In this document: positions 1 to 61,369 of the stretch, one piece after another | How positions within the stretch are numbered: the stretch's first letter is position 1 | Layout: each line of letters begins with the position of its first letter | Source: an uncultured Pelagibacteraceae bacterium | GTDB taxonomy: Bacteria; Pseudomonadota; Alphaproteobacteria; Pelagibacterales; Pelagibacteraceae | Length of the DNA: 61,369 nt | Direction of reading: 5' to 3' | Assembly: GCA_902593235.1 (NCBI GenBank) | Contig: CACJHS010000004.1 | Span: forward strand, 1 to 61,369 | Program-made: the position numbers and the translations under genes | The notes under the pieces: generated by a model | The model's database searches: none | The model's input: the letters and a program-made list of their open reading frames with translations, nothing else | What the model was told of the DNA's origin: nothing

Positions 1-999
1 GGTAGTGCTGCCATTTTAATGGATGTTAATAATGGAAATATTTTATCACTAGTTTCTTTGCCAGATTTTAATCCAAATGAAAGACAAAATATTACAGATG
101 TAAATTATATTAACAGGGTAACTAAAGGAACATATGAACTCGGCTCTGTATTTAAAGCATTTACTTTTGCTAGCGCCTTAAATGAAAAGGTAATTAAACC
201 AGAGACTGAATTTTTAGATTTACCCAAATCAATTAAATGTGACAAATACAGAATAGGTGAGTATGACAATGAAATACCGTCAGATTTAACTGCAGAGCAA
301 ATTTTAGTTAGATCTGGAAATATAGGATCTGTCAGAATTGCTCAAAAAATTGGCCCAGAAAAATTTAAATTATTTTTAGAAAAAGTTGGCGTGTTAAGTG
401 ATATTGATTTTGATATTGAAGAAGTTGCTCCTCAAAAAAATTATGAATTTGGGAAATGTAGATTGGCTACAGCTTCTTTTGGACATGGAGTAGCGACTAC
501 AATTCTTCAATTGGCAAAAGGTTATGCAGTTTTATCAAATGGTGGTTATGAAATTAAGCCAACATTAATTTTTAAAGAAAATAATTTTAAGCAAAAAAAC
601 GAGAGAATATTAAACAGAGGTATTTCAGAACAAGTTGTTAAGGCTTTAAGAAAAATTGTAAATACTGAGGAAGGCACAGCTAAATTTGCAGATGTTCAAA
701 ATTATGAAGTTGCTGGAAAAACAGGAACTGCTGATCAACCTGAGGGAGGAGCATATTCTGAAGCAAAAATAAATACTTTTGCCTCCATTTTTCCCACTTC
801 AAATCCACAATTTGTTTTTGTCGTAATGTTGGATACTCCAAAAAAATCTAAAGATTATTATTATAAGTATAGACACCGAAAAGGAGGCTGGAAGGGTACA
901 CTTTATAATACTGCTGGCTGGACTTCAGTAGAGGTAGCTGGAAAAGTCATAGATAAAATCGGGCCTATTTTAGCCACAAAATATATAGAGGTTAATTAA
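1..999 (+). CDS. ftsI: Peptidoglycan D,D-transpeptidase FtsI (PBP3), 3' part only
   Basis: Division-specific penicillin-binding protein that cross-links septal peptidoglycan in the periplasm. The frame is open from base 1, so the N-terminal part, with the membrane anchor and dimerisation domain, lies outside the window. The ATG at 19 is internal and not the start. Counting from base 1, all three transpeptidase motifs are visible: SVFK at residues 49-52 (catalytic Ser49), SGN at 105-107 and KTGT at 240-243. The stop lies 2 bases before the murE-murF start, so it is the upstream member of the dcw operon. FtsI rather than a class A PBP or PBP2 is inferred from this position. Confidence 0.93.
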   Translation, partial: GSAAILMDVNNGNILSLVSLPDFNPNERQNITDVNYINRVTKGTYELGSVFKAFTFASALNEKVIKPETEFLDLPKSIKCDKYRIGEYDNEIPSDLTAEQILVRSGNIGSVRIAQKIGPEKFKLFLEKVGVLSDIDFDIEEVAPQKNYEFGKCRLATASFGHGVATTILQLAKGYAVLSNGGYEIKPTLIFKENNFKQKNERILNRGISEQVVKALRKIVNTEEGTAKFADVQNYEVAGKTGTADQPEGGAYSEAKINTFASIFPTSNPQFVFVVMLDTPKKSKDYYYKYRHRKGGWKGTLYNTAGWTSVEVAGKVIDKIGPILATKYIEVN

Positions 1000-1001
1000 T
1001 T

Positions 1002-3845
1002 ATGCTTCTAGGGAACTACTTTCATAACATAAATAAAAATTATAGGAATTTTTCCTTTTCAGGAATTTCATTTAATACGAAGAGTATTAAAAAAAATAAT
1101 ATTTTTTTTGCAATCAAAGGAAATTCTATTGATGGTAATAAATTTATTACTAAAGCAATTAAGAAAGGATCAAAAATTATTGTTACTGAAAAAAAAACAA
1201 ATCAATTACAAAATGGAATTTTGTATATTCATACAAAGAATGTAAGAAAATTATTAGCTGAAACTGCTTTTAAAATTTATAATAAAAAACCAAAAAATTT
1301 AATTGCAGTTACTGGTACTAACGGAAAATCATCGGTTGCAGATTTTTATTATCAAATATTAAAATTAAATAATAAAAAAGGTGCTTCAATTGGTACATTA
1401 GGTGTTAAATCAAAAAGTATTAATTTGAATTTATCTAATACAACAATAGATCCAATCAAATTGGCTAAAATATTAAGCAAGTTGAAAAATCAAAAAATAG
1501 AGAATGTAATTATGGAAGCCTCAAGCCATGGTTTAAAGCAAAATAGATTAGATGGTTTAAAGTTTAATTCAGGTATATTTACTAATCTATCCCAGGATCA
1601 TCTTGATTATCATAAAAATTTAAAAAACTATTTAAATGCAAAACTTTATTTATTTGAAAACCTAATCTCAAAAAGAGGAAATGTAATTACAGATCAATTA
1701 ATACCTGAGTTTAAAAACATAAGAAAAATTGCAATTAATAAGAAATTAAAATTGCATACACTTAATGATGGGAAAAATAATCTAGAGCTTTTATCTCATA
1801 ATTTTAAAGGAGAGGGTCAATTTCTTAAAATTAAATTGAATAGCTCAATAAGGAATATAAATTTAAATTTAATTGGAAAAATACAATTAAAAAATGTTTT
1901 GATGGCAATAATTGCAGCAAAATATAGCGGTATTAGTATAAATAAAATTTTAAATACAATTCCAAAATTAAAAACTGTTGAGGGAAGGTTTGAAAAAATT
2001 GGTAAAATTAAAAATCAATCAAAAGTAATTCTTGATTACGCTCATACGCCTGATGCTCTAAAAACTTGTCTTTTAAATCTTAGAGAACAATTTCCTAATA
2101 AAACAATCACAGTGTTATTCGGTTGTGGGGGAAATAGGGATCAAAATAAAAGATCAAAAATGGGGAAAGCAGCTAGTGATTTTGCAGATAGTATCATTCT
2201 TACAAATGATAATCCTAGATTTGAAAATCCTCAAAAAATAAGAAGTGATATAAAAAAGGGAATTAAAAAAAAGAGAATTATTGAAATATCTAATAGAGCA
2301 ATAGCAATAACACAAGCCATTCATAATTTGAACTCAGGGGATATTTTGTTGGTTGCTGGGAAAGGCCATGAGAAAACACAAGATATTGGAAATAAGAAAA
2401 TTTTCTTTTCAGACAGAAAGGTAATTCTCAATGCTATTAAGCATAAAAATAATAATTTATCAGATAATTTAAAATTAAATGTTGTTAAAGAGGCAGCTAA
2501 AATTAAAAAATTATCTGCTTCCATATCTTTAAAAACAGCAAGAATTAATTCTCAAGAAGTTACTAAAAATGATATTTTTTTTGCTATTAAGGGAAAAAAA
2601 AATGATGGTAATAAATTTGTTTCACAATCATTCAAAAAAAAAGCATCATTAGCTGTAGTGAATAAAATTCAAAAAAAATTTAATATAAATCGACAGATTA
2701 AAGTAAAAAATACTCTGAATTTCTTAATAAGTATTTCAAAAAATTTTAGAAAAAGTATTGATACAAATATTATAGCTATCACAGGCAGTTGTGGCAAAAC
2801 TACACTTAAAGAATTGTTGGGCAATGTATTAAGTAAAATTTCAAAAGTAAGTATTTCTCCAAAATCTTATAACAATAAATTTGGGGTTCCTTTAAGTCTT
2901 TTTAATTTAAAACAAAATGATGAATTTGGAATTTTAGAAATTGGAATGGATAAAAAAGGAGAAATTGACTATTTGTCTAAAATTATAAAACCAGATGTTG
3001 GTGTGATAACAAATATAAATTATGCACATGCTAAAAATTTTAAAAATATTAAACAAATTGCTTTGGCAAAATCTGAAATTATTAACAACATAAAGCCTAA
3101 TGGTTATGCTGTATTAAATGCAGACGACAGTTTTTTTCAATTACATAAAAAAATTGCCAAAAAAAAGAAAATTAAAGTAATTTCTTTTGGTATTAAAAGT
3201 CAGAAATCAGACATTAAATTAAATAATATACAGCCTTTCGGAAAAAATTTTAGAATTAATATTAGATTAAATAATAAAAAAAAGTATTTTGTATTATCTA
3301 ACGATTTTCAAAACAATATATCCAACACACTTTCTGCTTTAGCAGTTATCAGTATTTATAAAAATATATTTAAACTTAATGAAAATATTTTTCTCAATTT
3401 TAAAATTCCTGCAGGAAGAGGAGACCATTCTCTAGTAAAAATTGATAATAAAAAAATTAATTTAATTGATCAAAGTTATAATTCAAATCCTCTATCATTA
3501 AAATCAGCAATAAAAAATTTTGATAAAATAAGCTCAAAAAAATCAAATAAATATCTACTAATTGGTGACATGTTAGAGCTCGGTAGACATTCTAAAAAAC
3601 TTCATCAATCTATTGCTCCAATAATTAATCAAACTAAGATAGATAAGGTATTTGTTAAAGGTAAAATGGCATCTATAATATTTGCAGGCATCTCAAAAGC
3701 CAAAAAAGGCAGGATTTTATTAAACAAATCTGAAATTATTGAATTGATTAGAAAAGACTTAAATAATAATGATTATTTAATGATTAAGGCCTCACTTGCG
3801 ACAGGATTTAACGACATAGTAAAAGATCTGAAAGGATTCAATTAA
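1002..3845 (+). CDS. murEF: Fused MurE-MurF: UDP-MurNAc-tripeptide ligase and D-Ala-D-Ala adding ligase
   Basis: One uninterrupted 947-residue frame covering two successive cytoplasmic Mur ligases. Residues 1 to about 480 are MurE, adding the third peptide residue: P-loop TGTNGKS at 104-110, EASSHGL, DYAHTPDAL, and DNPR at 403-406, the motif associated with meso-diaminopimelate. Residues about 490-947 are MurF, adding D-Ala-D-Ala: a second N-terminal domain with NDIFFAIKG and a second P-loop TGSCGKTT at 594-601. The two N-terminal domains visibly resemble each other (NNIFFAIKG and NDIFFAIKG). In most bacteria these are separate genes of about 450-500 codons each. The stop touches the mraY start. 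Confidence 0.93.
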   Translation: MLLGNYFHNINKNYRNFSFSGISFNTKSIKKNNIFFAIKGNSIDGNKFITKAIKKGSKIIVTEKKTNQLQNGILYIHTKNVRKLLAETAFKIYNKKPKNLIAVTGTNGKSSVADFYYQILKLNNKKGASIGTLGVKSKSINLNLSNTTIDPIKLAKILSKLKNQKIENVIMEASSHGLKQNRLDGLKFNSGIFTNLSQDHLDYHKNLKNYLNAKLYLFENLISKRGNVITDQLIPEFKNIRKIAINKKLKLHTLNDGKNNLELLSHNFKGEGQFLKIKLNSSIRNINLNLIGKIQLKNVLMAIIAAKYSGISINKILNTIPKLKTVEGRFEKIGKIKNQSKVILDYAHTPDALKTCLLNLREQFPNKTITVLFGCGGNRDQNKRSKMGKAASDFADSIILTNDNPRFENPQKIRSDIKKGIKKKRIIEISNRAIAITQAIHNLNSGDILLVAGKGHEKTQDIGNKKIFFSDRKVILNAIKHKNNNLSDNLKLNVVKEAAKIKKLSASISLKTARINSQEVTKNDIFFAIKGKKNDGNKFVSQSFKKKASLAVVNKIQKKFNINRQIKVKNTLNFLISISKNFRKSIDTNIIAITGSCGKTTLKELLGNVLSKISKVSISPKSYNNKFGVPLSLFNLKQNDEFGILEIGMDKKGEIDYLSKIIKPDVGVITNINYAHAKNFKNIKQIALAKSEIINNIKPNGYAVLNADDSFFQLHKKIAKKKKIKVISFGIKSQKSDIKLNNIQPFGKNFRINIRLNNKKKYFVLSNDFQNNISNTLSALAVISIYKNIFKLNENIFLNFKIPAGRGDHSLVKIDNKKINLIDQSYNSNPLSLKSAIKNFDKISSKKSNKYLLIGDMLELGRHSKKLHQSIAPIINQTKIDKVFVKGKMASIIFAGISKAKKGRILLNKSEIIELIRKDLNNNDYLMIKASLATGFNDIVKDLKGFN

Positions 3846-4931
3846 ATGCTTTATCAATTTTTATTAAATTTTGTTGATACTTTTAGTTTTTTAAATGTAT
3901 TTAAATATTTAACGTTTAGAACAGGTTTATCCTTTTTCACTTCATTAGTTATTGTACTGATTATCGGAGGTCCTTTTATTAAATTTTTTTCAAAACAAAA
4001 AATTTTAAATCCAATTCGGGACGATGGACCTGAAGATCATATAGTTAAAAAAATTGGTACACCAACAATGGGAGGTTTGATAATTTTATTTGGCTTAATG
4101 GTATCAGTAATATTTTGGGCAGATTTATCAAATATTAATATTTTATTTTGTATCTATATAGCAATTACTTTTGGTTTATTGGGAGCATATGATGACTTTA
4201 AGAAAATTAAATATAGCAACTCATCAGGAATATCTTCTAAGTTTAAAATAAGTTCACAAATATTATTAGCAATTATTGGTGTAAGTTTTTTTGTTTATTT
4301 AAACGAATATCAAGATTTAAATAATTTATATTTTCCATTCTTTAAAAATTTAATGATAAACCTTGGATGGTTTTTTATACCATTTGCAATATTCGTAATT
4401 ATCGGTTCGTCAAATGCTGTTAACCTTACGGATGGATTAGATGGTCTAGCAACTGTGCCTGTAATATTAGTTGCAGCATGTTTTGCTTTTATAAGTTATG
4501 TTACTGGAAACATCGTATTTTCGAATTATTTACAAATTCCCTACATAGAAGGAACTGGTGAAGTATCAATTTTTTGTGGTGCAATTATTGGCTCTTGTTT
4601 AGGTTTCCTATGGTTTAATGCTCCACCTGCTAAAATTTTTATGGGTGATACAGGATCATTATCTTTAGGAGGATCTTTAGGCGCTGTAGGAATTATTACA
4701 AAGCATGAAATTGTTTTGGCAATTACCGGCGGACTTTTTGTATTAGAGGCAGTTTCAGTAATGGTTCAAGTAATATCTTTTAAACTTACAGGAAAAAGAA
4801 TTTTTAAAATGGCACCTATTCACCATCATTTTGAGAAAAAAGGATGGCCAGAGTCTACAGTTGTAATTAGGTTTTGGATTATCTCTATCATCCTGGCAAT
4901 GATTGGTTTAGCTACCTTAAAATTAAGATAA
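3846..4931 (+). CDS. mraY: Phospho-N-acetylmuramoyl-pentapeptide transferase MraY
   Basis: Integral membrane enzyme that transfers phospho-MurNAc-pentapeptide to undecaprenyl phosphate, giving lipid I. The 361 residues match the usual family length and form about ten hydrophobic segments. Signatures include NLTDGLDGLA (Asp-rich metal and substrate loop), FMGDTGSLSLGG and the His-rich loop HHHFEKKGWPE. The start codon follows the murE-murF stop directly and the stop overlaps the murD ATG by one base (TAATG), so translation is probably coupled. Confidence 0.97.
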   Translation: MLYQFLLNFVDTFSFLNVFKYLTFRTGLSFFTSLVIVLIIGGPFIKFFSKQKILNPIRDDGPEDHIVKKIGTPTMGGLIILFGLMVSVIFWADLSNINILFCIYIAITFGLLGAYDDFKKIKYSNSSGISSKFKISSQILLAIIGVSFFVYLNEYQDLNNLYFPFFKNLMINLGWFFIPFAIFVIIGSSNAVNLTDGLDGLATVPVILVAACFAFISYVTGNIVFSNYLQIPYIEGTGEVSIFCGAIIGSCLGFLWFNAPPAKIFMGDTGSLSLGGSLGAVGIITKHEIVLAITGGLFVLEAVSVMVQVISFKLTGKRIFKMAPIHHHFEKKGWPESTVVIRFWIISIILAMIGLATLKLR

Positions 4932-6229
4932 TGAAATTATTTAATAATATTTTTTTAGAAAAAAAAATATTAATTTATGGTTTAGGAAAGAGTGGCATTT
5001 CATCTTATAAGTTTTTAAAAAATAAGTCTGATGTATATTTGTTTGATGACAATCAAAAGATTAAATTAAAACTTAAAAAAAAAATAATTAAGTTCGAGCA
5101 AATTCAAAAAATAAATTTTGATAGAATTATTATTAGTCCCGGAATTGATATTTCAAAATGTAAATTATCGAATTTTTTAAAGAAAAATTCTAAAAAAATT
5201 CATACCGACCTTGATGTTTTGTTTTCATTTTATAACAATGAAAGTATTACGATTACTGGAACTAACGGTAAATCTACAACTGCTAAAATTTTACATGATT
5301 CTTTAATTGATCAAAAAAGAGACTCAAGACTTATTGGGAATATTGGTAATCCAGCATTATCAGAAAAGAATATTACAAAAAAAACAATCTTTGTTATAGA
5401 GGCTTCTTCTTATCAACTAGATTACAGTAGCGTATTTAGATCAAAACATGCTGTAATTTTAAACATAACTGCAGACCACATAGAGAGACATAAAAGTTTA
5501 AAAAATTATGTAAATGCAAAATTTAAATTATTAAAATCTCAAATAAGAGGATCTCTTGCATACGTAAAAAAAGAGGATGAACTAATAACTAAAAAATTAA
5601 CTAAAAATAAATATAGTTCAAAAATCTACAGAGTACAGACTTCAAGTATAGATAAAAAGTTTAATAAAATTACCAATAAATATTTTTTATCTGATGGCAA
5701 TAAAGAAAATTTATCATTTATATTTAAAATTGCTCCAAAATTAAAACTTAATTACAAAAAATTAATTCAAACCATTAATAAATTTAAAGGTCTAGATTTC
5801 AGACAACAAATTATATTTGATAAAAAAAATCTCACAATAATTAACGATTCTAAATCTACAAGCTTTGCTTCCTCGGAAAATATATTAAAAAATTTAAATG
5901 ATACATATTGGATCTTGGGAGGAATTCCAAAAAAAGGAGATAAATTTAAACTATCAAAAATAAAGAATAAAAATATCAAAGCTTATATTTTTGGATCACA
6001 TCATAGAAAATTTATAAGAATTTTAAAGAATAGATTAAAAATTAAAAATTTTAAAAATTTACAGGAAACTCTTAAAGTTATTTTTTCAGAAATTAATATT
6101 CAACAATCTAAAAAAAATATTATTTTTTTCAGTCCAGCTGGAGCTTCATTTGATAGTTTCAAAAATTTTGAAGATAGAGGGCATTATTTTAATCAGATAA
6201 TTAAAAAGTATATAAATGCAAAGCGATAG
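4931..6229 (+). CDS. murD: UDP-N-acetylmuramoylalanine--D-glutamate ligase MurD
   Basis: Cytoplasmic Mur ligase adding D-glutamate to UDP-MurNAc-L-Ala. The ATG at 4931 is chosen over an upstream in-frame ATG at 4874 because it gives a normal N-terminus (MKLFNNIF, then a nucleotide-binding-like YGLGKSG at 16-22) and the tight TAATG junction with mraY. The longer frame would add 19 residues translated from mraY sequence. The 432-residue product has the P-loop GTNGKSTT at 110-117 and the domain 3 segment INDSKSTS. It is very Lys/Asn rich, as expected in an AT-rich genome. Confidence 0.95.
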   Translation: MKLFNNIFLEKKILIYGLGKSGISSYKFLKNKSDVYLFDDNQKIKLKLKKKIIKFEQIQKINFDRIIISPGIDISKCKLSNFLKKNSKKIHTDLDVLFSFYNNESITITGTNGKSTTAKILHDSLIDQKRDSRLIGNIGNPALSEKNITKKTIFVIEASSYQLDYSSVFRSKHAVILNITADHIERHKSLKNYVNAKFKLLKSQIRGSLAYVKKEDELITKKLTKNKYSSKIYRVQTSSIDKKFNKITNKYFLSDGNKENLSFIFKIAPKLKLNYKKLIQTINKFKGLDFRQQIIFDKKNLTIINDSKSTSFASSENILKNLNDTYWILGGIPKKGDKFKLSKIKNKNIKAYIFGSHHRKFIRILKNRLKIKNFKNLQETLKVIFSEINIQQSKKNIIFFSPAGASFDSFKNFEDRGHYFNQIIKKYINAKR

Positions 6230-7337
6230 TATTGTTTACAAATTTTATTATCTGTGGTGGAAAAACATAGATAAATCTATTTTTTTACTAATAAGTTTAT
6301 TATTTATTATTGGATTATTTTTTTCTTTAGTTTCAACTTCTCTAATAGCTTCTGATAAGTTAGATACCAACAGTTATTTCTTCTTTTTTAAACATTTGAT
6401 TTATGTGTTGATTGGAATATTTCTAATTTATATATTTTCCTTATTAACTTTAGATCAATTATATAAATACTCTATTATTCTTTTTTTTATTTCACTTATT
6501 GCTTTATTTTTAGTTCCATTCATTGGTGTTGAAGTTAAAGGTTCTAAAAGATGGATAGACTTATTTTTCTTACCAAGATTTCAGCCCATAGAAGTCCTAA
6601 AACCATTTTTGATAATAATTTTAGCAACTATTCTATGTGATATTAAATCAAATATTTTATTTAAGTATTTGATATCTATTTTTGTGATATCTGTCATTTC
6701 TTTACTGTTAATCGCTCAACCAGATATCGGCCAAACTTTATTAGTGGTATTTTGTTGGGCAGTTCTAATTTTCACATCAGGAATTAATATATATATTCTT
6801 TTAGCAATATTTATTGCTGGTGCGTCTTTGCTTACTTATCTTATTATTTATGTTCCAAAGTTTGATTATATCCAGGGACGTATTTTTTCATTTTTTAATA
6901 GAGAAATAGGTACTCATAACTTCCAATCTGATAAAGCAATAGAGTCAATCACAAGTGGAGGTTTTTTTGGAAAGGGCATAGGTGAAGGAGTTCTTAAAAA
7001 TAGAGTTCCTGAAGCCCATACTGACTATATTATTTCAGTGATTTCTGAAGAGTTTGGTGTTGTTGCCATAATGTTAATATTATTATTGTTTTTGGTCTTA
7101 ATTTATATGGTTTTTAAAAAAATAAGTTTTGAAACAAATGATAAAGCCAAACTTATTTTAATTGGATCTGTTAGTTTGATTTTAATGCAAGCTACTATTC
7201 ATATTGGAGTGAATATAAGATTATTTCCAACCACTGGAATGACTTTACCTTTTTTAAGTTATGGAGGCTCATCAATAATAAGCACATCAATATTAGCCGG
7301 GATAATTTTAAATTTAACAAAAAGAAAAATAAGCTAA
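6216..7337 (+). CDS. ftsW: Lipid II polymerase / division protein FtsW
   Basis: SEDS-family polytopic membrane glycosyltransferase working with FtsI at the septum. The 373 residues form about ten hydrophobic helices. Family signatures are KGSKRWIDL (about residue 108), QPDIGQTLL, EAHTDYIISVISEEFG and the terminal LSYGGSSIIS segment. The ATG lies inside the murD tail (14-base overlap). Position between murD and murG is canonical for ftsW and favours it over rodA. Confidence 0.95.
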   Translation: MQSDSIVYKFYYLWWKNIDKSIFLLISLLFIIGLFFSLVSTSLIASDKLDTNSYFFFFKHLIYVLIGIFLIYIFSLLTLDQLYKYSIILFFISLIALFLVPFIGVEVKGSKRWIDLFFLPRFQPIEVLKPFLIIILATILCDIKSNILFKYLISIFVISVISLLLIAQPDIGQTLLVVFCWAVLIFTSGINIYILLAIFIAGASLLTYLIIYVPKFDYIQGRIFSFFNREIGTHNFQSDKAIESITSGGFFGKGIGEGVLKNRVPEAHTDYIISVISEEFGVVAIMLILLLFLVLIYMVFKKISFETNDKAKLILIGSVSLILMQATIHIGVNIRLFPTTGMTLPFLSYGGSSIISTSILAGIILNLTKRKIS

Positions 7338-7339
7338 GT

Positions 7340-8404
7340 ATGACAAAAAAAGTTTTAATATCCACTGGTGGTTCTGGAGGTCATGTGATACCAGCAATTA
7401 CAATTTATAATCATTTAAAAAATACTCATGAAATTTTGATTTCTACTGATGTAAGGGGCCTTGCTTATTTAGATAAGAAATATAACACAGTGGTTATCAA
7501 TACACCAAAATTAAATAATTTATTTTTATTTCCTTTTTCATTTATAAAAATTTTATTTTTAACTATTAAATCTTTTTTTATTTTAAAAGAAAAAAGTATT
7601 TCAATTTTAATTTCTACAGGTGGTTATATGTCTTTACCATTATGTTTAGCAGCAAAAATATTAGGTATTAAAATTTTTTTAATTGAACCAAATATGGTTC
7701 TTGGAAGAGCAAATAAATTTTTTTTAAATTTTTCAAGAAAATTACTATGTTATTCAAAGAATTTAATTAATCTACCGCCAGGAATAAATCACAAATTAAC
7801 TAGTATTAAACCTTTAATACGAAAAGAATATTATGAAACGAGTGCCCATCAAAAACAGGATAATTTATTCACAATTTTAATCATAGGAGGTAGCCAGGGT
7901 GCAAAAATTTTTGATAAGCTTTTAAATAAAGTTTTTTTGAGTGTAGCAAAACAAGTATCTATAAAAATTATTCATCAAACAAGCGAGAAAAATGTAAATT
8001 TTTTAAAAGATTTTTATTTTAAAAATAATATTGAAAGTAGAGTTTTTAGTTTTGATCATAATCTTAATGAAGTTTTAAAACAAGGAGACTTATGTATAAC
8101 AAGAGCGGGAGCATCTAGTTTAGCTGAACTATCGTTCTTAAATATTCCATTTATAGCAATACCACTACCATCATCAAAAGATAATCATCAATATGAAAAT
8201 GCAAAATATTATGAGGAACAGGATTGTTGCTGGATAATTGATCAAAAAAATTTTGATGATCAAAAATTTGAGAAATTTTTGCTAAAATTGACAAATAAAA
8301 GTCACGATTACATTACAAAAAAAAATAATTTACTGAAATTAAATTATCAAAATACTTGGAATAATGTTAATCAAAAAATAATAAAAATTATTAATGAAAA
8401 TTAA
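7340..8404 (+). CDS. murG: UDP-GlcNAc:lipid I N-acetylglucosaminyltransferase MurG
   Basis: Peripheral membrane GT28 enzyme that converts lipid I to lipid II. Diagnostic features in 354 residues are the Gly-rich N-terminal loop STGGSGGHV at 8-16, the second Gly-rich loop IGGSQGAK, and the UDP-GlcNAc-binding segment ITRAGASSLAEL. The start is 2 bases after the ftsW stop, and the 3' end overlaps murC by 11 bases. Length is normal for the family. Confidence 0.97.
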   Translation: MTKKVLISTGGSGGHVIPAITIYNHLKNTHEILISTDVRGLAYLDKKYNTVVINTPKLNNLFLFPFSFIKILFLTIKSFFILKEKSISILISTGGYMSLPLCLAAKILGIKIFLIEPNMVLGRANKFFLNFSRKLLCYSKNLINLPPGINHKLTSIKPLIRKEYYETSAHQKQDNLFTILIIGGSQGAKIFDKLLNKVFLSVAKQVSIKIIHQTSEKNVNFLKDFYFKNNIESRVFSFDHNLNEVLKQGDLCITRAGASSLAELSFLNIPFIAIPLPSSKDNHQYENAKYYEEQDCCWIIDQKNFDDQKFEKFLLKLTNKSHDYITKKNNLLKLNYQNTWNNVNQKIIKIINEN

Positions 8405-9791
8405 ATTAGCAAAATCAGAACTGATACATTTCGTTGGAATAGGTGGAATAGGTATGAGCGGTCTAGCATTAATAATGAAGGGTAAAGGTTTTAAAGTTCA
8501 AGGAAGCGATATTTCAAATAATAAAAATATTGAAAGATTAAGAAAAGAAAAAATAAAAGTTTTTATTGGACATAAGAAACAAAACATAGAAAAGGGAACT
8601 ATCCTGGTCATATCTTCAGCTATTAAAAAAAATAATCCCGAGCTCGCTGCGGCTAAAAAAAAACAATTGCCCATTTATAAAAGAGGAGAGATGCTAGCTA
8701 ATATTGTTTCTTTAACAAAAAATATTGTGGTAGTTGGATCACACGGTAAAACCACTACAACATCTTTGATAGCATCAATATTTCAAGAAACAAAGATTGA
8801 TCCAACAATAATCAATGGCGGAGTAATAAATTCAATTAATAACTCTGCAAAGCTAGGCAAAAGCGATTGGTCTATATTAGAGGCAGATGAGTCAGATGGA
8901 AGTTTTGTTTTCATACCTCCAACATATTCAATCATCACTAATATAGATCGAGAGCATATGGATTATTATGGCACTATGGAAAAATTAAATAAGTATTTTG
9001 AAAATTTTGTAAATAAGGTTCCTTCATTTGGAAAATCATTTATTTGTTTAGATGATAAAAATAACAAAAATTTAATTAAAAATATCAAAAACAAAAACTT
9101 TTATACATATGGCCTAGATACAAAATCAAATTTTTGTATTAAAAATATAAAACAATTTAAAGAGTATTCTGAGTTTGACTTGAACATAAAATTACCTAAT
9201 AAAAAAAATCAAGTAATTAAAAAATTTAAAATTCCTTTATTAGGAAGACATAATATTAAGAATTCTGTAGCTGCAGCAGCACTAGCGTTAACAGTAGGTC
9301 TTCCAATTAAAAATATTAAAAAAGGACTTAAAAATTTTAAAGGAGTTCAAAGAAGATTTAATAAAATTTTCAATTTTAATAATGTAGATTTTTATGATGA
9401 TTATGCCCACCATCCTACTGAAATAAAAGAAGTTCTGGATGGTGTAAAAAAAGTTTATAAAGACTATGAAAAAATATGTATTTTTCAACCACACAGAATA
9501 TCAAGATTAAAAGATTTAAAAAAAGAATTTAGTTTTGCCTTTAAAAATGCAAACAAAGTAATTTTGTTTCCAATTTATACTGCAGGAGAAAAATTAAAGC
9601 TTGGATTTAGTTATACAAATTTTGCGAAAGAAATAATTAAAAATTCAAAAGTCCAGCTATTTTTGGTAGATGACAAATTTCAATTAGCAAAATTTATTAA
9701 AGCAAATATATATGGAAAAAAAATTGTTATAGGAATGGGTGCAGGCACTATCTCAAGTTGGATGCGAGAATTACCTAAATTATTGTCATGA
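8394..9791 (+). CDS. murC: UDP-N-acetylmuramate--L-alanine ligase MurC
   Basis: First amino acid-adding Mur ligase. N-terminal Rossmann loop FVGIGGIGMSG at 13-23, ATP P-loop GSHGKTTT at 115-122, EADESDGSF in the central domain, and DDYAHHPTEI, the MurC-specific C-terminal motif. The 465-residue length is normal. The stop overlaps the murB start as ATGA, suggesting coupled translation. Confidence 0.97.
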   Translation: MKIKLAKSELIHFVGIGGIGMSGLALIMKGKGFKVQGSDISNNKNIERLRKEKIKVFIGHKKQNIEKGTILVISSAIKKNNPELAAAKKKQLPIYKRGEMLANIVSLTKNIVVVGSHGKTTTTSLIASIFQETKIDPTIINGGVINSINNSAKLGKSDWSILEADESDGSFVFIPPTYSIITNIDREHMDYYGTMEKLNKYFENFVNKVPSFGKSFICLDDKNNKNLIKNIKNKNFYTYGLDTKSNFCIKNIKQFKEYSEFDLNIKLPNKKNQVIKKFKIPLLGRHNIKNSVAAAALALTVGLPIKNIKKGLKNFKGVQRRFNKIFNFNNVDFYDDYAHHPTEIKEVLDGVKKVYKDYEKICIFQPHRISRLKDLKKEFSFAFKNANKVILFPIYTAGEKLKLGFSYTNFAKEIIKNSKVQLFLVDDKFQLAKFIKANIYGKKIVIGMGAGTISSWMRELPKLLS

Positions 9792-10693
9792 AAACTGATC
9801 TAAAAGACTTAATTCCAGAATTTAGTAATAATTTAAAACTAGATTATGATTTAAAAAAAAAAAATTGGTTTAATATAGGTGGAAAAACAAAAGCTTTTTA
9901 CAAAGCAGATAGTTTAAAAGAATTAATTAAATTCCTCAAAAAAATTCAAAATAAAGAAAAGATATTTGTATTAGGAGCTGGCTCAAATACATTAATTACC
10001 GACAAACAATTTAACGGGGTTGTCATCAAACTCACCAATAATTTTAATAATATTTCATTATTAAATGAAGATATAGTTATAGCAGGTAGCGCAGTTACAG
10101 ATAAATCATTATCAGAATTTGCAATGGAAAATAGTTTAGGAGGCTTTGAATTTCTTTCATGTATTCCTGGTACAATAGGTGGTGGAATTAAAATGAATGC
10201 TGGTTGTTTTAAAAGAGAGTTCAAAGATATTTTAATTTCTATCCAAGTGCTGAATAAATCAGGACAAGTAATTACAATACCTACCAAAGATATAAATTTT
10301 AAATATAGAGATAGTGGATTATCAGATGATCTTATATTCTTAAGCGCATCATTTAAAGGATTTAAAAAAGATAAAGATATTATCAAACATGAAATACAGC
10401 TACTTAAGGAGAAAAAAGAAAAAGCTCAACCAACCAAAATTAAGACTAGTGGAAGCACTTTTAAAAATCCTGTGGGTCAATCAGATAAAAAAGTTTGGCA
10501 ATTAATTAAAGAGTCTGTTTCGCTTAAAAAATCTTTTGGAGACGCATGTATTTCTGAAAAACACTGTAATTTTTTTGTAAACAAGGGTAATGCTAAGTTT
10601 GAAGATATGAAAAACTTAATAGATTTTGTTTCAGATAGTGTTTTTAAAAAAACAGGAATTAAAATAGAAACAGAAATAAAAATATTAGAATAA
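9788..10693 (+). CDS. murB: UDP-N-acetylenolpyruvoylglucosamine reductase MurB
   Basis: FAD- and NADPH-dependent reductase giving UDP-MurNAc. FAD-binding elements GAGSNTLITD and SCIPGTIGGGIKMNAG are clear, as are the type II MurB segments YRDSGL and SGSTFKNP near the active-site Ser. Length is 301 residues. It sits between murC and ddl as in many alphaproteobacterial dcw clusters. Confidence 0.96.
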   Translation: MKTDLKDLIPEFSNNLKLDYDLKKKNWFNIGGKTKAFYKADSLKELIKFLKKIQNKEKIFVLGAGSNTLITDKQFNGVVIKLTNNFNNISLLNEDIVIAGSAVTDKSLSEFAMENSLGGFEFLSCIPGTIGGGIKMNAGCFKREFKDILISIQVLNKSGQVITIPTKDINFKYRDSGLSDDLIFLSASFKGFKKDKDIIKHEIQLLKEKKEKAQPTKIKTSGSTFKNPVGQSDKKVWQLIKESVSLKKSFGDACISEKHCNFFVNKGNAKFEDMKNLIDFVSDSVFKKTGIKIETEIKILE

Positions 10694-10694
10694 A

Positions 10695-11609
10695 TTGAAA
10701 AAAAAAGTACTTATATTGTCTGGAGGAATCTCTAAAGAGAGGTTAATCAGTCTTGATACAGGTTTGCAGGTTGCTAAAGAATTAAAAAAAAATGGTTATA
10801 AAGTTAAAATATCTGAACCAGATAATAATTTAGAAAAAAATATAAAAAATTTTAAACCCAACGTAATTTTTAATGCTCTGCATGGTCAATTCGGTGAAGA
10901 CGGATATATTCAAACTATTTTAGAACAATTTAATATTCCTTATACTCATTCAGGTATAATTCCATCGTCTATAGCTATGGATAAAGAAATTTCAAAAAAA
11001 ATATTTATTAAAAATAAAATAAAAACTCCTAAATTTTTTACCTTTTCTTATGATATTAAAGTTCTTAATTTAATTAAGAAAATAGAAAAAAAACTTGGTT
11101 TTCCAGTAGTAGTAAAACCCCTAAATGAAGGTTCAAGCGTAAATGTTTATATTTGTAACAAGAAAAATATAAATAAGATTTTAAATGGACTTAAAAATTA
11201 TAAAAAAATAATGATCGAAGAGTTTATTAGTGGCAGGGAAATACAAGTTGCAATAATGGGGAATACTAAGTTAGGAGCAATTGAGCTTAAACCAAAGAGA
11301 AAATTTTATGATTATAAAGCTAAATATAATTCTAGTGCAAAAACCGAACATATTATTCCTGTCAATTTATCGAAAAAAAAATTAAGTCAAATAATGAATA
11401 TGGCTCTAAAAGCACATAAAGTAATTGGTTGCAAAGGGGTTACAAGATCTGATTTTAAATATTATCAAGGAAAATTTTTTTTGTTGGAAATAAATACCCA
11501 ACCTGGGATGACAAAGCTATCTCTCGTTCCAGAAATAGCTGAGCATAAAGGCATAAACTTTCTAAAACTTATAGAATGGATATTAAAAGATGCATCAACA
11601 AAAAGGTAA
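10695..11609 (+). CDS. ddl: D-alanine--D-alanine ligase
   Basis: ATP-grasp ligase forming the D-Ala-D-Ala dipeptide used by the MurF half of the fused enzyme. Signatures are ALHGQFGEDG, the ATP-grasp loop PLNEGSSVNVY and the metal-binding EINTQPGMT. The start is TTG at 10695, one base after the murB stop. The N-terminus MKKKVLILSGG fits the family start with SKERLISL following, so a non-ATG start is the best reading. Length 304 residues. Confidence 0.95.
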   Translation: MKKKVLILSGGISKERLISLDTGLQVAKELKKNGYKVKISEPDNNLEKNIKNFKPNVIFNALHGQFGEDGYIQTILEQFNIPYTHSGIIPSSIAMDKEISKKIFIKNKIKTPKFFTFSYDIKVLNLIKKIEKKLGFPVVVKPLNEGSSVNVYICNKKNINKILNGLKNYKKIMIEEFISGREIQVAIMGNTKLGAIELKPKRKFYDYKAKYNSSAKTEHIIPVNLSKKKLSQIMNMALKAHKVIGCKGVTRSDFKYYQGKFFLLEINTQPGMTKLSLVPEIAEHKGINFLKLIEWILKDASTKR

Positions 11610-12261
11610 AAAAATTTTTATATACCTTTTTTTAATGACTTTGGTTGGATCAATCAATAACCTTGAATTAAATAATTATAAAATTTTTGAAATAAGAAAT
11701 ATAGATATTTCAGGTCTAACTAATTTAGAAAACTCAGAAATAAAAAAAAAAATAAAAAGTTTAAATTTAAAGAACATACTATTATTAAATAGATTTGAAT
11801 TATCTCAAATAATTGATTCTAATCCTCTAGTACAAAATTATGAGGTTATTAAAATTTATCCATCATCTATTGATATAAAAATTTTAAAAACAAAACTTTT
11901 AGCGAAATTAAATAAAGATGGAAAAACATTATTCTTAGGATCTAATGGAAAGTTATCTGAGTACAATTTTTCAAAAAAAAGTTTACCTTTTATATTTGGT
12001 AATCCTGACATTGATGATTTTTTGAATTTAAAAAATGAAATTGATGATTCAAAATTTTCTTATATAGAATTTAAAAATTTTTATTTTTTTCCTTCAGGTA
12101 GATGGGATTTGGAGCTTAAAAATAATATTCTAATTAAATTATCCGAAAATGAAATTAATGATTCTTTGGATTATGCATTTGATTTTATGAAAAATAATAA
12201 TATTGATAATTTTAAAGCAATAGATTTAAGAGTTAAAAATCAAATAATACTTAATGACTAA
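11590..12261 (+). CDS. ftsQ: Cell division protein FtsQ
   Basis: Bitopic divisome protein with a short cytoplasmic N-terminus, one membrane segment (about residues 8-22) and a POTRA domain, where FEIRNIDISGLTNLEN starts the typical fold and the segment NPLVQNYEVIKIYPSSIDI follows. It overlaps the end of ddl by 20 bases. At 223 residues it is shorter than typical FtsQ (about 270-300), mainly in the cytoplasmic and C-terminal tails. Assignment rests on the POTRA pattern and the ddl-ftsQ-ftsA order. Confidence 0.88.
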   Translation: MHQQKGKKIFIYLFLMTLVGSINNLELNNYKIFEIRNIDISGLTNLENSEIKKKIKSLNLKNILLLNRFELSQIIDSNPLVQNYEVIKIYPSSIDIKILKTKLLAKLNKDGKTLFLGSNGKLSEYNFSKKSLPFIFGNPDIDDFLNLKNEIDDSKFSYIEFKNFYFFPSGRWDLELKNNILIKLSENEINDSLDYAFDFMKNNNIDNFKAIDLRVKNQIILND

Positions 12262-12958
12262 AGAACTTGATCTTGATACATATCTAATTATCACTAATTA
12301 TAAATTTGTAATTTGTTTATTTAATAAAAAAAATTTTAAAAGTATATACATTCAAGAGTTTGAATTTAAAAATAACACTGGAGCTATAGATTTTAATTCT
12401 TTAAGTAAATTCCTTGAGAATAATATATTCAAAATTGAAAAATTAACTTCTAAGTTTATAAATAATATAATTGTAGTTATTGATATCAAAGAAATCAAAG
12501 ATCTAAATATAGGTATTAAAAAAAAAAATTATGTTGAAAATTTAAATTCTAAAAATTTAGAAATAATAATTTCAGAAGCCAAAGATTTGTTTAAAGAAAC
12601 TTACCTAGATCAAAAAATTATGCATATAATTATCCAAAATTATTTAATTAATGGAAAAAATTATTTGCAATTTCAAAAAAATTTGCAAGTCAATGATCTT
12701 GGATTAGAAATTAAATTTATATCGGTTTCTAATAAATTGTCCCATCAATTAGAAAAAGTTTTAGAAAAATATCAAATTAAAATTAGTAAATATATAAGTG
12801 GGAATTATGTAGAAAATTATTTTCAAGGTAAAAGGAATGAATTTCCAGTTATGGTTTATGAGATAATTAATGGAATAAATGAAAATGAGGTTATGTTAGT
12901 ACCCAAAAATACAACAAATAGGGGATTTTTTGAAAAGTTTTTTCAATTATTTAGCTAA
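12254..12958 (+). CDS. ftsA: Shortened FtsA-like protein (1C domain and membrane tail, no ATPase half)
   Basis: The 234-residue product lines up by eye with the first half of FtsA. Strands VYLAL/IIVVI, the E-x3-A helix (SEAKDLFKE at about 107-115), IMHIIIQNYLINGK at about 122-135 (FtsA: HVIPQEYxIDG) and LEIKFISVSNKLSHQLEKVL at about 151-170 match domain 1C. The chain then jumps to a tail whose last residues, GFFEKFFQLFS, resemble the amphipathic membrane-targeting helix of FtsA. The phosphate-binding loop DIGGGT and the 2A/2B actin-like domains of an FtsA of about 420 residues are absent. It overlaps ftsQ by 8 bases. FtsA ancestry is inferred from position and alignment by eye, and reduced function is likely. 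It could also be a distinct lineage-specific divisome linker. Confidence 0.68.
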   Translation: MTKELDLDTYLIITNYKFVICLFNKKNFKSIYIQEFEFKNNTGAIDFNSLSKFLENNIFKIEKLTSKFINNIIVVIDIKEIKDLNIGIKKKNYVENLNSKNLEIIISEAKDLFKETYLDQKIMHIIIQNYLINGKNYLQFQKNLQVNDLGLEIKFISVSNKLSHQLEKVLEKYQIKISKYISGNYVENYFQGKRNEFPVMVYEIINGINENEVMLVPKNTTNRGFFEKFFQLFS

Positions 12959-13022
12959 AACTGTTTTTTCTTGTAACATTTGTTGTTTTTTTAATATTCC
13001 TTGACCAATTTATAAAATCAGG

Positions 13023-13943
13023 GTGTCTTACTTAACTCAAAAAACAATAAAAAACCCAATTTCATTTAAAGGTATAGGCCTTCATACAGGTTTAACAGTT
13101 AGCGTCTGTATAAAGCCAGCTGGACCAGATACAGGAATAGTTTTTAAAAGAATAGATTTAAAAACAAATAATTTAGTTTATCCAAATTTTATGAACGTAA
13201 GTAATACTTCACTCAACACAACTATTACTAATGAATTTGGTGTAAAAGTTTCCACAATAGAACATTTGATGGGAGCTTTATTTGGCCTAGGTATAGATAA
13301 CGCAATTATCGAATTAAATAATGAAGAGGTTCCAATTCTTGATGGATCTGCAAAAGAATTTATTGAAAAAATAATCCCAGGAGGCTTTGAAATAAGTGAA
13401 GCTCCAATAAAAATAATTAAAATAAATAAAAAAGTTGAATTTAAAGATAAAGAAAGAACTATATCAATTCAGCCTTCAAAATTAAGTTTGGATATAGATT
13501 TTGAACTAAATTACAATAATCCAGTAATTGGAAATCAAAGAAATAAAATTAATGTATATGAAGATAATTTAGAGGAGATATTTAATTCAAGAACATTTTG
13601 TTTATTTGAAGACATTGAAGCAATTAAAAAAATTGGACTAGCTAAAGGTGGAAGTTTGGAAAACGCAGTTGTTGTTAAGGGCGATAAAATACTAAATGAC
13701 AATGGTTTAAGAAATGAAAAAGAATTTGTAAATCATAAAATCCTGGATTGTATTGGAGATTTATTTACCTCTGGCTATAGAATTGTTGGGAGTGTTTATT
13801 GTTCTAAAGGAGGACATTTCCTCACAAATGAGTTGTTAAGAAAAGTATTTAAAAATAGTGAAAATTTTTCAATAATTGAAATTAAAGAACGTAATTTACC
13901 TCATAATTTGATCAACAGAAGTTTTTTAAAATCAATAGCATAA
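13023..13943 (+). CDS. lpxC: UDP-3-O-acyl-N-acetylglucosamine deacetylase LpxC
   Basis: Zn-dependent committed step of lipid A synthesis. Motifs: STIEHLMGAL (metal His), the EVPILDGSA segment and HKILDCIGDL (second metal His and Asp). The start is GTG at 13023, giving MSYLTQKTIKNPISFKGIGLH, the usual N-terminal pattern (GxGLHTG). Length 306 residues is normal. The gene follows the FtsA-like gene after 64 bases, where ftsZ is normally found. Confidence 0.96.
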   Translation: MSYLTQKTIKNPISFKGIGLHTGLTVSVCIKPAGPDTGIVFKRIDLKTNNLVYPNFMNVSNTSLNTTITNEFGVKVSTIEHLMGALFGLGIDNAIIELNNEEVPILDGSAKEFIEKIIPGGFEISEAPIKIIKINKKVEFKDKERTISIQPSKLSLDIDFELNYNNPVIGNQRNKINVYEDNLEEIFNSRTFCLFEDIEAIKKIGLAKGGSLENAVVVKGDKILNDNGLRNEKEFVNHKILDCIGDLFTSGYRIVGSVYCSKGGHFLTNELLRKVFKNSENFSIIEIKERNLPHNLINRSFLKSIA

Positions 13944-13944
13944 A

Positions 13945-13983
13945 TTATATAGAACTTTCAAATTACCATTGAAAATTATATAA
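13945..13983. other. Imperfect inverted repeat between lpxC and bamD
   Basis: The short gap after lpxC holds TTATATA...TTTCAA facing TTGAAA...TATATAA with a 7-base loop and a small internal asymmetry. No T-tract follows, so it is not a classical terminator. It may be an mRNA-stabilising hairpin or chance pairing in AT-rich DNA. Confidence 0.3.
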
Positions 13984-13990
13984 ATATTTG

Positions 13991-18535
<4,545 letters not shown>

Positions 18536-18539
<4 letters not shown>

Positions 18540-19453
18540 TTAATTCTCTTTTGATATCTTATCCAACCAGGACTTCTTGTACCTTCCTCAATTTCAAAAT
18601 CTTGATTAAAATCAAATTCATCATCATTATTAATTTCTTCATCAAAGAAGGAGTTTTTTTCTAAATGTTTTTCTGGAAGTTCATCAACAAATCTTGAAGC
18701 CATGCTATCAATCCAATCTCCTTGATAAAATCTATTCATTGAAAAGGAAATTATAGCTTTTTTCTTTGCTCTTGTAATTCCTACATATGCTAACCTTCTT
18801 TCTTCTTCCAGGCCATTTTGACCTTTTTCTTCGATAGATTTTTGGTGTGGAAATAACCCTTCTTCCCATCCAGGCAAAAATACAACATCAAACTCTAAAC
18901 CTTTTGCGGCATGCATAGTCATCATGTTAATTTTTTCACCATCCCATTCTTGATCTATAGATGTTGCTAAAGAAACGTGTTCTAAAAAACTTTCTAGATT
19001 GTCAAATTCTTTCATTGCACTTAATAACTCTTTAATGTTTTCTAATCTATTTTCATTATCCAAGTCTTTTTTATTTTTAAGCATTGCTGAATATCCTGAT
19101 TCATCCAAAACAATTTGTAATAATTTTATATGATTTGATTTTTTTACAATTAGATCGTTTCTCCACTTCATCAAAGAATTGATAAATAAACTAAGACCAA
19201 TTTTAGCTTTTGGTTTAATTAAATTTTGTTCAAGCATTTTTATTGATGCTCTTTCTAAATTTAAATTATTTTCTTTAGCAAACTCATGAATATTTTTTAA
19301 AGTACTATCTCCTATTGATCTCTTAGGATTATTTACTATTCTTTCAAAAGCCAAGTCATCTTTTTCTTGATGAATCAATCTTAAATATGCAACACAATCT
19401 TTAATTTCAGCTCTTTCGTAAAATTTTGTACCACCCAATATTCTATAAGGCAT
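18536..19453 (-). pseudogene. UvrD/PcrA-family helicase, C-terminal fragment
   Basis: C-terminal half of a superfamily 1 DNA helicase (motifs IV-VI). Motif V (TMHAAKGLEFDVVFLPGWEEG) and motif VI (EEERRLAYVGITRAKK) are present. The first ATG of this frame is at 19453, but homology to the helicase family continues upstream in the same frame to about 19593 (segment NNIAILVRAIFQTREFEERF), where it should join the other fragment. Without the N-terminal ATPase half this piece alone cannot be an active helicase. It ends in an ATGA overlap with pepP. Confidence 0.85.
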
Positions 19454-19586
19454 ACCAATTTTAAGAAATCTTTCCTCAAATTCACGTGTTTGAAAAATGG
19501 CTCTAACTAAAATTGCAATATTATTATATGAGAACTTTTTTTTTATTTTTTTTTCAATTTCATCAGAAATCCCAATTGCTTCATCT

Positions 19587-20573
19587 TTACCATTTTTTAA
19601 AACAGTTTAATTGCACTGGATCACCTTCTTCCATTGTAGTAATCAATGTTTTCCCAACTCTATTTTGATTATTAGAAATAAGGTCTGAAGCAACAGATAA
19701 AATATTCTGAGAAGATCTATAATTTTGTTCTAATCTTATTACTTTTGTATTTTTATAAACTTGATCAAATTCTAAAAAATTTTTTATTTCCGCACCTCTC
19801 CAACTATAAATCGATTGATCATCATCCCCCACACAGCAAATATTTTTATTTTTTTCTGAAAGGAGTTTAAGCCATTTACTTTGAATAAAATTTGTATCTT
19901 GATATTCATCGACAAGAATATATTTAAAATTTTTTGAATATATTTGTCTAATGTCTAAATTAAATTCCAAAATTTTTACAGCATGCAATATAAGATCACC
20001 AAAGTCACAAGAGTTAAGGTCTGTTAATTTTTGTTGATAAATTTTATAGAGTGGAAGAATTGTTTTTTCATAAAGATCTTTTTTATTTATTATTACTTCA
20101 TTTGGATAAAATCCTTTATTTTTCCAACGATCAATTATTGCTAATATAAATCTAGGAGACAATTGTTTGATGTCAATATTTTCAGCCTTACAAATATTTT
20201 TAATAAGTCTGATCTGATCATCTGTATCAATAATAGTAAAATTAGAATTAAGGTTTGCAGCAGATGCATGTTTTCGCAATAATTTCGCACAAATCGAATG
20301 AAATGTGCCTAGCCATGAAAGTCCGACTGCAGTTGAGCCAAGTAGCTTACTCACTCTATTTTGCATTTCTTTGGCAGCTTTGTTTGTAAATGTGACCGCT
20401 AAGATCTGATTGGGAAAAGCTTTCTTTTTTTCTATTATATTTGCAATTCTGGATGTTAAAACTTTAGTTTTGCCAGATCCAGCCCCAGCAACAATTAAAA
20501 GTGGTCCCTCAAGGTGCAATACAGCTTCTTTTTGAGCTTCATTTAAATTATTTAAATAATCTCTGTTTATCAT
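19587..20573 (-). pseudogene. UvrD/PcrA-family helicase, N-terminal fragment (frameshifted)
   Basis: N-terminal half of a UvrD/PcrA-type 3'-5' helicase used in repair and replication restart. Q-motif region (LNEAQKEAV), Walker A AGAGSGKT at 29-36, motif II DEYQDTN, motif III GDDDQSIYSWRGA and LEQNYRSS are intact. The frame ends at 19587 after LNCFKKW, just past a run of six T/A pairs at 19593-19598. Removing one base from that run would give FKNGKDEAIGIS and join the downstream fragment. Either a real inactivating indel or a sequencing/assembly error in a homopolymer. Together the pieces would make a protein of about 680 residues. Confidence 0.85.
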
Positions 20574-20607
20574 TTAAAATAATACTTTATAAACTTTTTT
20601 AGTTCTT

Positions 20608-22071
20608 ATGAGTAAAACAAATTTTTTTGTAAAATATTTAAATAACATAAACAAATTCATTAATAGTCTTTTAGAAAAAAATTTAAACAAGATAAATTTA
20701 AAAAATCTTAGTTATTTAATTAAAAATAATAAAATTGTTTTAACTTTTGTCGCACTTTTTGTTATATTCATATCTTACTTACTATTACCTACTTTTTATA
20801 AACAGTCAGATATTTCAAAATTGCTTAACAATGAGCTTCAGAAAAAATTTGAACTTAATTTTAAATTTTCAAAAAATATAAAATATAATTTTTTTCCAAG
20901 ACCTCATTTTACAACAACTGATACAATTATTAACGATGAATTAACCGAAATTTCAAAAATTAAAAATTTTAAAATTTTTGTATCTTTTGATAACTTATTT
21001 TCATTTAAAAATATTCAAATTAAAGATTTGATTATTGAAAACGCTAATTTTAATTTAAATAAAAAAAATTATAATTTCAAAGATGGAAATTTAATTATTA
21101 AGAAAAGTAATGTTTTTTTTCGAAATTTAGAGAACGAAGTTTTGTTTATTAACAAAATTTTAAAAATGAAATATTTTTATGAATCTAAAGAACTTAAAAA
21201 TATCCTCTATTTAGACAACGAAATTTTTAATATTCCATTTTCAATAGAAACTTTTTTTAATGAAGATAAAAGTAAAATTTTTTCTGAAATAAATATTGAT
21301 TTAATAAAACTTAAAATTAAAAATGAGTTAAACCTTAATAAGGATGTAAGAACAGGAAAATCTGAATTTAACATAAATAAAATCAAATATTTCGCAGATT
21401 ATAAAATTGAAAAAAATTATTTTAATTTTCAAATCTCAAATAAAGTAGATCCACCAAATAAAAAATATGATGGAAAATTTAATTTTAAACCTTTTTATGC
21501 AAGTTTAGAAGGTGATACAGCTGAAATAAACTTAAGTTATATTTTTGGCACCAATGCTATTATTTCAGAGCTTTTGAAGACAGAAATATTCAATAATAAA
21601 AATATAGATTTTAAATTAAATATAAATGCGGATAGTGTTTACGATAATTCAAATTTTAGAAATATTAATTTAAGATCTAAAATTCAGGATGGTCTGATTG
21701 ATACAGATAAGACAAAATTTGAGTGGAGAGACTTTGCAACATTTGAATTATTAGAAAGCTTAATTTTCGTAAGAGATGGAGAATTGGTTTTAGATGGAAA
21801 ACTAAAGATAAATATTAACAACTATAATGAAATTTATAAATTTCTATTAACACCAAAAAATTACAGAAATGAAATAAATCAAATTGATTTAAATTTTACT
21901 TATAATTTTGATCAAAAAATAGCTGAATTAAAAGATATTAAAGTTGATAACAAAATTGATCTAAATGTTAATAAAATTTTAAACAATGTAATTTTAAAAA
22001 AAGATGATCTTCAAAATAAAATATATTTTAAGAACTTATTGAATCAAGCAATTAAGAATTATTTTGGATAG
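20608..22071 (+). CDS. AsmA-like membrane-anchored periplasmic protein
   Basis: Not confidently recognised. The 487 residues have one transmembrane helix at about 46-64 ([18 protein letters not shown]) followed by a long, beta-rich, Asn/Lys-rich extracytoplasmic domain. The pattern after the helix (short helix, strand with [14 protein letters not shown], then [13 protein letters not shown]) resembles the N-terminus of AsmA/TamB-type lipid-transfer proteins, where the sequence after the anchor runs through repeated amphipathic strands. A role in outer membrane lipid homeostasis is inferred only from that resemblance. It diverges from the helicase gene across 34 bases and converges on fumC with a 13-base overlap. 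Confidence 0.6.
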
Positions 22072-23447
22072 ATCATTTTTTTAGGATCGACTATTTTGTT
22101 ATAATTTTTCTCGTCTATTAATCCTGTTTTTAAAGTTTCGTGTTTAAGAGTAGTATTATTTTTTAATGCGGTTTTTGCAATTTTAGCAGCGTTATCATAT
22201 CCAATATGAGGAGCTAGTGCAGTTACCAACATCAGAGAATTATCTAAATGTTCTTGAATTTTCTTTCTATTAGCCTTTATTCCTTTAACACAATATTGAG
22301 CAAAATTTTTTGTACTGTCTGCGATCAAATCTATTGATTGCAAGATGTTATGAGCAATCAAAGGTTTAAAAACATTTAGCTCAAAATGTCCATGAGATCC
22401 TGCCATAGTTATTCCATTGTGGTTTCCAATAACTTTGACACAAACCATTGTTACAGCTTCACATTGTGTAGGATTTACTTTCCCTGGCATTATAGATGAG
22501 CCTGGTTCATTTTCAGGTAAGATTAATTCTCCATATCCAGCTCTAGGACCAGAACCTAAAAATCTTATATCATTTGAAATTTTCATCAGGGCAACCGCAC
22601 ATGTATTTAGAGTGCCTGAAAAATTTACTATTGCATCATGAGCAGCAAGTTCAGCAAATTTATTTGGAGCAGGTTTAAATTTTATTTTTGTGAATTTCGC
22701 AATCTCTTTAACAATTTTTTTGTCAAAATTTTTTTTTGAATTTATTCCAGTGCCAACGGCTGTACCACCTTGCGCAAGGAATAATATTTCTTTTAAAGCA
22801 TATTCTATTCTTTCAATACTTTTTTTAACTTGAAAATGATATCCAGAAAATTCCTGTCCAAGAGATAACGGGGTTGCATCTTGAAGATGTGTTCTTCCAA
22901 TTTTTACTATATTTTTAAATTCATTAGATTTTCTTTTTAACTCTTTTTCTAAAATTTTTAAGCTTGGTAGCATTTTGCTTAAAGATTCTTTTGCTACAGA
23001 AATATGCATTGCAGTTGGAAAAACATCATTAGTAGATTGTGATTTATTTACGTGATCGTTTGGATGAATAGGTTTTTTTGTTCCTTTTTTTCCACCTAAA
23101 ATTTCTATTGCTCTGTTAGCAATGACTTCGTTTACATTCATATTTGTTTGTGTACCAGAACCTGTTTGCCAGACTTTTAAAGGAAAGTTTTCATCTAATT
23201 TACCTTTAATTACCTCGTCTGATGCTTTGATTATTGCTTTAGAAATTCTACCATCAATTAATTTATCTTTAGCATGCACCAAAGCAGCTGATCTTTTAAT
23301 TATAGCTATCGATTTAATGATTGAAATATTTACTAAAATTTTTCCAATATTGAAAAATTTATTAGATCTTTGAGTAGATGCACCCCAATATTTATCATTT
23401 GGTACATTTATACTTCCAATACTGTCAAATTCTTTTCTTAATTTCAT
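22059..23447 (-). CDS. fumC: Class II fumarate hydratase
   Basis: Fe-independent TCA cycle enzyme interconverting fumarate and malate. Superfamily signature [16 protein letters not shown] is present, as are [13 protein letters not shown] and the active-site region [16 protein letters not shown] ([14 protein letters not shown]). Length 462 residues fits FumC. It is divergent from the MazG-like gene and its 3' end overlaps the AsmA-like gene. Confidence 0.96.
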
Positions 23448-23514
23448 TGATTAATTTTTAAGTAACAAATAATTATTAACATACAATAAATTTTTAAAAA
23501 CATACAGGAGCATT

Positions 23515-23886
23515 ATGTCGAATTTTAGTAAAGTTGGCGCTTTCATGAAAACTTTTGGTCAGGAAGTTAAAACTAAACCATCATTTAGCACTGATAAAAT
23601 AAATAAATTAAGAATAGATCTAATTAAAGAGGAATTAGAAGAGCTTACAGAAGCCATGAATAACAAAGATTTGTTGGAGGTAGCTGATGCGCTAACAGAT
23701 ATATTATATGTTACTTATGGAGCAGGACACGCATTTGGAATTGATCTAGATAAATGTTTTGATGAAGTCCAAAATTCAAATATGAGCAAGTTAGACGAAA
23801 ATGGTAAACCTATTTATAATGATTCTGGAAAAGTCATGAAAGGTCCAAACTATTTTAAACCTGACTTATCTAAATTCGTAAATTAG
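23515..23886 (+). CDS. MazG-like / phosphoribosyl-ATP pyrophosphohydrolase-like NTP-PPase
   Basis: Small all-alpha nucleotide pyrophosphohydrolase of 123 residues. The Mg-binding pattern E-E-x-x-E ... E-x-x-D is visible as KEELEELTEAM and EVADALTDILYV. The C-terminal third (KLDENGKPIYNDSGKV) is typical of the stand-alone PRA-PH-like group. Substrate is unknown: house-cleaning of non-canonical dNTPs or a histidine-pathway-like reaction are both possible. A clear Shine-Dalgarno AGGAG lies 5 bases before the ATG. It converges on nadC with a 4-base overlap. Confidence 0.78.
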   Translation: MSNFSKVGAFMKTFGQEVKTKPSFSTDKINKLRIDLIKEELEELTEAMNNKDLLEVADALTDILYVTYGAGHAFGIDLDKCFDEVQNSNMSKLDENGKPIYNDSGKVMKGPNYFKPDLSKFVN

Positions 23887-24716
23887 ATTTCTAGCTTAAA
23901 GTCAATTGCAGGAGCACTGTGTGTAATACTGCCAACAGAAATTCTATTAACCCCAGTTGATGCAATAGCTTTAACATTTTTTAAGCTAACATTGCCAGAA
24001 GCTTCAGTTTCATAAAGTTTTTTAACTATTTTAATACTTTCTTTTAAATTTTTTAAATTCATGTTGTCAAGCAGAACAGTATTAAATTTTAGACCTAAAA
24101 TTGATCTAAGTTGTTTGATTGTATCAACCTCAACTGTAATTTTTTTTCCTTTTTTAATTTTAATGGCTTTTAACACTAAACTCTTTAAATCTGAGCTCGC
24201 GACATGATTATCTTTAATTAAATACTCATCGCTTAAATTAAATCTATGATTTGTACCTCCACCTAATTTAACGGCATATTTTTGGATAACTCTTAAATTT
24301 GGAATTGTTTTTCTTGTGCAGCAAATTTTAGTTTTTTTACCAGCTAATCTAACAAATTCATTTGTTTTAGTTGCTATTCCAGAAATGTGAGACAAAAAAT
24401 TTAATGCAACTCTTTCCGCAATTAAAATATTTTTTGCTTTTCCTTTAATTAAAGCAACTAAAGAACCCTTTTTTACTCCTGAACCATCTTTTTTCTTAAC
24501 AATAAATTTTATTTTATTATCAATTAACGAAAATGCTTCTTTTGCAAACAACAATCCTCCAACAATTGCTTTTTGATTTGAAATTAATTTAACAGTAACA
24601 ATATTATCTTTGTTAATTAAACTTGAAGTAATATCTCCTGAAGGGTAAAGATCTTCATTCAATGCTAGCTTAACAGTGCCTTTGATAAATTCTTTGCTTA
24701 GTTTTATTTTTGACAC
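23883..24716 (-). CDS. nadC: Nicotinate-nucleotide pyrophosphorylase (quinolinate phosphoribosyltransferase)
   Basis: Makes nicotinate mononucleotide from quinolinate and PRPP in NAD synthesis. Motifs: ALNFLSHISGIATKT, CTRKTIPNLRVIQKYAV, GGGTNHRFNLSD and the C-terminal ASTGVNRISVGSITHSA. Length 277 residues is typical. It lies 4 bases downstream of nadA in the same operon. nadB is not between them. Confidence 0.95.
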   Translation of the reverse strand: MSKIKLSKEFIKGTVKLALNEDLYPSGDITSSLINKDNIVTVKLISNQKAIVGGLLFAKEAFSLIDNKIKFIVKKKDGSGVKKGSLVALIKGKAKNILIAERVALNFLSHISGIATKTNEFVRLAGKKTKICCTRKTIPNLRVIQKYAVKLGGGTNHRFNLSDEYLIKDNHVASSDLKSLVLKAIKIKKGKKITVEVDTIKQLRSILGLKFNTVLLDNMNLKNLKESIKIVKKLYETEASGNVSLKNVKAIASTGVNRISVGSITHSAPAIDFKLEI

Positions 24717-24720
24717 TTAT

Positions 24721-25710
24721 TTATCTGCCAATAGCTGCCATTCTCTCTACAGATATTCTAGCTTTCTCAATTGTTTCTTTGTCCATAATAATTTCACCAG
24801 TCTCATTTTCTAAACAATCTAATATTTTTGGAAGTGTAATTTTTTTCATATGAGGACACATATTACATGGTTTAACAAAGTCTACATTTGGATTTTCTAT
24901 TTGAATATTGTCACTCATTGAACACTCAGTAACCATCATTACTTTTTTTGGTTGATTATCTTTTACATATTTTATCATTCCAGATGTTGATCCTGCGAAA
25001 TCACTAGCTTCAATAACATCTGGAGGACATTCTGGGTGTGCAATAATTTTAATTCCTGGATTATTTTTTCTTATATCCTCTATTTCCTTTTTATTAAATT
25101 GATCATGAACAATACAAATTCCTTTCCAAGAAATAATTTCAACATCAGTTTGAGAAGCAACATATTTAGCTAAATAATCATCAGGTAAAAATATTACTCT
25201 TTTTACTCCAAGTGATTTAACTATTTTAACTGCGTTCGCAGATGTACAACAAACATCTGTTTCAGCCTTAACTTCTGCTGACGTATTAACATAAGATACA
25301 ACTGGGACGCCTGGGTATTTTTCTTTTAATAATCTAACATCTTTACCTGTAATAGATGAAGATAAAGAACAGCCAGCATCCATATCAGGAAGAATAACTT
25401 TTTTATTTGGGCTCATCAATTTTGCAGTTTCTGCCATGAAATGTACACCAGCCATTAAAATAATATCAGCCGAGGTTTTTGAAGCTTCAATTGCTAATGC
25501 AAGAGAGTCTGCAGAAAAATCTGCAACACCATGATAAATTTCTGGTGTTTGATAGTTATGAGCAAGAATTACAGCATTCTTTTCTTTTTTTAACTTATTG
25601 ATTTCATGAATATACGGAGCATGAACTGACCATTCAATTTCAGGCATAACCTTAGAAATTTTTTGATAAATAGGATCTGTTGCTTTACGCACTTCTTGTG
25701 TAAATTCCAT
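24721..25710 (-). CDS. nadA: Quinolinate synthase A
   Basis: [4Fe-4S] enzyme condensing iminoaspartate with dihydroxyacetone phosphate. The ATG at 25710 (MEFTQEVRK) is preferred to a TTG 15 bases upstream. Conserved features: AHNYQTPEIYHGVADFSADSL, the cluster-region Cys in DMDAGCSLSSS, AHPECPPDV and PCNMCPHMKKITL. About 329 residues. It is followed directly by nadC and diverges from the tRNA-Leu gene. Confidence 0.94.
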   Translation of the reverse strand: MEFTQEVRKATDPIYQKISKVMPEIEWSVHAPYIHEINKLKKEKNAVILAHNYQTPEIYHGVADFSADSLALAIEASKTSADIILMAGVHFMAETAKLMSPNKKVILPDMDAGCSLSSSITGKDVRLLKEKYPGVPVVSYVNTSAEVKAETDVCCTSANAVKIVKSLGVKRVIFLPDDYLAKYVASQTDVEIISWKGICIVHDQFNKKEIEDIRKNNPGIKIIAHPECPPDVIEASDFAGSTSGMIKYVKDNQPKKVMMVTECSMSDNIQIENPNVDFVKPCNMCPHMKKITLPKILDCLENETGEIIMDKETIEKARISVERMAAIGR

Positions 25711-25765
25711 GAGGATTTTTACCAATTTGAATCATGATTGTCATTCATTTATTATGGGACATATC

Positions 25766-25851
25766 GCGGTCGTGCTGAAATTGGTAGACAGGCACGGTTG
25801 AGGGCCGTGTGGACCTAGTCCATGAGAGTTCGAGTCTCTCCGACCGCACCA
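25766..25851 (+). tRNA. tRNA-Leu (anticodon GAG)
   Basis: An 86-base cloverleaf with encoded CCA. Acceptor stem GCGGTCG pairs with CGACCGC, followed by A and CCA. D-loop contains TTGGTAGA. Anticodon stem CACGG/CCGTG encloses the loop TTGAGGG, giving anticodon GAG (reads CUU/CUC). The long variable arm (TGGACC...GTCCA-like) fits a class II leucine tRNA. The T arm is GAGAG-TTCGAGT-CTCTC. Confidence 0.97.
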
Positions 25852-25877
25852 AAGTGAATTTTATAGAGGAGTTTTTG

Positions 25878-26039
25878 ATGGATAAATTGCTTTCAGTAAT
25901 ATTTATGATTGGGGTTTTACTTTTAGTTCTACCAAGTTTTTTACAATCAAATTCTCAATTAAAGCAATTTCTTAAAAATCTAAGTATTTGGATTATTGTA
26001 GTTTTTATAATTTTAATGATTGTTTATTTATTTAAATAA
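25878..26039 (+). CDS. Small two-helix membrane protein
   Basis: A 53-residue hydrophobic protein with two predicted membrane segments (about 4-20 and 36-52) separated by a polar loop (QSNSQLKQFLKN). The ATG at 25878 is preceded by a strong Shine-Dalgarno AGAGGAG. A longer in-frame ATG at 25809 would lie inside the tRNA and is rejected. It starts 26 bases after tRNA-Leu and may be co-transcribed with it. Family not recognised. Confidence 0.7.
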   Translation: MDKLLSVIFMIGVLLLVLPSFLQSNSQLKQFLKNLSIWIIVVFIILMIVYLFK

Positions 26040-26044
26040 GAAAA

Positions 26045-26935
26045 TTAGTTTTTTATCCAATCAGGTTTATTGACATTTATTGAAGCTTCTTTAGTTTTAA
26101 AATTTACTTTTTCATCAAAGTTTTCGTTTAAGTATTTAATTAAAGCAAAAGGGTAGTCACTATCAATTAAAACCTTACCTATTTCAACTTCATTGTTATA
26201 AATACTTTCACCTTCGTGCAGTTTTCCATTAATTACATTTATTGGAAACAATCTTTTTGAAAGTTTATTCTTTAATTTTATTCGCGCTGTATTTTCTTGG
26301 CCAACATAACAGCCTTTTTTGAAATCAATTCCATTTAATTCTTCATAATTACATTCAATACCGAACAATTTGTCTTTCAACTTATTTAAATCTTTTGGAA
26401 CTATTCCAAGTCTATGACTTAATGAATAATATTCTTTAAGATCAGCATCATGGAGATCTAGTTTTTTAAGAGATAAATAAAGTTTTTCTAAATTAATAAT
26501 TAATCTAGCACCTAAATTCTTATTTCTTGGATCTAAAAAAATTGGATCTTCTCTATATTTAATTGTACATCCAGGTTGATCTTTTGCAGCTTCAAAAGTT
26601 AAGAATTTTTCATGAGAAAATGCTGCTACAACAAATTCATTACTTAAATTTAGAATTTCAATTTTTGATCTTAATTTATATAGCAATAATTGTTTGAATA
26701 ACTTCTCTGCCTGAGGTTTTTCACAATCCATAAGATATCCAGACTTATGTTTTACAATTATAAATTCATATAAAAATTTACCTTGAGGTGTAAGCAATGA
26801 ACTAAAACAACTATTTACATCACTTACTTTGTTTATATCGTTACTAATAAGATTTTGAAGAAACTCTTTTGCATCTTCTCCATTAATATAAAGAATTGCT
26901 CTGTCATCTAAAATGTAAACGTTTTTGATATTCAT
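26045..26935 (-). CDS. ygfZ: Folate-binding YgfZ/IBA57-like iron-sulfur assembly protein
   Basis: GcvT-related, folate-dependent factor for maturation of some Fe-S enzymes. The signature K-G-C-Y-x-G-Q-E appears as KGCYVGQENTARIK, with the usual N-terminal opening (LYINGEDAKEFLQNLISNDI). 296 residues. It converges on the small membrane protein gene and diverges from the dihydroorotase gene. Confidence 0.9.
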   Translation of the reverse strand: MNIKNVYILDDRAILYINGEDAKEFLQNLISNDINKVSDVNSCFSSLLTPQGKFLYEFIIVKHKSGYLMDCEKPQAEKLFKQLLLYKLRSKIEILNLSNEFVVAAFSHEKFLTFEAAKDQPGCTIKYREDPIFLDPRNKNLGARLIINLEKLYLSLKKLDLHDADLKEYYSLSHRLGIVPKDLNKLKDKLFGIECNYEELNGIDFKKGCYVGQENTARIKLKNKLSKRLFPINVINGKLHEGESIYNNEVEIGKVLIDSDYPFALIKYLNENFDEKVNFKTKEASINVNKPDWIKN

Positions 26936-26978
26936 AATTGATTAATTATAGAATGTAATATAATAACAATTTCTTAAA

Positions 26979-28286
26979 ATGTTAGATCTTATAATAAAAA
27001 AAGGACAATGTTACATCGATGGTGAGTTAAAAGATGTAGATGTTGCTATAAAAGACGGAAAAATTCAAAAGATTGGACAAATTTCAGAAGAAGCAAAAGA
27101 GACAATTAATGCAGAAGGCCACACAGTATTACCTGGTTGCATAGATACCCAGACACATTTTAGAGAACCAGGATCAACAGATACAGAGGATCTTCATTCA
27201 GGGAGTAGAGCAGCGATTGCAGGAGGTATTACAAGTGTGTTTGAAATGCCAAACACCAATCCCCCAACTTCAAACATGAAAGAATTTCAAAGAAAATTAG
27301 ATCTCGCTAAAAATAGAATGTATTGCAATTACGCTTTTTATTTTGGAGCAACAGCTAACAATGCGGATGATTTAGCAAGTCTAGACGGCTTGGAAGGGTG
27401 CTGTGGAATTAAGCTTTTTGCAGGTTCTTCGACTGGTAATTTATTAGTTGCTGAAGAAGACGATATTGATAAGGTTTTTCAAAATGCTTCAAAAGTAGTA
27501 GCAGTTCATTCTGAAGATGAAGCAATTTTAAATGTAAACAAGAAATTAATAAAAGAGGGTGATGTTCATACCCATCCCGTATGGAGAAGTGCAGAATGTG
27601 CAATAGCATCTACTAGAAGAATTGTTCGAATAGCAGAAAAGCACAAGAAAAAAGCTCATGTACTTCATATTACAACAAAAGAAGAAATTGATTTTCTATC
27701 TCAACACAAAGGAAATATTACATTTGAGATTACTCCTCAGCATTTAACTCTCTATTCTCCTGATTGTTATGACAAGCTTGGAACTTACGCTCAGATGAAC
27801 CCACCATTAAGAGATAAATCTCATTATGATAGACTATGGTTTGGAGTCAGAAACAACTTTAATGATACGATTGGATCTGATCATGCTCCACATTTGATGG
27901 AGAATAAAGATAAAGTATATCCAAACACGCCTTCAGGGATGCCAGGAGTTCAAACTTTGATGCCTGTAATGTTAAATCATATAAATGATGGAAAATTATC
28001 TTTAAACCAATTGATGAACTTTGTTTGTGAAAATCCAGTGAAAATTTTTGGAATTAAAAATAAAGGATTTATCAAAGAAGGTTATGATGCTGATTTTACA
28101 ATTGTAGATATGAACAAAATAATTGAGATTAAAAACGAAAATATTGAAAGCAAATGTAAATGGTCTCCCTTTAATGGTTTCAAATTTAAAGGAACACCAA
28201 CACACACTATTATTGCAGGAAAAATTAAAATGCAGGATGGCAAAATTTTAGGTGATCCTGATGGAAAACCTTTGCAGTTTAGCTAA
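26979..28286 (+). CDS. pyrC: Dihydroorotase (class I)
   Basis: Amidohydrolase of pyrimidine synthesis, ring-closing carbamoyl aspartate. 435 residues: LPGCIDTQTHFREPG near 51-65, FEMPNTNPPT, VHSEDEA, HVLHITT and GSDHAPH. The usual HxH metal pair reads Q58-T-H60. The Asp-Thr-Gln-x-His form is, from memory, found in a subgroup of dihydroorotase-like proteins. Allantoinase or hydantoinase activity cannot be excluded by eye. It converges on the SMR gene with an 8-base overlap. Confidence 0.88.
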   Translation: MLDLIIKKGQCYIDGELKDVDVAIKDGKIQKIGQISEEAKETINAEGHTVLPGCIDTQTHFREPGSTDTEDLHSGSRAAIAGGITSVFEMPNTNPPTSNMKEFQRKLDLAKNRMYCNYAFYFGATANNADDLASLDGLEGCCGIKLFAGSSTGNLLVAEEDDIDKVFQNASKVVAVHSEDEAILNVNKKLIKEGDVHTHPVWRSAECAIASTRRIVRIAEKHKKKAHVLHITTKEEIDFLSQHKGNITFEITPQHLTLYSPDCYDKLGTYAQMNPPLRDKSHYDRLWFGVRNNFNDTIGSDHAPHLMENKDKVYPNTPSGMPGVQTLMPVMLNHINDGKLSLNQLMNFVCENPVKIFGIKNKGFIKEGYDADFTIVDMNKIIEIKNENIESKCKWSPFNGFKFKGTPTHTIIAGKIKMQDGKILGDPDGKPLQFS

Positions 28287-28611
28287 GCCTTCCGGTAAAA
28301 CTATTTACAAGTATCACACCAATTACAATTAAAAATAATCCTAATATTGCTTGCCAAGCCAATGTTTGTTTAAAGAATATATACCCAAGAATTGCAATTG
28401 TAAAAATTCCAAGACCACTCCATGTCGCATACATAATAGCGATAGGAATTTTATCTGCTACAAAAGTTAAAAGATAGAAAGCACAAAGATAAAAGAATGC
28501 AAGAGCTGTTGTTGGTATTAGTTTTGTAAAATTTTGAGTTACAGGTAATAACATTGTACCAGCAACCTCAAAAAACACTGCTCCTGCAAGAAATAAATAT
28601 GTTTTAACCAT
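28279..28611 (-). CDS. Small multidrug resistance (SMR/EmrE-like) transporter
   Basis: A 110-residue four-helix membrane protein. Glu15 in AVFFEVAGT sits where EmrE has its essential membrane Glu14. SMR signatures include IAYATWSGLG-like (IMYATWSGLGIF) and a terminal IVIGVILVNSF helix. The start overlaps the prpE stop by 8 bases. Natural substrate is unknown: guanidinium, quaternary amines or polyamines are all seen in the family. Confidence 0.88.
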   Translation of the reverse strand: MVKTYLFLAGAVFFEVAGTMLLPVTQNFTKLIPTTALAFFYLCAFYLLTFVADKIPIAIMYATWSGLGIFTIAILGYIFFKQTLAWQAILGLFLIVIGVILVNSFTGRLS

Positions 28612-30505
28612 TGTTTAGAATTTTATGTTTAATTAAATCTTCTGTTATTTCTGTTAATATTGCAGGATCATCAATAGTAGGTGGCACTTTATAATCAACA
28701 CCATCTGCAATTTTTCTTATTGTTCCTCGTAAAATTTTACCTGATCTTGTTTTTGGTAATCTTTTAATAACTATCACAACTTTAAATGCAGCAACTGGGC
28801 CTATTTTATCCCTGACCATCTGAACGCATTCTTTTGAAATAGTTTCATTATCTTTATCAACACCAGATTTTAAAACTACTAAACCAATAGGTAATTGACC
28901 TTTTAATTTATCTGCTATCCCAAGTACTGCACACTCTGCAACTGATTGATGTTCGGACAATACTTCTTCAATCGCACCTGTTGATAATCTATGACCAGCT
29001 ACATTTATGATGTCGTCAGTTCTAGACATGATCCAAATATAACCATCGTCATCAATATGACCTGCGTCATATGTTTGATAAAATCCTTCATAATTAGACA
29101 TGTAGTTTTCTTTGTATCTTTGATCTGCATTCCATAATGTTGGGAATGTTCCTGGAGGTAAAGGTAGTTTAACAACAATGTCTCCCATTTCATTTGGTTT
29201 TGCTAAAGATTGATCTGGTTTAATGATTTTGACATCATATCCAGGTACAGCCTTACACGCTGAACCATATTTCGTTTCCATCATTTCAATACCAGTACAA
29301 TTTGAGCTGATCGCCCAACTAGTCTCTGTTTGCCACCAATGATCTATCACTGGAACTTTAAGTAAATTCTCAGCCCATTTAATTGTATCTGGGTCAGCTC
29401 TTTCTCCTGCCAGAAATAAACTTTCAAAACTGCTCAGGTCATATTTTGAGAAAAATTTACCTTCAGGATCCTCTTTTTTGATCGCTCTAAAAGCTGTTGG
29501 AGCTGTAAAAAGAGATTTTACTTTATAATCAGAGATGATTTTCCAAAAAGCACCAGCGTCTGGTGTTCCCACAGGCTTACCTTCAAATAAAACTGTCGTG
29601 CATCCCTTAAATAAAGGAGCATAAACAATATAAGAGTGTCCGACAATCCATCCAATATCACTAGCAGACCACCAAATATCATCTGTATCAATGTTATAGA
29701 TATTTTTCATAGTCCATTTGAGAGCTACAATGTGACCTCCAATATCTCTTACTATACCTTTTGGAGTTCCTGTTGTTCCCGATGTATATAAAATATATGC
29801 AAACTCATTGGAGTTTATCTCAGCACAGTCAGCATCCTTAGCATTAGAAACTACTTCTTCCCAACTAACTTCACTTGGAGCATTTAATTTAACCTCATGA
29901 CCAGGTCTTTGAAATAAAATCATCTTTTCAATTTTGTGATTGGCTATTTTTATCGCTTCATCGACAAGAGGTTTGTACTCGACTGTCCTTCCTGGCTCAA
30001 AACCACAAGAAGCAGTAACTAATAATTTCGCTTTGCTATCATCTATTCTACTTGCAAGCTCATTTGAGGCAAACCCTCCAAATACTACTGAGTGAATTGC
30101 ACCAATTCTAGCACAAGCTAGCATAGCAACTACCGCTTCAGGAATCATTGGCATGTAAATGATCACCCTGTCACCCTTATTAGCTCCTTGAGATTTCAAT
30201 GCCCCTGCAAACTTAGAGACCTTTGACCTTAATTCCTCATAAGTGAACTGACTTTTGTTACCTGTAATTGGACTATCATATATTAAAGCTGTCTTTTGAC
30301 CTCTTCCTTGATCAATATGGATGTCTAAAGCGTTATAACAGGTGTTTGTAACCCCATCTTCGAACCATTTGTAGAAGGGAGGGTTAGATTTATTTAAAAT
30401 TTTTGTTGGTTTTTTAAACCAAAAGATATCTTCAGAGGCTTCTTGCCAAAATTTTTCAGGATTTTTAATAGAACTTTCGTAAATTTTATTAAACTTAGAA
30501 GACAT
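28604..30505 (-). CDS. prpE: Propionyl-CoA synthetase (acetyl-CoA synthetase family)
   Basis: AMP-forming acyl-CoA synthetase of 633 residues. The P-loop region reads TSGTTGTPKGIVRDIGGH, where the IVRD-x-GGH continuation is typical of PrpE rather than Acs. Other motifs: DHWWQTETSW, YQTYDAGHIDDDGYIWIMSRTDDIINVAGHRLS and the catalytic C-terminal Lys in RSGKILRGTIRK. It activates propionate or similar short acids. prpE and the SMR gene form a small operon divergent from proteorhodopsin. Confidence 0.9.
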   Translation of the reverse strand: MSSKFNKIYESSIKNPEKFWQEASEDIFWFKKPTKILNKSNPPFYKWFEDGVTNTCYNALDIHIDQGRGQKTALIYDSPITGNKSQFTYEELRSKVSKFAGALKSQGANKGDRVIIYMPMIPEAVVAMLACARIGAIHSVVFGGFASNELASRIDDSKAKLLVTASCGFEPGRTVEYKPLVDEAIKIANHKIEKMILFQRPGHEVKLNAPSEVSWEEVVSNAKDADCAEINSNEFAYILYTSGTTGTPKGIVRDIGGHIVALKWTMKNIYNIDTDDIWWSASDIGWIVGHSYIVYAPLFKGCTTVLFEGKPVGTPDAGAFWKIISDYKVKSLFTAPTAFRAIKKEDPEGKFFSKYDLSSFESLFLAGERADPDTIKWAENLLKVPVIDHWWQTETSWAISSNCTGIEMMETKYGSACKAVPGYDVKIIKPDQSLAKPNEMGDIVVKLPLPPGTFPTLWNADQRYKENYMSNYEGFYQTYDAGHIDDDGYIWIMSRTDDIINVAGHRLSTGAIEEVLSEHQSVAECAVLGIADKLKGQLPIGLVVLKSGVDKDNETISKECVQMVRDKIGPVAAFKVVIVIKRLPKTRSGKILRGTIRKIADGVDYKVPPTIDDPAILTEITEDLIKHKILNNG

Positions 30506-30651
30506 AGATATTTGATTCGAATTCCTTAATTTTATTGGTTTTTAACTTATAAATTGTATTTAATTTTAAAAATTAAGTAAAATCAATGCTTATTAGTGAC
30601 AATTAAGTCTTCATAAAACTAATTTAATTTGCTATTTAACCACCAAATTGG

Positions 30652-30685
30652 CTTAGGGAAACCTAAGTCTAGTTTATATAAACTA
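30652..30685 (+). promoter_or_regulatory. Two adjacent dyads upstream of proteorhodopsin
   Basis: First dyad at 30652-30667: CTTAGG-GAAA-CCTAAG, a perfect 6-bp stem with a GAAA loop. Second at 30670-30685: TAGTTTATATAAACTA, a perfect 16-base palindrome. The second holds a plausible -10 (TATATA or TATAAA), and the first would then cover the -35 region, an arrangement expected of an operator. A good Shine-Dalgarno (GAGGGAG) sits 6 bases before the ATG at 30719. Promoter role is inferred. Confidence 0.45.
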
Positions 30686-30718
30686 AATAAATAAAAACTA
30701 ACGAAGAGGGAGTTTTTT

Positions 30719-31492
30719 ATGAAAAAACTTAAACTGTTTGCTTTAGCAGCTATGGCTCTGATTGGATTTTCAGGTATAGCTATTGCAGCAGACGCTACGA
30801 TGTTGATGCAAGATGACTTCGTCGGAATTTCATTCTGGGTTATCTCTATGGGAATGTTAGCAGCTACTGCTTTCTTTTTCATGGAAGCAGGCAATGTCGC
30901 ATCAGGCTGGAGAACATCAGTTATTGTTGCTGGTCTAGTAACTGGTATTGCATTCATACACTACATGTATATGAGAGAAGTATGGGTTGCTACTGGAGAC
31001 TCACCAACTGTTTACAGATACATTGACTGGTTAATCACTGTGCCATTACAGATGGTAGAATTCTATTTAATTCTAGCAGCTATTGGTAAAGCAAACTCTG
31101 GAATGTTCTGGAGATTGTTAATTGGTTCATTAGTAATGCTTATCGGTGGATACTTAGGTGAAGCAGGATACATTAATGCTACACTAGGTTTCATCATCGG
31201 AATGGCAGGTTGGGTATACATTCTTTATGAAGTATTCTCAGGTGAAGCTGGTAAAGCTGCACAGAAGAGTGGTAACAAAGCTCTTGTAACTGCATTTGGA
31301 GCAATGAGAATGATCGTTACAGTAGGTTGGGCAATTTACCCATTAGGTTATGTATTTGGTTACTTAACTGGTGGTGTAGACGCTGACTCACTTAACGTCG
31401 TTTACAACTTAGCTGACTTCATTAACAAAATTGCATTTGGTCTAGTAATCTGGGCTGCTGCAACTAGTTCAAGCGGAAGAAGAGCTAAGTAA
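30719..31492 (+). CDS. Proteorhodopsin, light-driven proton pump, blue-absorbing type
   Basis: Seven-helix retinal protein of 257 residues with a cleavable-looking signal (MKKLKLFALAAMALIGFSG). Key residues: His81 (His75 of the reference protein), Asp103 proton acceptor (D97), Thr107 (T101), Glu114 proton donor (E108) and the retinal Lys237 in FINKIAFG (K231). The spectral tuning residue is Gln111 (position 105), in DWLITVPLQMVEFYLIL, which predicts blue absorption. Codon usage is visibly GC-richer and more biased than in neighbours, consistent with high expression. A strong terminator follows. Confidence 0.98.
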   Translation: MKKLKLFALAAMALIGFSGIAIAADATMLMQDDFVGISFWVISMGMLAATAFFFMEAGNVASGWRTSVIVAGLVTGIAFIHYMYMREVWVATGDSPTVYRYIDWLITVPLQMVEFYLILAAIGKANSGMFWRLLIGSLVMLIGGYLGEAGYINATLGFIIGMAGWVYILYEVFSGEAGKAAQKSGNKALVTAFGAMRMIVTVGWAIYPLGYVFGYLTGGVDADSLNVVYNLADFINKIAFGLVIWAAATSSSGRRAK

Positions 31493-31510
31493 TTAGCTAA
31501 AATTTAAATT

Positions 31511-31548
31511 AAGGGCAGGTACAATTTTTGTACTTGCCCTTTTTTTTT
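31511..31548 (+). terminator. Rho-independent terminator after proteorhodopsin
   Basis: AAGGGCAGGTACA pairs with TGTACTTGCCCTT (one G-T mismatch) around a short AT loop and runs into eight or more T residues. It probably separates the highly expressed proteorhodopsin transcript from the downstream desaturase genes. Confidence 0.9.
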
Positions 31549-31556
31549 CCTTTATT

Positions 31557-31587
31557 AAAATTATGTATAATAACTATACATAATTTT
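31557..31587. promoter_or_regulatory. Perfect 13-bp inverted repeat upstream of desaturase
   Basis: AAAATTATGTATA and its exact reverse complement TATACATAATTTT flank the 5-base spacer ATAAC. A consensus -10 hexamer TATAAT (31566-31571) lies across the left arm and spacer. The right arm ends 5 bases before the desaturase ATG, leaving no room for a normal Shine-Dalgarno. It may be an operator over the promoter or an mRNA hairpin at the start codon. Confidence 0.45.
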
Positions 31588-31592
31588 TATCT

Positions 31593-32594
31593 ATGGATGT
31601 TAAATTAGAAAAATGGCACAAATGCCAAGTTGATAAAGAGGTTCTTAAAGAGCTTTCTAAGAAATCAGATATAAAAGGACTTCAACATATCTCAGTTTTT
31701 TTTGGACTACTATTAGTAACTGGAATCCTTGCATATCAAACTTGGGGCACATGGTGGTCAGTATTTTGGTTTTTAATTTATGGAAATATTTATTCTTTCT
31801 CTAATCCATTATGGCATGAGACAGGTCACAAAACTGCTTTTCAGACTAAATTTTTAAACGAATTTTTTTATTATATCTCTTCTTACATGGCTAACTTTGA
31901 ACCAACTAGATGGAGATACACACACTTTGTTCATCATGGAAATACTTATTCAACAGAGAATCCATTTGACCATGAAATTGAATATGGAAATAATTTAAAA
32001 GAAACACCAAAAAGATTAATTATAAATATAATTCCATTTTTAGATTTAGTTTTCTTTAAAAAACATATTTCCTTTGAAATTATTCAACATGCTTTAGGAA
32101 TTAAAACAAAAGTTATGCAAGATAGCATTCCAGAGAATGCACAAGCAAAAGCAATTTTTATTTCTAGAATTTATGTTGCTATTTGGTTGTCAATTATTTT
32201 ATGGTCTATACTAATTTCTTCTTGGATGCCTCTATTGTATTTCGTGTTACCACAATTTTATGGAAAAACTTTACATAAACTTGTTGCATTCACTCAACAT
32301 GCAGGTTTAGCTAGAAATATTAAAGATCATAGGGTTACATCACGTGAAATGTATTTAAACCCAATACTAAGTTTTTTGTATTGGAAAATGGAATATCATT
32401 TAACTCATCATATGTTTCCTACGGTTCCATCATATAATTTAGATAGATTACATCATCATATTAAAGATCAATTACCCAAGCCAAATGATGGATTAATAGA
32501 CGCTTATAAAGAAATTATACCAGCACTTATGAAACAAAAAGAGGATACAAGCTATTTTATAAAAAAAGAGCTACCCGAACCTCAAAAAATTTAA
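31593..32594 (+). CDS. Membrane di-iron fatty acid desaturase-family protein
   Basis: A 333-residue integral membrane oxygenase/desaturase with the three His boxes of the family: HETGH (75-79), HFVHH (111-115) and HLTHH (269-273), the last followed by MFPTVPSYNL as in acyl-lipid desaturases. Two hydrophobic hairpins separate the boxes. The exact substrate is not clear: acyl lipid, alkane or carotenoid-type substrates all occur in this fold. It is followed by a ferredoxin and a ferredoxin reductase that could supply electrons. The short leader with a perfect dyad suggests its own control. Confidence 0.85.
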   Translation: MDVKLEKWHKCQVDKEVLKELSKKSDIKGLQHISVFFGLLLVTGILAYQTWGTWWSVFWFLIYGNIYSFSNPLWHETGHKTAFQTKFLNEFFYYISSYMANFEPTRWRYTHFVHHGNTYSTENPFDHEIEYGNNLKETPKRLIINIIPFLDLVFFKKHISFEIIQHALGIKTKVMQDSIPENAQAKAIFISRIYVAIWLSIILWSILISSWMPLLYFVLPQFYGKTLHKLVAFTQHAGLARNIKDHRVTSREMYLNPILSFLYWKMEYHLTHHMFPTVPSYNLDRLHHHIKDQLPKPNDGLIDAYKEIIPALMKQKEDTSYFIKKELPEPQKI

Positions 32595-32654
32595 AATATA
32601 CTAAGTATGATTTTACTTACTTGTCCAATTTAGATAAGAAACTATATATAACGC

Positions 32655-32975
32655 ATGGCAAAAATTACATACTACACACACGATAATAAGACTTACACAA
32701 TTGATGTTCAAAACGGTTTAACTGTAATGGAAGGCGCAATACAAAATGACATTCCAGGCATTGATGCAGATTGTGGGGGAGGAATGGCATGTGCCACATG
32801 CCATGTTTATGTCAAAGAAGAATGGTTAAATAAACTTCCAACAAAAGAAGACGGTGAAGAAGATATGCTTGATATGGCTTTTGAACCAAAAAATAATAGT
32901 AGGTTGAGTTGTCAGTTAATAGTTTCAGACGAACTAGATGGTTTAGAAGTTAATATTCCATCAAAGCAAGGTTAA
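32655..32975 (+). CDS. [2Fe-2S] ferredoxin, adrenodoxin type
   Basis: A 106-residue electron carrier. Cluster ligands are Cys40, Cys46, Cys49 and Cys86 (spacing C-x5-C-x2-C and RLSCQL), the pattern of adrenodoxin/putidaredoxin-like ferredoxins that feed oxygenases or Fe-S assembly. The stop abuts the reductase start directly. A small hairpin (TAAGTA facing TACTTA) lies in the 60-base gap before it. Confidence 0.93.
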
Positions 32976-33992
32976 ATGAATAAAACAGATGTATTAATTA
33001 TTGGGGCAGGGCCAACAGGATTGTTTTGTGCTCACCAACTCGGAATTATTGGTTTGAGTTGTGAGATAGTCGACAATTTGGATAAAGCAGGAGGCCAATG
33101 TATTGAGCTTTATCCTGACAAACCCATTTATGATATTCCAGCTGTTCCAGAGTGTACTGGCGAAGAATTAACTAATAATCTTTTACAACAAATTAAACCT
33201 TTCAATGTAAAATTTAATTTAAATGAAAGAGTAGAAGAATTAAAAAAAAATCAAAATAGATGGCATGTGAAAACCTCTGGTGGAGTAGAGTTTGATGTTG
33301 CAGCAATTGTAATAGCTGGTGGAGTTGGTTCTTTTGAGCCTAGAAAATTTTCAGTTAAAGAAAGTGAAAAATTTGAGGGTAATTCTTTATTTTATTCAAT
33401 TAAAGATAAATCAATATTTAAAGACAAAACTATTTCAATTTTTGGTGGAGGAGACTCAGCTTTAGATTGGGCTATTGAATTATCAAACACCTCTAAAGTA
33501 AATTTAATTCATAGAAGAGATGGATTTAGTGGTGCAGAAGCAAGTGTTCAAAAAGTAAAAGATCTTAATGATCAAGGAAAATTAAATTTATTTACAAAAT
33601 ATCAAATGGATTCTGTAAGTGGAGATAAACAAATCGAAACTGTTAAAATAAAACATGATGAAGGAGAAATTAAGGAAATTAAATCTGATTATGTGCTAGG
33701 TTTTTTTGGATTAATTATGCAACTAGGACCTATTTTGGATTGGGGATTAAATATTAATAAAAAAACTGTTGAAGTTAATACTGAAAATTTTGAAACCAAT
33801 GTTAGTGGAATATTTGCAATTGGTGATATTTGTTCTTACCCAGGCAAATTAAAATTAATTCTTTCAGGGTTTCATGAAGGTGCATTGGCAGCAAGAGGAT
33901 GCTTTAAATACGCTAAACCAGATGAAAAATTAAGATTTGAATTCACAACAACATCCAAGGCTGCACAAGAAAGACTTGGAATTAAAAAATGA
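32976..33992 (+). CDS. Ferredoxin--NAD(P)H reductase, thioredoxin reductase-like
   Basis: FAD/NAD(P)H flavoprotein of 338 residues. FAD loop GAGPTG at about 10-15, NAD(P)H loop FGGGDSALDW and the C-terminal IFAIGDICSYPGK. The thioredoxin reductase CxxC is absent, and the segment GGQCIELYPDKPIYDIPA is typical of YumC-type ferredoxin reductases. Placed directly after the ferredoxin gene, so the two likely form an electron-transfer pair. The label thioredoxin reductase would be misleading. Confidence 0.92.
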   Translation: MNKTDVLIIGAGPTGLFCAHQLGIIGLSCEIVDNLDKAGGQCIELYPDKPIYDIPAVPECTGEELTNNLLQQIKPFNVKFNLNERVEELKKNQNRWHVKTSGGVEFDVAAIVIAGGVGSFEPRKFSVKESEKFEGNSLFYSIKDKSIFKDKTISIFGGGDSALDWAIELSNTSKVNLIHRRDGFSGAEASVQKVKDLNDQGKLNLFTKYQMDSVSGDKQIETVKIKHDEGEIKEIKSDYVLGFFGLIMQLGPILDWGLNINKKTVEVNTENFETNVSGIFAIGDICSYPGKLKLILSGFHEGALAARGCFKYAKPDEKLRFEFTTTSKAAQERLGIKK

Positions 33993-34615
33993 TAGAGCTG
34001 TTTTCTGCCAACACTCCTAATGGATGGAAAATAAGTATCATGCTTGAAGAAATTGGTTATGACTATAAAGTAACCAAAGTTGATCTTGGTAAAGATGAAC
34101 AATTCAAACCAGAATTCATAAAGCTAAGTCCTTTTGGAAAAATTCCTGTCATCATTGATCATGAAAACAATAAAAGCCTCTTCGAGTCTGGTGCAATCTT
34201 AATGTATTTAGGTGATAAAAGTGGAAAACTTTATAATGAAAAAGATAGACTGGTAATTAATCAATGGTTGATGGCTCAAATGGGAACAGTAGGACCCATG
34301 ATTGGTCAACATCATCAGTTCCATCACTACAATCCAGGTAAAAGTGAGTTCGGTGAGGAAAGGTATTTTAAAATTACTAAAAGAATTTATGGAGAATTAG
34401 ACGCAAGATTAAAGGTGTCAAAATTTCTTGCAGGATCTGATTACACAATCGCTGATATTGCAACGTGGCCATGGATGGCAAGACATGAATGGCATGATAT
34501 TGGTTTGAAAAATTATAAAAATTTATCTAGATGGTATTTAGAAATAGCTGACAGAGAAGCTGTTATTAAAGGTTATGCTTTTATGGATAAGCAAGCCAAA
34601 ATTCCTAAACCTTAA
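33989..34615 (+). CDS. Glutathione S-transferase family protein
   Basis: A 208-residue GST with N-terminal thioredoxin fold (MIELFSANTPNGWKISIMLE; cis-Pro in GKIPVI; ES motif FESGAILMYL) and a helical C-terminal domain (DYTIADIATWPW, the N-capping-box region). The SANTPNG start resembles the Nu/YfcG-YghU group. It overlaps the reductase stop as ATGA, so it is co-translated with the ferredoxin-reductase pair. Substrate unknown. Confidence 0.9.
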   Translation: MIELFSANTPNGWKISIMLEEIGYDYKVTKVDLGKDEQFKPEFIKLSPFGKIPVIIDHENNKSLFESGAILMYLGDKSGKLYNEKDRLVINQWLMAQMGTVGPMIGQHHQFHHYNPGKSEFGEERYFKITKRIYGELDARLKVSKFLAGSDYTIADIATWPWMARHEWHDIGLKNYKNLSRWYLEIADREAVIKGYAFMDKQAKIPKP

Positions 34616-34619
34616 AGAT

Positions 34620-34715
34620 TTACCCAAATAACCTATAAAGAGTACTAAGAATTCCATAACCTGAAAATTCAATAGCTACAATAACAATAATTATTAAAAT
34701 TAATTTTTTATTCAT
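34620..34715 (-). CDS. Tiny membrane peptide, second of a pair after dksA
   Basis: A 31-residue frame starting with ATG at 34715: charged start MNKK followed by a run LILIIIVIVAIEF and a short amphipathic tail. One transmembrane helix is predicted. Its ATG overlaps the stop of the upstream 38-residue frame as ATGA, typical of translational coupling. No family is recognised. Small size means it could be chance, but two consecutive coupled hydrophobic frames argue for real genes. Confidence 0.45.
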   Translation of the reverse strand: MNKKLILIIIVIVAIEFSGYGILSTLYRLFG

Positions 34716-34828
34716 TTTAAAAATAAATATATCAACAAGACAATCCAGAAAAAAGGATAGTAAAAATAAATATATTTCTTAGCAAATAGTAAAGAGATTG
34801 AATTTTGCTTAGATGATTTCTTTTTCAT
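34712..34828 (-). CDS. Tiny membrane peptide, first of a pair after dksA
   Basis: A 38-residue frame with ATG two bases after the dksA stop. A Lys/Ser-rich start (MKKKSSKQNS) precedes an aromatic membrane helix (YIYFYYPFFWIVLLIYLF). The stop overlaps the next tiny frame as ATGA. The organisation dksA-smORF-smORF suggests one transcript. Function unknown. Confidence 0.48.
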   Translation of the reverse strand: MKKKSSKQNSISLLFAKKYIYFYYPFFWIVLLIYLFLK

Positions 34829-34830
34829 TT

Positions 34831-35346
34831 CTAGTCATCTGCATGAACTTTTTCTTCTTTTTCATGCTTTTCTTGTGCAGCAATAGTATATTTAGCAACA
34901 GGTCTTGCCATTAATCTTTTTAAACCAATTGGCTCTGCTGTGTCCAAACAATAACCATAAGTATCTTCTCGAATTCTTCTTAGAGCTTTATCAATTTCTG
35001 ATATTAATTTAATCTGTCTATTAATTGCTTTCATCTCTACATTGCTATCAATATACGAGTTTGCTTGATCAACAATATCTGCAGAAATATTATTGTCATC
35101 CATCCCACCATTATAAAGAGCTTCATTGTTAGCTTTGATCAGTTCTTTTTTCCATTCAGTTAGTCTAATTCTGAAATATACTTTATGTTTTTCACACATA
35201 TATTTTTCAGTGTCCTTAGGAACATAAGTTTTTGAAATTTTTACAGGACCTTTAGACTCAACTTTAGCTGCAGTTGATTTTGTCTTACTTGCAACTTTAG
35301 TTTTTGGTTTTGATACTTTTTTCTTTGCTTTAGCAGTCTTTGGCAT
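34831..35346 (-). CDS. dksA: DksA-family RNA polymerase-binding regulator
   Basis: Stringent-response cofactor binding the RNA polymerase secondary channel. The 171 residues have a Lys-rich N-terminal extension (about 1-40), a coiled coil and a C-terminal zinc-finger region. Only the first of four Cys ligands is kept (Cys133 in YGYCLDT). The others are Thr136, Thr154 and Ala157. This loss is, from memory, usual in alphaproteobacterial DksA proteins. The motifs RIREDTYGYC and RLMARPVAKY are diagnostic. It diverges from the glycosyltransferase gene. Confidence 0.88.
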   Translation of the reverse strand: MPKTAKAKKKVSKPKTKVASKTKSTAAKVESKGPVKISKTYVPKDTEKYMCEKHKVYFRIRLTEWKKELIKANNEALYNGGMDDNNISADIVDQANSYIDSNVEMKAINRQIKLISEIDKALRRIREDTYGYCLDTAEPIGLKRLMARPVAKYTIAAQEKHEKEEKVHADD

Positions 35347-35424
35347 AGCTTAATTTTAATCGCTCGCAGTATATTCAGCAAATTAGGGGTGTCAAGCAAG
35401 CTTAATTGATATAAATATTTATAA

Positions 35425-36747
35425 ATGACTATTAATAACAAAAATATTGATAATGTTTTTTATATTTTTGTTACAGCTCATCTAATTTTTTGGACACTGA
35501 TTCCATCACTCACAAATCACAATTTACCACTGGATACAATTGAAGCTTTAGCTTGGGGCAGTAATTTAGATTGGGGATTTAATAAACATCCACCCATGAG
35601 TGCTTTTTTTCCAGAAGTTTTTTATCAAATTTTTGGATCACAAGATTGGGTTTATTATCTTTTGAGTCAAATTTTTGTAATTATATCTTTTTATTATGTT
35701 TTTAAATTTTCAAATGAAATATTTAACAATAAATTATTAGGTTTAATTTCTGTATTATTAATCGAGGCAATTTATTTTTACAATTTCACTACACCAGAAT
35801 TTAATGTAAATGTTTGCCAGTTACCTTTCTGGTCTTTAACAATTTATTATTCATGGAAAATTTATAGCAGTAAAGAAATAAAGTTTTTAGATTGTTTTTT
35901 AGTAGGGTTATTCGCAGCTTTTGGATTTTTATCAAAATATTTATTTATCTATTTATTAGCATCTATCGATCTTTTATTTATTTATTTAATTTTTTTCAAA
36001 AAAGAGAGAAAGTTCGATTTTAAATATTTAATCACTATCGAAGTTTTCTTAGTAGTTTTAGTTCCACATTTTATATGGTTATATAATAATGATTTTATTA
36101 CTATTACATATGGATTAGCCAGAACTGGCTTAGAACAATCTAGCTTTATAGATCATATTAAATTTCCAATAATCTTTTTGTTAAAACAATTGGGAATATT
36201 AATTCCTTTTTTAATACTATCCTGGTTATTAATTAAAAAAATTAAATTAAATTTAAAGAATAGAGATAAAAAATTATTATTTTTATTAGCTATTAATATT
36301 TTACCAATTGTTTTAATGTTTTTAACATCATTAATTATTGGATCAAACATAAGAACTATGTGGATGACACCATTCTATTTGTTTTTTGGCACATTAACTG
36401 TTTATTTGTTTCAAGCTCAAATTAATCTAAAAAAGTTAAAACCATTCATGGTTGGGTTTATTTTCTTCTTTTTTTTATCACCTGTGCTTTACGCTTATGT
36501 TTCGATATCAAAAGATGATAAGAGAACTGATTATCCAGGAAAAGAAATTGCTGTTAAAACACAATATGCCTGGGATCAGCAATTTAAGTCAAAAATTAAT
36601 GTAGTTTTAGGTGATGAGTGGAGTGCTGGAAACTTATCTTATCATTTAAAATCCAGACCAGTTTGGGGTGGTTTTGTTGAAAGAGAAAAACTTGATCAAT
36701 TGAAAGATTACATGTGCCTTGATAATGTTTGTGTAGGATCAAGATAG
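35425..36747 (+). CDS. GT39/ArnT-like membrane glycosyltransferase
   Basis: A 440-residue polytopic protein with about ten hydrophobic helices. The early loop DTIEALAWGSNLDWGFNKHPP matches the catalytic first periplasmic loop of the dolichyl-P-mannose/ArnT-type GT-C enzymes, where an Asp/Glu pair and HPP are conserved. It probably moves a sugar from a polyprenyl-phosphate carrier to lipid A or another envelope acceptor. It abuts the following GT2 gene, which may make that carrier-linked sugar. Confidence 0.78.
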   Translation: MTINNKNIDNVFYIFVTAHLIFWTLIPSLTNHNLPLDTIEALAWGSNLDWGFNKHPPMSAFFPEVFYQIFGSQDWVYYLLSQIFVIISFYYVFKFSNEIFNNKLLGLISVLLIEAIYFYNFTTPEFNVNVCQLPFWSLTIYYSWKIYSSKEIKFLDCFLVGLFAAFGFLSKYLFIYLLASIDLLFIYLIFFKKERKFDFKYLITIEVFLVVLVPHFIWLYNNDFITITYGLARTGLEQSSFIDHIKFPIIFLLKQLGILIPFLILSWLLIKKIKLNLKNRDKKLLFLLAINILPIVLMFLTSLIIGSNIRTMWMTPFYLFFGTLTVYLFQAQINLKKLKPFMVGFIFFFFLSPVLYAYVSISKDDKRTDYPGKEIAVKTQYAWDQQFKSKINVVLGDEWSAGNLSYHLKSRPVWGGFVEREKLDQLKDYMCLDNVCVGSR

Positions 36748-37617
36748 ATGAAGTATGTAATATTAATTCCAATTTATAATGATAGAGAGTCATTAAAACT
36801 TCTGATTGAGAATATTAACAATGAAATAAATAATTTAAATCATGATATTTCATTAGTGGTTATAAATGATGCGTCATCCCAACAGATAATTGATACCTAT
36901 CTTAATACAGAAAATATTAGCTCTATAGAAATAATAAATATGAAAGAAAATAGAGGCCATGCAAGATGTATTGCTTCTGGTTTAAAGTATGTATTTGAAA
37001 AGAAAGATTTTGATTTTGTAATTCCAATGGATGGTGATGGCGAAGATAGACCTGAAGAAATTAAAAGTTTCATTCAACTCTCAGAACAATCAAGTGAAAA
37101 GTCTATTATAGGCGAAAGAGTCAAGAGATCTGAAGGTATAATTTTTCAATTATGTTATCAGTTTCACAAATTCTTAACTTATGCATTTACAGGAAAATCA
37201 ATTAAATTTGGCAACTTTACTTGTTTGTCAAAATCAACTGTAAAAAAACTCTTAGATGAAAAGGCTACCTGGAATAGTTTTTCTGGATCATTAAAAAAAA
37301 TAGAAAAAGATTTAATTTCTATTCCATCCATAAGAGGCAAAAGATATTTTGGACCATCTCAAATGAGTTTCTTTAATTTGTTAAAACATTCACTTTCAAT
37401 AATTAGTGTATTCAGAAAAACTGTTCTTATTCGGTCAGCTTTATTTATAATTTTTTATATTTTACTTATTAAAAGTTATGCATCGGTAATTACATCGTTA
37501 CCTTTAGTTTTCTTGTTAATAATGATTTATTCAATTTCTAGTTTAGCTTTGAGAGAAAATATTGAAGAATTTAATAATTGCTTAACAAATATTCACGATA
37601 TTGATAAAATTAAATAA
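36748..37617 (+). CDS. GT2-family glycosyltransferase (polyprenyl-phosphate sugar synthase-like)
   Basis: A 289-residue enzyme: GT-A domain with the DxD-like VIPMDGDGEDRPEE, early NDASS and a C-terminal pair of hydrophobic segments (about 225-265). The arrangement resembles DPM1/ArnC/GtrB-type synthases that make polyprenyl-P-sugars. The start codon follows the GT39-like stop with no gap, supporting a donor-and-transferase pair. Confidence 0.8.
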   Translation: MKYVILIPIYNDRESLKLLIENINNEINNLNHDISLVVINDASSQQIIDTYLNTENISSIEIINMKENRGHARCIASGLKYVFEKKDFDFVIPMDGDGEDRPEEIKSFIQLSEQSSEKSIIGERVKRSEGIIFQLCYQFHKFLTYAFTGKSIKFGNFTCLSKSTVKKLLDEKATWNSFSGSLKKIEKDLISIPSIRGKRYFGPSQMSFFNLLKHSLSIISVFRKTVLIRSALFIIFYILLIKSYASVITSLPLVFLLIMIYSISSLALRENIEEFNNCLTNIHDIDKIK

Positions 37618-37620
37618 AAT

Positions 37621-39057
37621 ATGAAAAACTTTTTTAGAAAAGTCGCATATGGAATTGGACCAAATGAAGATATTCCTTCAGATCCATTAAATTGGGCACT
37701 CAATCAAGTCGATGAAATTCCAGACTTTTCGTGGAAAGGAAAAATATACTCTGAAAAAGAACTTAGAAAACATTACAGAGATTGGGTTTATGGCGATAGA
37801 AAAGTTTTACGAAAAAAATATAAAGACAATAAAACTCTTTATAAAACACACAAAGATATTTTAAGACACAAGACTGGTCAAAAATTTTGGGAGTCTCTAG
37901 AAATATCAATCAGACATAATGAAGGTATCAATAGTAACCATCCTGTATTAGCTAAACTTTGGATGTTTTGGGGGAATTTTTTTGCAATTAGCGAAAAAGA
38001 TTTTTTAGCAAATTATTCAACAGGCGCATATCAAAGAGAAATTATTCGACCAAATTTAAATCAATCATTTGAAAAAATGGTTTATGATGTAACGACTTCT
38101 TGGGCAATGATCCATCACTTAGATAATAGCGAAAGTGCTGGACCAAAGAGTGTTACTGCTGGTGAAGAGTGGAGACGTAGAAAAAAAGAACCCGCAACAA
38201 TTAATGAGAACCACGGAAGAGAGCTCTTAGAATTACATACAGTTTCACCGAAAGCTGGATACACACAAGAAGATGTTATTCAATTAGCATATATTATGAC
38301 AGGTTGGCAACATAGATGGAGCAAACAAAATTTAGAAACAGGGAATGTTTGGTTTAATTCTGAGTATCATCAAAGAGGAAAAAAAACTGTTTTAGGGAAA
38401 GAATATAAGAGAGGAAAAAAAGCTTTAGCAGCTGTGATCAAAGATCTGGTAAATCATCCAAATTGCAGAGATTTTGTTGCTGAAAGACTTTGTAGATATT
38501 TAATTACAGATGAACCTACAAAAGACATGAAACAACCTATTATTGATGCTTTCAAAAAATCTGATGGACATTTACCAGAGATACATAAAGCAGCAATAAA
38601 GGTGGCATTTGATTACAACGATAAATATAAAAAATTTCAGACACCTGAGAATTGGCTTATTCAAGTTGCTAAAATCGCAGATCTGAATTGGCCACCATCA
38701 CCAGAGCTTATGGATAAATACGAGCTTGGCCAAAGACCCTTTGACTCACAACGAGAACCTGAATGGATTTTACAAAATATTGGTCACCATCCATACAGAG
38801 CAAAACAACCTAATGGTTGGTCTGATCATTCCGATGATTGGATTTCGCCAGAATTATTAATCAGAAGACTTGTATATGCAAAAGCAAGTTATAACTTTTC
38901 TAAAATGGAAAATAATAAAAATGCTGCATATTATGAAAGTATTGTTGAAAAAAATTTTGATAATCCAAGTAAAATAATGAAATATATAAACCAAAAAAAT
39001 AGAGCTGTTGAAAAACATACTTTACTTTTTAACCATCCGGAGTTTTTAAAAGCATGA
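37621..39057 (+). CDS. DUF1800 family protein
   Basis: A 478-residue protein with the DUF1800 core: the segment ENHGRELLELHTVSPKAGYTQEDV, then DFVAERLCRYLITDEP and RPFDSQREPEWILQNIG-like and PNGWSDHSDDW. Function of the family is not established. It is nearly always paired with a DUF1501 gene, which here overlaps its stop by 4 bases. No signal peptide is obvious. Confidence 0.88.
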   Translation: MKNFFRKVAYGIGPNEDIPSDPLNWALNQVDEIPDFSWKGKIYSEKELRKHYRDWVYGDRKVLRKKYKDNKTLYKTHKDILRHKTGQKFWESLEISIRHNEGINSNHPVLAKLWMFWGNFFAISEKDFLANYSTGAYQREIIRPNLNQSFEKMVYDVTTSWAMIHHLDNSESAGPKSVTAGEEWRRRKKEPATINENHGRELLELHTVSPKAGYTQEDVIQLAYIMTGWQHRWSKQNLETGNVWFNSEYHQRGKKTVLGKEYKRGKKALAAVIKDLVNHPNCRDFVAERLCRYLITDEPTKDMKQPIIDAFKKSDGHLPEIHKAAIKVAFDYNDKYKKFQTPENWLIQVAKIADLNWPPSPELMDKYELGQRPFDSQREPEWILQNIGHHPYRAKQPNGWSDHSDDWISPELLIRRLVYAKASYNFSKMENNKNAAYYESIVEKNFDNPSKIMKYINQKNRAVEKHTLLFNHPEFLKA

Positions 39058-40205
39058 AGATATCAAGAAGAGATTTTTTAAAAACCACAGCCTTAACCTC
39101 ATTGTATTTTGCTGGTTTCAGTGCTCATAGTTATGCAAATTCTAAAACAAAAAAGAATTTAGTAATAATCATGTTACGTGGTGGAATGGATGGTCTATGT
39201 GCTATTCCTGTTAAAGGTGACAAAAATTTCGAAAAATTAAGAAGTAAGATCAATCTTGATAGAACTTTAAAATTAACTTCAGATTTTGACTTACACCCAG
39301 CATTAAAAACATTCAAAAGTCTTTGGGATCAAAACCTAAGTGCAGCAGTACATGCAACAAATATTCCTTATACAGGTAGATCACATTTTGACGGCCAAAA
39401 TTTAATGGAGTCGGGTGGTAAAATACCTTACCAGGAAAAAACAGGTTGGCTTGGAAGAGGAATGAAAACAGCTGGGCTAACAGGACAAGGGTTAGCTTTA
39501 GCGTTGCCAATGCCTTTATTAATTAGAGGTGTTCCAATGAACAATAATTATTTTCCAGTAGGGCGTAGCTTACCATATCCTGCTACTCTAGAATTAATAA
39601 AACAAGCATACAAAGAGCACGATGAAAAATTATTAAGTGACAATCTGGAAATAATTTTAACAAGAGATTTTAACAATAGATCAAGAGATGATGCTTGGAT
39701 TTTAGCTTCAAGTGCTGGTACAGAGTTATCAAAACCAGATGGACCTAAAGTTGCAGTCTTTGAGGTGGATGGTTTCGACACGCATGCTGCACAAGGAGCA
39801 ACTGATGGGGCTCATGCAGATTGCCTATCAGATTACGACAATATCGTTAGATCTCTAAAATCATCAATGTCTGAAGAGGCATTTAATAATACTTTAGTTT
39901 TAACCCTAACTGAGTTTGGCAGAACAATTAAGCAGAACAGTAGTAATGGAACAGAGCATGGCTATGGTTCAGCTATATTGATGGCAGGTGGATTAGTTAA
40001 AAAAGCACAAGTTCACACAGATTGGCCAGGATTAAAGAGAAAAGAATTATTTGAAGGAAGAGACTTAAATTCTACAATAGACTCAAGAGCAATTTATGCA
40101 TCTGCAATGTCTACCGTATTTGATGTAGATTTCAAAAAAATCACTAAAGAAGTTTTCTGGGGTGAAAGTTTACCAAATTTATCTGACAAACTTTTTAAAA
40201 TTTAA
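39054..40205 (+). CDS. DUF1501 family protein, Tat-exported
   Basis: A 383-residue protein opening with a twin-arginine signal (SRRDFLK, then a hydrophobic stretch ending near SYA). The body is an alkaline-phosphatase-like fold typical of DUF1501: MLRGGMDGLCAIP, GRSHFDGQNLMESGG, VDGFDTHAAQGA and LTEFGRTIKQNSSNGTEHGYG. Partner of the preceding DUF1800 protein. Substrate unknown, and a link to an exported polymer or sulfatase-like chemistry is only inference. Confidence 0.9.
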   Translation: MKISRRDFLKTTALTSLYFAGFSAHSYANSKTKKNLVIIMLRGGMDGLCAIPVKGDKNFEKLRSKINLDRTLKLTSDFDLHPALKTFKSLWDQNLSAAVHATNIPYTGRSHFDGQNLMESGGKIPYQEKTGWLGRGMKTAGLTGQGLALALPMPLLIRGVPMNNNYFPVGRSLPYPATLELIKQAYKEHDEKLLSDNLEIILTRDFNNRSRDDAWILASSAGTELSKPDGPKVAVFEVDGFDTHAAQGATDGAHADCLSDYDNIVRSLKSSMSEEAFNNTLVLTLTEFGRTIKQNSSNGTEHGYGSAILMAGGLVKKAQVHTDWPGLKRKELFEGRDLNSTIDSRAIYASAMSTVFDVDFKKITKEVFWGESLPNLSDKLFKI

Positions 40206-40219
40206 TTAAACTTAATTAA

Positions 40220-41230
40220 ATGAAAAAAATTTTAGTTATTATTTTATCTCTTTTATTACTGCCATCATTTTCATATGCAAACAAATGGCACATAAATATG
40301 AAAAAGCAGGAGAAGAAAGATTTTGCAAATTATGTACTTAGAAATCAATCTAAAGATAAAATGGTTTTTAATCTTAGAAATGTTCCTTACAGACCTGAGC
40401 TTTATAAGTTTTTTGATAATCTTGAAGATCGTATGGGAGTTGCAGAAAAAGGAATTGAATTTAATTTAAGTTACTCTGATGTAGGTGATAAATTAGACTG
40501 GAGTAGATGGGGCAGACCAGGTTTTGCTCAGAGATTTCAAATTATGGAACCATTGAAACACACAACTAAAAAAGGAAAAACAAAATGGTATCGAGTTGGT
40601 TATTTTATTCCAAAAAATTTTAATACATCAAAGCATAATATCTCTTTATTTGATTTTAAGATGATTTATGGAAAAGCAGAAAAAGCAGTAGGACCATCAT
40701 TTAATATAAATAATAATAGTATTCTATGGATGTGGAATGACACAAATTATAAAGTTGCACCAAATGAGGCTGGGGAACAATATTATTTTGACAGTTATGG
40801 AATTCATCTTGATGATAGATTTTCTCCTTTAAGAGGTAAATGGGTAAACCTACTAATTAACGCAAAATGGGCCAAAGATGGGTTTTTACATTTGTGGATA
40901 GATGGAAAATTAAGATCTAGTTATTTTGGAGATGTTTTAGGAGGAGCTTCAAGAGTAAGGTTTAAATTCGGTCCTTATAGAAATTACATGACTGATGCCA
41001 CTGATCAAGGTTTAGAGGTTAAAAATGCTGTCATTCGTTACTCTAATGTTGGAAAAGCAGATAAATGTGATGATTTATGGAGCGGATGTGATGAAATTAT
41101 CAATCAACTAACTAACAACTCTCAAGTTCATGGAGCAATATCTGTTAATTTTTGTATTCCGTCTGGTGACGGTGATAAACCAGCAACCTGTGAAAATCTT
41201 GGCTATCCACAAAATCCTAGACCTTTTTGA
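40220..41230 (+). CDS. Secreted heparin lyase-like / jellyroll protein
   Basis: A 336-residue protein with signal peptide (MKKILVIILSLLLLPSFSYA). The body looks like the polysaccharide lyase (heparin lyase I-like, concanavalin fold) family: AQRFQIMEP, KWYRVGYFIPKNF, KWVNLLINAKWAKDGFLHLW and KFGPYRNYM. The carbohydrate specificity cannot be read by eye, and a non-catalytic binding role is possible. It follows the DUF1501 gene by 14 bases and belongs to the same transcript. Confidence 0.68.
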   Translation: MKKILVIILSLLLLPSFSYANKWHINMKKQEKKDFANYVLRNQSKDKMVFNLRNVPYRPELYKFFDNLEDRMGVAEKGIEFNLSYSDVGDKLDWSRWGRPGFAQRFQIMEPLKHTTKKGKTKWYRVGYFIPKNFNTSKHNISLFDFKMIYGKAEKAVGPSFNINNNSILWMWNDTNYKVAPNEAGEQYYFDSYGIHLDDRFSPLRGKWVNLLINAKWAKDGFLHLWIDGKLRSSYFGDVLGGASRVRFKFGPYRNYMTDATDQGLEVKNAVIRYSNVGKADKCDDLWSGCDEIINQLTNNSQVHGAISVNFCIPSGDGDKPATCENLGYPQNPRPF

Positions 41231-41262
41231 TTAATTTTGATTAGCAGCAACTACAGCTTTTT

Positions 41263-41281
41263 TTATGTTAGGATAACATAA
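41263..41281 (+). promoter_or_regulatory. Perfect 8-bp inverted repeat enclosing the ureD ribosome binding site
   Basis: TTATGTTA-GGA-TAACATAA: exact inverted arms of eight bases with a 3-base centre. The centre with its flank (TAGGA) is the only Shine-Dalgarno candidate for ureD, and the last A of the right arm is the A of its ATG. As RNA it could hide the start site; as DNA it could be an operator. No other promoter is obvious in the 50-base gap. Confidence 0.5.
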
Positions 41282-42090
41282 TGAATACAAGTCAAAAAAA
41301 ACTAGAAAAATCTAAAGGCAGATTAGAAATAAAAATAAAAAACCAAAACTTACAAAAACTTTATCAACAAGGATCTTCAAAAGCTTTGATGCCAGATTTT
41401 CATGAAAATTTAAAACAATTAATGCTTATCAACACCGCTGGTGGAATTACTAGTGGAGATGAATATGACTACAAATTTGAAATCGATAGTTCGAAACTTT
41501 GTATTTCAACCCAAGCAGCAGAAAAGATTTACAGTGGGTTTGGAGCTCCAGCTAACTTAGAAATTAATTTAAATTTATCAAACAATTCAAATTTATTTTG
41601 GTTACCTAAAGAATTAATTTTATTTAATAATTGTAATTTAAAACGAAAAATTAATTTTAATTTATCAAAAGACTCAAATTTACTTCTTTGCGAAAATATA
41701 ATTTTTGGACGAACTTCTATGAAGGAGGAGTTTGAAAAGGGATATTTTTCAGATTTTTGGAATATTAATATTGATAAAAAATTAATTCATACAGAAGCAA
41801 TAAATACAGGTTTATTCGAAAAAAAATATTTGAATAGTTTTTCGACATTAAATAATAATTCTGCAGTTGCGACAATTATTATTTTAGGAAATAAGTTTTT
41901 GAATAACGTTAATAATCTGTCTGAAACTTTAACTAACAATGAAAATACAACTTCAAATTATTCTCATTGGGATAATAAATTGATCGTAAGACTTTTATCT
42001 AAAGATAGTTATAATCTTAAATTTGCAATTGACAAAATTTTATCTTATTTTTTTGAAGGTTCAAAAATACCAAAAGTATGGAACATATAA
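41281..42090 (+). CDS. ureD: Urease accessory protein UreD
   Basis: Scaffold for urease activation that binds the apoenzyme. Divergent family, but the landmarks are visible in 269 residues: LMLINTAGGITSGDEYDYKF and ISTQAAEKIYSG near the N-terminus, then LFWLPKELILFNNCNLKRK and GRTSMKEEF. First gene of the operon; its stop abuts ureA. Confidence 0.93.
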   Translation: MNTSQKKLEKSKGRLEIKIKNQNLQKLYQQGSSKALMPDFHENLKQLMLINTAGGITSGDEYDYKFEIDSSKLCISTQAAEKIYSGFGAPANLEINLNLSNNSNLFWLPKELILFNNCNLKRKINFNLSKDSNLLLCENIIFGRTSMKEEFEKGYFSDFWNINIDKKLIHTEAINTGLFEKKYLNSFSTLNNNSAVATIIILGNKFLNNVNNLSETLTNNENTTSNYSHWDNKLIVRLLSKDSYNLKFAIDKILSYFFEGSKIPKVWNI

Positions 42091-42393
42091 ATGAAACTTA
42101 CTCCTAGAGAAAAAGATAAACTTTTAATAAGCCTTGCAGCGATTGTCGCTAAAAATAGATTATCCAAAGGTATAAAATTAAATTATCCAGAGGCTATAGC
42201 TTTAATAACAGATTTCGTAGTAGAAGGAGCTAGAGAGGGCAAAAGTGTTGCGGAACTGATGGAGGCAGGAGCTCATGTTATTAAAAAAAAAGATTGTATG
42301 GAAGGTATTCCAGAAATGGTTAAAGAAGTTCAAGTAGAAGCTACTTTTCCTGATGGAACTAAATTAGTAACAGTGCACAAACCTATTAGGTGA
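42091..42393 (+). CDS. ureA: Urease subunit gamma
   Basis: Small structural subunit of 100 residues: [42 protein letters not shown] and the C-terminal [18 protein letters not shown] are near-universal family sequence. Directly follows ureD. Confidence 0.98.
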
Positions 42394-42398
42394 TAATT

Positions 42399-42704
42399 AT
42401 GAAGCCAGGTGAAGTAATTACAAAAAACGAGGAAATAAACCTAAATAAAGACTCTAAAGTTACTAAAATTAAAATTTCTAATTCTGGAGATAGACCCGTA
42501 CAAGTTGGAAGTCATTATCATTTTTTTGAAACAAATGAGTATTTAGTTTTTGATAGGCAATTATCATATGGAAAGAGATTAAATATTCCTTCAGGAACTG
42601 CTGTAAGATTTGAGCCAGGTCAATCTAAAGATGTTGAGCTTATAGAAATAAATGGATCAAAAAAAATATACGGGTTCAATAAGAAAGTTATGGGGAAATT
42701 ATAA
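42399..42704 (+). CDS. ureB: Urease subunit beta
   Basis: Structural subunit of about 101 residues: [26 protein letters not shown] and [18 protein letters not shown]. The ATG at 42399 (MKPGEVI) matches the family N-terminus. A GTG at 42390 overlapping the ureA stop would add three residues and is less likely. The stop overlaps the ureC ATG by one base. Confidence 0.97.
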
Positions 42705-44410
42705 TGGCTAAAATTTCTAGAGCAGCTTATGCAGATATGTATGGGCCAACCACAGGAGATAAAGTAAGGCTAGCAGATACTGAATTATTTATTGAAGTTG
42801 AAAACGATCTAACCACTTATGGTGAAGAAGTTAAGTTTGGTGGTGGAAAGGTAATAAGAGATGGGATGGGCCAATCTCAAATTAGCAGAGAAAAAGGAGC
42901 TGCTGATACTGTTATTACCAACGCTTTAATAGTTGATGTAAATGGAATTTATAAAGCTGATGTAGGTTTAAAGGATGGAAAAATATTTGAAATTGGTAAA
43001 GCTGGTAATCCAGATACTCAATCTAAAGTAAATATTATTATTGGTCCAGGAACAGAGATAATTGCTGGTGAAGGAAAAATTTTAACGGCAGGGGGTTTTG
43101 ACAGTCATATTCATTATATATGTCCCCAACAAATTGATGATGCTTTACACTCGGGTATTACAACTATGTTAGGAGGAGGAACTGGACCAGCTCATGGAAC
43201 ACTTGCAACAACATGTACACCTGGACCATGGCACATACAAAGAATGATTCAATCTGCTGATGGTTTTTCTATGAATTTAGCTTTTGCTGGGAAAGGAAAT
43301 TCTTCATTACCAGAAGGTCTTGAAGAACAAATTCTAGCAGGAGCTTCAGCTTTAAAATTACATGAGGATTGGGGAACCACTCCTGGAGCAATTGATAATT
43401 GTTTAAATATTGCTGACAAAAACGATGTGCAAGTAATGATTCATACAGACACACTTAATGAAAGTGGGTTTGTAGAAAATACAATAAAAGCAATAAACAA
43501 AAGAACTATACATGCTTTTCATACAGAGGGTGCTGGTGGTGGACACGCACCAGATATAATTAAAGTTTGTGGAGAAGAGTATGTTATTCCTTCCTCAACA
43601 AATCCGACCAGACCCTATACAGTGAATACAATAGAAGAACATTTAGATATGCTTATGGTTTGTCACCATCTTGATAAATCTATTCCAGAGGATGTAGCAT
43701 TTGCCGAAAGTAGAATAAGAAGAGAAACAATTGCAGCAGAAGATATTCTTCATGACATGGGAGCCTTTTCAATTATTGCATCAGATAGCCAGGCTATGGG
43801 TAGAGTTGGAGAAGTTATTATTAGAACTTGGCAAACTGCACATAAAATGAAAGTTCAAAGAGGAAGTTTACCAGAGGAAAAAGGAGACAATGACAACTTT
43901 AGAGTTAAAAGATATTTAGCAAAATACACAATTAATCCTGCAATCGCTCATGGAATTTCAAAACATATTGGTAGCATTGAAAAAAATAAACGTGCAGATT
44001 TAGTTTTGTGGGACCCAGCATTTTTTGGTACCAAACCAGAGATGATATTAATAGGTGGAAGTATAGCTTGTGCGCAAATGGGAGACCCAAATGCATCAAT
44101 TCCAACTCCACAACCAGTATACACTAGACCAATGTTTTCATCATTTGGAACTTCTTTAGAGAAGTCTTCAGTAATTTTCACAAGCAAACTAGCTCTTGAA
44201 AAGAATTCTTTAAAAGATGCAAGTATTAGAAAAGACTTATTACCTGTAGAAAACACAAGAGCCATTTCTAAAAAAGATATGATTTTAAACAACAAGTGTC
44301 CAAAAATTGAGGTAAATCCTGAGACATACGAGGTAAAAGCTGATGGTGAGATAATTACCTGTGAACCAGCTAAAGAGCTCCCTTTGGCACAAAGATATTT
44401 TATGTTTTAG
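42704..44410 (+). CDS. ureC: Urease subunit alpha (catalytic)
   Basis: Nickel-dependent amidohydrolase converting urea to ammonia and carbamate. All catalytic residues can be seen: His135 and His137 (SHIHY), carbamylated Lys218 in LKLHEDWG, His220, His247, His273, Cys320-His321 of the mobile flap (VCHHLD) and Asp361 (SDSQAMGR). Length 568 residues is exactly normal, so the enzyme should be active. Confidence 0.99.
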
Positions 44411-44413
44411 CTT

Positions 44414-44857
44414 ATGGATAATTGTTTTTTAATAGTTAATAAAATTGCCAAAAATAAAGCAAAAGATCAAATATCTTTATCTTATGATGAGCGATTTTTA
44501 AGAAGAAAAAAACTTGTTTCAGATAATGGTTTTGAATTTTTAGTCAATTTACCAGAGACAAAATCTCTGTCAGAAAATCAAGCGTTTAGGCTTCAAAGTG
44601 GAAATTTGATTTTAATCAAAAACAAAAAAGAAAGTTTACTTGAAATTAAAGGAAAAAATTTAATGCAATTAATTTGGCATATTGGAAACAGGCATATGCC
44701 ATGCCAAATTGAAAAAGATAGAATTTTTATTCAGTATGACGAAGTAATAAAAAAGATGATATTAAAATTAGGGGGAAAGGTTAAGAAAGTTTTAAGACCT
44801 TTTAAACCAGAGGGAGGAGCATATGGAATTGGTAGAACCCATAGCCATAAACACTAA
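44414..44857 (+). CDS. ureE: Urease accessory protein UreE (nickel chaperone)
   Basis: Delivers nickel to the UreDFG-apoenzyme complex. 147 residues with an N-terminal peptide-binding-like domain and a C-terminal metal domain. IWHIGNRHMPCQI is the conserved core, and a short His-containing tail (THSHKH) is visible, far less His-rich than in Klebsiella. Starts 3 bases after ureC and overlaps ureF by 35 bases. Confidence 0.94.
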   Translation: MDNCFLIVNKIAKNKAKDQISLSYDERFLRRKKLVSDNGFEFLVNLPETKSLSENQAFRLQSGNLILIKNKKESLLEIKGKNLMQLIWHIGNRHMPCQIEKDRIFIQYDEVIKKMILKLGGKVKKVLRPFKPEGGAYGIGRTHSHKH

Positions 44858-45503
44858 AATAAAAGGTAAAAAAGATTTAAAAGAATCGTTACAAATTCTT
44901 CAAACTTGGTTTTCACCATCATTTCCTGTTGGAAGTTTTTCATACTCTCATGGTTTAGAGGCAATGATTAATGATAATTTTATAAAGTCAAAAGAAGATA
45001 TTTTGGATTATTTAAAATGTATTTTAAAATATGGAACTGGTAAAAATGATGTAATTTTAATGAAATATACTTATCAGGGAGAACAGATAAATGAACTCGC
45101 TCTATCACTCTGTCCAAGTAAGGAAAGAAAAATAGAATCTATTGAAATGGGTAACGCATTCAGAAAAGTTTTATCTGATAGTTGGGATTTTAAAATTCTT
45201 GAAAATACTGCTTATCCAATTGCAGTTGCTAAAGCAGCTAAACATTTTGATATACCACTTAACTTAACAATAGTATCTTATCTACAATCTTTTGTATCAA
45301 ACTTAATAAATGTTTGTATTAAACATATACCAATTGGACAAAAAATTGGTCAAGACTGTACAATTCAGACTTATGATTTAATTAGAGAAATAGAAAAAGA
45401 AAGTGAAAATTTAAATTTAGAAGATCTAGGTGGAATTTGTTTTAATAGTGATATCTATAGTATCAAGCATGAAAATTTGAAAACACGAATTTATAAAACA
45501 TGA
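44823..45503 (+). CDS. ureF: Urease accessory protein UreF
   Basis: Helical GTPase-activation partner of UreG. 226 residues: [21 protein letters not shown] is the family signature. The ATG at 44823 gives a 35-base overlap with ureE and about 20 residues before the conserved core. No better internal start is seen. The stop overlaps ureG by 4 bases. Confidence 0.94.
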
Positions 45504-46111
45504 AAAATATAAATGGACCATTAAAAGTTGGAATAGGTGGACCTGTTGGTGCAGGGAAGACAAGTTTAACAGCTGAATTGTGTAAATTTTTATCAAAGAA
45601 AATTTCTATGGCTGTAATATCAAACGATATTTATACAAAAGAAGATGCAGAATTTTTAATGAAAGTCCAAGCCTTACCTTTAGAGAGAATTAAAGGAGTT
45701 GAAACAGGAGGATGTCCACATACAGCAATTCGTGAAGATGCTTCAATTAATATGCTTGCTGTAGAAAATATGAAAAAAAAATTTCCTGATCTTGATTTGA
45801 TTTTAATCGAATCTGGTGGAGATAATTTAGCAGCAACTTTTAGTCCAGAATTAGTCGATCTATCTATTTATGTTATTGACGTTGGTATGGGTGGAGATAT
45901 TCCTAGAAAAGGTGGTCCTGCTATTCAAAAGTCAGACTTGTTAATTATCAATAAGACTGATTTAGCTCCTCATGTAGAAGTTAATCTTGAAACCATGAAA
46001 GAAGACGTAAAAAAGGCCCGAAATGGCTTACCTTATGTTTTTTGTCAGATGAAAAAGCAAATTGGTGTTGAAGATGTTGCCAAATTTTTATTTTCATCAG
46101 GTGGACTATAG
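45500..46111 (+). CDS. ureG: Urease accessory GTPase UreG
   Basis: SIMIBI GTPase that drives nickel insertion. 203 residues with P-loop [11 protein letters not shown] at 13-23, the metal-binding CPH in [31 protein letters not shown] and the guanine-binding NKTD. Last gene of the operon, convergent with umuC 9 bases away. Confidence 0.98.
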
Positions 46112-46120
46112 AGTTTTGAT

Positions 46121-47398
46121 TTAAGCTCTAATTGTTGGCAAGCAATAGAAATCAGCCGTATCAATTTTAGAAGAATACTGCCTTCGCATATTCCATTTTT
46201 TATGAACTCCAGCACTTGCAACGCTTAAAGTGGATCTTCCATATCGATGATTAGTATTATCAATTGATCTCATTAAGCTATTTATTTTTTCATCTTTTTC
46301 AGAAGTAAATAAATTTGTTTTATCACTTGCATTAGATAATCCTGTTAGCATCACACCTGCTTTTTGATAACGATAACCATTTTTAAATATGCTCTCAAGA
46401 ATTGAAACTGCTGTCTTAACTGTTTCAATACTGTTATTTGTTGCAATAGGAAAATCAACAGTCTTTGCATTTGAATAGTAACCAAAGTTTCTTTGGAAGG
46501 GACTGGTTCTAACAAATACAGTAATTGCTTTTGCAACTAAAGACTCTGATCTAATCTTTTCAGATGCATTTAAACAATAGTTAGCAACTGCTTCTTTTAA
46601 TTCCTGAAATGTTTCAATTCTTTTCCCAAATGATCTTGAAACCACACAGCTTTTTCTTTTAGTAGTAGTTGTCTCTAGACCAATACAAGAAATTCCTCTA
46701 AGCTCCATTGCAGTTCTTGAGCTTAAAACATTTGAGGATTTTTTGATCCAGGTATTAGATTTATTTTTTAATTGTTTAGCATTATAAATTCCATGCTTTT
46801 GATAAAACTTTGTTAGCTGTCTTCCAACACCCCACACATCATTAATTTCAACCTTTTCTAAAATAGGATCTAAGTTTTCAATACCAATTAAACTTGTCAC
46901 TCCTGATTGTTTTTTCTTTGCAATATGATTTGCAACTTTACTTAAAGTTTTTGTGTTTGCTATTCCAATACTGGTTGGAATACCTGTCCACTGTAAAACT
47001 GTTTCTCTAATTTCTTTTCCAACTTTTTCCACTTCACTATCAGGAAAGTTTGATAAATCTAAAAATGCTTCATCAATTGAATAAACTTCTATTTCTGAAT
47101 TAAATCTTTTAAGAGTTCGCATCACCCTCCTCGATAAATCTCCATATAAAGAATAATTAGATGAGAAAACTTCAACTTTATTTTTAAGAATAATATCTTT
47201 TGCTTTAAAATAAGGTTCGCCCATTTTAATTCCTAAAGCTTTTGCTTCATTCGATCTTGAAATAATACAGCCATCATTATTAGATAAAACAACAACAGGC
47301 TTTCTTCTTATTTTTGGATTAAATAATCTTTCACAAGAAACGTAAAAAGAATTACAATCAATTAATGCTATTTTTTTAGTATGTTGAATGGATGACAT
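46121..47398 (-). CDS. umuC: DNA polymerase V catalytic subunit UmuC
   Basis: Y-family translesion polymerase. Catalytic acidic residues lie in [16 protein letters not shown] and [32 protein letters not shown] is UmuC-specific, and the C-terminus ([17 protein letters not shown]) matches the DUF4113 tail. The ATG at 47398 is preferred to a TTG 9 bases upstream. It overlaps the end of umuD by about 23 bases, indicating coupled expression. Confidence 0.95.
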
Positions 47399-47801
47399 AA
47401 GTAACAACCCCCCAAATAAAAATATCTTGTTCTTCGTTAATTAAAATTCTGTCAGAAAATTCTTTAGATCCAGAAGTTAAAAACTTTTTATCTCGTTCTT
47501 GAACTAAAGTTTTAACCACAAGTTCATCATGAACATTTGCAATCACGGTTGAAAAGTTTTTTGGTTTTAAACTTTTATCAACGACTAATAAATCCCCATC
47601 ATTAATACCAACATCGACCATTGATTTACCTTGAACTCTGATGATGAAAGTTGCTGGAACATTTCTTATTAAATGCATGTTCAGATCAATATCTTCCTCG
47701 ATATAATCAGTAGCAGGAGAAGGAAAACCAGCGCCTGCTTTATGTAGATAATAAGGGATTGTTAGTTTCATGTTCTTGTTTTGTTCTACTTTATAGACCA
47801 T
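47376..47801 (-). CDS. umuD: UmuD, SOS-cleavable S24 protease subunit
   Basis: Self-cleaving regulator of polymerase V. 141 residues: cleavage site Ala24-Gly25 in AGAGFPSPA, Ser60 in GKSM and Lys97 in VVKTL. With the start at 47801 these fall at exactly the E. coli UmuD numbers (24/25, 60, 97), which supports this start over the ATG at 47772. An SOS-type box lies at codons 6-10. Confidence 0.94.
47773..47787 (-). promoter_or_regulatory. SOS (LexA) box, alphaproteobacterial type
   Basis: GTTC-TTGTTTT-GTTC on the plus strand, an exact match to the GTTC-N7-GTTC (GAAC-N7-GAAC on the gene strand) LexA site known from alphaproteobacteria. It lies just inside the umuD frame if the upstream ATG is used, or directly before the ATG at 47772. 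A TATAAA hexamer abuts the upstream ATG. Whether a LexA gene exists cannot be seen here. Confidence 0.6.
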
Positions 47802-47842
47802 TTATACAATACACTCAAGAGGTTGTATTTTGAGTCCGTAAT

Positions 47843-47875
47843 TGAATCAAAAGTGAATCAAAACGTGAACATCGA
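47843..47875. repeat. Helically phased direct repeats between umuD and the next gene
   Basis: TGAATCAAAA occurs twice 11 bases apart (47843 and 47854), with a partial third copy TGAACATCGAAAA at 47866. One repeat per helical turn suggests binding of a regulator on one face of the DNA in this divergent intergenic region. The sequence is short, so chance is possible. Confidence 0.3.
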
Positions 47876-47946
47876 AAACAACATTTGGTGGACATGTGGA
47901 TAACTTTTACAATAAGTAGTCTTAAAGTGATTTAAAAAGAAAAATT

Positions 47947-48141
47947 ATGATTTGTATTAAAGCTGATATTCCAGAAGAGTTAAACGAAATAGATGATGAA
48001 TTAAAAGCAATTTACCATAGCAAAGATACTGTTTGTTTTTTCATATTAAAAACAAGAGAATTAAGAAATAAGTTTATAGAAGAAACAAAAGGAATGAACA
48101 AAAGTGAAAGAGAAAAAGTTTACGAGGAATATAATAAATAA
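47947..48141 (+). CDS. Small hypothetical acidic/helical protein
   Basis: A 64-residue protein not recognised. Sequence is charged and probably helical (PEELNEIDDELKAIY, then RNKFIEETKGMNKSEREKVYEEY) with a short central hydrophobic strand (TVCFFILK). The frame is supported by normal codon usage and its position, 3 bases before a VOC gene on the same strand. Confidence 0.6.
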   Translation: MICIKADIPEELNEIDDELKAIYHSKDTVCFFILKTRELRNKFIEETKGMNKSEREKVYEEYNK

Positions 48142-48144
48142 ATC

Positions 48145-48528
48145 ATGAATATTTTAGATTTTGTAATGGTTGGTTCTAATGATTATAAAAAATCTAGTGA
48201 GTTCTATGATGCTATTCTGGAACCTTTAAAATTAAAAAAAACCGTAACAACAGAAAAATATATTGGTTACTCTCATTCAAGCGATCCTGACAAAACTCTA
48301 TTTTATGTAACAAGCCCAGTAAATGGTGAACCAGCAACCTTCGGTAATGGAACACAAATAACTTTATTAGCAGACTCTAAAGAAGCAGTTGAAAAATTTT
48401 ATGAAATTGCAATGTCAAAAGGAGCTACTGACGAAGGAGGACCAGGAGTAAGAAGTGATGGAAATTATTATGCTTATATCCGTGACTTTGATGGAAATAA
48501 GATTGCAGCTAAAAGTAATTTAAAATAA
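48145..48528 (+). CDS. VOC superfamily (glyoxalase/dioxygenase-like) protein
   Basis: A 127-residue vicinal-oxygen-chelate fold protein: opening ILDFVMVGSNDYKKSSEFYDAIL and closing YYAYIRDFDGNKIAAK are typical of the glyoxalase-like group. The N-terminal metal His is not evident (VMVGSND). Substrate unknown. It is followed 12 bases later by a GFA-family gene. Confidence 0.85.
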   Translation: MNILDFVMVGSNDYKKSSEFYDAILEPLKLKKTVTTEKYIGYSHSSDPDKTLFYVTSPVNGEPATFGNGTQITLLADSKEAVEKFYEIAMSKGATDEGGPGVRSDGNYYAYIRDFDGNKIAAKSNLK

Positions 48529-48540
48529 AAAAGGAGATAT

Positions 48541-48906
48541 ATGAAATTAAATTGTCATTGTGGAGCTGTTGAAGCAGAAATTAATGCAACGGTTAATGAA
48601 TTAGCAAAAATTGTAAGATGTAATTGTTCTATTTGTAAAAGAAAAAATGCAACAATGGGAATGGTTAAAAACGAAAATTTTAAAGTTACTAAAGGACAAG
48701 ATAAATTAAAACTTTATCAGTACCATACTAAAGTTGCTAATCATTACTTTTGCATTGAATGTGGAATTTACACTCATCACAATCCAAGAAGTGCACCAGC
48801 TATGACTGGATTTAATATGGGATGTGTGGATGAAGTTAAAGTAGAAGATTTAAAAGAAGTAGCAAACTTCGATGGCTTAAACCATCCAATGGATCAAGAA
48901 AAATAA
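48541..48906 (+). CDS. GFA/CENP-V family zinc protein
   Basis: A 121-residue Cys-rich protein with the family pattern: NCHCGAVEAE, RCNCSICKRK and FCIECGIYTHH supply the Zn ligands. Family founder is the glutathione-dependent formaldehyde-activating enzyme, but members vary, so function is tentative. AAGGAGAT precedes the start. It lies 7 bases before the glycerate kinase-like gene. Confidence 0.88.
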   Translation: MKLNCHCGAVEAEINATVNELAKIVRCNCSICKRKNATMGMVKNENFKVTKGQDKLKLYQYHTKVANHYFCIECGIYTHHNPRSAPAMTGFNMGCVDEVKVEDLKEVANFDGLNHPMDQEK

Positions 48907-48913
48907 AATTTCA

Positions 48914-49843
48914 ATGAAATTATCTGAGGAGTGTTTTAAGAAAGTTAAAAAAGATTGTTTTAAATTTATTAAATCACAAGAAACTTCAACTGAAAAGTTT
49001 GGCAATAAAGAGAGGATGGTTAAGAATTTTTTAATCCCAATATGTTTTTGGATTTCAAGAAAAGCTAATAACAAAAAACCTTACTTTGTTGGTTTAGCTG
49101 GAGGACAGGGAACAGGCAAAACAACTATTAGCTCTATAATAAAGATAATATTGGAAAAGTATTTTAAATTGAAAGTATTCAAGATCTCTATTGATGATTT
49201 TTATAAAACTAGAAAAGAAAGAATAAATTTATCAAAAAAAGTACATCCAATGTTGCTAACCAGGGGAGTTCCTGGAACTCATGATATCAATATGATGCTA
49301 GATTTCTTTAAAAAATCAAAAAGTAAAAAATTCAATAAATTAAAATTACCAAATTTTAATAAAGCAATTGATGACAGATTTCCTAAAAACAAATGGAACA
49401 CAATTAACAAAAGACCAGATATTATTATTTTTGAAGGATGGTGTGTTGGAGCAAGAGCAGAAACTAACAAGACATTAAAAAAATCTATAAACTCTATGGA
49501 AAAGGCAAATGATCATAAACTGGTTTGGAGAAAATATGTTAATCAGCAATTAAAGACTAAATATAAAAAGCTATATTCTCAGTTAAATTGTATGATTTAC
49601 TTAAAGGCAAAAAACTTTAGTTTATTACAGAAGTGGAGATTAAAGCAGGAACATAAGCTATGGTTAAAAACAAAGAAAAAAGGTGGTCATAAAATAATGA
49701 GTAAAGGGGACGTAATAAATTTTATGCAAACTTACCAAAGAATTACTCAAAATATGTTCAAAAATATGCCCAAATATGCATCTATCATTTTAAATTTAAA
49801 TAGTAACCATCAAATTAAAACTGCTGTATATAAATCGAAATGA
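48914..49843 (+). CDS. D-glycerate 3-kinase-like P-loop kinase
   Basis: A 309-residue P-loop kinase: Walker A GGQGTGKTT at 63-71, ISIDDFYKTRKER, TRGVPGTHDINMM and IIFEGWCVGARAE match the plant/cyanobacterial-type GLYK (uridine kinase-like) family. Converting glycerate to 3-phosphoglycerate would link to photorespiration-like or serine-cycle metabolism. The 3' end overlaps the tolC start by 4 bases. Confidence 0.85.
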   Translation: MKLSEECFKKVKKDCFKFIKSQETSTEKFGNKERMVKNFLIPICFWISRKANNKKPYFVGLAGGQGTGKTTISSIIKIILEKYFKLKVFKISIDDFYKTRKERINLSKKVHPMLLTRGVPGTHDINMMLDFFKKSKSKKFNKLKLPNFNKAIDDRFPKNKWNTINKRPDIIIFEGWCVGARAETNKTLKKSINSMEKANDHKLVWRKYVNQQLKTKYKKLYSQLNCMIYLKAKNFSLLQKWRLKQEHKLWLKTKKKGGHKIMSKGDVINFMQTYQRITQNMFKNMPKYASIILNLNSNHQIKTAVYKSK

Positions 49844-51132
49844 AAAAAATTTTTATAATAGTAATTGCATCAATATTTTATTTTAGTAACGCATTTGCAG
49901 TTACACTCCTTGATGCATTAAATCAAACTTATCAAAATAATATTGAGTTAAATGCTGAGAGAGAAAATATTAAAGCTTCAGAAGAGGATGTGAATATTGC
50001 AAAGGCTGATTATAAACCTTCTTTAACATTAAGTGGTACGAAAAGTATTGAAGATACAAACAAACTTACTAATCAAAGCGGAGGTGATGCAAGTGTAACT
50101 GATGTAGATCCATTCACTACTTCAATTAAATTAGAACAAACATTGTTAGATTTTGGTAGAGATCTTACACTTCAAAAAAATATTACTGCTTTAGATTTAG
50201 CAAAAGCTCAGTTAGTTAAAAAAGAACAGGATATTTTACATAAGGCAATTGATGCATTTACAAATTTAATTTTAGCTAGAGAAACTTTAGATATAAATGA
50301 AAAAAATTTAAATCTTTTAATTAGACAAGTTGAAAATGATCAAATTAGAAGAGACAGAGGTCAAATCACTAATACTGATTTAGCACAATCTGAGTCATCA
50401 CTTGCAGGAGCCCAAGCACAATTTGCAAAATCAAAAAGTGATTTATTAATTAGTAAACTAAATTATGAGAATATAATCGGTAAAATCAGTGATCCAAACC
50501 AATTACAGAAAAATTCAACAGCAATAGTTAATATTCCAAAATCTTTAAATGAGGCAATTAGTATTTCAAAACAAAATAATCCGGATATTCAAATAGCAAA
50601 ATTTGATTTAGCTAAAGCTGAAAAAGAATTAGCAATTTCAGAGTCAGACTTAAAACCAACTGCTTCTTTATCTTTAGAAAGATCTTATACAGATGATCTA
50701 AGCTCTACTTATGATGAAAGAGAAAAAGATGTATTAAAGGCAACAGTTAATTGGCCTTTTTATTCAGGTGGAAAAAAAAGATCAACTATTTCTAAAAATT
50801 CAAATTTAACTACTAGAAAAAGATTATTATTAGATGATGCTGTAAGAACAAATGAAACAAATGTAGCAAGTGCTTGGTCTAGTCTAGAATCATCAGAAAG
50901 TTTTTTAAATTCAGTTAAAGTTCAAGTAAGTGCAGCAGAAATAGCTAATGAAGGAATAGCTGCAGAATACGAAAGAGGTTCGAGAACAACTTTAGATGTT
51001 ATTCAATCAAATGCTTTATTGCTTTCTGCTCAAATTTCTTTAGCAAGTTCAGAGAAAAACTATCTAATGGCTCAATATAATCTGCTCAAGGCAGTAGGTT
51101 TGCTTAATAGCCAATATCTAAAACTGAAGTAA
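49840..51132 (+). CDS. tolC: TolC family outer membrane channel
   Basis: A 430-residue outer membrane efflux protein with signal peptide (MKKIFIIVIASIFYFSNAFA) and duplicated helical/beta repeats: LLDALNQTYQNNIELNAERENIKASEEDV and later SISKQNNPDIQIAKFDLAKAEKEL are the two repeat openings. It serves as the exit duct for type I secretion or RND pumps. No partner transporter lies in the window. Confidence 0.92.
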   Translation: MKKIFIIVIASIFYFSNAFAVTLLDALNQTYQNNIELNAERENIKASEEDVNIAKADYKPSLTLSGTKSIEDTNKLTNQSGGDASVTDVDPFTTSIKLEQTLLDFGRDLTLQKNITALDLAKAQLVKKEQDILHKAIDAFTNLILARETLDINEKNLNLLIRQVENDQIRRDRGQITNTDLAQSESSLAGAQAQFAKSKSDLLISKLNYENIIGKISDPNQLQKNSTAIVNIPKSLNEAISISKQNNPDIQIAKFDLAKAEKELAISESDLKPTASLSLERSYTDDLSSTYDEREKDVLKATVNWPFYSGGKKRSTISKNSNLTTRKRLLLDDAVRTNETNVASAWSSLESSESFLNSVKVQVSAAEIANEGIAAEYERGSRTTLDVIQSNALLLSAQISLASSEKNYLMAQYNLLKAVGLLNSQYLKLK

Positions 51133-51175
51133 ATATTTGATTTTTTGAGCCTGAAAATAAATATATTGCTAATGA

Positions 51176-51194
51176 GAACAAAATGTGTACATTT
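51176..51194 (+). promoter_or_regulatory. Near-SOS box and short dyad upstream of recA
   Basis: GAAC-AAAATGT-GTAC at 51176-51190 differs in one base from the GAAC-N7-GAAC LexA pattern. Overlapping it, AAATGT-GT-ACATTT (51181-51194) forms a 6-bp dyad. It lies about 50 bases before the recA ATG, a reasonable operator distance, but one mismatch makes this uncertain. Confidence 0.3.
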
Positions 51195-51239
51195 ATTTCA
51201 TGATTCGAGTGTTAAAAAATTTAAAAAAAGAGGCAAAAA

Positions 51240-52394
51240 ATGACGAAAAATAACCTAAAAGTAGTTAAATCTACTAAAGATCAAGAAATGGACGTTAAAG
51301 AAAAGAACAAAGCGTTAGACGCTGCGATAGCTCAAATTACAGATAATTTTGGAAAAGGCTCTGTAATGAAGCTTGGTGAAAAAAGAGCGATGGATATCGA
51401 GTCTGTTTCAACAGGTTCTTTAAGTCTTGATTTAGCTTTAGGTATAGGTGGATTACCAAAAGGAAGAATTATTGAAGTTTATGGACCAGAGTCATCTGGA
51501 AAAACAACTTTAGCATTACAAGTTGTTGCTGAAGCTCAAAAATCTGGAGGCATTTGTGCATTCGTTGATGCAGAACATGCATTAGATCCAGTTTATGCAA
51601 AAAAATTAGGTGTAAATACTGAAGAACTTTTAATTTCACAGCCAGATACAGGTGAACAAGCATTAGAAATCGCTGATACACTAGTAAAATCAGGTTCTAT
51701 TTCAGTAATCGTTATCGACTCTGTTGCAGCTTTAACGCCAAAAGCTGAAATTGATGGTGAAATGGGAGATCATCATGTTGGTCTTCAATCAAGATTAATG
51801 AGTCAGGCTTTAAGAAAATTAACAAGTTCAATTTCAAATACAAACACAATGATGATTTTCATTAACCAAATCAGAATGAAAATTGGAGTTATGTTTGGAA
51901 GTCCTGAGACAACATCAGGTGGTAATGCACTTAAGTTTTACTCATCTGTAAGAATGGATATTAGAAGAATTGGTGCCATAAAAGATAAAGACGAAATTAT
52001 TGGTAACTCTACAAGAGTGAAGGTAGTTAAGAATAAAGTAGCACCACCATTCAAAGTTGTTGAATTTGATTTGATGTATGGAAGAGGAATTAGCAAGATG
52101 GGTGAACTAGTCGATCTTGGTTCTAAAGCAGATATAATTGAAAAATCAGGTGCATGGTATGCTTATAAAGGTGAGAAGATTGGTCAAGGTAGAGAGAATG
52201 CTAAGACTTATCTAGCTCAAAATCCTAAAGTTGCTGCAGAAATCGAAATGGCAATTAGAGAAAAAGCAGGTGTGATTTCTAAGAAAATAGAAGGAAATCC
52301 AATCGATCCTGAAAAATTGGAAAAAGAAAAGAAAGTAGCTGAAAAAGAAGAAGCTGAAAAAGCAGAAGCTACTCCTCCATCTAAAAAGAATTAA
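51240..52394 (+). CDS. recA: Recombinase RecA
   Basis: Strand exchange ATPase and SOS coprotease. 384 residues with P-loop GPESSGKTT at 82-90, [20 protein letters not shown]-terminus, [18 protein letters not shown] (loop 2) and a Lys/Glu/Ala-rich acidic tail. SD AGAGG precedes the ATG. Followed by a strong terminator, so transcribed as a single gene. Confidence 0.99.
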
Positions 52395-52412
52395 TAGGTC
52401 ATCTTTATTAAT

Positions 52413-52441
52413 AAAAGGCGCTTAAATTAAGCGCCTTTTTT
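52413..52441 (+). terminator. Rho-independent terminator after recA
   Basis: AAGGCGCTTAA faces TTAAGCGCCTT with a minimal loop and is followed by seven T residues. Unusually GC-rich for this window, hence a strong hairpin. Confidence 0.93.
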
Positions 52442-52487
52442 CCCTTCGATATCTAGACATAGAATAAAAAAGCTGTATTTTAAAAAT

Positions 52488-55154
52488 ATGGCACACAAAA
52501 CACTCAATGAAATAAGAAATACTTTCTTAAAGTATTTTGAAAAGAACGATCATAAGATTGTGGAATCTAGTAATTTAGTTCCCAACAATGATCCTACATT
52601 GATGTTTGCTAATTCTGGAATGGTTCAGTTTAAAAATGTATTTACTGGATTAGAAAAACGAGATTATGTCAGAGCCACAACTTCACAAAAATGTGTAAGG
52701 GCAGGTGGAAAGCATAACGATTTAGAGAATGTTGGTTACACGCCTCGTCACCATACATTCTTTGAGATGCTAGGAAACTTTTCTTTTGGAGATTATTTTA
52801 AAGAACAAGCAATTCATTATGCTTGGAATTTAATAACCAAAGATTTTGGAATAGATAAAAATAGACTTTATGTAACCGTGTTCCATGAAGATGATGAAGC
52901 CTTCAATTTTTGGAAGAAAATAGCGGGTTTTAGCGATGATAGAATAATTAGAATTGCTACATCAGATAATTTTTGGTCTATGGGTGAGACAGGTCCATGT
53001 GGCCCTTGCTCTGAAATCTTTTTTGACCACGGAGATCATTTACCAGGAGGTTTACCTGGTTCTAAAGATGAGGATGGAGATAGATTTATAGAAATTTGGA
53101 ACTTGGTCTTTATGCAGTTCGAACAAGTTACTAAAGATAAAAGAATTAATCTTCCAAAACCATCTGTTGATACAGGAATGGGACTTGAGAGAATAGCTGC
53201 TTTATTACAAGGTTCACATGATAATTATGAAACTGATCATTTTAAAAAAATAATTGGTGCTGCATCTGAAATTACAAAAGTTAAATCGGATAAATCTAAT
53301 CTAGCAAGTTTTAGAGTAATAGCAGATCACTTAAGAGCAAGTTCGTTTTTAATTGCTGAAGGAGTTTTACCATCCAACGAAGGAAGAGGATATGTTCTTA
53401 GAAGAATTATGAGAAGAGGGATGAGACATTCCCATTTACTAGGATCTAAAGAACCTGTTTTTTATAATTTGTTTGACACTCTTAAAAATGAAATGTCTGG
53501 AAACTATCCGGAGTTAGTAAGAGCCGAGTCTTTAATTAAAGAAACTTTAAAAATGGAAGAGGAAAAATTCTTAGTTCTATTAGATAGAGGAATAAAAATT
53601 TTAAATGATGAAATATCTAAAATAGATAAAGTATTACCAGGTGAAGTAGCTTTTAAATTATATGATACTTATGGTTTTCCATTAGATCTTACAGAAGATA
53701 TTTTAAGAAACAAATCAATGTCAATTGATACTGAAAAGTTTCAATCTTTAATGAAGGAAAGTAGAGAGCTTGCTAAGAAAAATTGGAAAGGTTCTGGTGA
53801 TGCAGCTGTTGAAGATATTTGGTTTGGAATAAAAGATAAAATTGAGCCAACTGAATTCTTAGGATACGAAACTAACCAAGCCGAAGGTATCATCTTATCT
53901 CTTTTAAAAGATAACAAAGAGGTAGATCAGTTAAAAGAAAATGATGAAGGAATGATTATAGTAAATCAAACTCCTTTCTATGGCGAGTCTGGAGGTCAGG
54001 TCGGTGATACTGGTGAAATAGTATCAAATAATTTTAAATTTGAAGTAACCGATGTTCAAAAAAAACTTGGAGATTTATTCGTCCATTATGGGAAGGTTAA
54101 GAGCGGATCTATAAAACTTCAGGAAAGTGTAGAGTTAAAAATTAATGTAGAAAGAAGAGATAATACTCGTGCTTATCACTCAGCAACCCATCTGCTACAT
54201 GAATCTTTACGAAGAGTTCTAGGAACCCATGTCACTCAGAAAGGATCTTTAGTAGAACCAAGCAGATTAAGATTTGATTTCAGCCATATGAAACCAATTT
54301 TGAATGAAGAAATCAATAAAATAGAGGAATTTGTAAACACAATGGTTTCTAAGAAATCTGATGTAAAAACTAGATTAATGACACCTGATGAGGCAGTTGA
54401 AAATGGTGCTTTAGCATTATTTGGTGAAAAATACGGTGATGAAGTAAGAGTTCTTTCGATGGGAGATGAGAATGGTAAGTATTTTTCTACTGAATTATGT
54501 GGTGGAACACACGTTAAAAACACTGGTGATATTGGTAAATTTAAGATTGTCAGTCAGTCTTCAATTGCTGCGGGGGTTAGAAGAATAGAGGCTTTGAGAG
54601 ATAAACAATTAGAGGAATATTTAAAAAATAAAGAAAAATTATCAAACCTATCTGCAGAAAAGGATGAAGAAACAATTAAAGAATTAAGTCAGCAAATTAT
54701 AAAACTTGGCGGAAAGCCAAGTTTAGAAGAAGCTGATCAAAAAACTTTAATTAAAAATTTAAATAAACAATTAGAGACTATCTCGGTAAATAAAATTTTA
54801 GAGGATAAATCTAAAAATATTATTAAAGATGAAGAAATTAATGGAATTAAGTTAAGACTTCAAAAAATAGATGGATTACCTCCAAAAGAATTAAGAAAAC
54901 TTGTAGATAAAGGCAAAAAAGATTTAGGTGAAGGTATTGTAGTTGTATTTGCAAATAAAGATGACAAGGTTGGATTAGCTGTTGGAGTAACAGAAAAATT
55001 AACTAATAAATTTGATGCAGTTAAATTTGTAAAAGTTGGATCTGAAATAATTGGTGGCAAAGGTGGTGGCGGAAGAAAAGACTTTGCCCAAGCTGGTGGA
55101 CAAGACCAGTCAAAAATTGAAGAAGCTTTTGAAAAGCTTAAGGGTTTAGTTTAA
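52488..55154 (+). CDS. alaS: Alanyl-tRNA synthetase
   Basis: 888 residues, full length. Class II catalytic core ([48 protein letters not shown]), editing domain Zn ligands in [11 protein letters not shown] and CGGTH, and a C-terminal DHHA1 domain ending [16 protein letters not shown]. The 3' end overlaps convergent icd by 9 bases. Confidence 0.99.
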
Positions 55155-56360
55155 TTTCTTTTTTAAATTACCATCAATTTCATCTAAAAATTGATTTGTA
55201 GTTAAGAATTTACTATTTGGACCTACAAGAATTGCTAAATCTTTTGTCATTGATCCACTTTCTACACATTCAATACAAACTTTTTCTAAAGTTTGTGCAA
55301 ATTTGATCAGCTCTTCATTACCATCTAATTTACCTCTGTGAGCTAATCCTCTTGTCCAAGCAAAAATTGATGCGATTGGGTTTGTTGAAGTTTCTTTTCC
55401 TTGTTGATGCATTCTATAATGTCTTGTTACTGTTCCGTGTGCAGCTTCTGCTTCCATTACTTTTCCATCTGGAGTTAATAAGGTACTCGTCATCAATCCC
55501 AAAGACCCATAACCTTGTGCCATAGTATCTGATTGCACATCTCCATCATAATTTTTACAAGCCCAAATATATTTTCCACTCCACTTCATTGCACATGCGA
55601 CCATGTCATCAATTAATCTGTGTTCGTAAGTCAAATTATTTTTTTCAAATTCACTTTTATATTCTTTGTCAAAAATTTCTTGGAAAATATCTTTAAATCT
55701 TCCATCGTATTGCTTTAGAATTGTGTTTTTTGTAGACATGTAAACAGGCCATTTTTTAATTAAGCCATAACTAAAACAAGATCTTGCAAAGTCTTCTATA
55801 GATTTATCTAAATTGTACATCGATAAAGCCACACCAGGACCTGTAAAATTAAATACTTCATATTTAATTTCATCTTTTCCATCTTCTGATGTCCACTTCA
55901 CTTCCATTTTTCCTTTTCCAGGAACTTTAAAATCTGTTGCTCTATATTGATCACCAAATGCATGTCTTCCAATAATCACTGGATCAGTCCAAGAGGGAAC
56001 AAGTTTTGGAATATTTTTACAAATAATTGGTTCTCTAAATACTGTTCCTCCAATTATATTTCTTATGGTTCCGTTTGGAGATCTCCACATTTTTTTTAAA
56101 TCAAATTCTTCTACTCTCGCTTCATCAGGGGTAATTGTTGCACACTTAATTCCAACACCAATTTTTTTAATAGCATTCGCAGAGTCGATCGTAATCTGAT
56201 CATCAGTATTATCTCTACTTTTCATGCCTAAATCGTAATATTCAATACCAAGATCTAGATATGGGAGGATTAATTTATTTTTGATAAACTCCCATATAAT
56301 ACGAGTCATTTCATCACCATCCAGCTCGACAACTGGGTTTTTTACCTTGATTTTGCTCAT
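55146..56360 (-). CDS. icd: NADP-dependent isocitrate dehydrogenase (eukaryotic-like subfamily)
   Basis: 404 residues of the homodimeric, eukaryote-like [54 protein letters not shown] and the metal/NADP region [13 protein letters not shown] and [12 protein letters not shown] cycle enzyme forming 2-oxoglutarate. It diverges from psd with 76 bases between starts. Confidence 0.97.
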
Positions 56361-56436
56361 TAAATAAAAATTATCTTATTAATTGAATTTGATCGTTTTA
56401 TATACATATTAATCGAAAATTAGCAAATAGAAGAAT

Positions 56437-57084
56437 ATGTTTAGTAAGATATTTCCAAAGATTCACACAGAAGGATATAAGTTTATAGTAATAGCTGTAT
56501 TCATAACTATCATTTTTCTAATTATTAATAATTTTTTAGGATTAATAGGAATATTACTGACTGTTTGGGTTTATTATTTTTTTAGAGACCCAGAAAGAAC
56601 AATTATAGGAGATGATAGTTACCTAGTAAGCCCTGCAGATGGAGAAGTGATTAAAGTTGAAGAGGTAGATGGTCCAAAAGAACTTGGACTAGAAAATAAA
56701 AAATTTAAAAAAATAAGTATTTTTATGAACGTCTTTGACTGTCATGTGAATAGAACGCCATGTTCAGGTATTGTTGAAGATATTTTGTACAAACCAGGAA
56801 AATTTTTAAATGCATCTTTAGATAAAGCAAGCGAAGACAATGAGAGAAATTATTATAAAATTAAAGATAAACACGGGAATGATGTTGTAGTCGTTCAAAT
56901 AGCCGGACTAGTTGCAAGAAGAATAGTTTGTGAAACAAATAAAAATCAGGAATTAAGTCAAGGCGATAGAATTGGTATGATTAGATTTGGTAGTAGAGCA
57001 GACGTTTATTATGAAAATTATGAACCACTAGTTAAAGTTGGTCAAACAGCAATTTCAGGAGAAACACTGCTGGCTAAAAATTAA
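56437..57084 (+). CDS. psd: Phosphatidylserine decarboxylase proenzyme
   Basis: Membrane enzyme making phosphatidylethanolamine. 215 residues, the short Psd-A form. Two N-terminal membrane segments (about 15-48), LVSPADGEV, FDCHVNRTP and the self-cleavage site FGSRADVY with the future pyruvoyl Ser186. Forms a two-gene phospholipid operon with pssA, 3 bases downstream. Confidence 0.96.
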   Translation: MFSKIFPKIHTEGYKFIVIAVFITIIFLIINNFLGLIGILLTVWVYYFFRDPERTIIGDDSYLVSPADGEVIKVEEVDGPKELGLENKKFKKISIFMNVFDCHVNRTPCSGIVEDILYKPGKFLNASLDKASEDNERNYYKIKDKHGNDVVVVQIAGLVARRIVCETNKNQELSQGDRIGMIRFGSRADVYYENYEPLVKVGQTAISGETLLAKN

Positions 57085-57087
57085 TTT

Positions 57088-57891
57088 ATGGAACAGCCAA
57101 AGAATAATTTTAAATTAGTTACAGACAAAAAGAATGCAAGAATGCTTCTTCCAAACATGCTTACATTAATAGGAGTTTGCATAGGTTTAACTTCAATTAG
57201 ATTTGCATTAAGTGGAGAGTTTCATTTAGCAATCATTGCTATAATATTTGCTGCATTAATAGATGGCTTAGATGGAAGAATTGCAAGATTGATAAAAGGA
57301 ACCTCAAAGGTTGGTAAGGAATTAGATTCACTTACTGACATGATAAGTTTTGGTGTTGCTCCAGCATTTATAATGTATTTTTGGAAATTAAATACTTTTG
57401 GTAGATTTGGCTGGCTATTATGTTTGGTATATGTGATTTGTGTAGCTTTAAGACTTGCAAGATTTAATATTAGTTCTAATCAAGAACCTTCTTGGAAAGA
57501 TAATTTCTTTGAAGGGGTTCCATCACCTGCTGGTGGCATATTAGTTTTAACACCTTTAATTATAAATTTAAGTGGATTTGATTATATAAAAATTAATTAC
57601 GAAATAATCGTTCCAGTTTTTTTTATAGCAACATCATTTCTATTAATAAGTAAACTTCCAACCTATTCTTTTAAAAAAATAGTGATCCAAAGAAAAGCAA
57701 CAATTTTTTTATTATTTACAATTGTTCTATTTTTTGGACTTTTATTAATTTATACATTTAATGTTATTGCTATAAGCAGCATAATTTACCTAAGTTTGAT
57801 ACCAATTAGTTTTTTTCACTATCAAAAAATGAAAAAAATTCATGAAAATGACAAAATTCAAGATGAAGATGATCTTGAAGACGTACTTTAA
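57088..57891 (+). CDS. pssA: CDP-diacylglycerol--serine O-phosphatidyltransferase
   Basis: 267-residue membrane enzyme supplying phosphatidylserine to Psd. The CDP-alcohol phosphotransferase motif D-G-x2-A-R-x8-G-x3-D-x3-D reads DGLDGRIARLIKGTSKVGKEL then DSLTD. About eight hydrophobic segments and an acidic C-terminal tail. The stop overlaps the next ATG by one base. Confidence 0.96.
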   Translation: MEQPKNNFKLVTDKKNARMLLPNMLTLIGVCIGLTSIRFALSGEFHLAIIAIIFAALIDGLDGRIARLIKGTSKVGKELDSLTDMISFGVAPAFIMYFWKLNTFGRFGWLLCLVYVICVALRLARFNISSNQEPSWKDNFFEGVPSPAGGILVLTPLIINLSGFDYIKINYEIIVPVFFIATSFLLISKLPTYSFKKIVIQRKATIFLLFTIVLFFGLLLIYTFNVIAISSIIYLSLIPISFFHYQKMKKIHENDKIQDEDDLEDVL

Positions 57892-58802
57892 TGAAAAAAA
57901 ATGTCATTGTATCTTTAGCTGACGCAAACTATTTTCCTTTATTAAACGAACTAGTAAATTCAATAAAAAGTTTTAATGAAAGCAAGAATGTTGCAATTTG
58001 TATTTTAGATGCAGGATTAACAGATGACCAAAAAGAAATTTTACTTAAAAAGGTTGATGAAATTAAATCTGCTGAGTGGGATATTGAAGTTCCTGGGTAT
58101 AAAGTTAAAGGTAAAGAGTGGTTAAAAAGTCAAGTATCTAGAGCATTTCTACCTAAATATTTTCCTGATTATGAAAAGTATTTGTGGATTGATTGTGATG
58201 CTTGGGTAAATGATTGGGAGTGTATAGAGCTTTATTTTAAAGCTTGCGATAATGGAAAATTAGGCATCACTCAAACTATAGGACCTGGATATAAAATTAC
58301 TTCAAGAGTAAATTGGTTATTTGGCAAACTTGCAATAATCAAATCACAAAATTTCAAACATGCAGTGAAATCAAATATTGGTTATGAGAAAGCTAGGAAG
58401 TTAGCTTTTGCTCCTCATATTAACATAGGTGTATTTTCATTAGAAAATAATTCTCCAGGGTGGGCTTCATGGCAGAAGAATTTATCTCAAGCGTTAAAAG
58501 CTGGAAATATTTTTGGGAGTGAAGGACTTGCAATTAATATGTCTGTTTATATTGATGATTTAGAAACAGAGTTTTTACCATTAAATTGTAATTGGATTAC
58601 AAGCAACCTTTTACCAAAATATGACGAGAACAATGATACTTTTGTTGAACCATTTCTTCCAAATTATAAAATTGGAATTATGCACTTAGCTGCAGGGATT
58701 TGGAAAGATGGTAAAGACATGAGAATTGACAAAAGTATAAAAATTGAAATTAAAACTTTACAAGATAAAAAAATACTTAAAAGTTTAAGATATAGTAATT
58801 AA
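57891..58802 (+). CDS. GT8-like glycosyltransferase
   Basis: A 303-residue, soluble-looking nucleotide-diphospho-sugar transferase fold: NVIVSLADANYFPLLNELVNSI at the N-terminus, SRAFLPKYFPDYEKYLWIDCDAW with the DxD-like metal motif, and a C-terminal IMHLAAGIWKDG His segment. Best guess is a GT8-type enzyme acting on an envelope or storage glycan. Overlaps pssA as TAATG, so part of the same transcript. Confidence 0.68.
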   Translation: MKKNVIVSLADANYFPLLNELVNSIKSFNESKNVAICILDAGLTDDQKEILLKKVDEIKSAEWDIEVPGYKVKGKEWLKSQVSRAFLPKYFPDYEKYLWIDCDAWVNDWECIELYFKACDNGKLGITQTIGPGYKITSRVNWLFGKLAIIKSQNFKHAVKSNIGYEKARKLAFAPHINIGVFSLENNSPGWASWQKNLSQALKAGNIFGSEGLAINMSVYIDDLETEFLPLNCNWITSNLLPKYDENNDTFVEPFLPNYKIGIMHLAAGIWKDGKDMRIDKSIKIEIKTLQDKKILKSLRYSN

Positions 58803-59414
58803 TTGAAAAAAAACAAAATCTCTAAAAACTGGGTAAATAAGCAGCGTAGAGATATCTACGTTAGACAATCTAAAGTAGATGGTTACAGAGCAAGATCAGC
58901 TTATAAATTAATGGAAATTGATGAAAAATTTAAAATCTTTAAAGGAGGTTTGTCAGTTATCGATATTGGTGCTGCTCCTGGTTCCTGGTCACAATATGCT
59001 ATGAAAATAGCTAAAAGTGGAAAGTTAATATCTATAGATCTTAAAAAAATGGAACCCATAGGTAATAGTATTCAAATTCAAGGAGATTTTACTGAAGAAA
59101 AAACTCAAGAAGAAATCAAGAAAAACATCAGTGGCAAAGTAGATGTTGTAATGTCTGATATGGCTGTAGATACAACTGGAATTAAAAATATTGACTCAAT
59201 TCAAACTGGAGAGCTATGTAAAGAAGCGATGTACTTTGCTAAAGATCTTATGAAAGAAAATGCATATTTTATCTCAAAAATTTTTATGGGCGGCACATTT
59301 AACGAAATCGTCGCAGAGGGAAAAAAATATTTTAAAGAAGTTAAGGTTTTTAAACCAAAATCTAGCAGAAAAGATTCTAAAGAAAGTTTTATAATTTGTA
59401 GAAAAATTCGATAG
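58803..59414 (+). CDS. rlmE: 23S rRNA 2'-O-methyltransferase RlmE (FtsJ)
   Basis: Heat-shock-associated enzyme methylating U2552 of 23S rRNA. 203 residues: RDIYVRQSKVDGYRARSAYKL, SAM motif VIDIGAAPGSWSQ, catalytic Asp in VMSDMAVDTTG and a Lys in FISKIFMGG. The start is TTG at 58803, placed directly after the previous stop with no better ATG. Confidence 0.96.
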   Translation: MKKNKISKNWVNKQRRDIYVRQSKVDGYRARSAYKLMEIDEKFKIFKGGLSVIDIGAAPGSWSQYAMKIAKSGKLISIDLKKMEPIGNSIQIQGDFTEEKTQEEIKKNISGKVDVVMSDMAVDTTGIKNIDSIQTGELCKEAMYFAKDLMKENAYFISKIFMGGTFNEIVAEGKKYFKEVKVFKPKSSRKDSKESFIICRKIR

Positions 59415-59451
59415 AGACTTTAAATTTAAAAGGAATCATATATAAAAGATT

Positions 59452-60528
59452 ATGGTTCCCATAAAAGAAGCACTTACCTTTGACGATGTTACATTAGCTC
59501 CAAAGTATTCAGAAATATTACCCTCTGATGCAGACACAAGTGTGTCTTTAACAAAGCATTTAAAACTTAAAATTCCTATATTATCATCTGCAATGGATAC
59601 TGTAACAGAAAGTAGAATGGCAATAGCTATGGCAAAAGCTGGTGGTATTGGAGTAATTCACAGAAACCTTGATATAAAAAAACAATTATCAGAAATAAAA
59701 AAAGTAAAAAAAGAAAAACTAATTGTTGGAGCGGCTGTAGGTGCATCAGCTAGTGAATTTATTAGAGCCAAAGAAATAATTAAAGAAGGTGTAGATTTAA
59801 TCGTAGTAGACACAGCACACGGTCATACAAAAAAAGTTTCTGAAATAATAAAATATATTAAAAAAAATAAATCTAAAAAAATTGCGTTGTGTGCAGGAAA
59901 TATTGCAACACCAGAAGCTGCAAAATTCCTAATAAAATTAGGAGTAGATATAATTAAAATTGGTATAGGGCCAGGTTCTATTTGCACAACAAGATTAGTT
60001 GCTGGAATAGGAGTTCCTCAATTAAGCGCAATTTTAGCTGTAAGAACTGGTTTAAAGAATAAAAATGTTAAAATAATTTCAGATGGGGGAATAAAATATT
60101 CTGGTGATTTGGCCAAAGCATTCGCGGCAGGTGCAGATGCTGTAATGATTGGTTCATTATTTGCAGGTACTAATGAAACTCCAGGAAAATTAATTAAAAA
60201 AAATGGACAACTTTTCAAAAGCTTTAGAGGAATGGGTTCTGTAGGTGCTATGAACAAAGGGTCGGCTGATAGATACTTTCAAAAAAAACAAAAAGATTCC
60301 TCAAAATATGTACCTGAGGGCGTTGAAGGTTTTGTAAAATATAAAGGAGATGTTGGAAGTATTATTTATAAATTAATTGGTGGATTGAAATCTTCCATGG
60401 GTTATCTTGGGTCAAAAACAATCATCAAATTAAGAAATAAACCACAATTTGTGAAAATTACAAAAGCTGGATTTTATGAAAGTATGGTTCATAATGTAGA
60501 TGTGGTAAAAAACGATAGTAAATATTAA
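59452..60528 (+). CDS. guaB: IMP dehydrogenase lacking CBS domains
   Basis: Converts IMP to XMP in GTP synthesis. Only 358 residues instead of about 490. The barrel runs straight from [15 protein letters not shown] to KLIVGAAVG (about residues 70-97), where the two regulatory CBS domains are normally inserted. Catalytic loop GPGSICTTR with Cys178 and the flap segment [10 protein letters not shown] are intact, so activity should remain. It leads the guaB-TPR-guaA gene run. Confidence 0.95.
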
Positions 60529-60968
60529 TGAGCAAATTTTTTAAATTAATAGGATTAATACTTTTAACAGTTTCTTTTAACAGCGCGTCTTTTAGCAAAG
60601 AAAATTTTTTTAATGAAGCTTTAAAGTTGTTTAAAAAAGAAAAATATGAAGATGCGCGTTTTTTATTTGAAAGAAATATAGTTTTTAATCCAAAAGACGC
60701 AAAGTCATATTTGTATTTAGCAAAAATTTATAACCAAGAAGAAAATCAAAAAAAAGAAGAATACAATTTAGAAACAACACTTTTAATTGAGCCAGATAAT
60801 GAGGAAGCTTTATTAATGTTAATGAAAATTGCTTTAGAAAAATCTAATTATGAAAAAGTCAAAGATCTTTCTGGTAAATTTGTGAAAGTTTGTAAAAATT
60901 TATGTGATGAAAACAAAGATATTCAAGAGTCATTAAAAAATATTGAACCTGAAAATAATGAGTCTTGA
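60528..60968 (+). CDS. Exported TPR-repeat protein
   Basis: 146 residues with a signal peptide ([23 protein letters not shown]) and three TPR-like helix pairs ([56 protein letters not shown]). Probably a periplasmic scaffold. Its ATG overlaps the guaB stop by one base and its end overlaps guaA, so it is embedded in the purine operon. Partner unknown. Confidence 0.8.
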
Positions 60969-61369
60969 TCAAAACCTTAATAAAATCTTAATAATAGATT
61001 TTGGTTCTCAATTTACTCAATTAATTGCAAGAAGAGTAAGAGAATTGGGCGTGTTTTCAGAAATAGTTAGTCACAAAAAAATAAAACTAAAAGACATAAA
61101 TCACAACATTAAAGGAATAGTATTATCTGGTGGTCCATTAAATGTTTATCAAATAAATAAGTATTCATTTGATAAAAAAATTCTACAGCTTGATGTACCT
61201 GTTCTTGGAATATGTTTTGGACATCAAATTTTGTCAAAACTTAATGGTGGAAGAGTAAAACAATCAAAACATAGAGAATTTGGTCTAGCTAATGTTTATA
61301 AAAAAAATAACAGTCTTTTAACAACTAATTTTTTTGGAAATAAAAAATCCAAACAAGTTTGGATGAGCC
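60958..61369 (+). CDS. guaA: GMP synthase (glutamine-hydrolysing), 5' part
   Basis: Begins with ATG at 60958 inside the end of the TPR gene and runs off the window after 137 codons. The N-terminal class I glutamine amidotransferase domain is visible: [28 protein letters not shown] and the nucleophile loop GICFGHQI. Catalytic His/Glu and the ATP-pyrophosphatase domain lie beyond the window. Confidence 0.96.

Follow-up and report, generated by a model that had tools for sequence, protein, structure and literature searches.

A 234-codon gene in the dcw cluster of an uncultured Pelagibacteraceae bacterium encodes what we identify, from profile searches and a predicted structure, as a relative of FtsA comprising subdomains IA and IC. 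The gene lies in the window, the whole stretch of 61,369 nucleotides analyzed here (contig CACJHS010000004.1). Lacking IIB and all of IIA bar its last helix, the protein would be a nucleotide-free, membrane-bound divisome adaptor, a reading to which we assign a probability of about two-thirds. In many SAR11 bacteria, FtsA is likely to be an adaptor rather than an actin-like filament. FtsA is usually regarded as an actin that drives division through its ATP cycle, polymerization and 2B-FtsZ contact, and its actin ATPase and FtsZ-binding half is thought to be central to Z-ring anchoring. No report of a half-FtsA appeared among the titles and abstract openings listed by searches of the open-access literature, a scope that includes neither subscription papers nor preprints.

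Locus and identity of the short FtsA

The frame is intact and located between ftsQ and lpxC, as the original prediction had it (Table 1). This is the usual ftsA locus of the dcw cluster, adjoining ftsQ, and the gene order is near-constant across the genus (19 loci in one set, 130 in another). The genome from which the window comes is a draft assembly in 52 contigs, 76.7% complete. The separation of ftsZ from ftsA was considered as part of the oddity and dismissed: of 17 stretches from across the order, 14 have ftsZ at the start of the cluster, and the remaining three (G037, G038 and G039) are without FtsZ, two of them stopping at a contig end.

Other features of the window were recorded in passing. 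The contig starts within a transpeptidase gene (19-999, PF00905), by its place ftsI, and the contig with ftsZ-rsmH (C5) probably joins the window there. MurE and MurF are apparently fused in one 947-amino-acid (aa) open reading frame (1002-3845), in which the Mur ligase middle domain and C domain are each matched by two stretches. At this place, genes named by size and position form a single frame of similar size in genera g8 and g9 and two separate frames in g5, g6, g7 and f2. A bacteriorhodopsin-like gene (30719-31492, PF01036) presumably encodes proteorhodopsin.

Table 1. Short ftsA, its parts and its neighbors in the window; subdomain boundaries marked as such are approximate
Feature	Position	Strand	Basis
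ddl	10695..11609	+	Gene name by eye
ftsQ	11590..12261	+	Gene name by eye; 8-base overlap with short ftsA
Short ftsA, 234 codons	12254..12958	+	ATG start, intact frame; profile search, AF2 model, Foldseek
Subdomain IA, first part (residues 1-78)	12254..12487	+	AF2 strands and helix, alignment; boundaries approximate
Subdomain IC/SHS2 (residues 79-158)	12488..12727	+	Profile, AF2 model, PDB comparison; boundaries approximate
Subdomain IA, second part (residues 159-190)	12728..12823	+	AF2 model, alignment
Junction, site of IIA and IIB in full-length relatives	12824..12838	+	Alignment to long forms from the genus
Last IIA helix, retained (residues 195-209)	12836..12880	+	Helix 197-205 in AF2 model; 7q6d comparison
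Linker, E-V-x-x-V-P-K type	12881..12919	+	Alignment
C-terminal amphipathic, membrane-helix-like tail, RGFFEKFFQLFS	12920..12955	+	Conserved in short and long forms; hydrophobic moment
lpxC	13023..13943	+	Gene name by eye

The proposed descent from FtsA was borne out by three kinds of comparison. The NCBIfam ftsA profile (TIGR01174) matched residues 45-183 over profile positions 44-180 of 371 (E = 5.3e-6); the score, 25.8 bits, lies below the curated cutoff of 175.85 bits, which was exceeded in just 9 of 148 SAR11 genomes. A profile built from 29 short homologues had three distinct matches among PDB sequences up to an E value of 10, all of them FtsA. The AF2 model (pLDDT 84, pTM 0.80) had the IA and IC (SHS2) arrangement of FtsA on comparison with the PDB. 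Its best 19 Foldseek rows spanned E values from 1.1e-11 to 1.1e-7: 16 were titled FtsA, and three, all from entry 3wt0, bore the title 'Cell Division Protein'. Escherichia coli FtsA (7q6d) aligned with the model across 6..388. An AF2 model of one long form (pLDDT 60, pTM 0.47) was left out of comparisons.

Pfam gave no FtsA match for the 234-aa protein, its sole match being to an unrelated family at chance level, under the cutoff (E = 0.029). The Pfam SHS2_FTSA model matched nothing within the window and had a subthreshold match in another short form (G008). All six long forms tested matched TIGR01174 (E = 1.5e-18 to 1.8e-29) and PF14450 above cutoff; of four short forms tested, three matched TIGR01174 and none PF14450. 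Database relatives of the short form numbered 2,116 proteins at E ≤ 1e-3, and among the 120 matches listed, 116 were 231-234 aa long. Where annotation was given, long forms were called 'cell division protein FtsA' and short forms mostly 'hypothetical protein'.

Two other protein families came next after FtsA in fold. PilM is actin-like and has an IC subdomain; its fold score was lower than that of FtsA, and solved PilM structures, among them 5eox and 5eou, contain nucleotide. PilM possesses the IIA/IIB half and belongs to another operon. The cytoplasmic domain of GspL/EpsL, from type II secretion, was 5-8% identical to the short form, and GspL/EpsL has one transmembrane helix instead of an amphipathic tail. 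By sequence and operon context neither family came closest: FtsA ranked first, and the locus is that of the dcw cluster. Nor is the short form a full-length actin-like ATPase of the MreB type with a DIGGGT loop; this genome encodes MreB separately, in a 344-aa gene on contig C2.

Missing half and retained tail

The original prediction was that the ATPase half had apparently been deleted, leaving 1C and a tail alone. The nucleotide-binding and IIB half is indeed missing, but the protein retains IA and the last IIA helix as well. In alignments with full-length relatives from the genus, the missing segment starts at the first IIA strand, the one with the phosphate-2 loop, and takes in IIB and the adenosine motif. 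After the break, short forms resume at the last IIA helix, all that remains of IIA and IIB, and continue into the linker and the GFFEKFF tail. The end piece of one short form (G107) was identical to that of a long form (G025) at 31 of 39 residues, compared with 9 for the best other stretch.

FtsA as represented by TIGR01174 and PDB entries 7q6d, 7q6i and 4a2a resembles the short form in locus, IA and IC fold, last IIA helix and amphipathic C-terminal tail. Unlike the short form, it has the IIA core, IIB, the phosphate-2 loop and the adenosine motif. Full-length FtsA from within the genus, for example the 369-aa protein of G230, has the same locus and neighbors and alignable IA, IC and tail, whereas it retains IIA/IIB and both phosphate loops. 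The ATP-binding motifs (phosphate 1, phosphate 2 and adenosine) are not preserved in the short form, and what is left of phosphate 1, in the first part of IA, is degenerate. Thus, the short form has no known FtsZ site or ATP pocket. G107 and G090, both short forms, retain D or E at the phosphate-1 position, consistent with a recent loss.

The tail had been likened to the amphipathic membrane helix of FtsA, and its conservation in short and long forms agrees with this; membrane binding is a prediction. The hydrophobic moment of the last 11 residues (GFFEKFFQLFS) ranked 14th among 224 stretches, and its value was reached in 315 of 10,000 shuffles. Since the tail has a pLDDT of about 40, conservation of its sequence supports the assignment better than the model does.

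Distribution, selection and origin

We evaluated how common the short form is among 201 genomes of the genus, which belongs to the Pelagibacteraceae. lpxC was present in 143 of these, and 130 loci were read; 13 were left out, chosen by eye, with lpxC near the contig start or partial. Intact short genes occupied 69 loci and long genes (368-399 aa) 43. The rest comprised one piece of the long type, three split frames, nine genes truncated by a contig end and five loci in which no such gene was seen. The genus is therefore mixed, and the suggestion that the lineage keeps the minimal form applies to part of it. A second set of 30 genomes, picked partly for a weak FtsA score and hence biased to short forms, had 23 short genes, 2 long, 2 cut, 2 loci with none before the contig end and 1 genome without lpxC. 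The two sets together bring the count at this locus to 92 intact short genes, 220-244 aa in length, and 45 long genes of 368-399 aa, all from one genus. G230, for instance, has the long form, G231 the short form and G012 a short form split by a frameshift.

In four of the five loci without the gene, the stretch stops before its place. The exception is G125 (L128), where lpxC adjoins unrelated genes rather than ftsA, through rearrangement or misassembly. In G208 (L155), the second half of a long-type ftsA, a 132-aa frame not counted among the 92 short genes, adjoins lpxC, and the first part is matched at the beginning of the contig, on the opposite strand; this contig is probably misassembled.

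A scan with the short-form profile yielded 80 retained loci, all titled Pelagibacteraceae, Pelagibacterales or Candidatus Pelagibacter. When FtsA was compared across SAR11, along the lines that had been proposed, the other genera with FtsA listed carried full-length FtsA. Frames were long in other genera of the family (378-420 aa in 20 of 22 genomes, the other two frames starting near the contig start). In the sister family, the 22 of 25 genomes with FtsA listed had proteins of 397-403 aa; the three without FtsA listed include the sole genome of genus g4. Among 386 Alphaproteobacteria genomes, the short-form profile matched 21, of which 3 belong to the genus (frames of 233-242 aa) and 18 lie outside it (400-452 aa); the absence of a match in the other 365 does not exclude short forms there.

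Close pairs of short genes are under purifying selection. Nine such pairs had dN/dS values of 0.12-0.32, similar to those of the neighboring ftsQ (0.13-0.28, eight pairs); values for lpxC were 0.03-0.07. IIA and IIB were also constrained in three long pairs (pN/pS of 0.19-0.22). Thus, both forms appear to be under selection.

These data bear on four further explanations of the gene. An artefact of assembly, frameshift or deletion might be suspected in a draft genome of 52 contigs, and a sequencing deletion had been raised as a doubt; against this stand the 92 intact short genes, some in single-contig genomes (G105, G226, G227 and G231), and the 2,116 database relatives, so that the chance of an artefact is next to negligible. 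It is very unlikely that the gene is a relic decaying toward loss. Short forms do diverge fast (median pairwise identity of 32%), and three of the 130 loci have split frames, two of them short-type by size. However, dN/dS was well below 1 in all nine pairs and length is constant at 220-244 aa across the 92 genes. Moreover, in the single contig of G012 (L042) mraY is frameshifted along with ftsA, so the split there is probably a sequencing indel. Repurposing outside division, as a secretion adaptor of the PilM or GspL type, is very unlikely: the PilM and GspL cytoplasmic domains were the next-best fold matches, but FtsA came first by both sequence and fold and the gene remains between ftsQ and lpxC.

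Finally, a split FtsA, with IIA and IIB supplied by a separate gene, found no supporting point and is extremely improbable. The search for a second full-length ftsA, which had been called for, found none elsewhere in the window's own genome (76.7% complete). There, PF14450 matched MreB alone, the 344-aa mreB product, which was thereby ruled out as a hidden FtsA, and SHS2_FTSA had no match. In the single-contig, short-form genome G105 (99% complete), TIGR01174 also revealed no second FtsA; its lone match was a 359-aa frame over profile positions 169-346, MreB-like in size and coverage. Other short-form genomes had one to four TIGR01174 matches each, not all listed.

Trees of different genes disagreed on the origin of the short form. 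In trees of FtsA residues 1-190, short forms fell on one side of a branch (SH-aLRT of 94, or 97 with the tail added), as they did with IA only (99.8). The IC-only and FtsQ trees each implied two changes, a single short-form clade not being rejected (AU of 0.18 and 0.40, respectively). The tree of LpxC and Ddl, which flank ftsQ-ftsA, implied three changes and rejected a single clade (AU of 0.0056); FtsA in turn rejected two groupings of that tree (AU of 0.0046 and 0.041). Since the FtsA tree fits one origin and the flanking genes reject it, recombination of the gene and two to three losses both fit. Similarity of IA among short forms may also reflect convergence after loss of the ATP site. In the full-length FtsA proteins of g8, g9 and G113 (L268, L269, L270, L271, L283 and L154), the phosphate-1, phosphate-2 and adenosine motifs are altered, and these proteins are predicted from the motifs to be pseudo-ATPases. 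Loss of the ATP site may therefore precede loss of the domains.

FtsZ, partners and proposed role

FtsZ was found in 27 of 30 genomes of the genus searched, and with those of the window's genome, G230 and G232, 30 FtsZ sequences were read. Every one of the 30 has EIPAFLRRQK followed by a single residue at its C terminus; 14 occur beside an intact short ftsA, 1 beside a split gene and 15 beside a long one. Searches of 18 genomes for SepF and ZipA found neither in any of them; thus, no known alternative tether was seen. With the FtsZ peptide kept and neither SepF nor ZipA found in these genomes, the partner of the peptide must be some other protein or else the short FtsA. By eye, the FtsZ linker has a P-x-LF-like motif in most genera read (L027 1918-3417 and related loci) and, within the genus, one resembling NGLENF/NDLKEF that lies upstream of the C-terminal peptide. 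Such a motif is a possible second docking peptide.

SPOR matches occurred in 6 of the 18 genomes: five of the eight with the short form, none of the six with the long form and one of the four outside the genus. The proteins read look by eye lipoprotein-like, not like FtsN, and no FtsN-like SPOR protein was seen among the 18 genomes. The occurrence of the SPOR lipoprotein-like gene (L313, L314, L316, L317 and L318) in five of eight short-form versus none of six long-form genomes may just reflect profile sensitivity.

In model bacteria, according to excerpts of PMC8998562, FtsA 2B binds FtsZ, 1A, 2A and 2B build the ATP pocket, 1C recruits FtsN, and self-association proceeds via 1A-1C and 2A-2B. 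Excerpts of PMC7613929 place the FtsN tail in the IA-IC cleft of FtsA, with IC giving lateral contacts, and the PilN tail in the IA-IC cleft of PilM. Because the short form retains the regions serving the membrane, IC and cleft functions and lacks those serving ATP and FtsZ, we read it as a nucleotide-free adaptor. The chain would fold as IA and IC, as modeled, and the tail is predicted to insert into the inner membrane. By analogy with FtsA of other bacteria, a protein without IIA and IIB would neither bind ATP nor make the IIA-IIB filament contact, and without the IIB site it would not hold the FtsZ C-terminal peptide there. The IA-IC cleft and the IC face could still hold the cytoplasmic tails of later division proteins, and through this cleft and face copies of short FtsA could still pair with one another. 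In that case, a different protein or a new contact would serve as the putative FtsZ tether.

Several observations run against an adaptor. The FtsZ C-terminal peptide is unchanged beside short FtsA, which could bind it still. Excerpts of PMC5727935 assign the contacts with FtsN, FtsQ and FtsW in Neisseria gonorrhoeae to FtsA 2A/2B, not 1C. The 1A-1C self-association described in part of PMC8998562 means that the short form might polymerize still. Our searches turned up no FtsN, the SPOR proteins read being lipoprotein-like in appearance, and the modeled tail helix is of low confidence. Short FtsA might remain the membrane tether of the Z-ring, holding the FtsZ C-terminal peptide at a new site in IA or IC without ATP. 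Conservation of the peptide in all 30 FtsZ proteins, the failure to find SepF or ZipA in the 18 genomes and the retained tail speak for such a tether, whereas the known FtsZ site, in 2B according to excerpts of PMC8998562, is absent from the short form; we regard it as a tentative, less probable alternative.

Under the preferred reading, that of a nucleotide-free adaptor, it is probable that much of a genus dominating the surface ocean divides with a nonactin, ATP-free half-FtsA, having discarded the actin ATPase and FtsZ-binding half that relatives keep at the same locus. If so, long and half forms at one locus would constitute a natural domain-deletion experiment, and a large set of species with FtsZ and its peptide but the IA-IC half alone would show which functions of FtsA are dispensable. 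The reading also predicts an FtsZ tether still to be found in some of the commonest cells of the sea.
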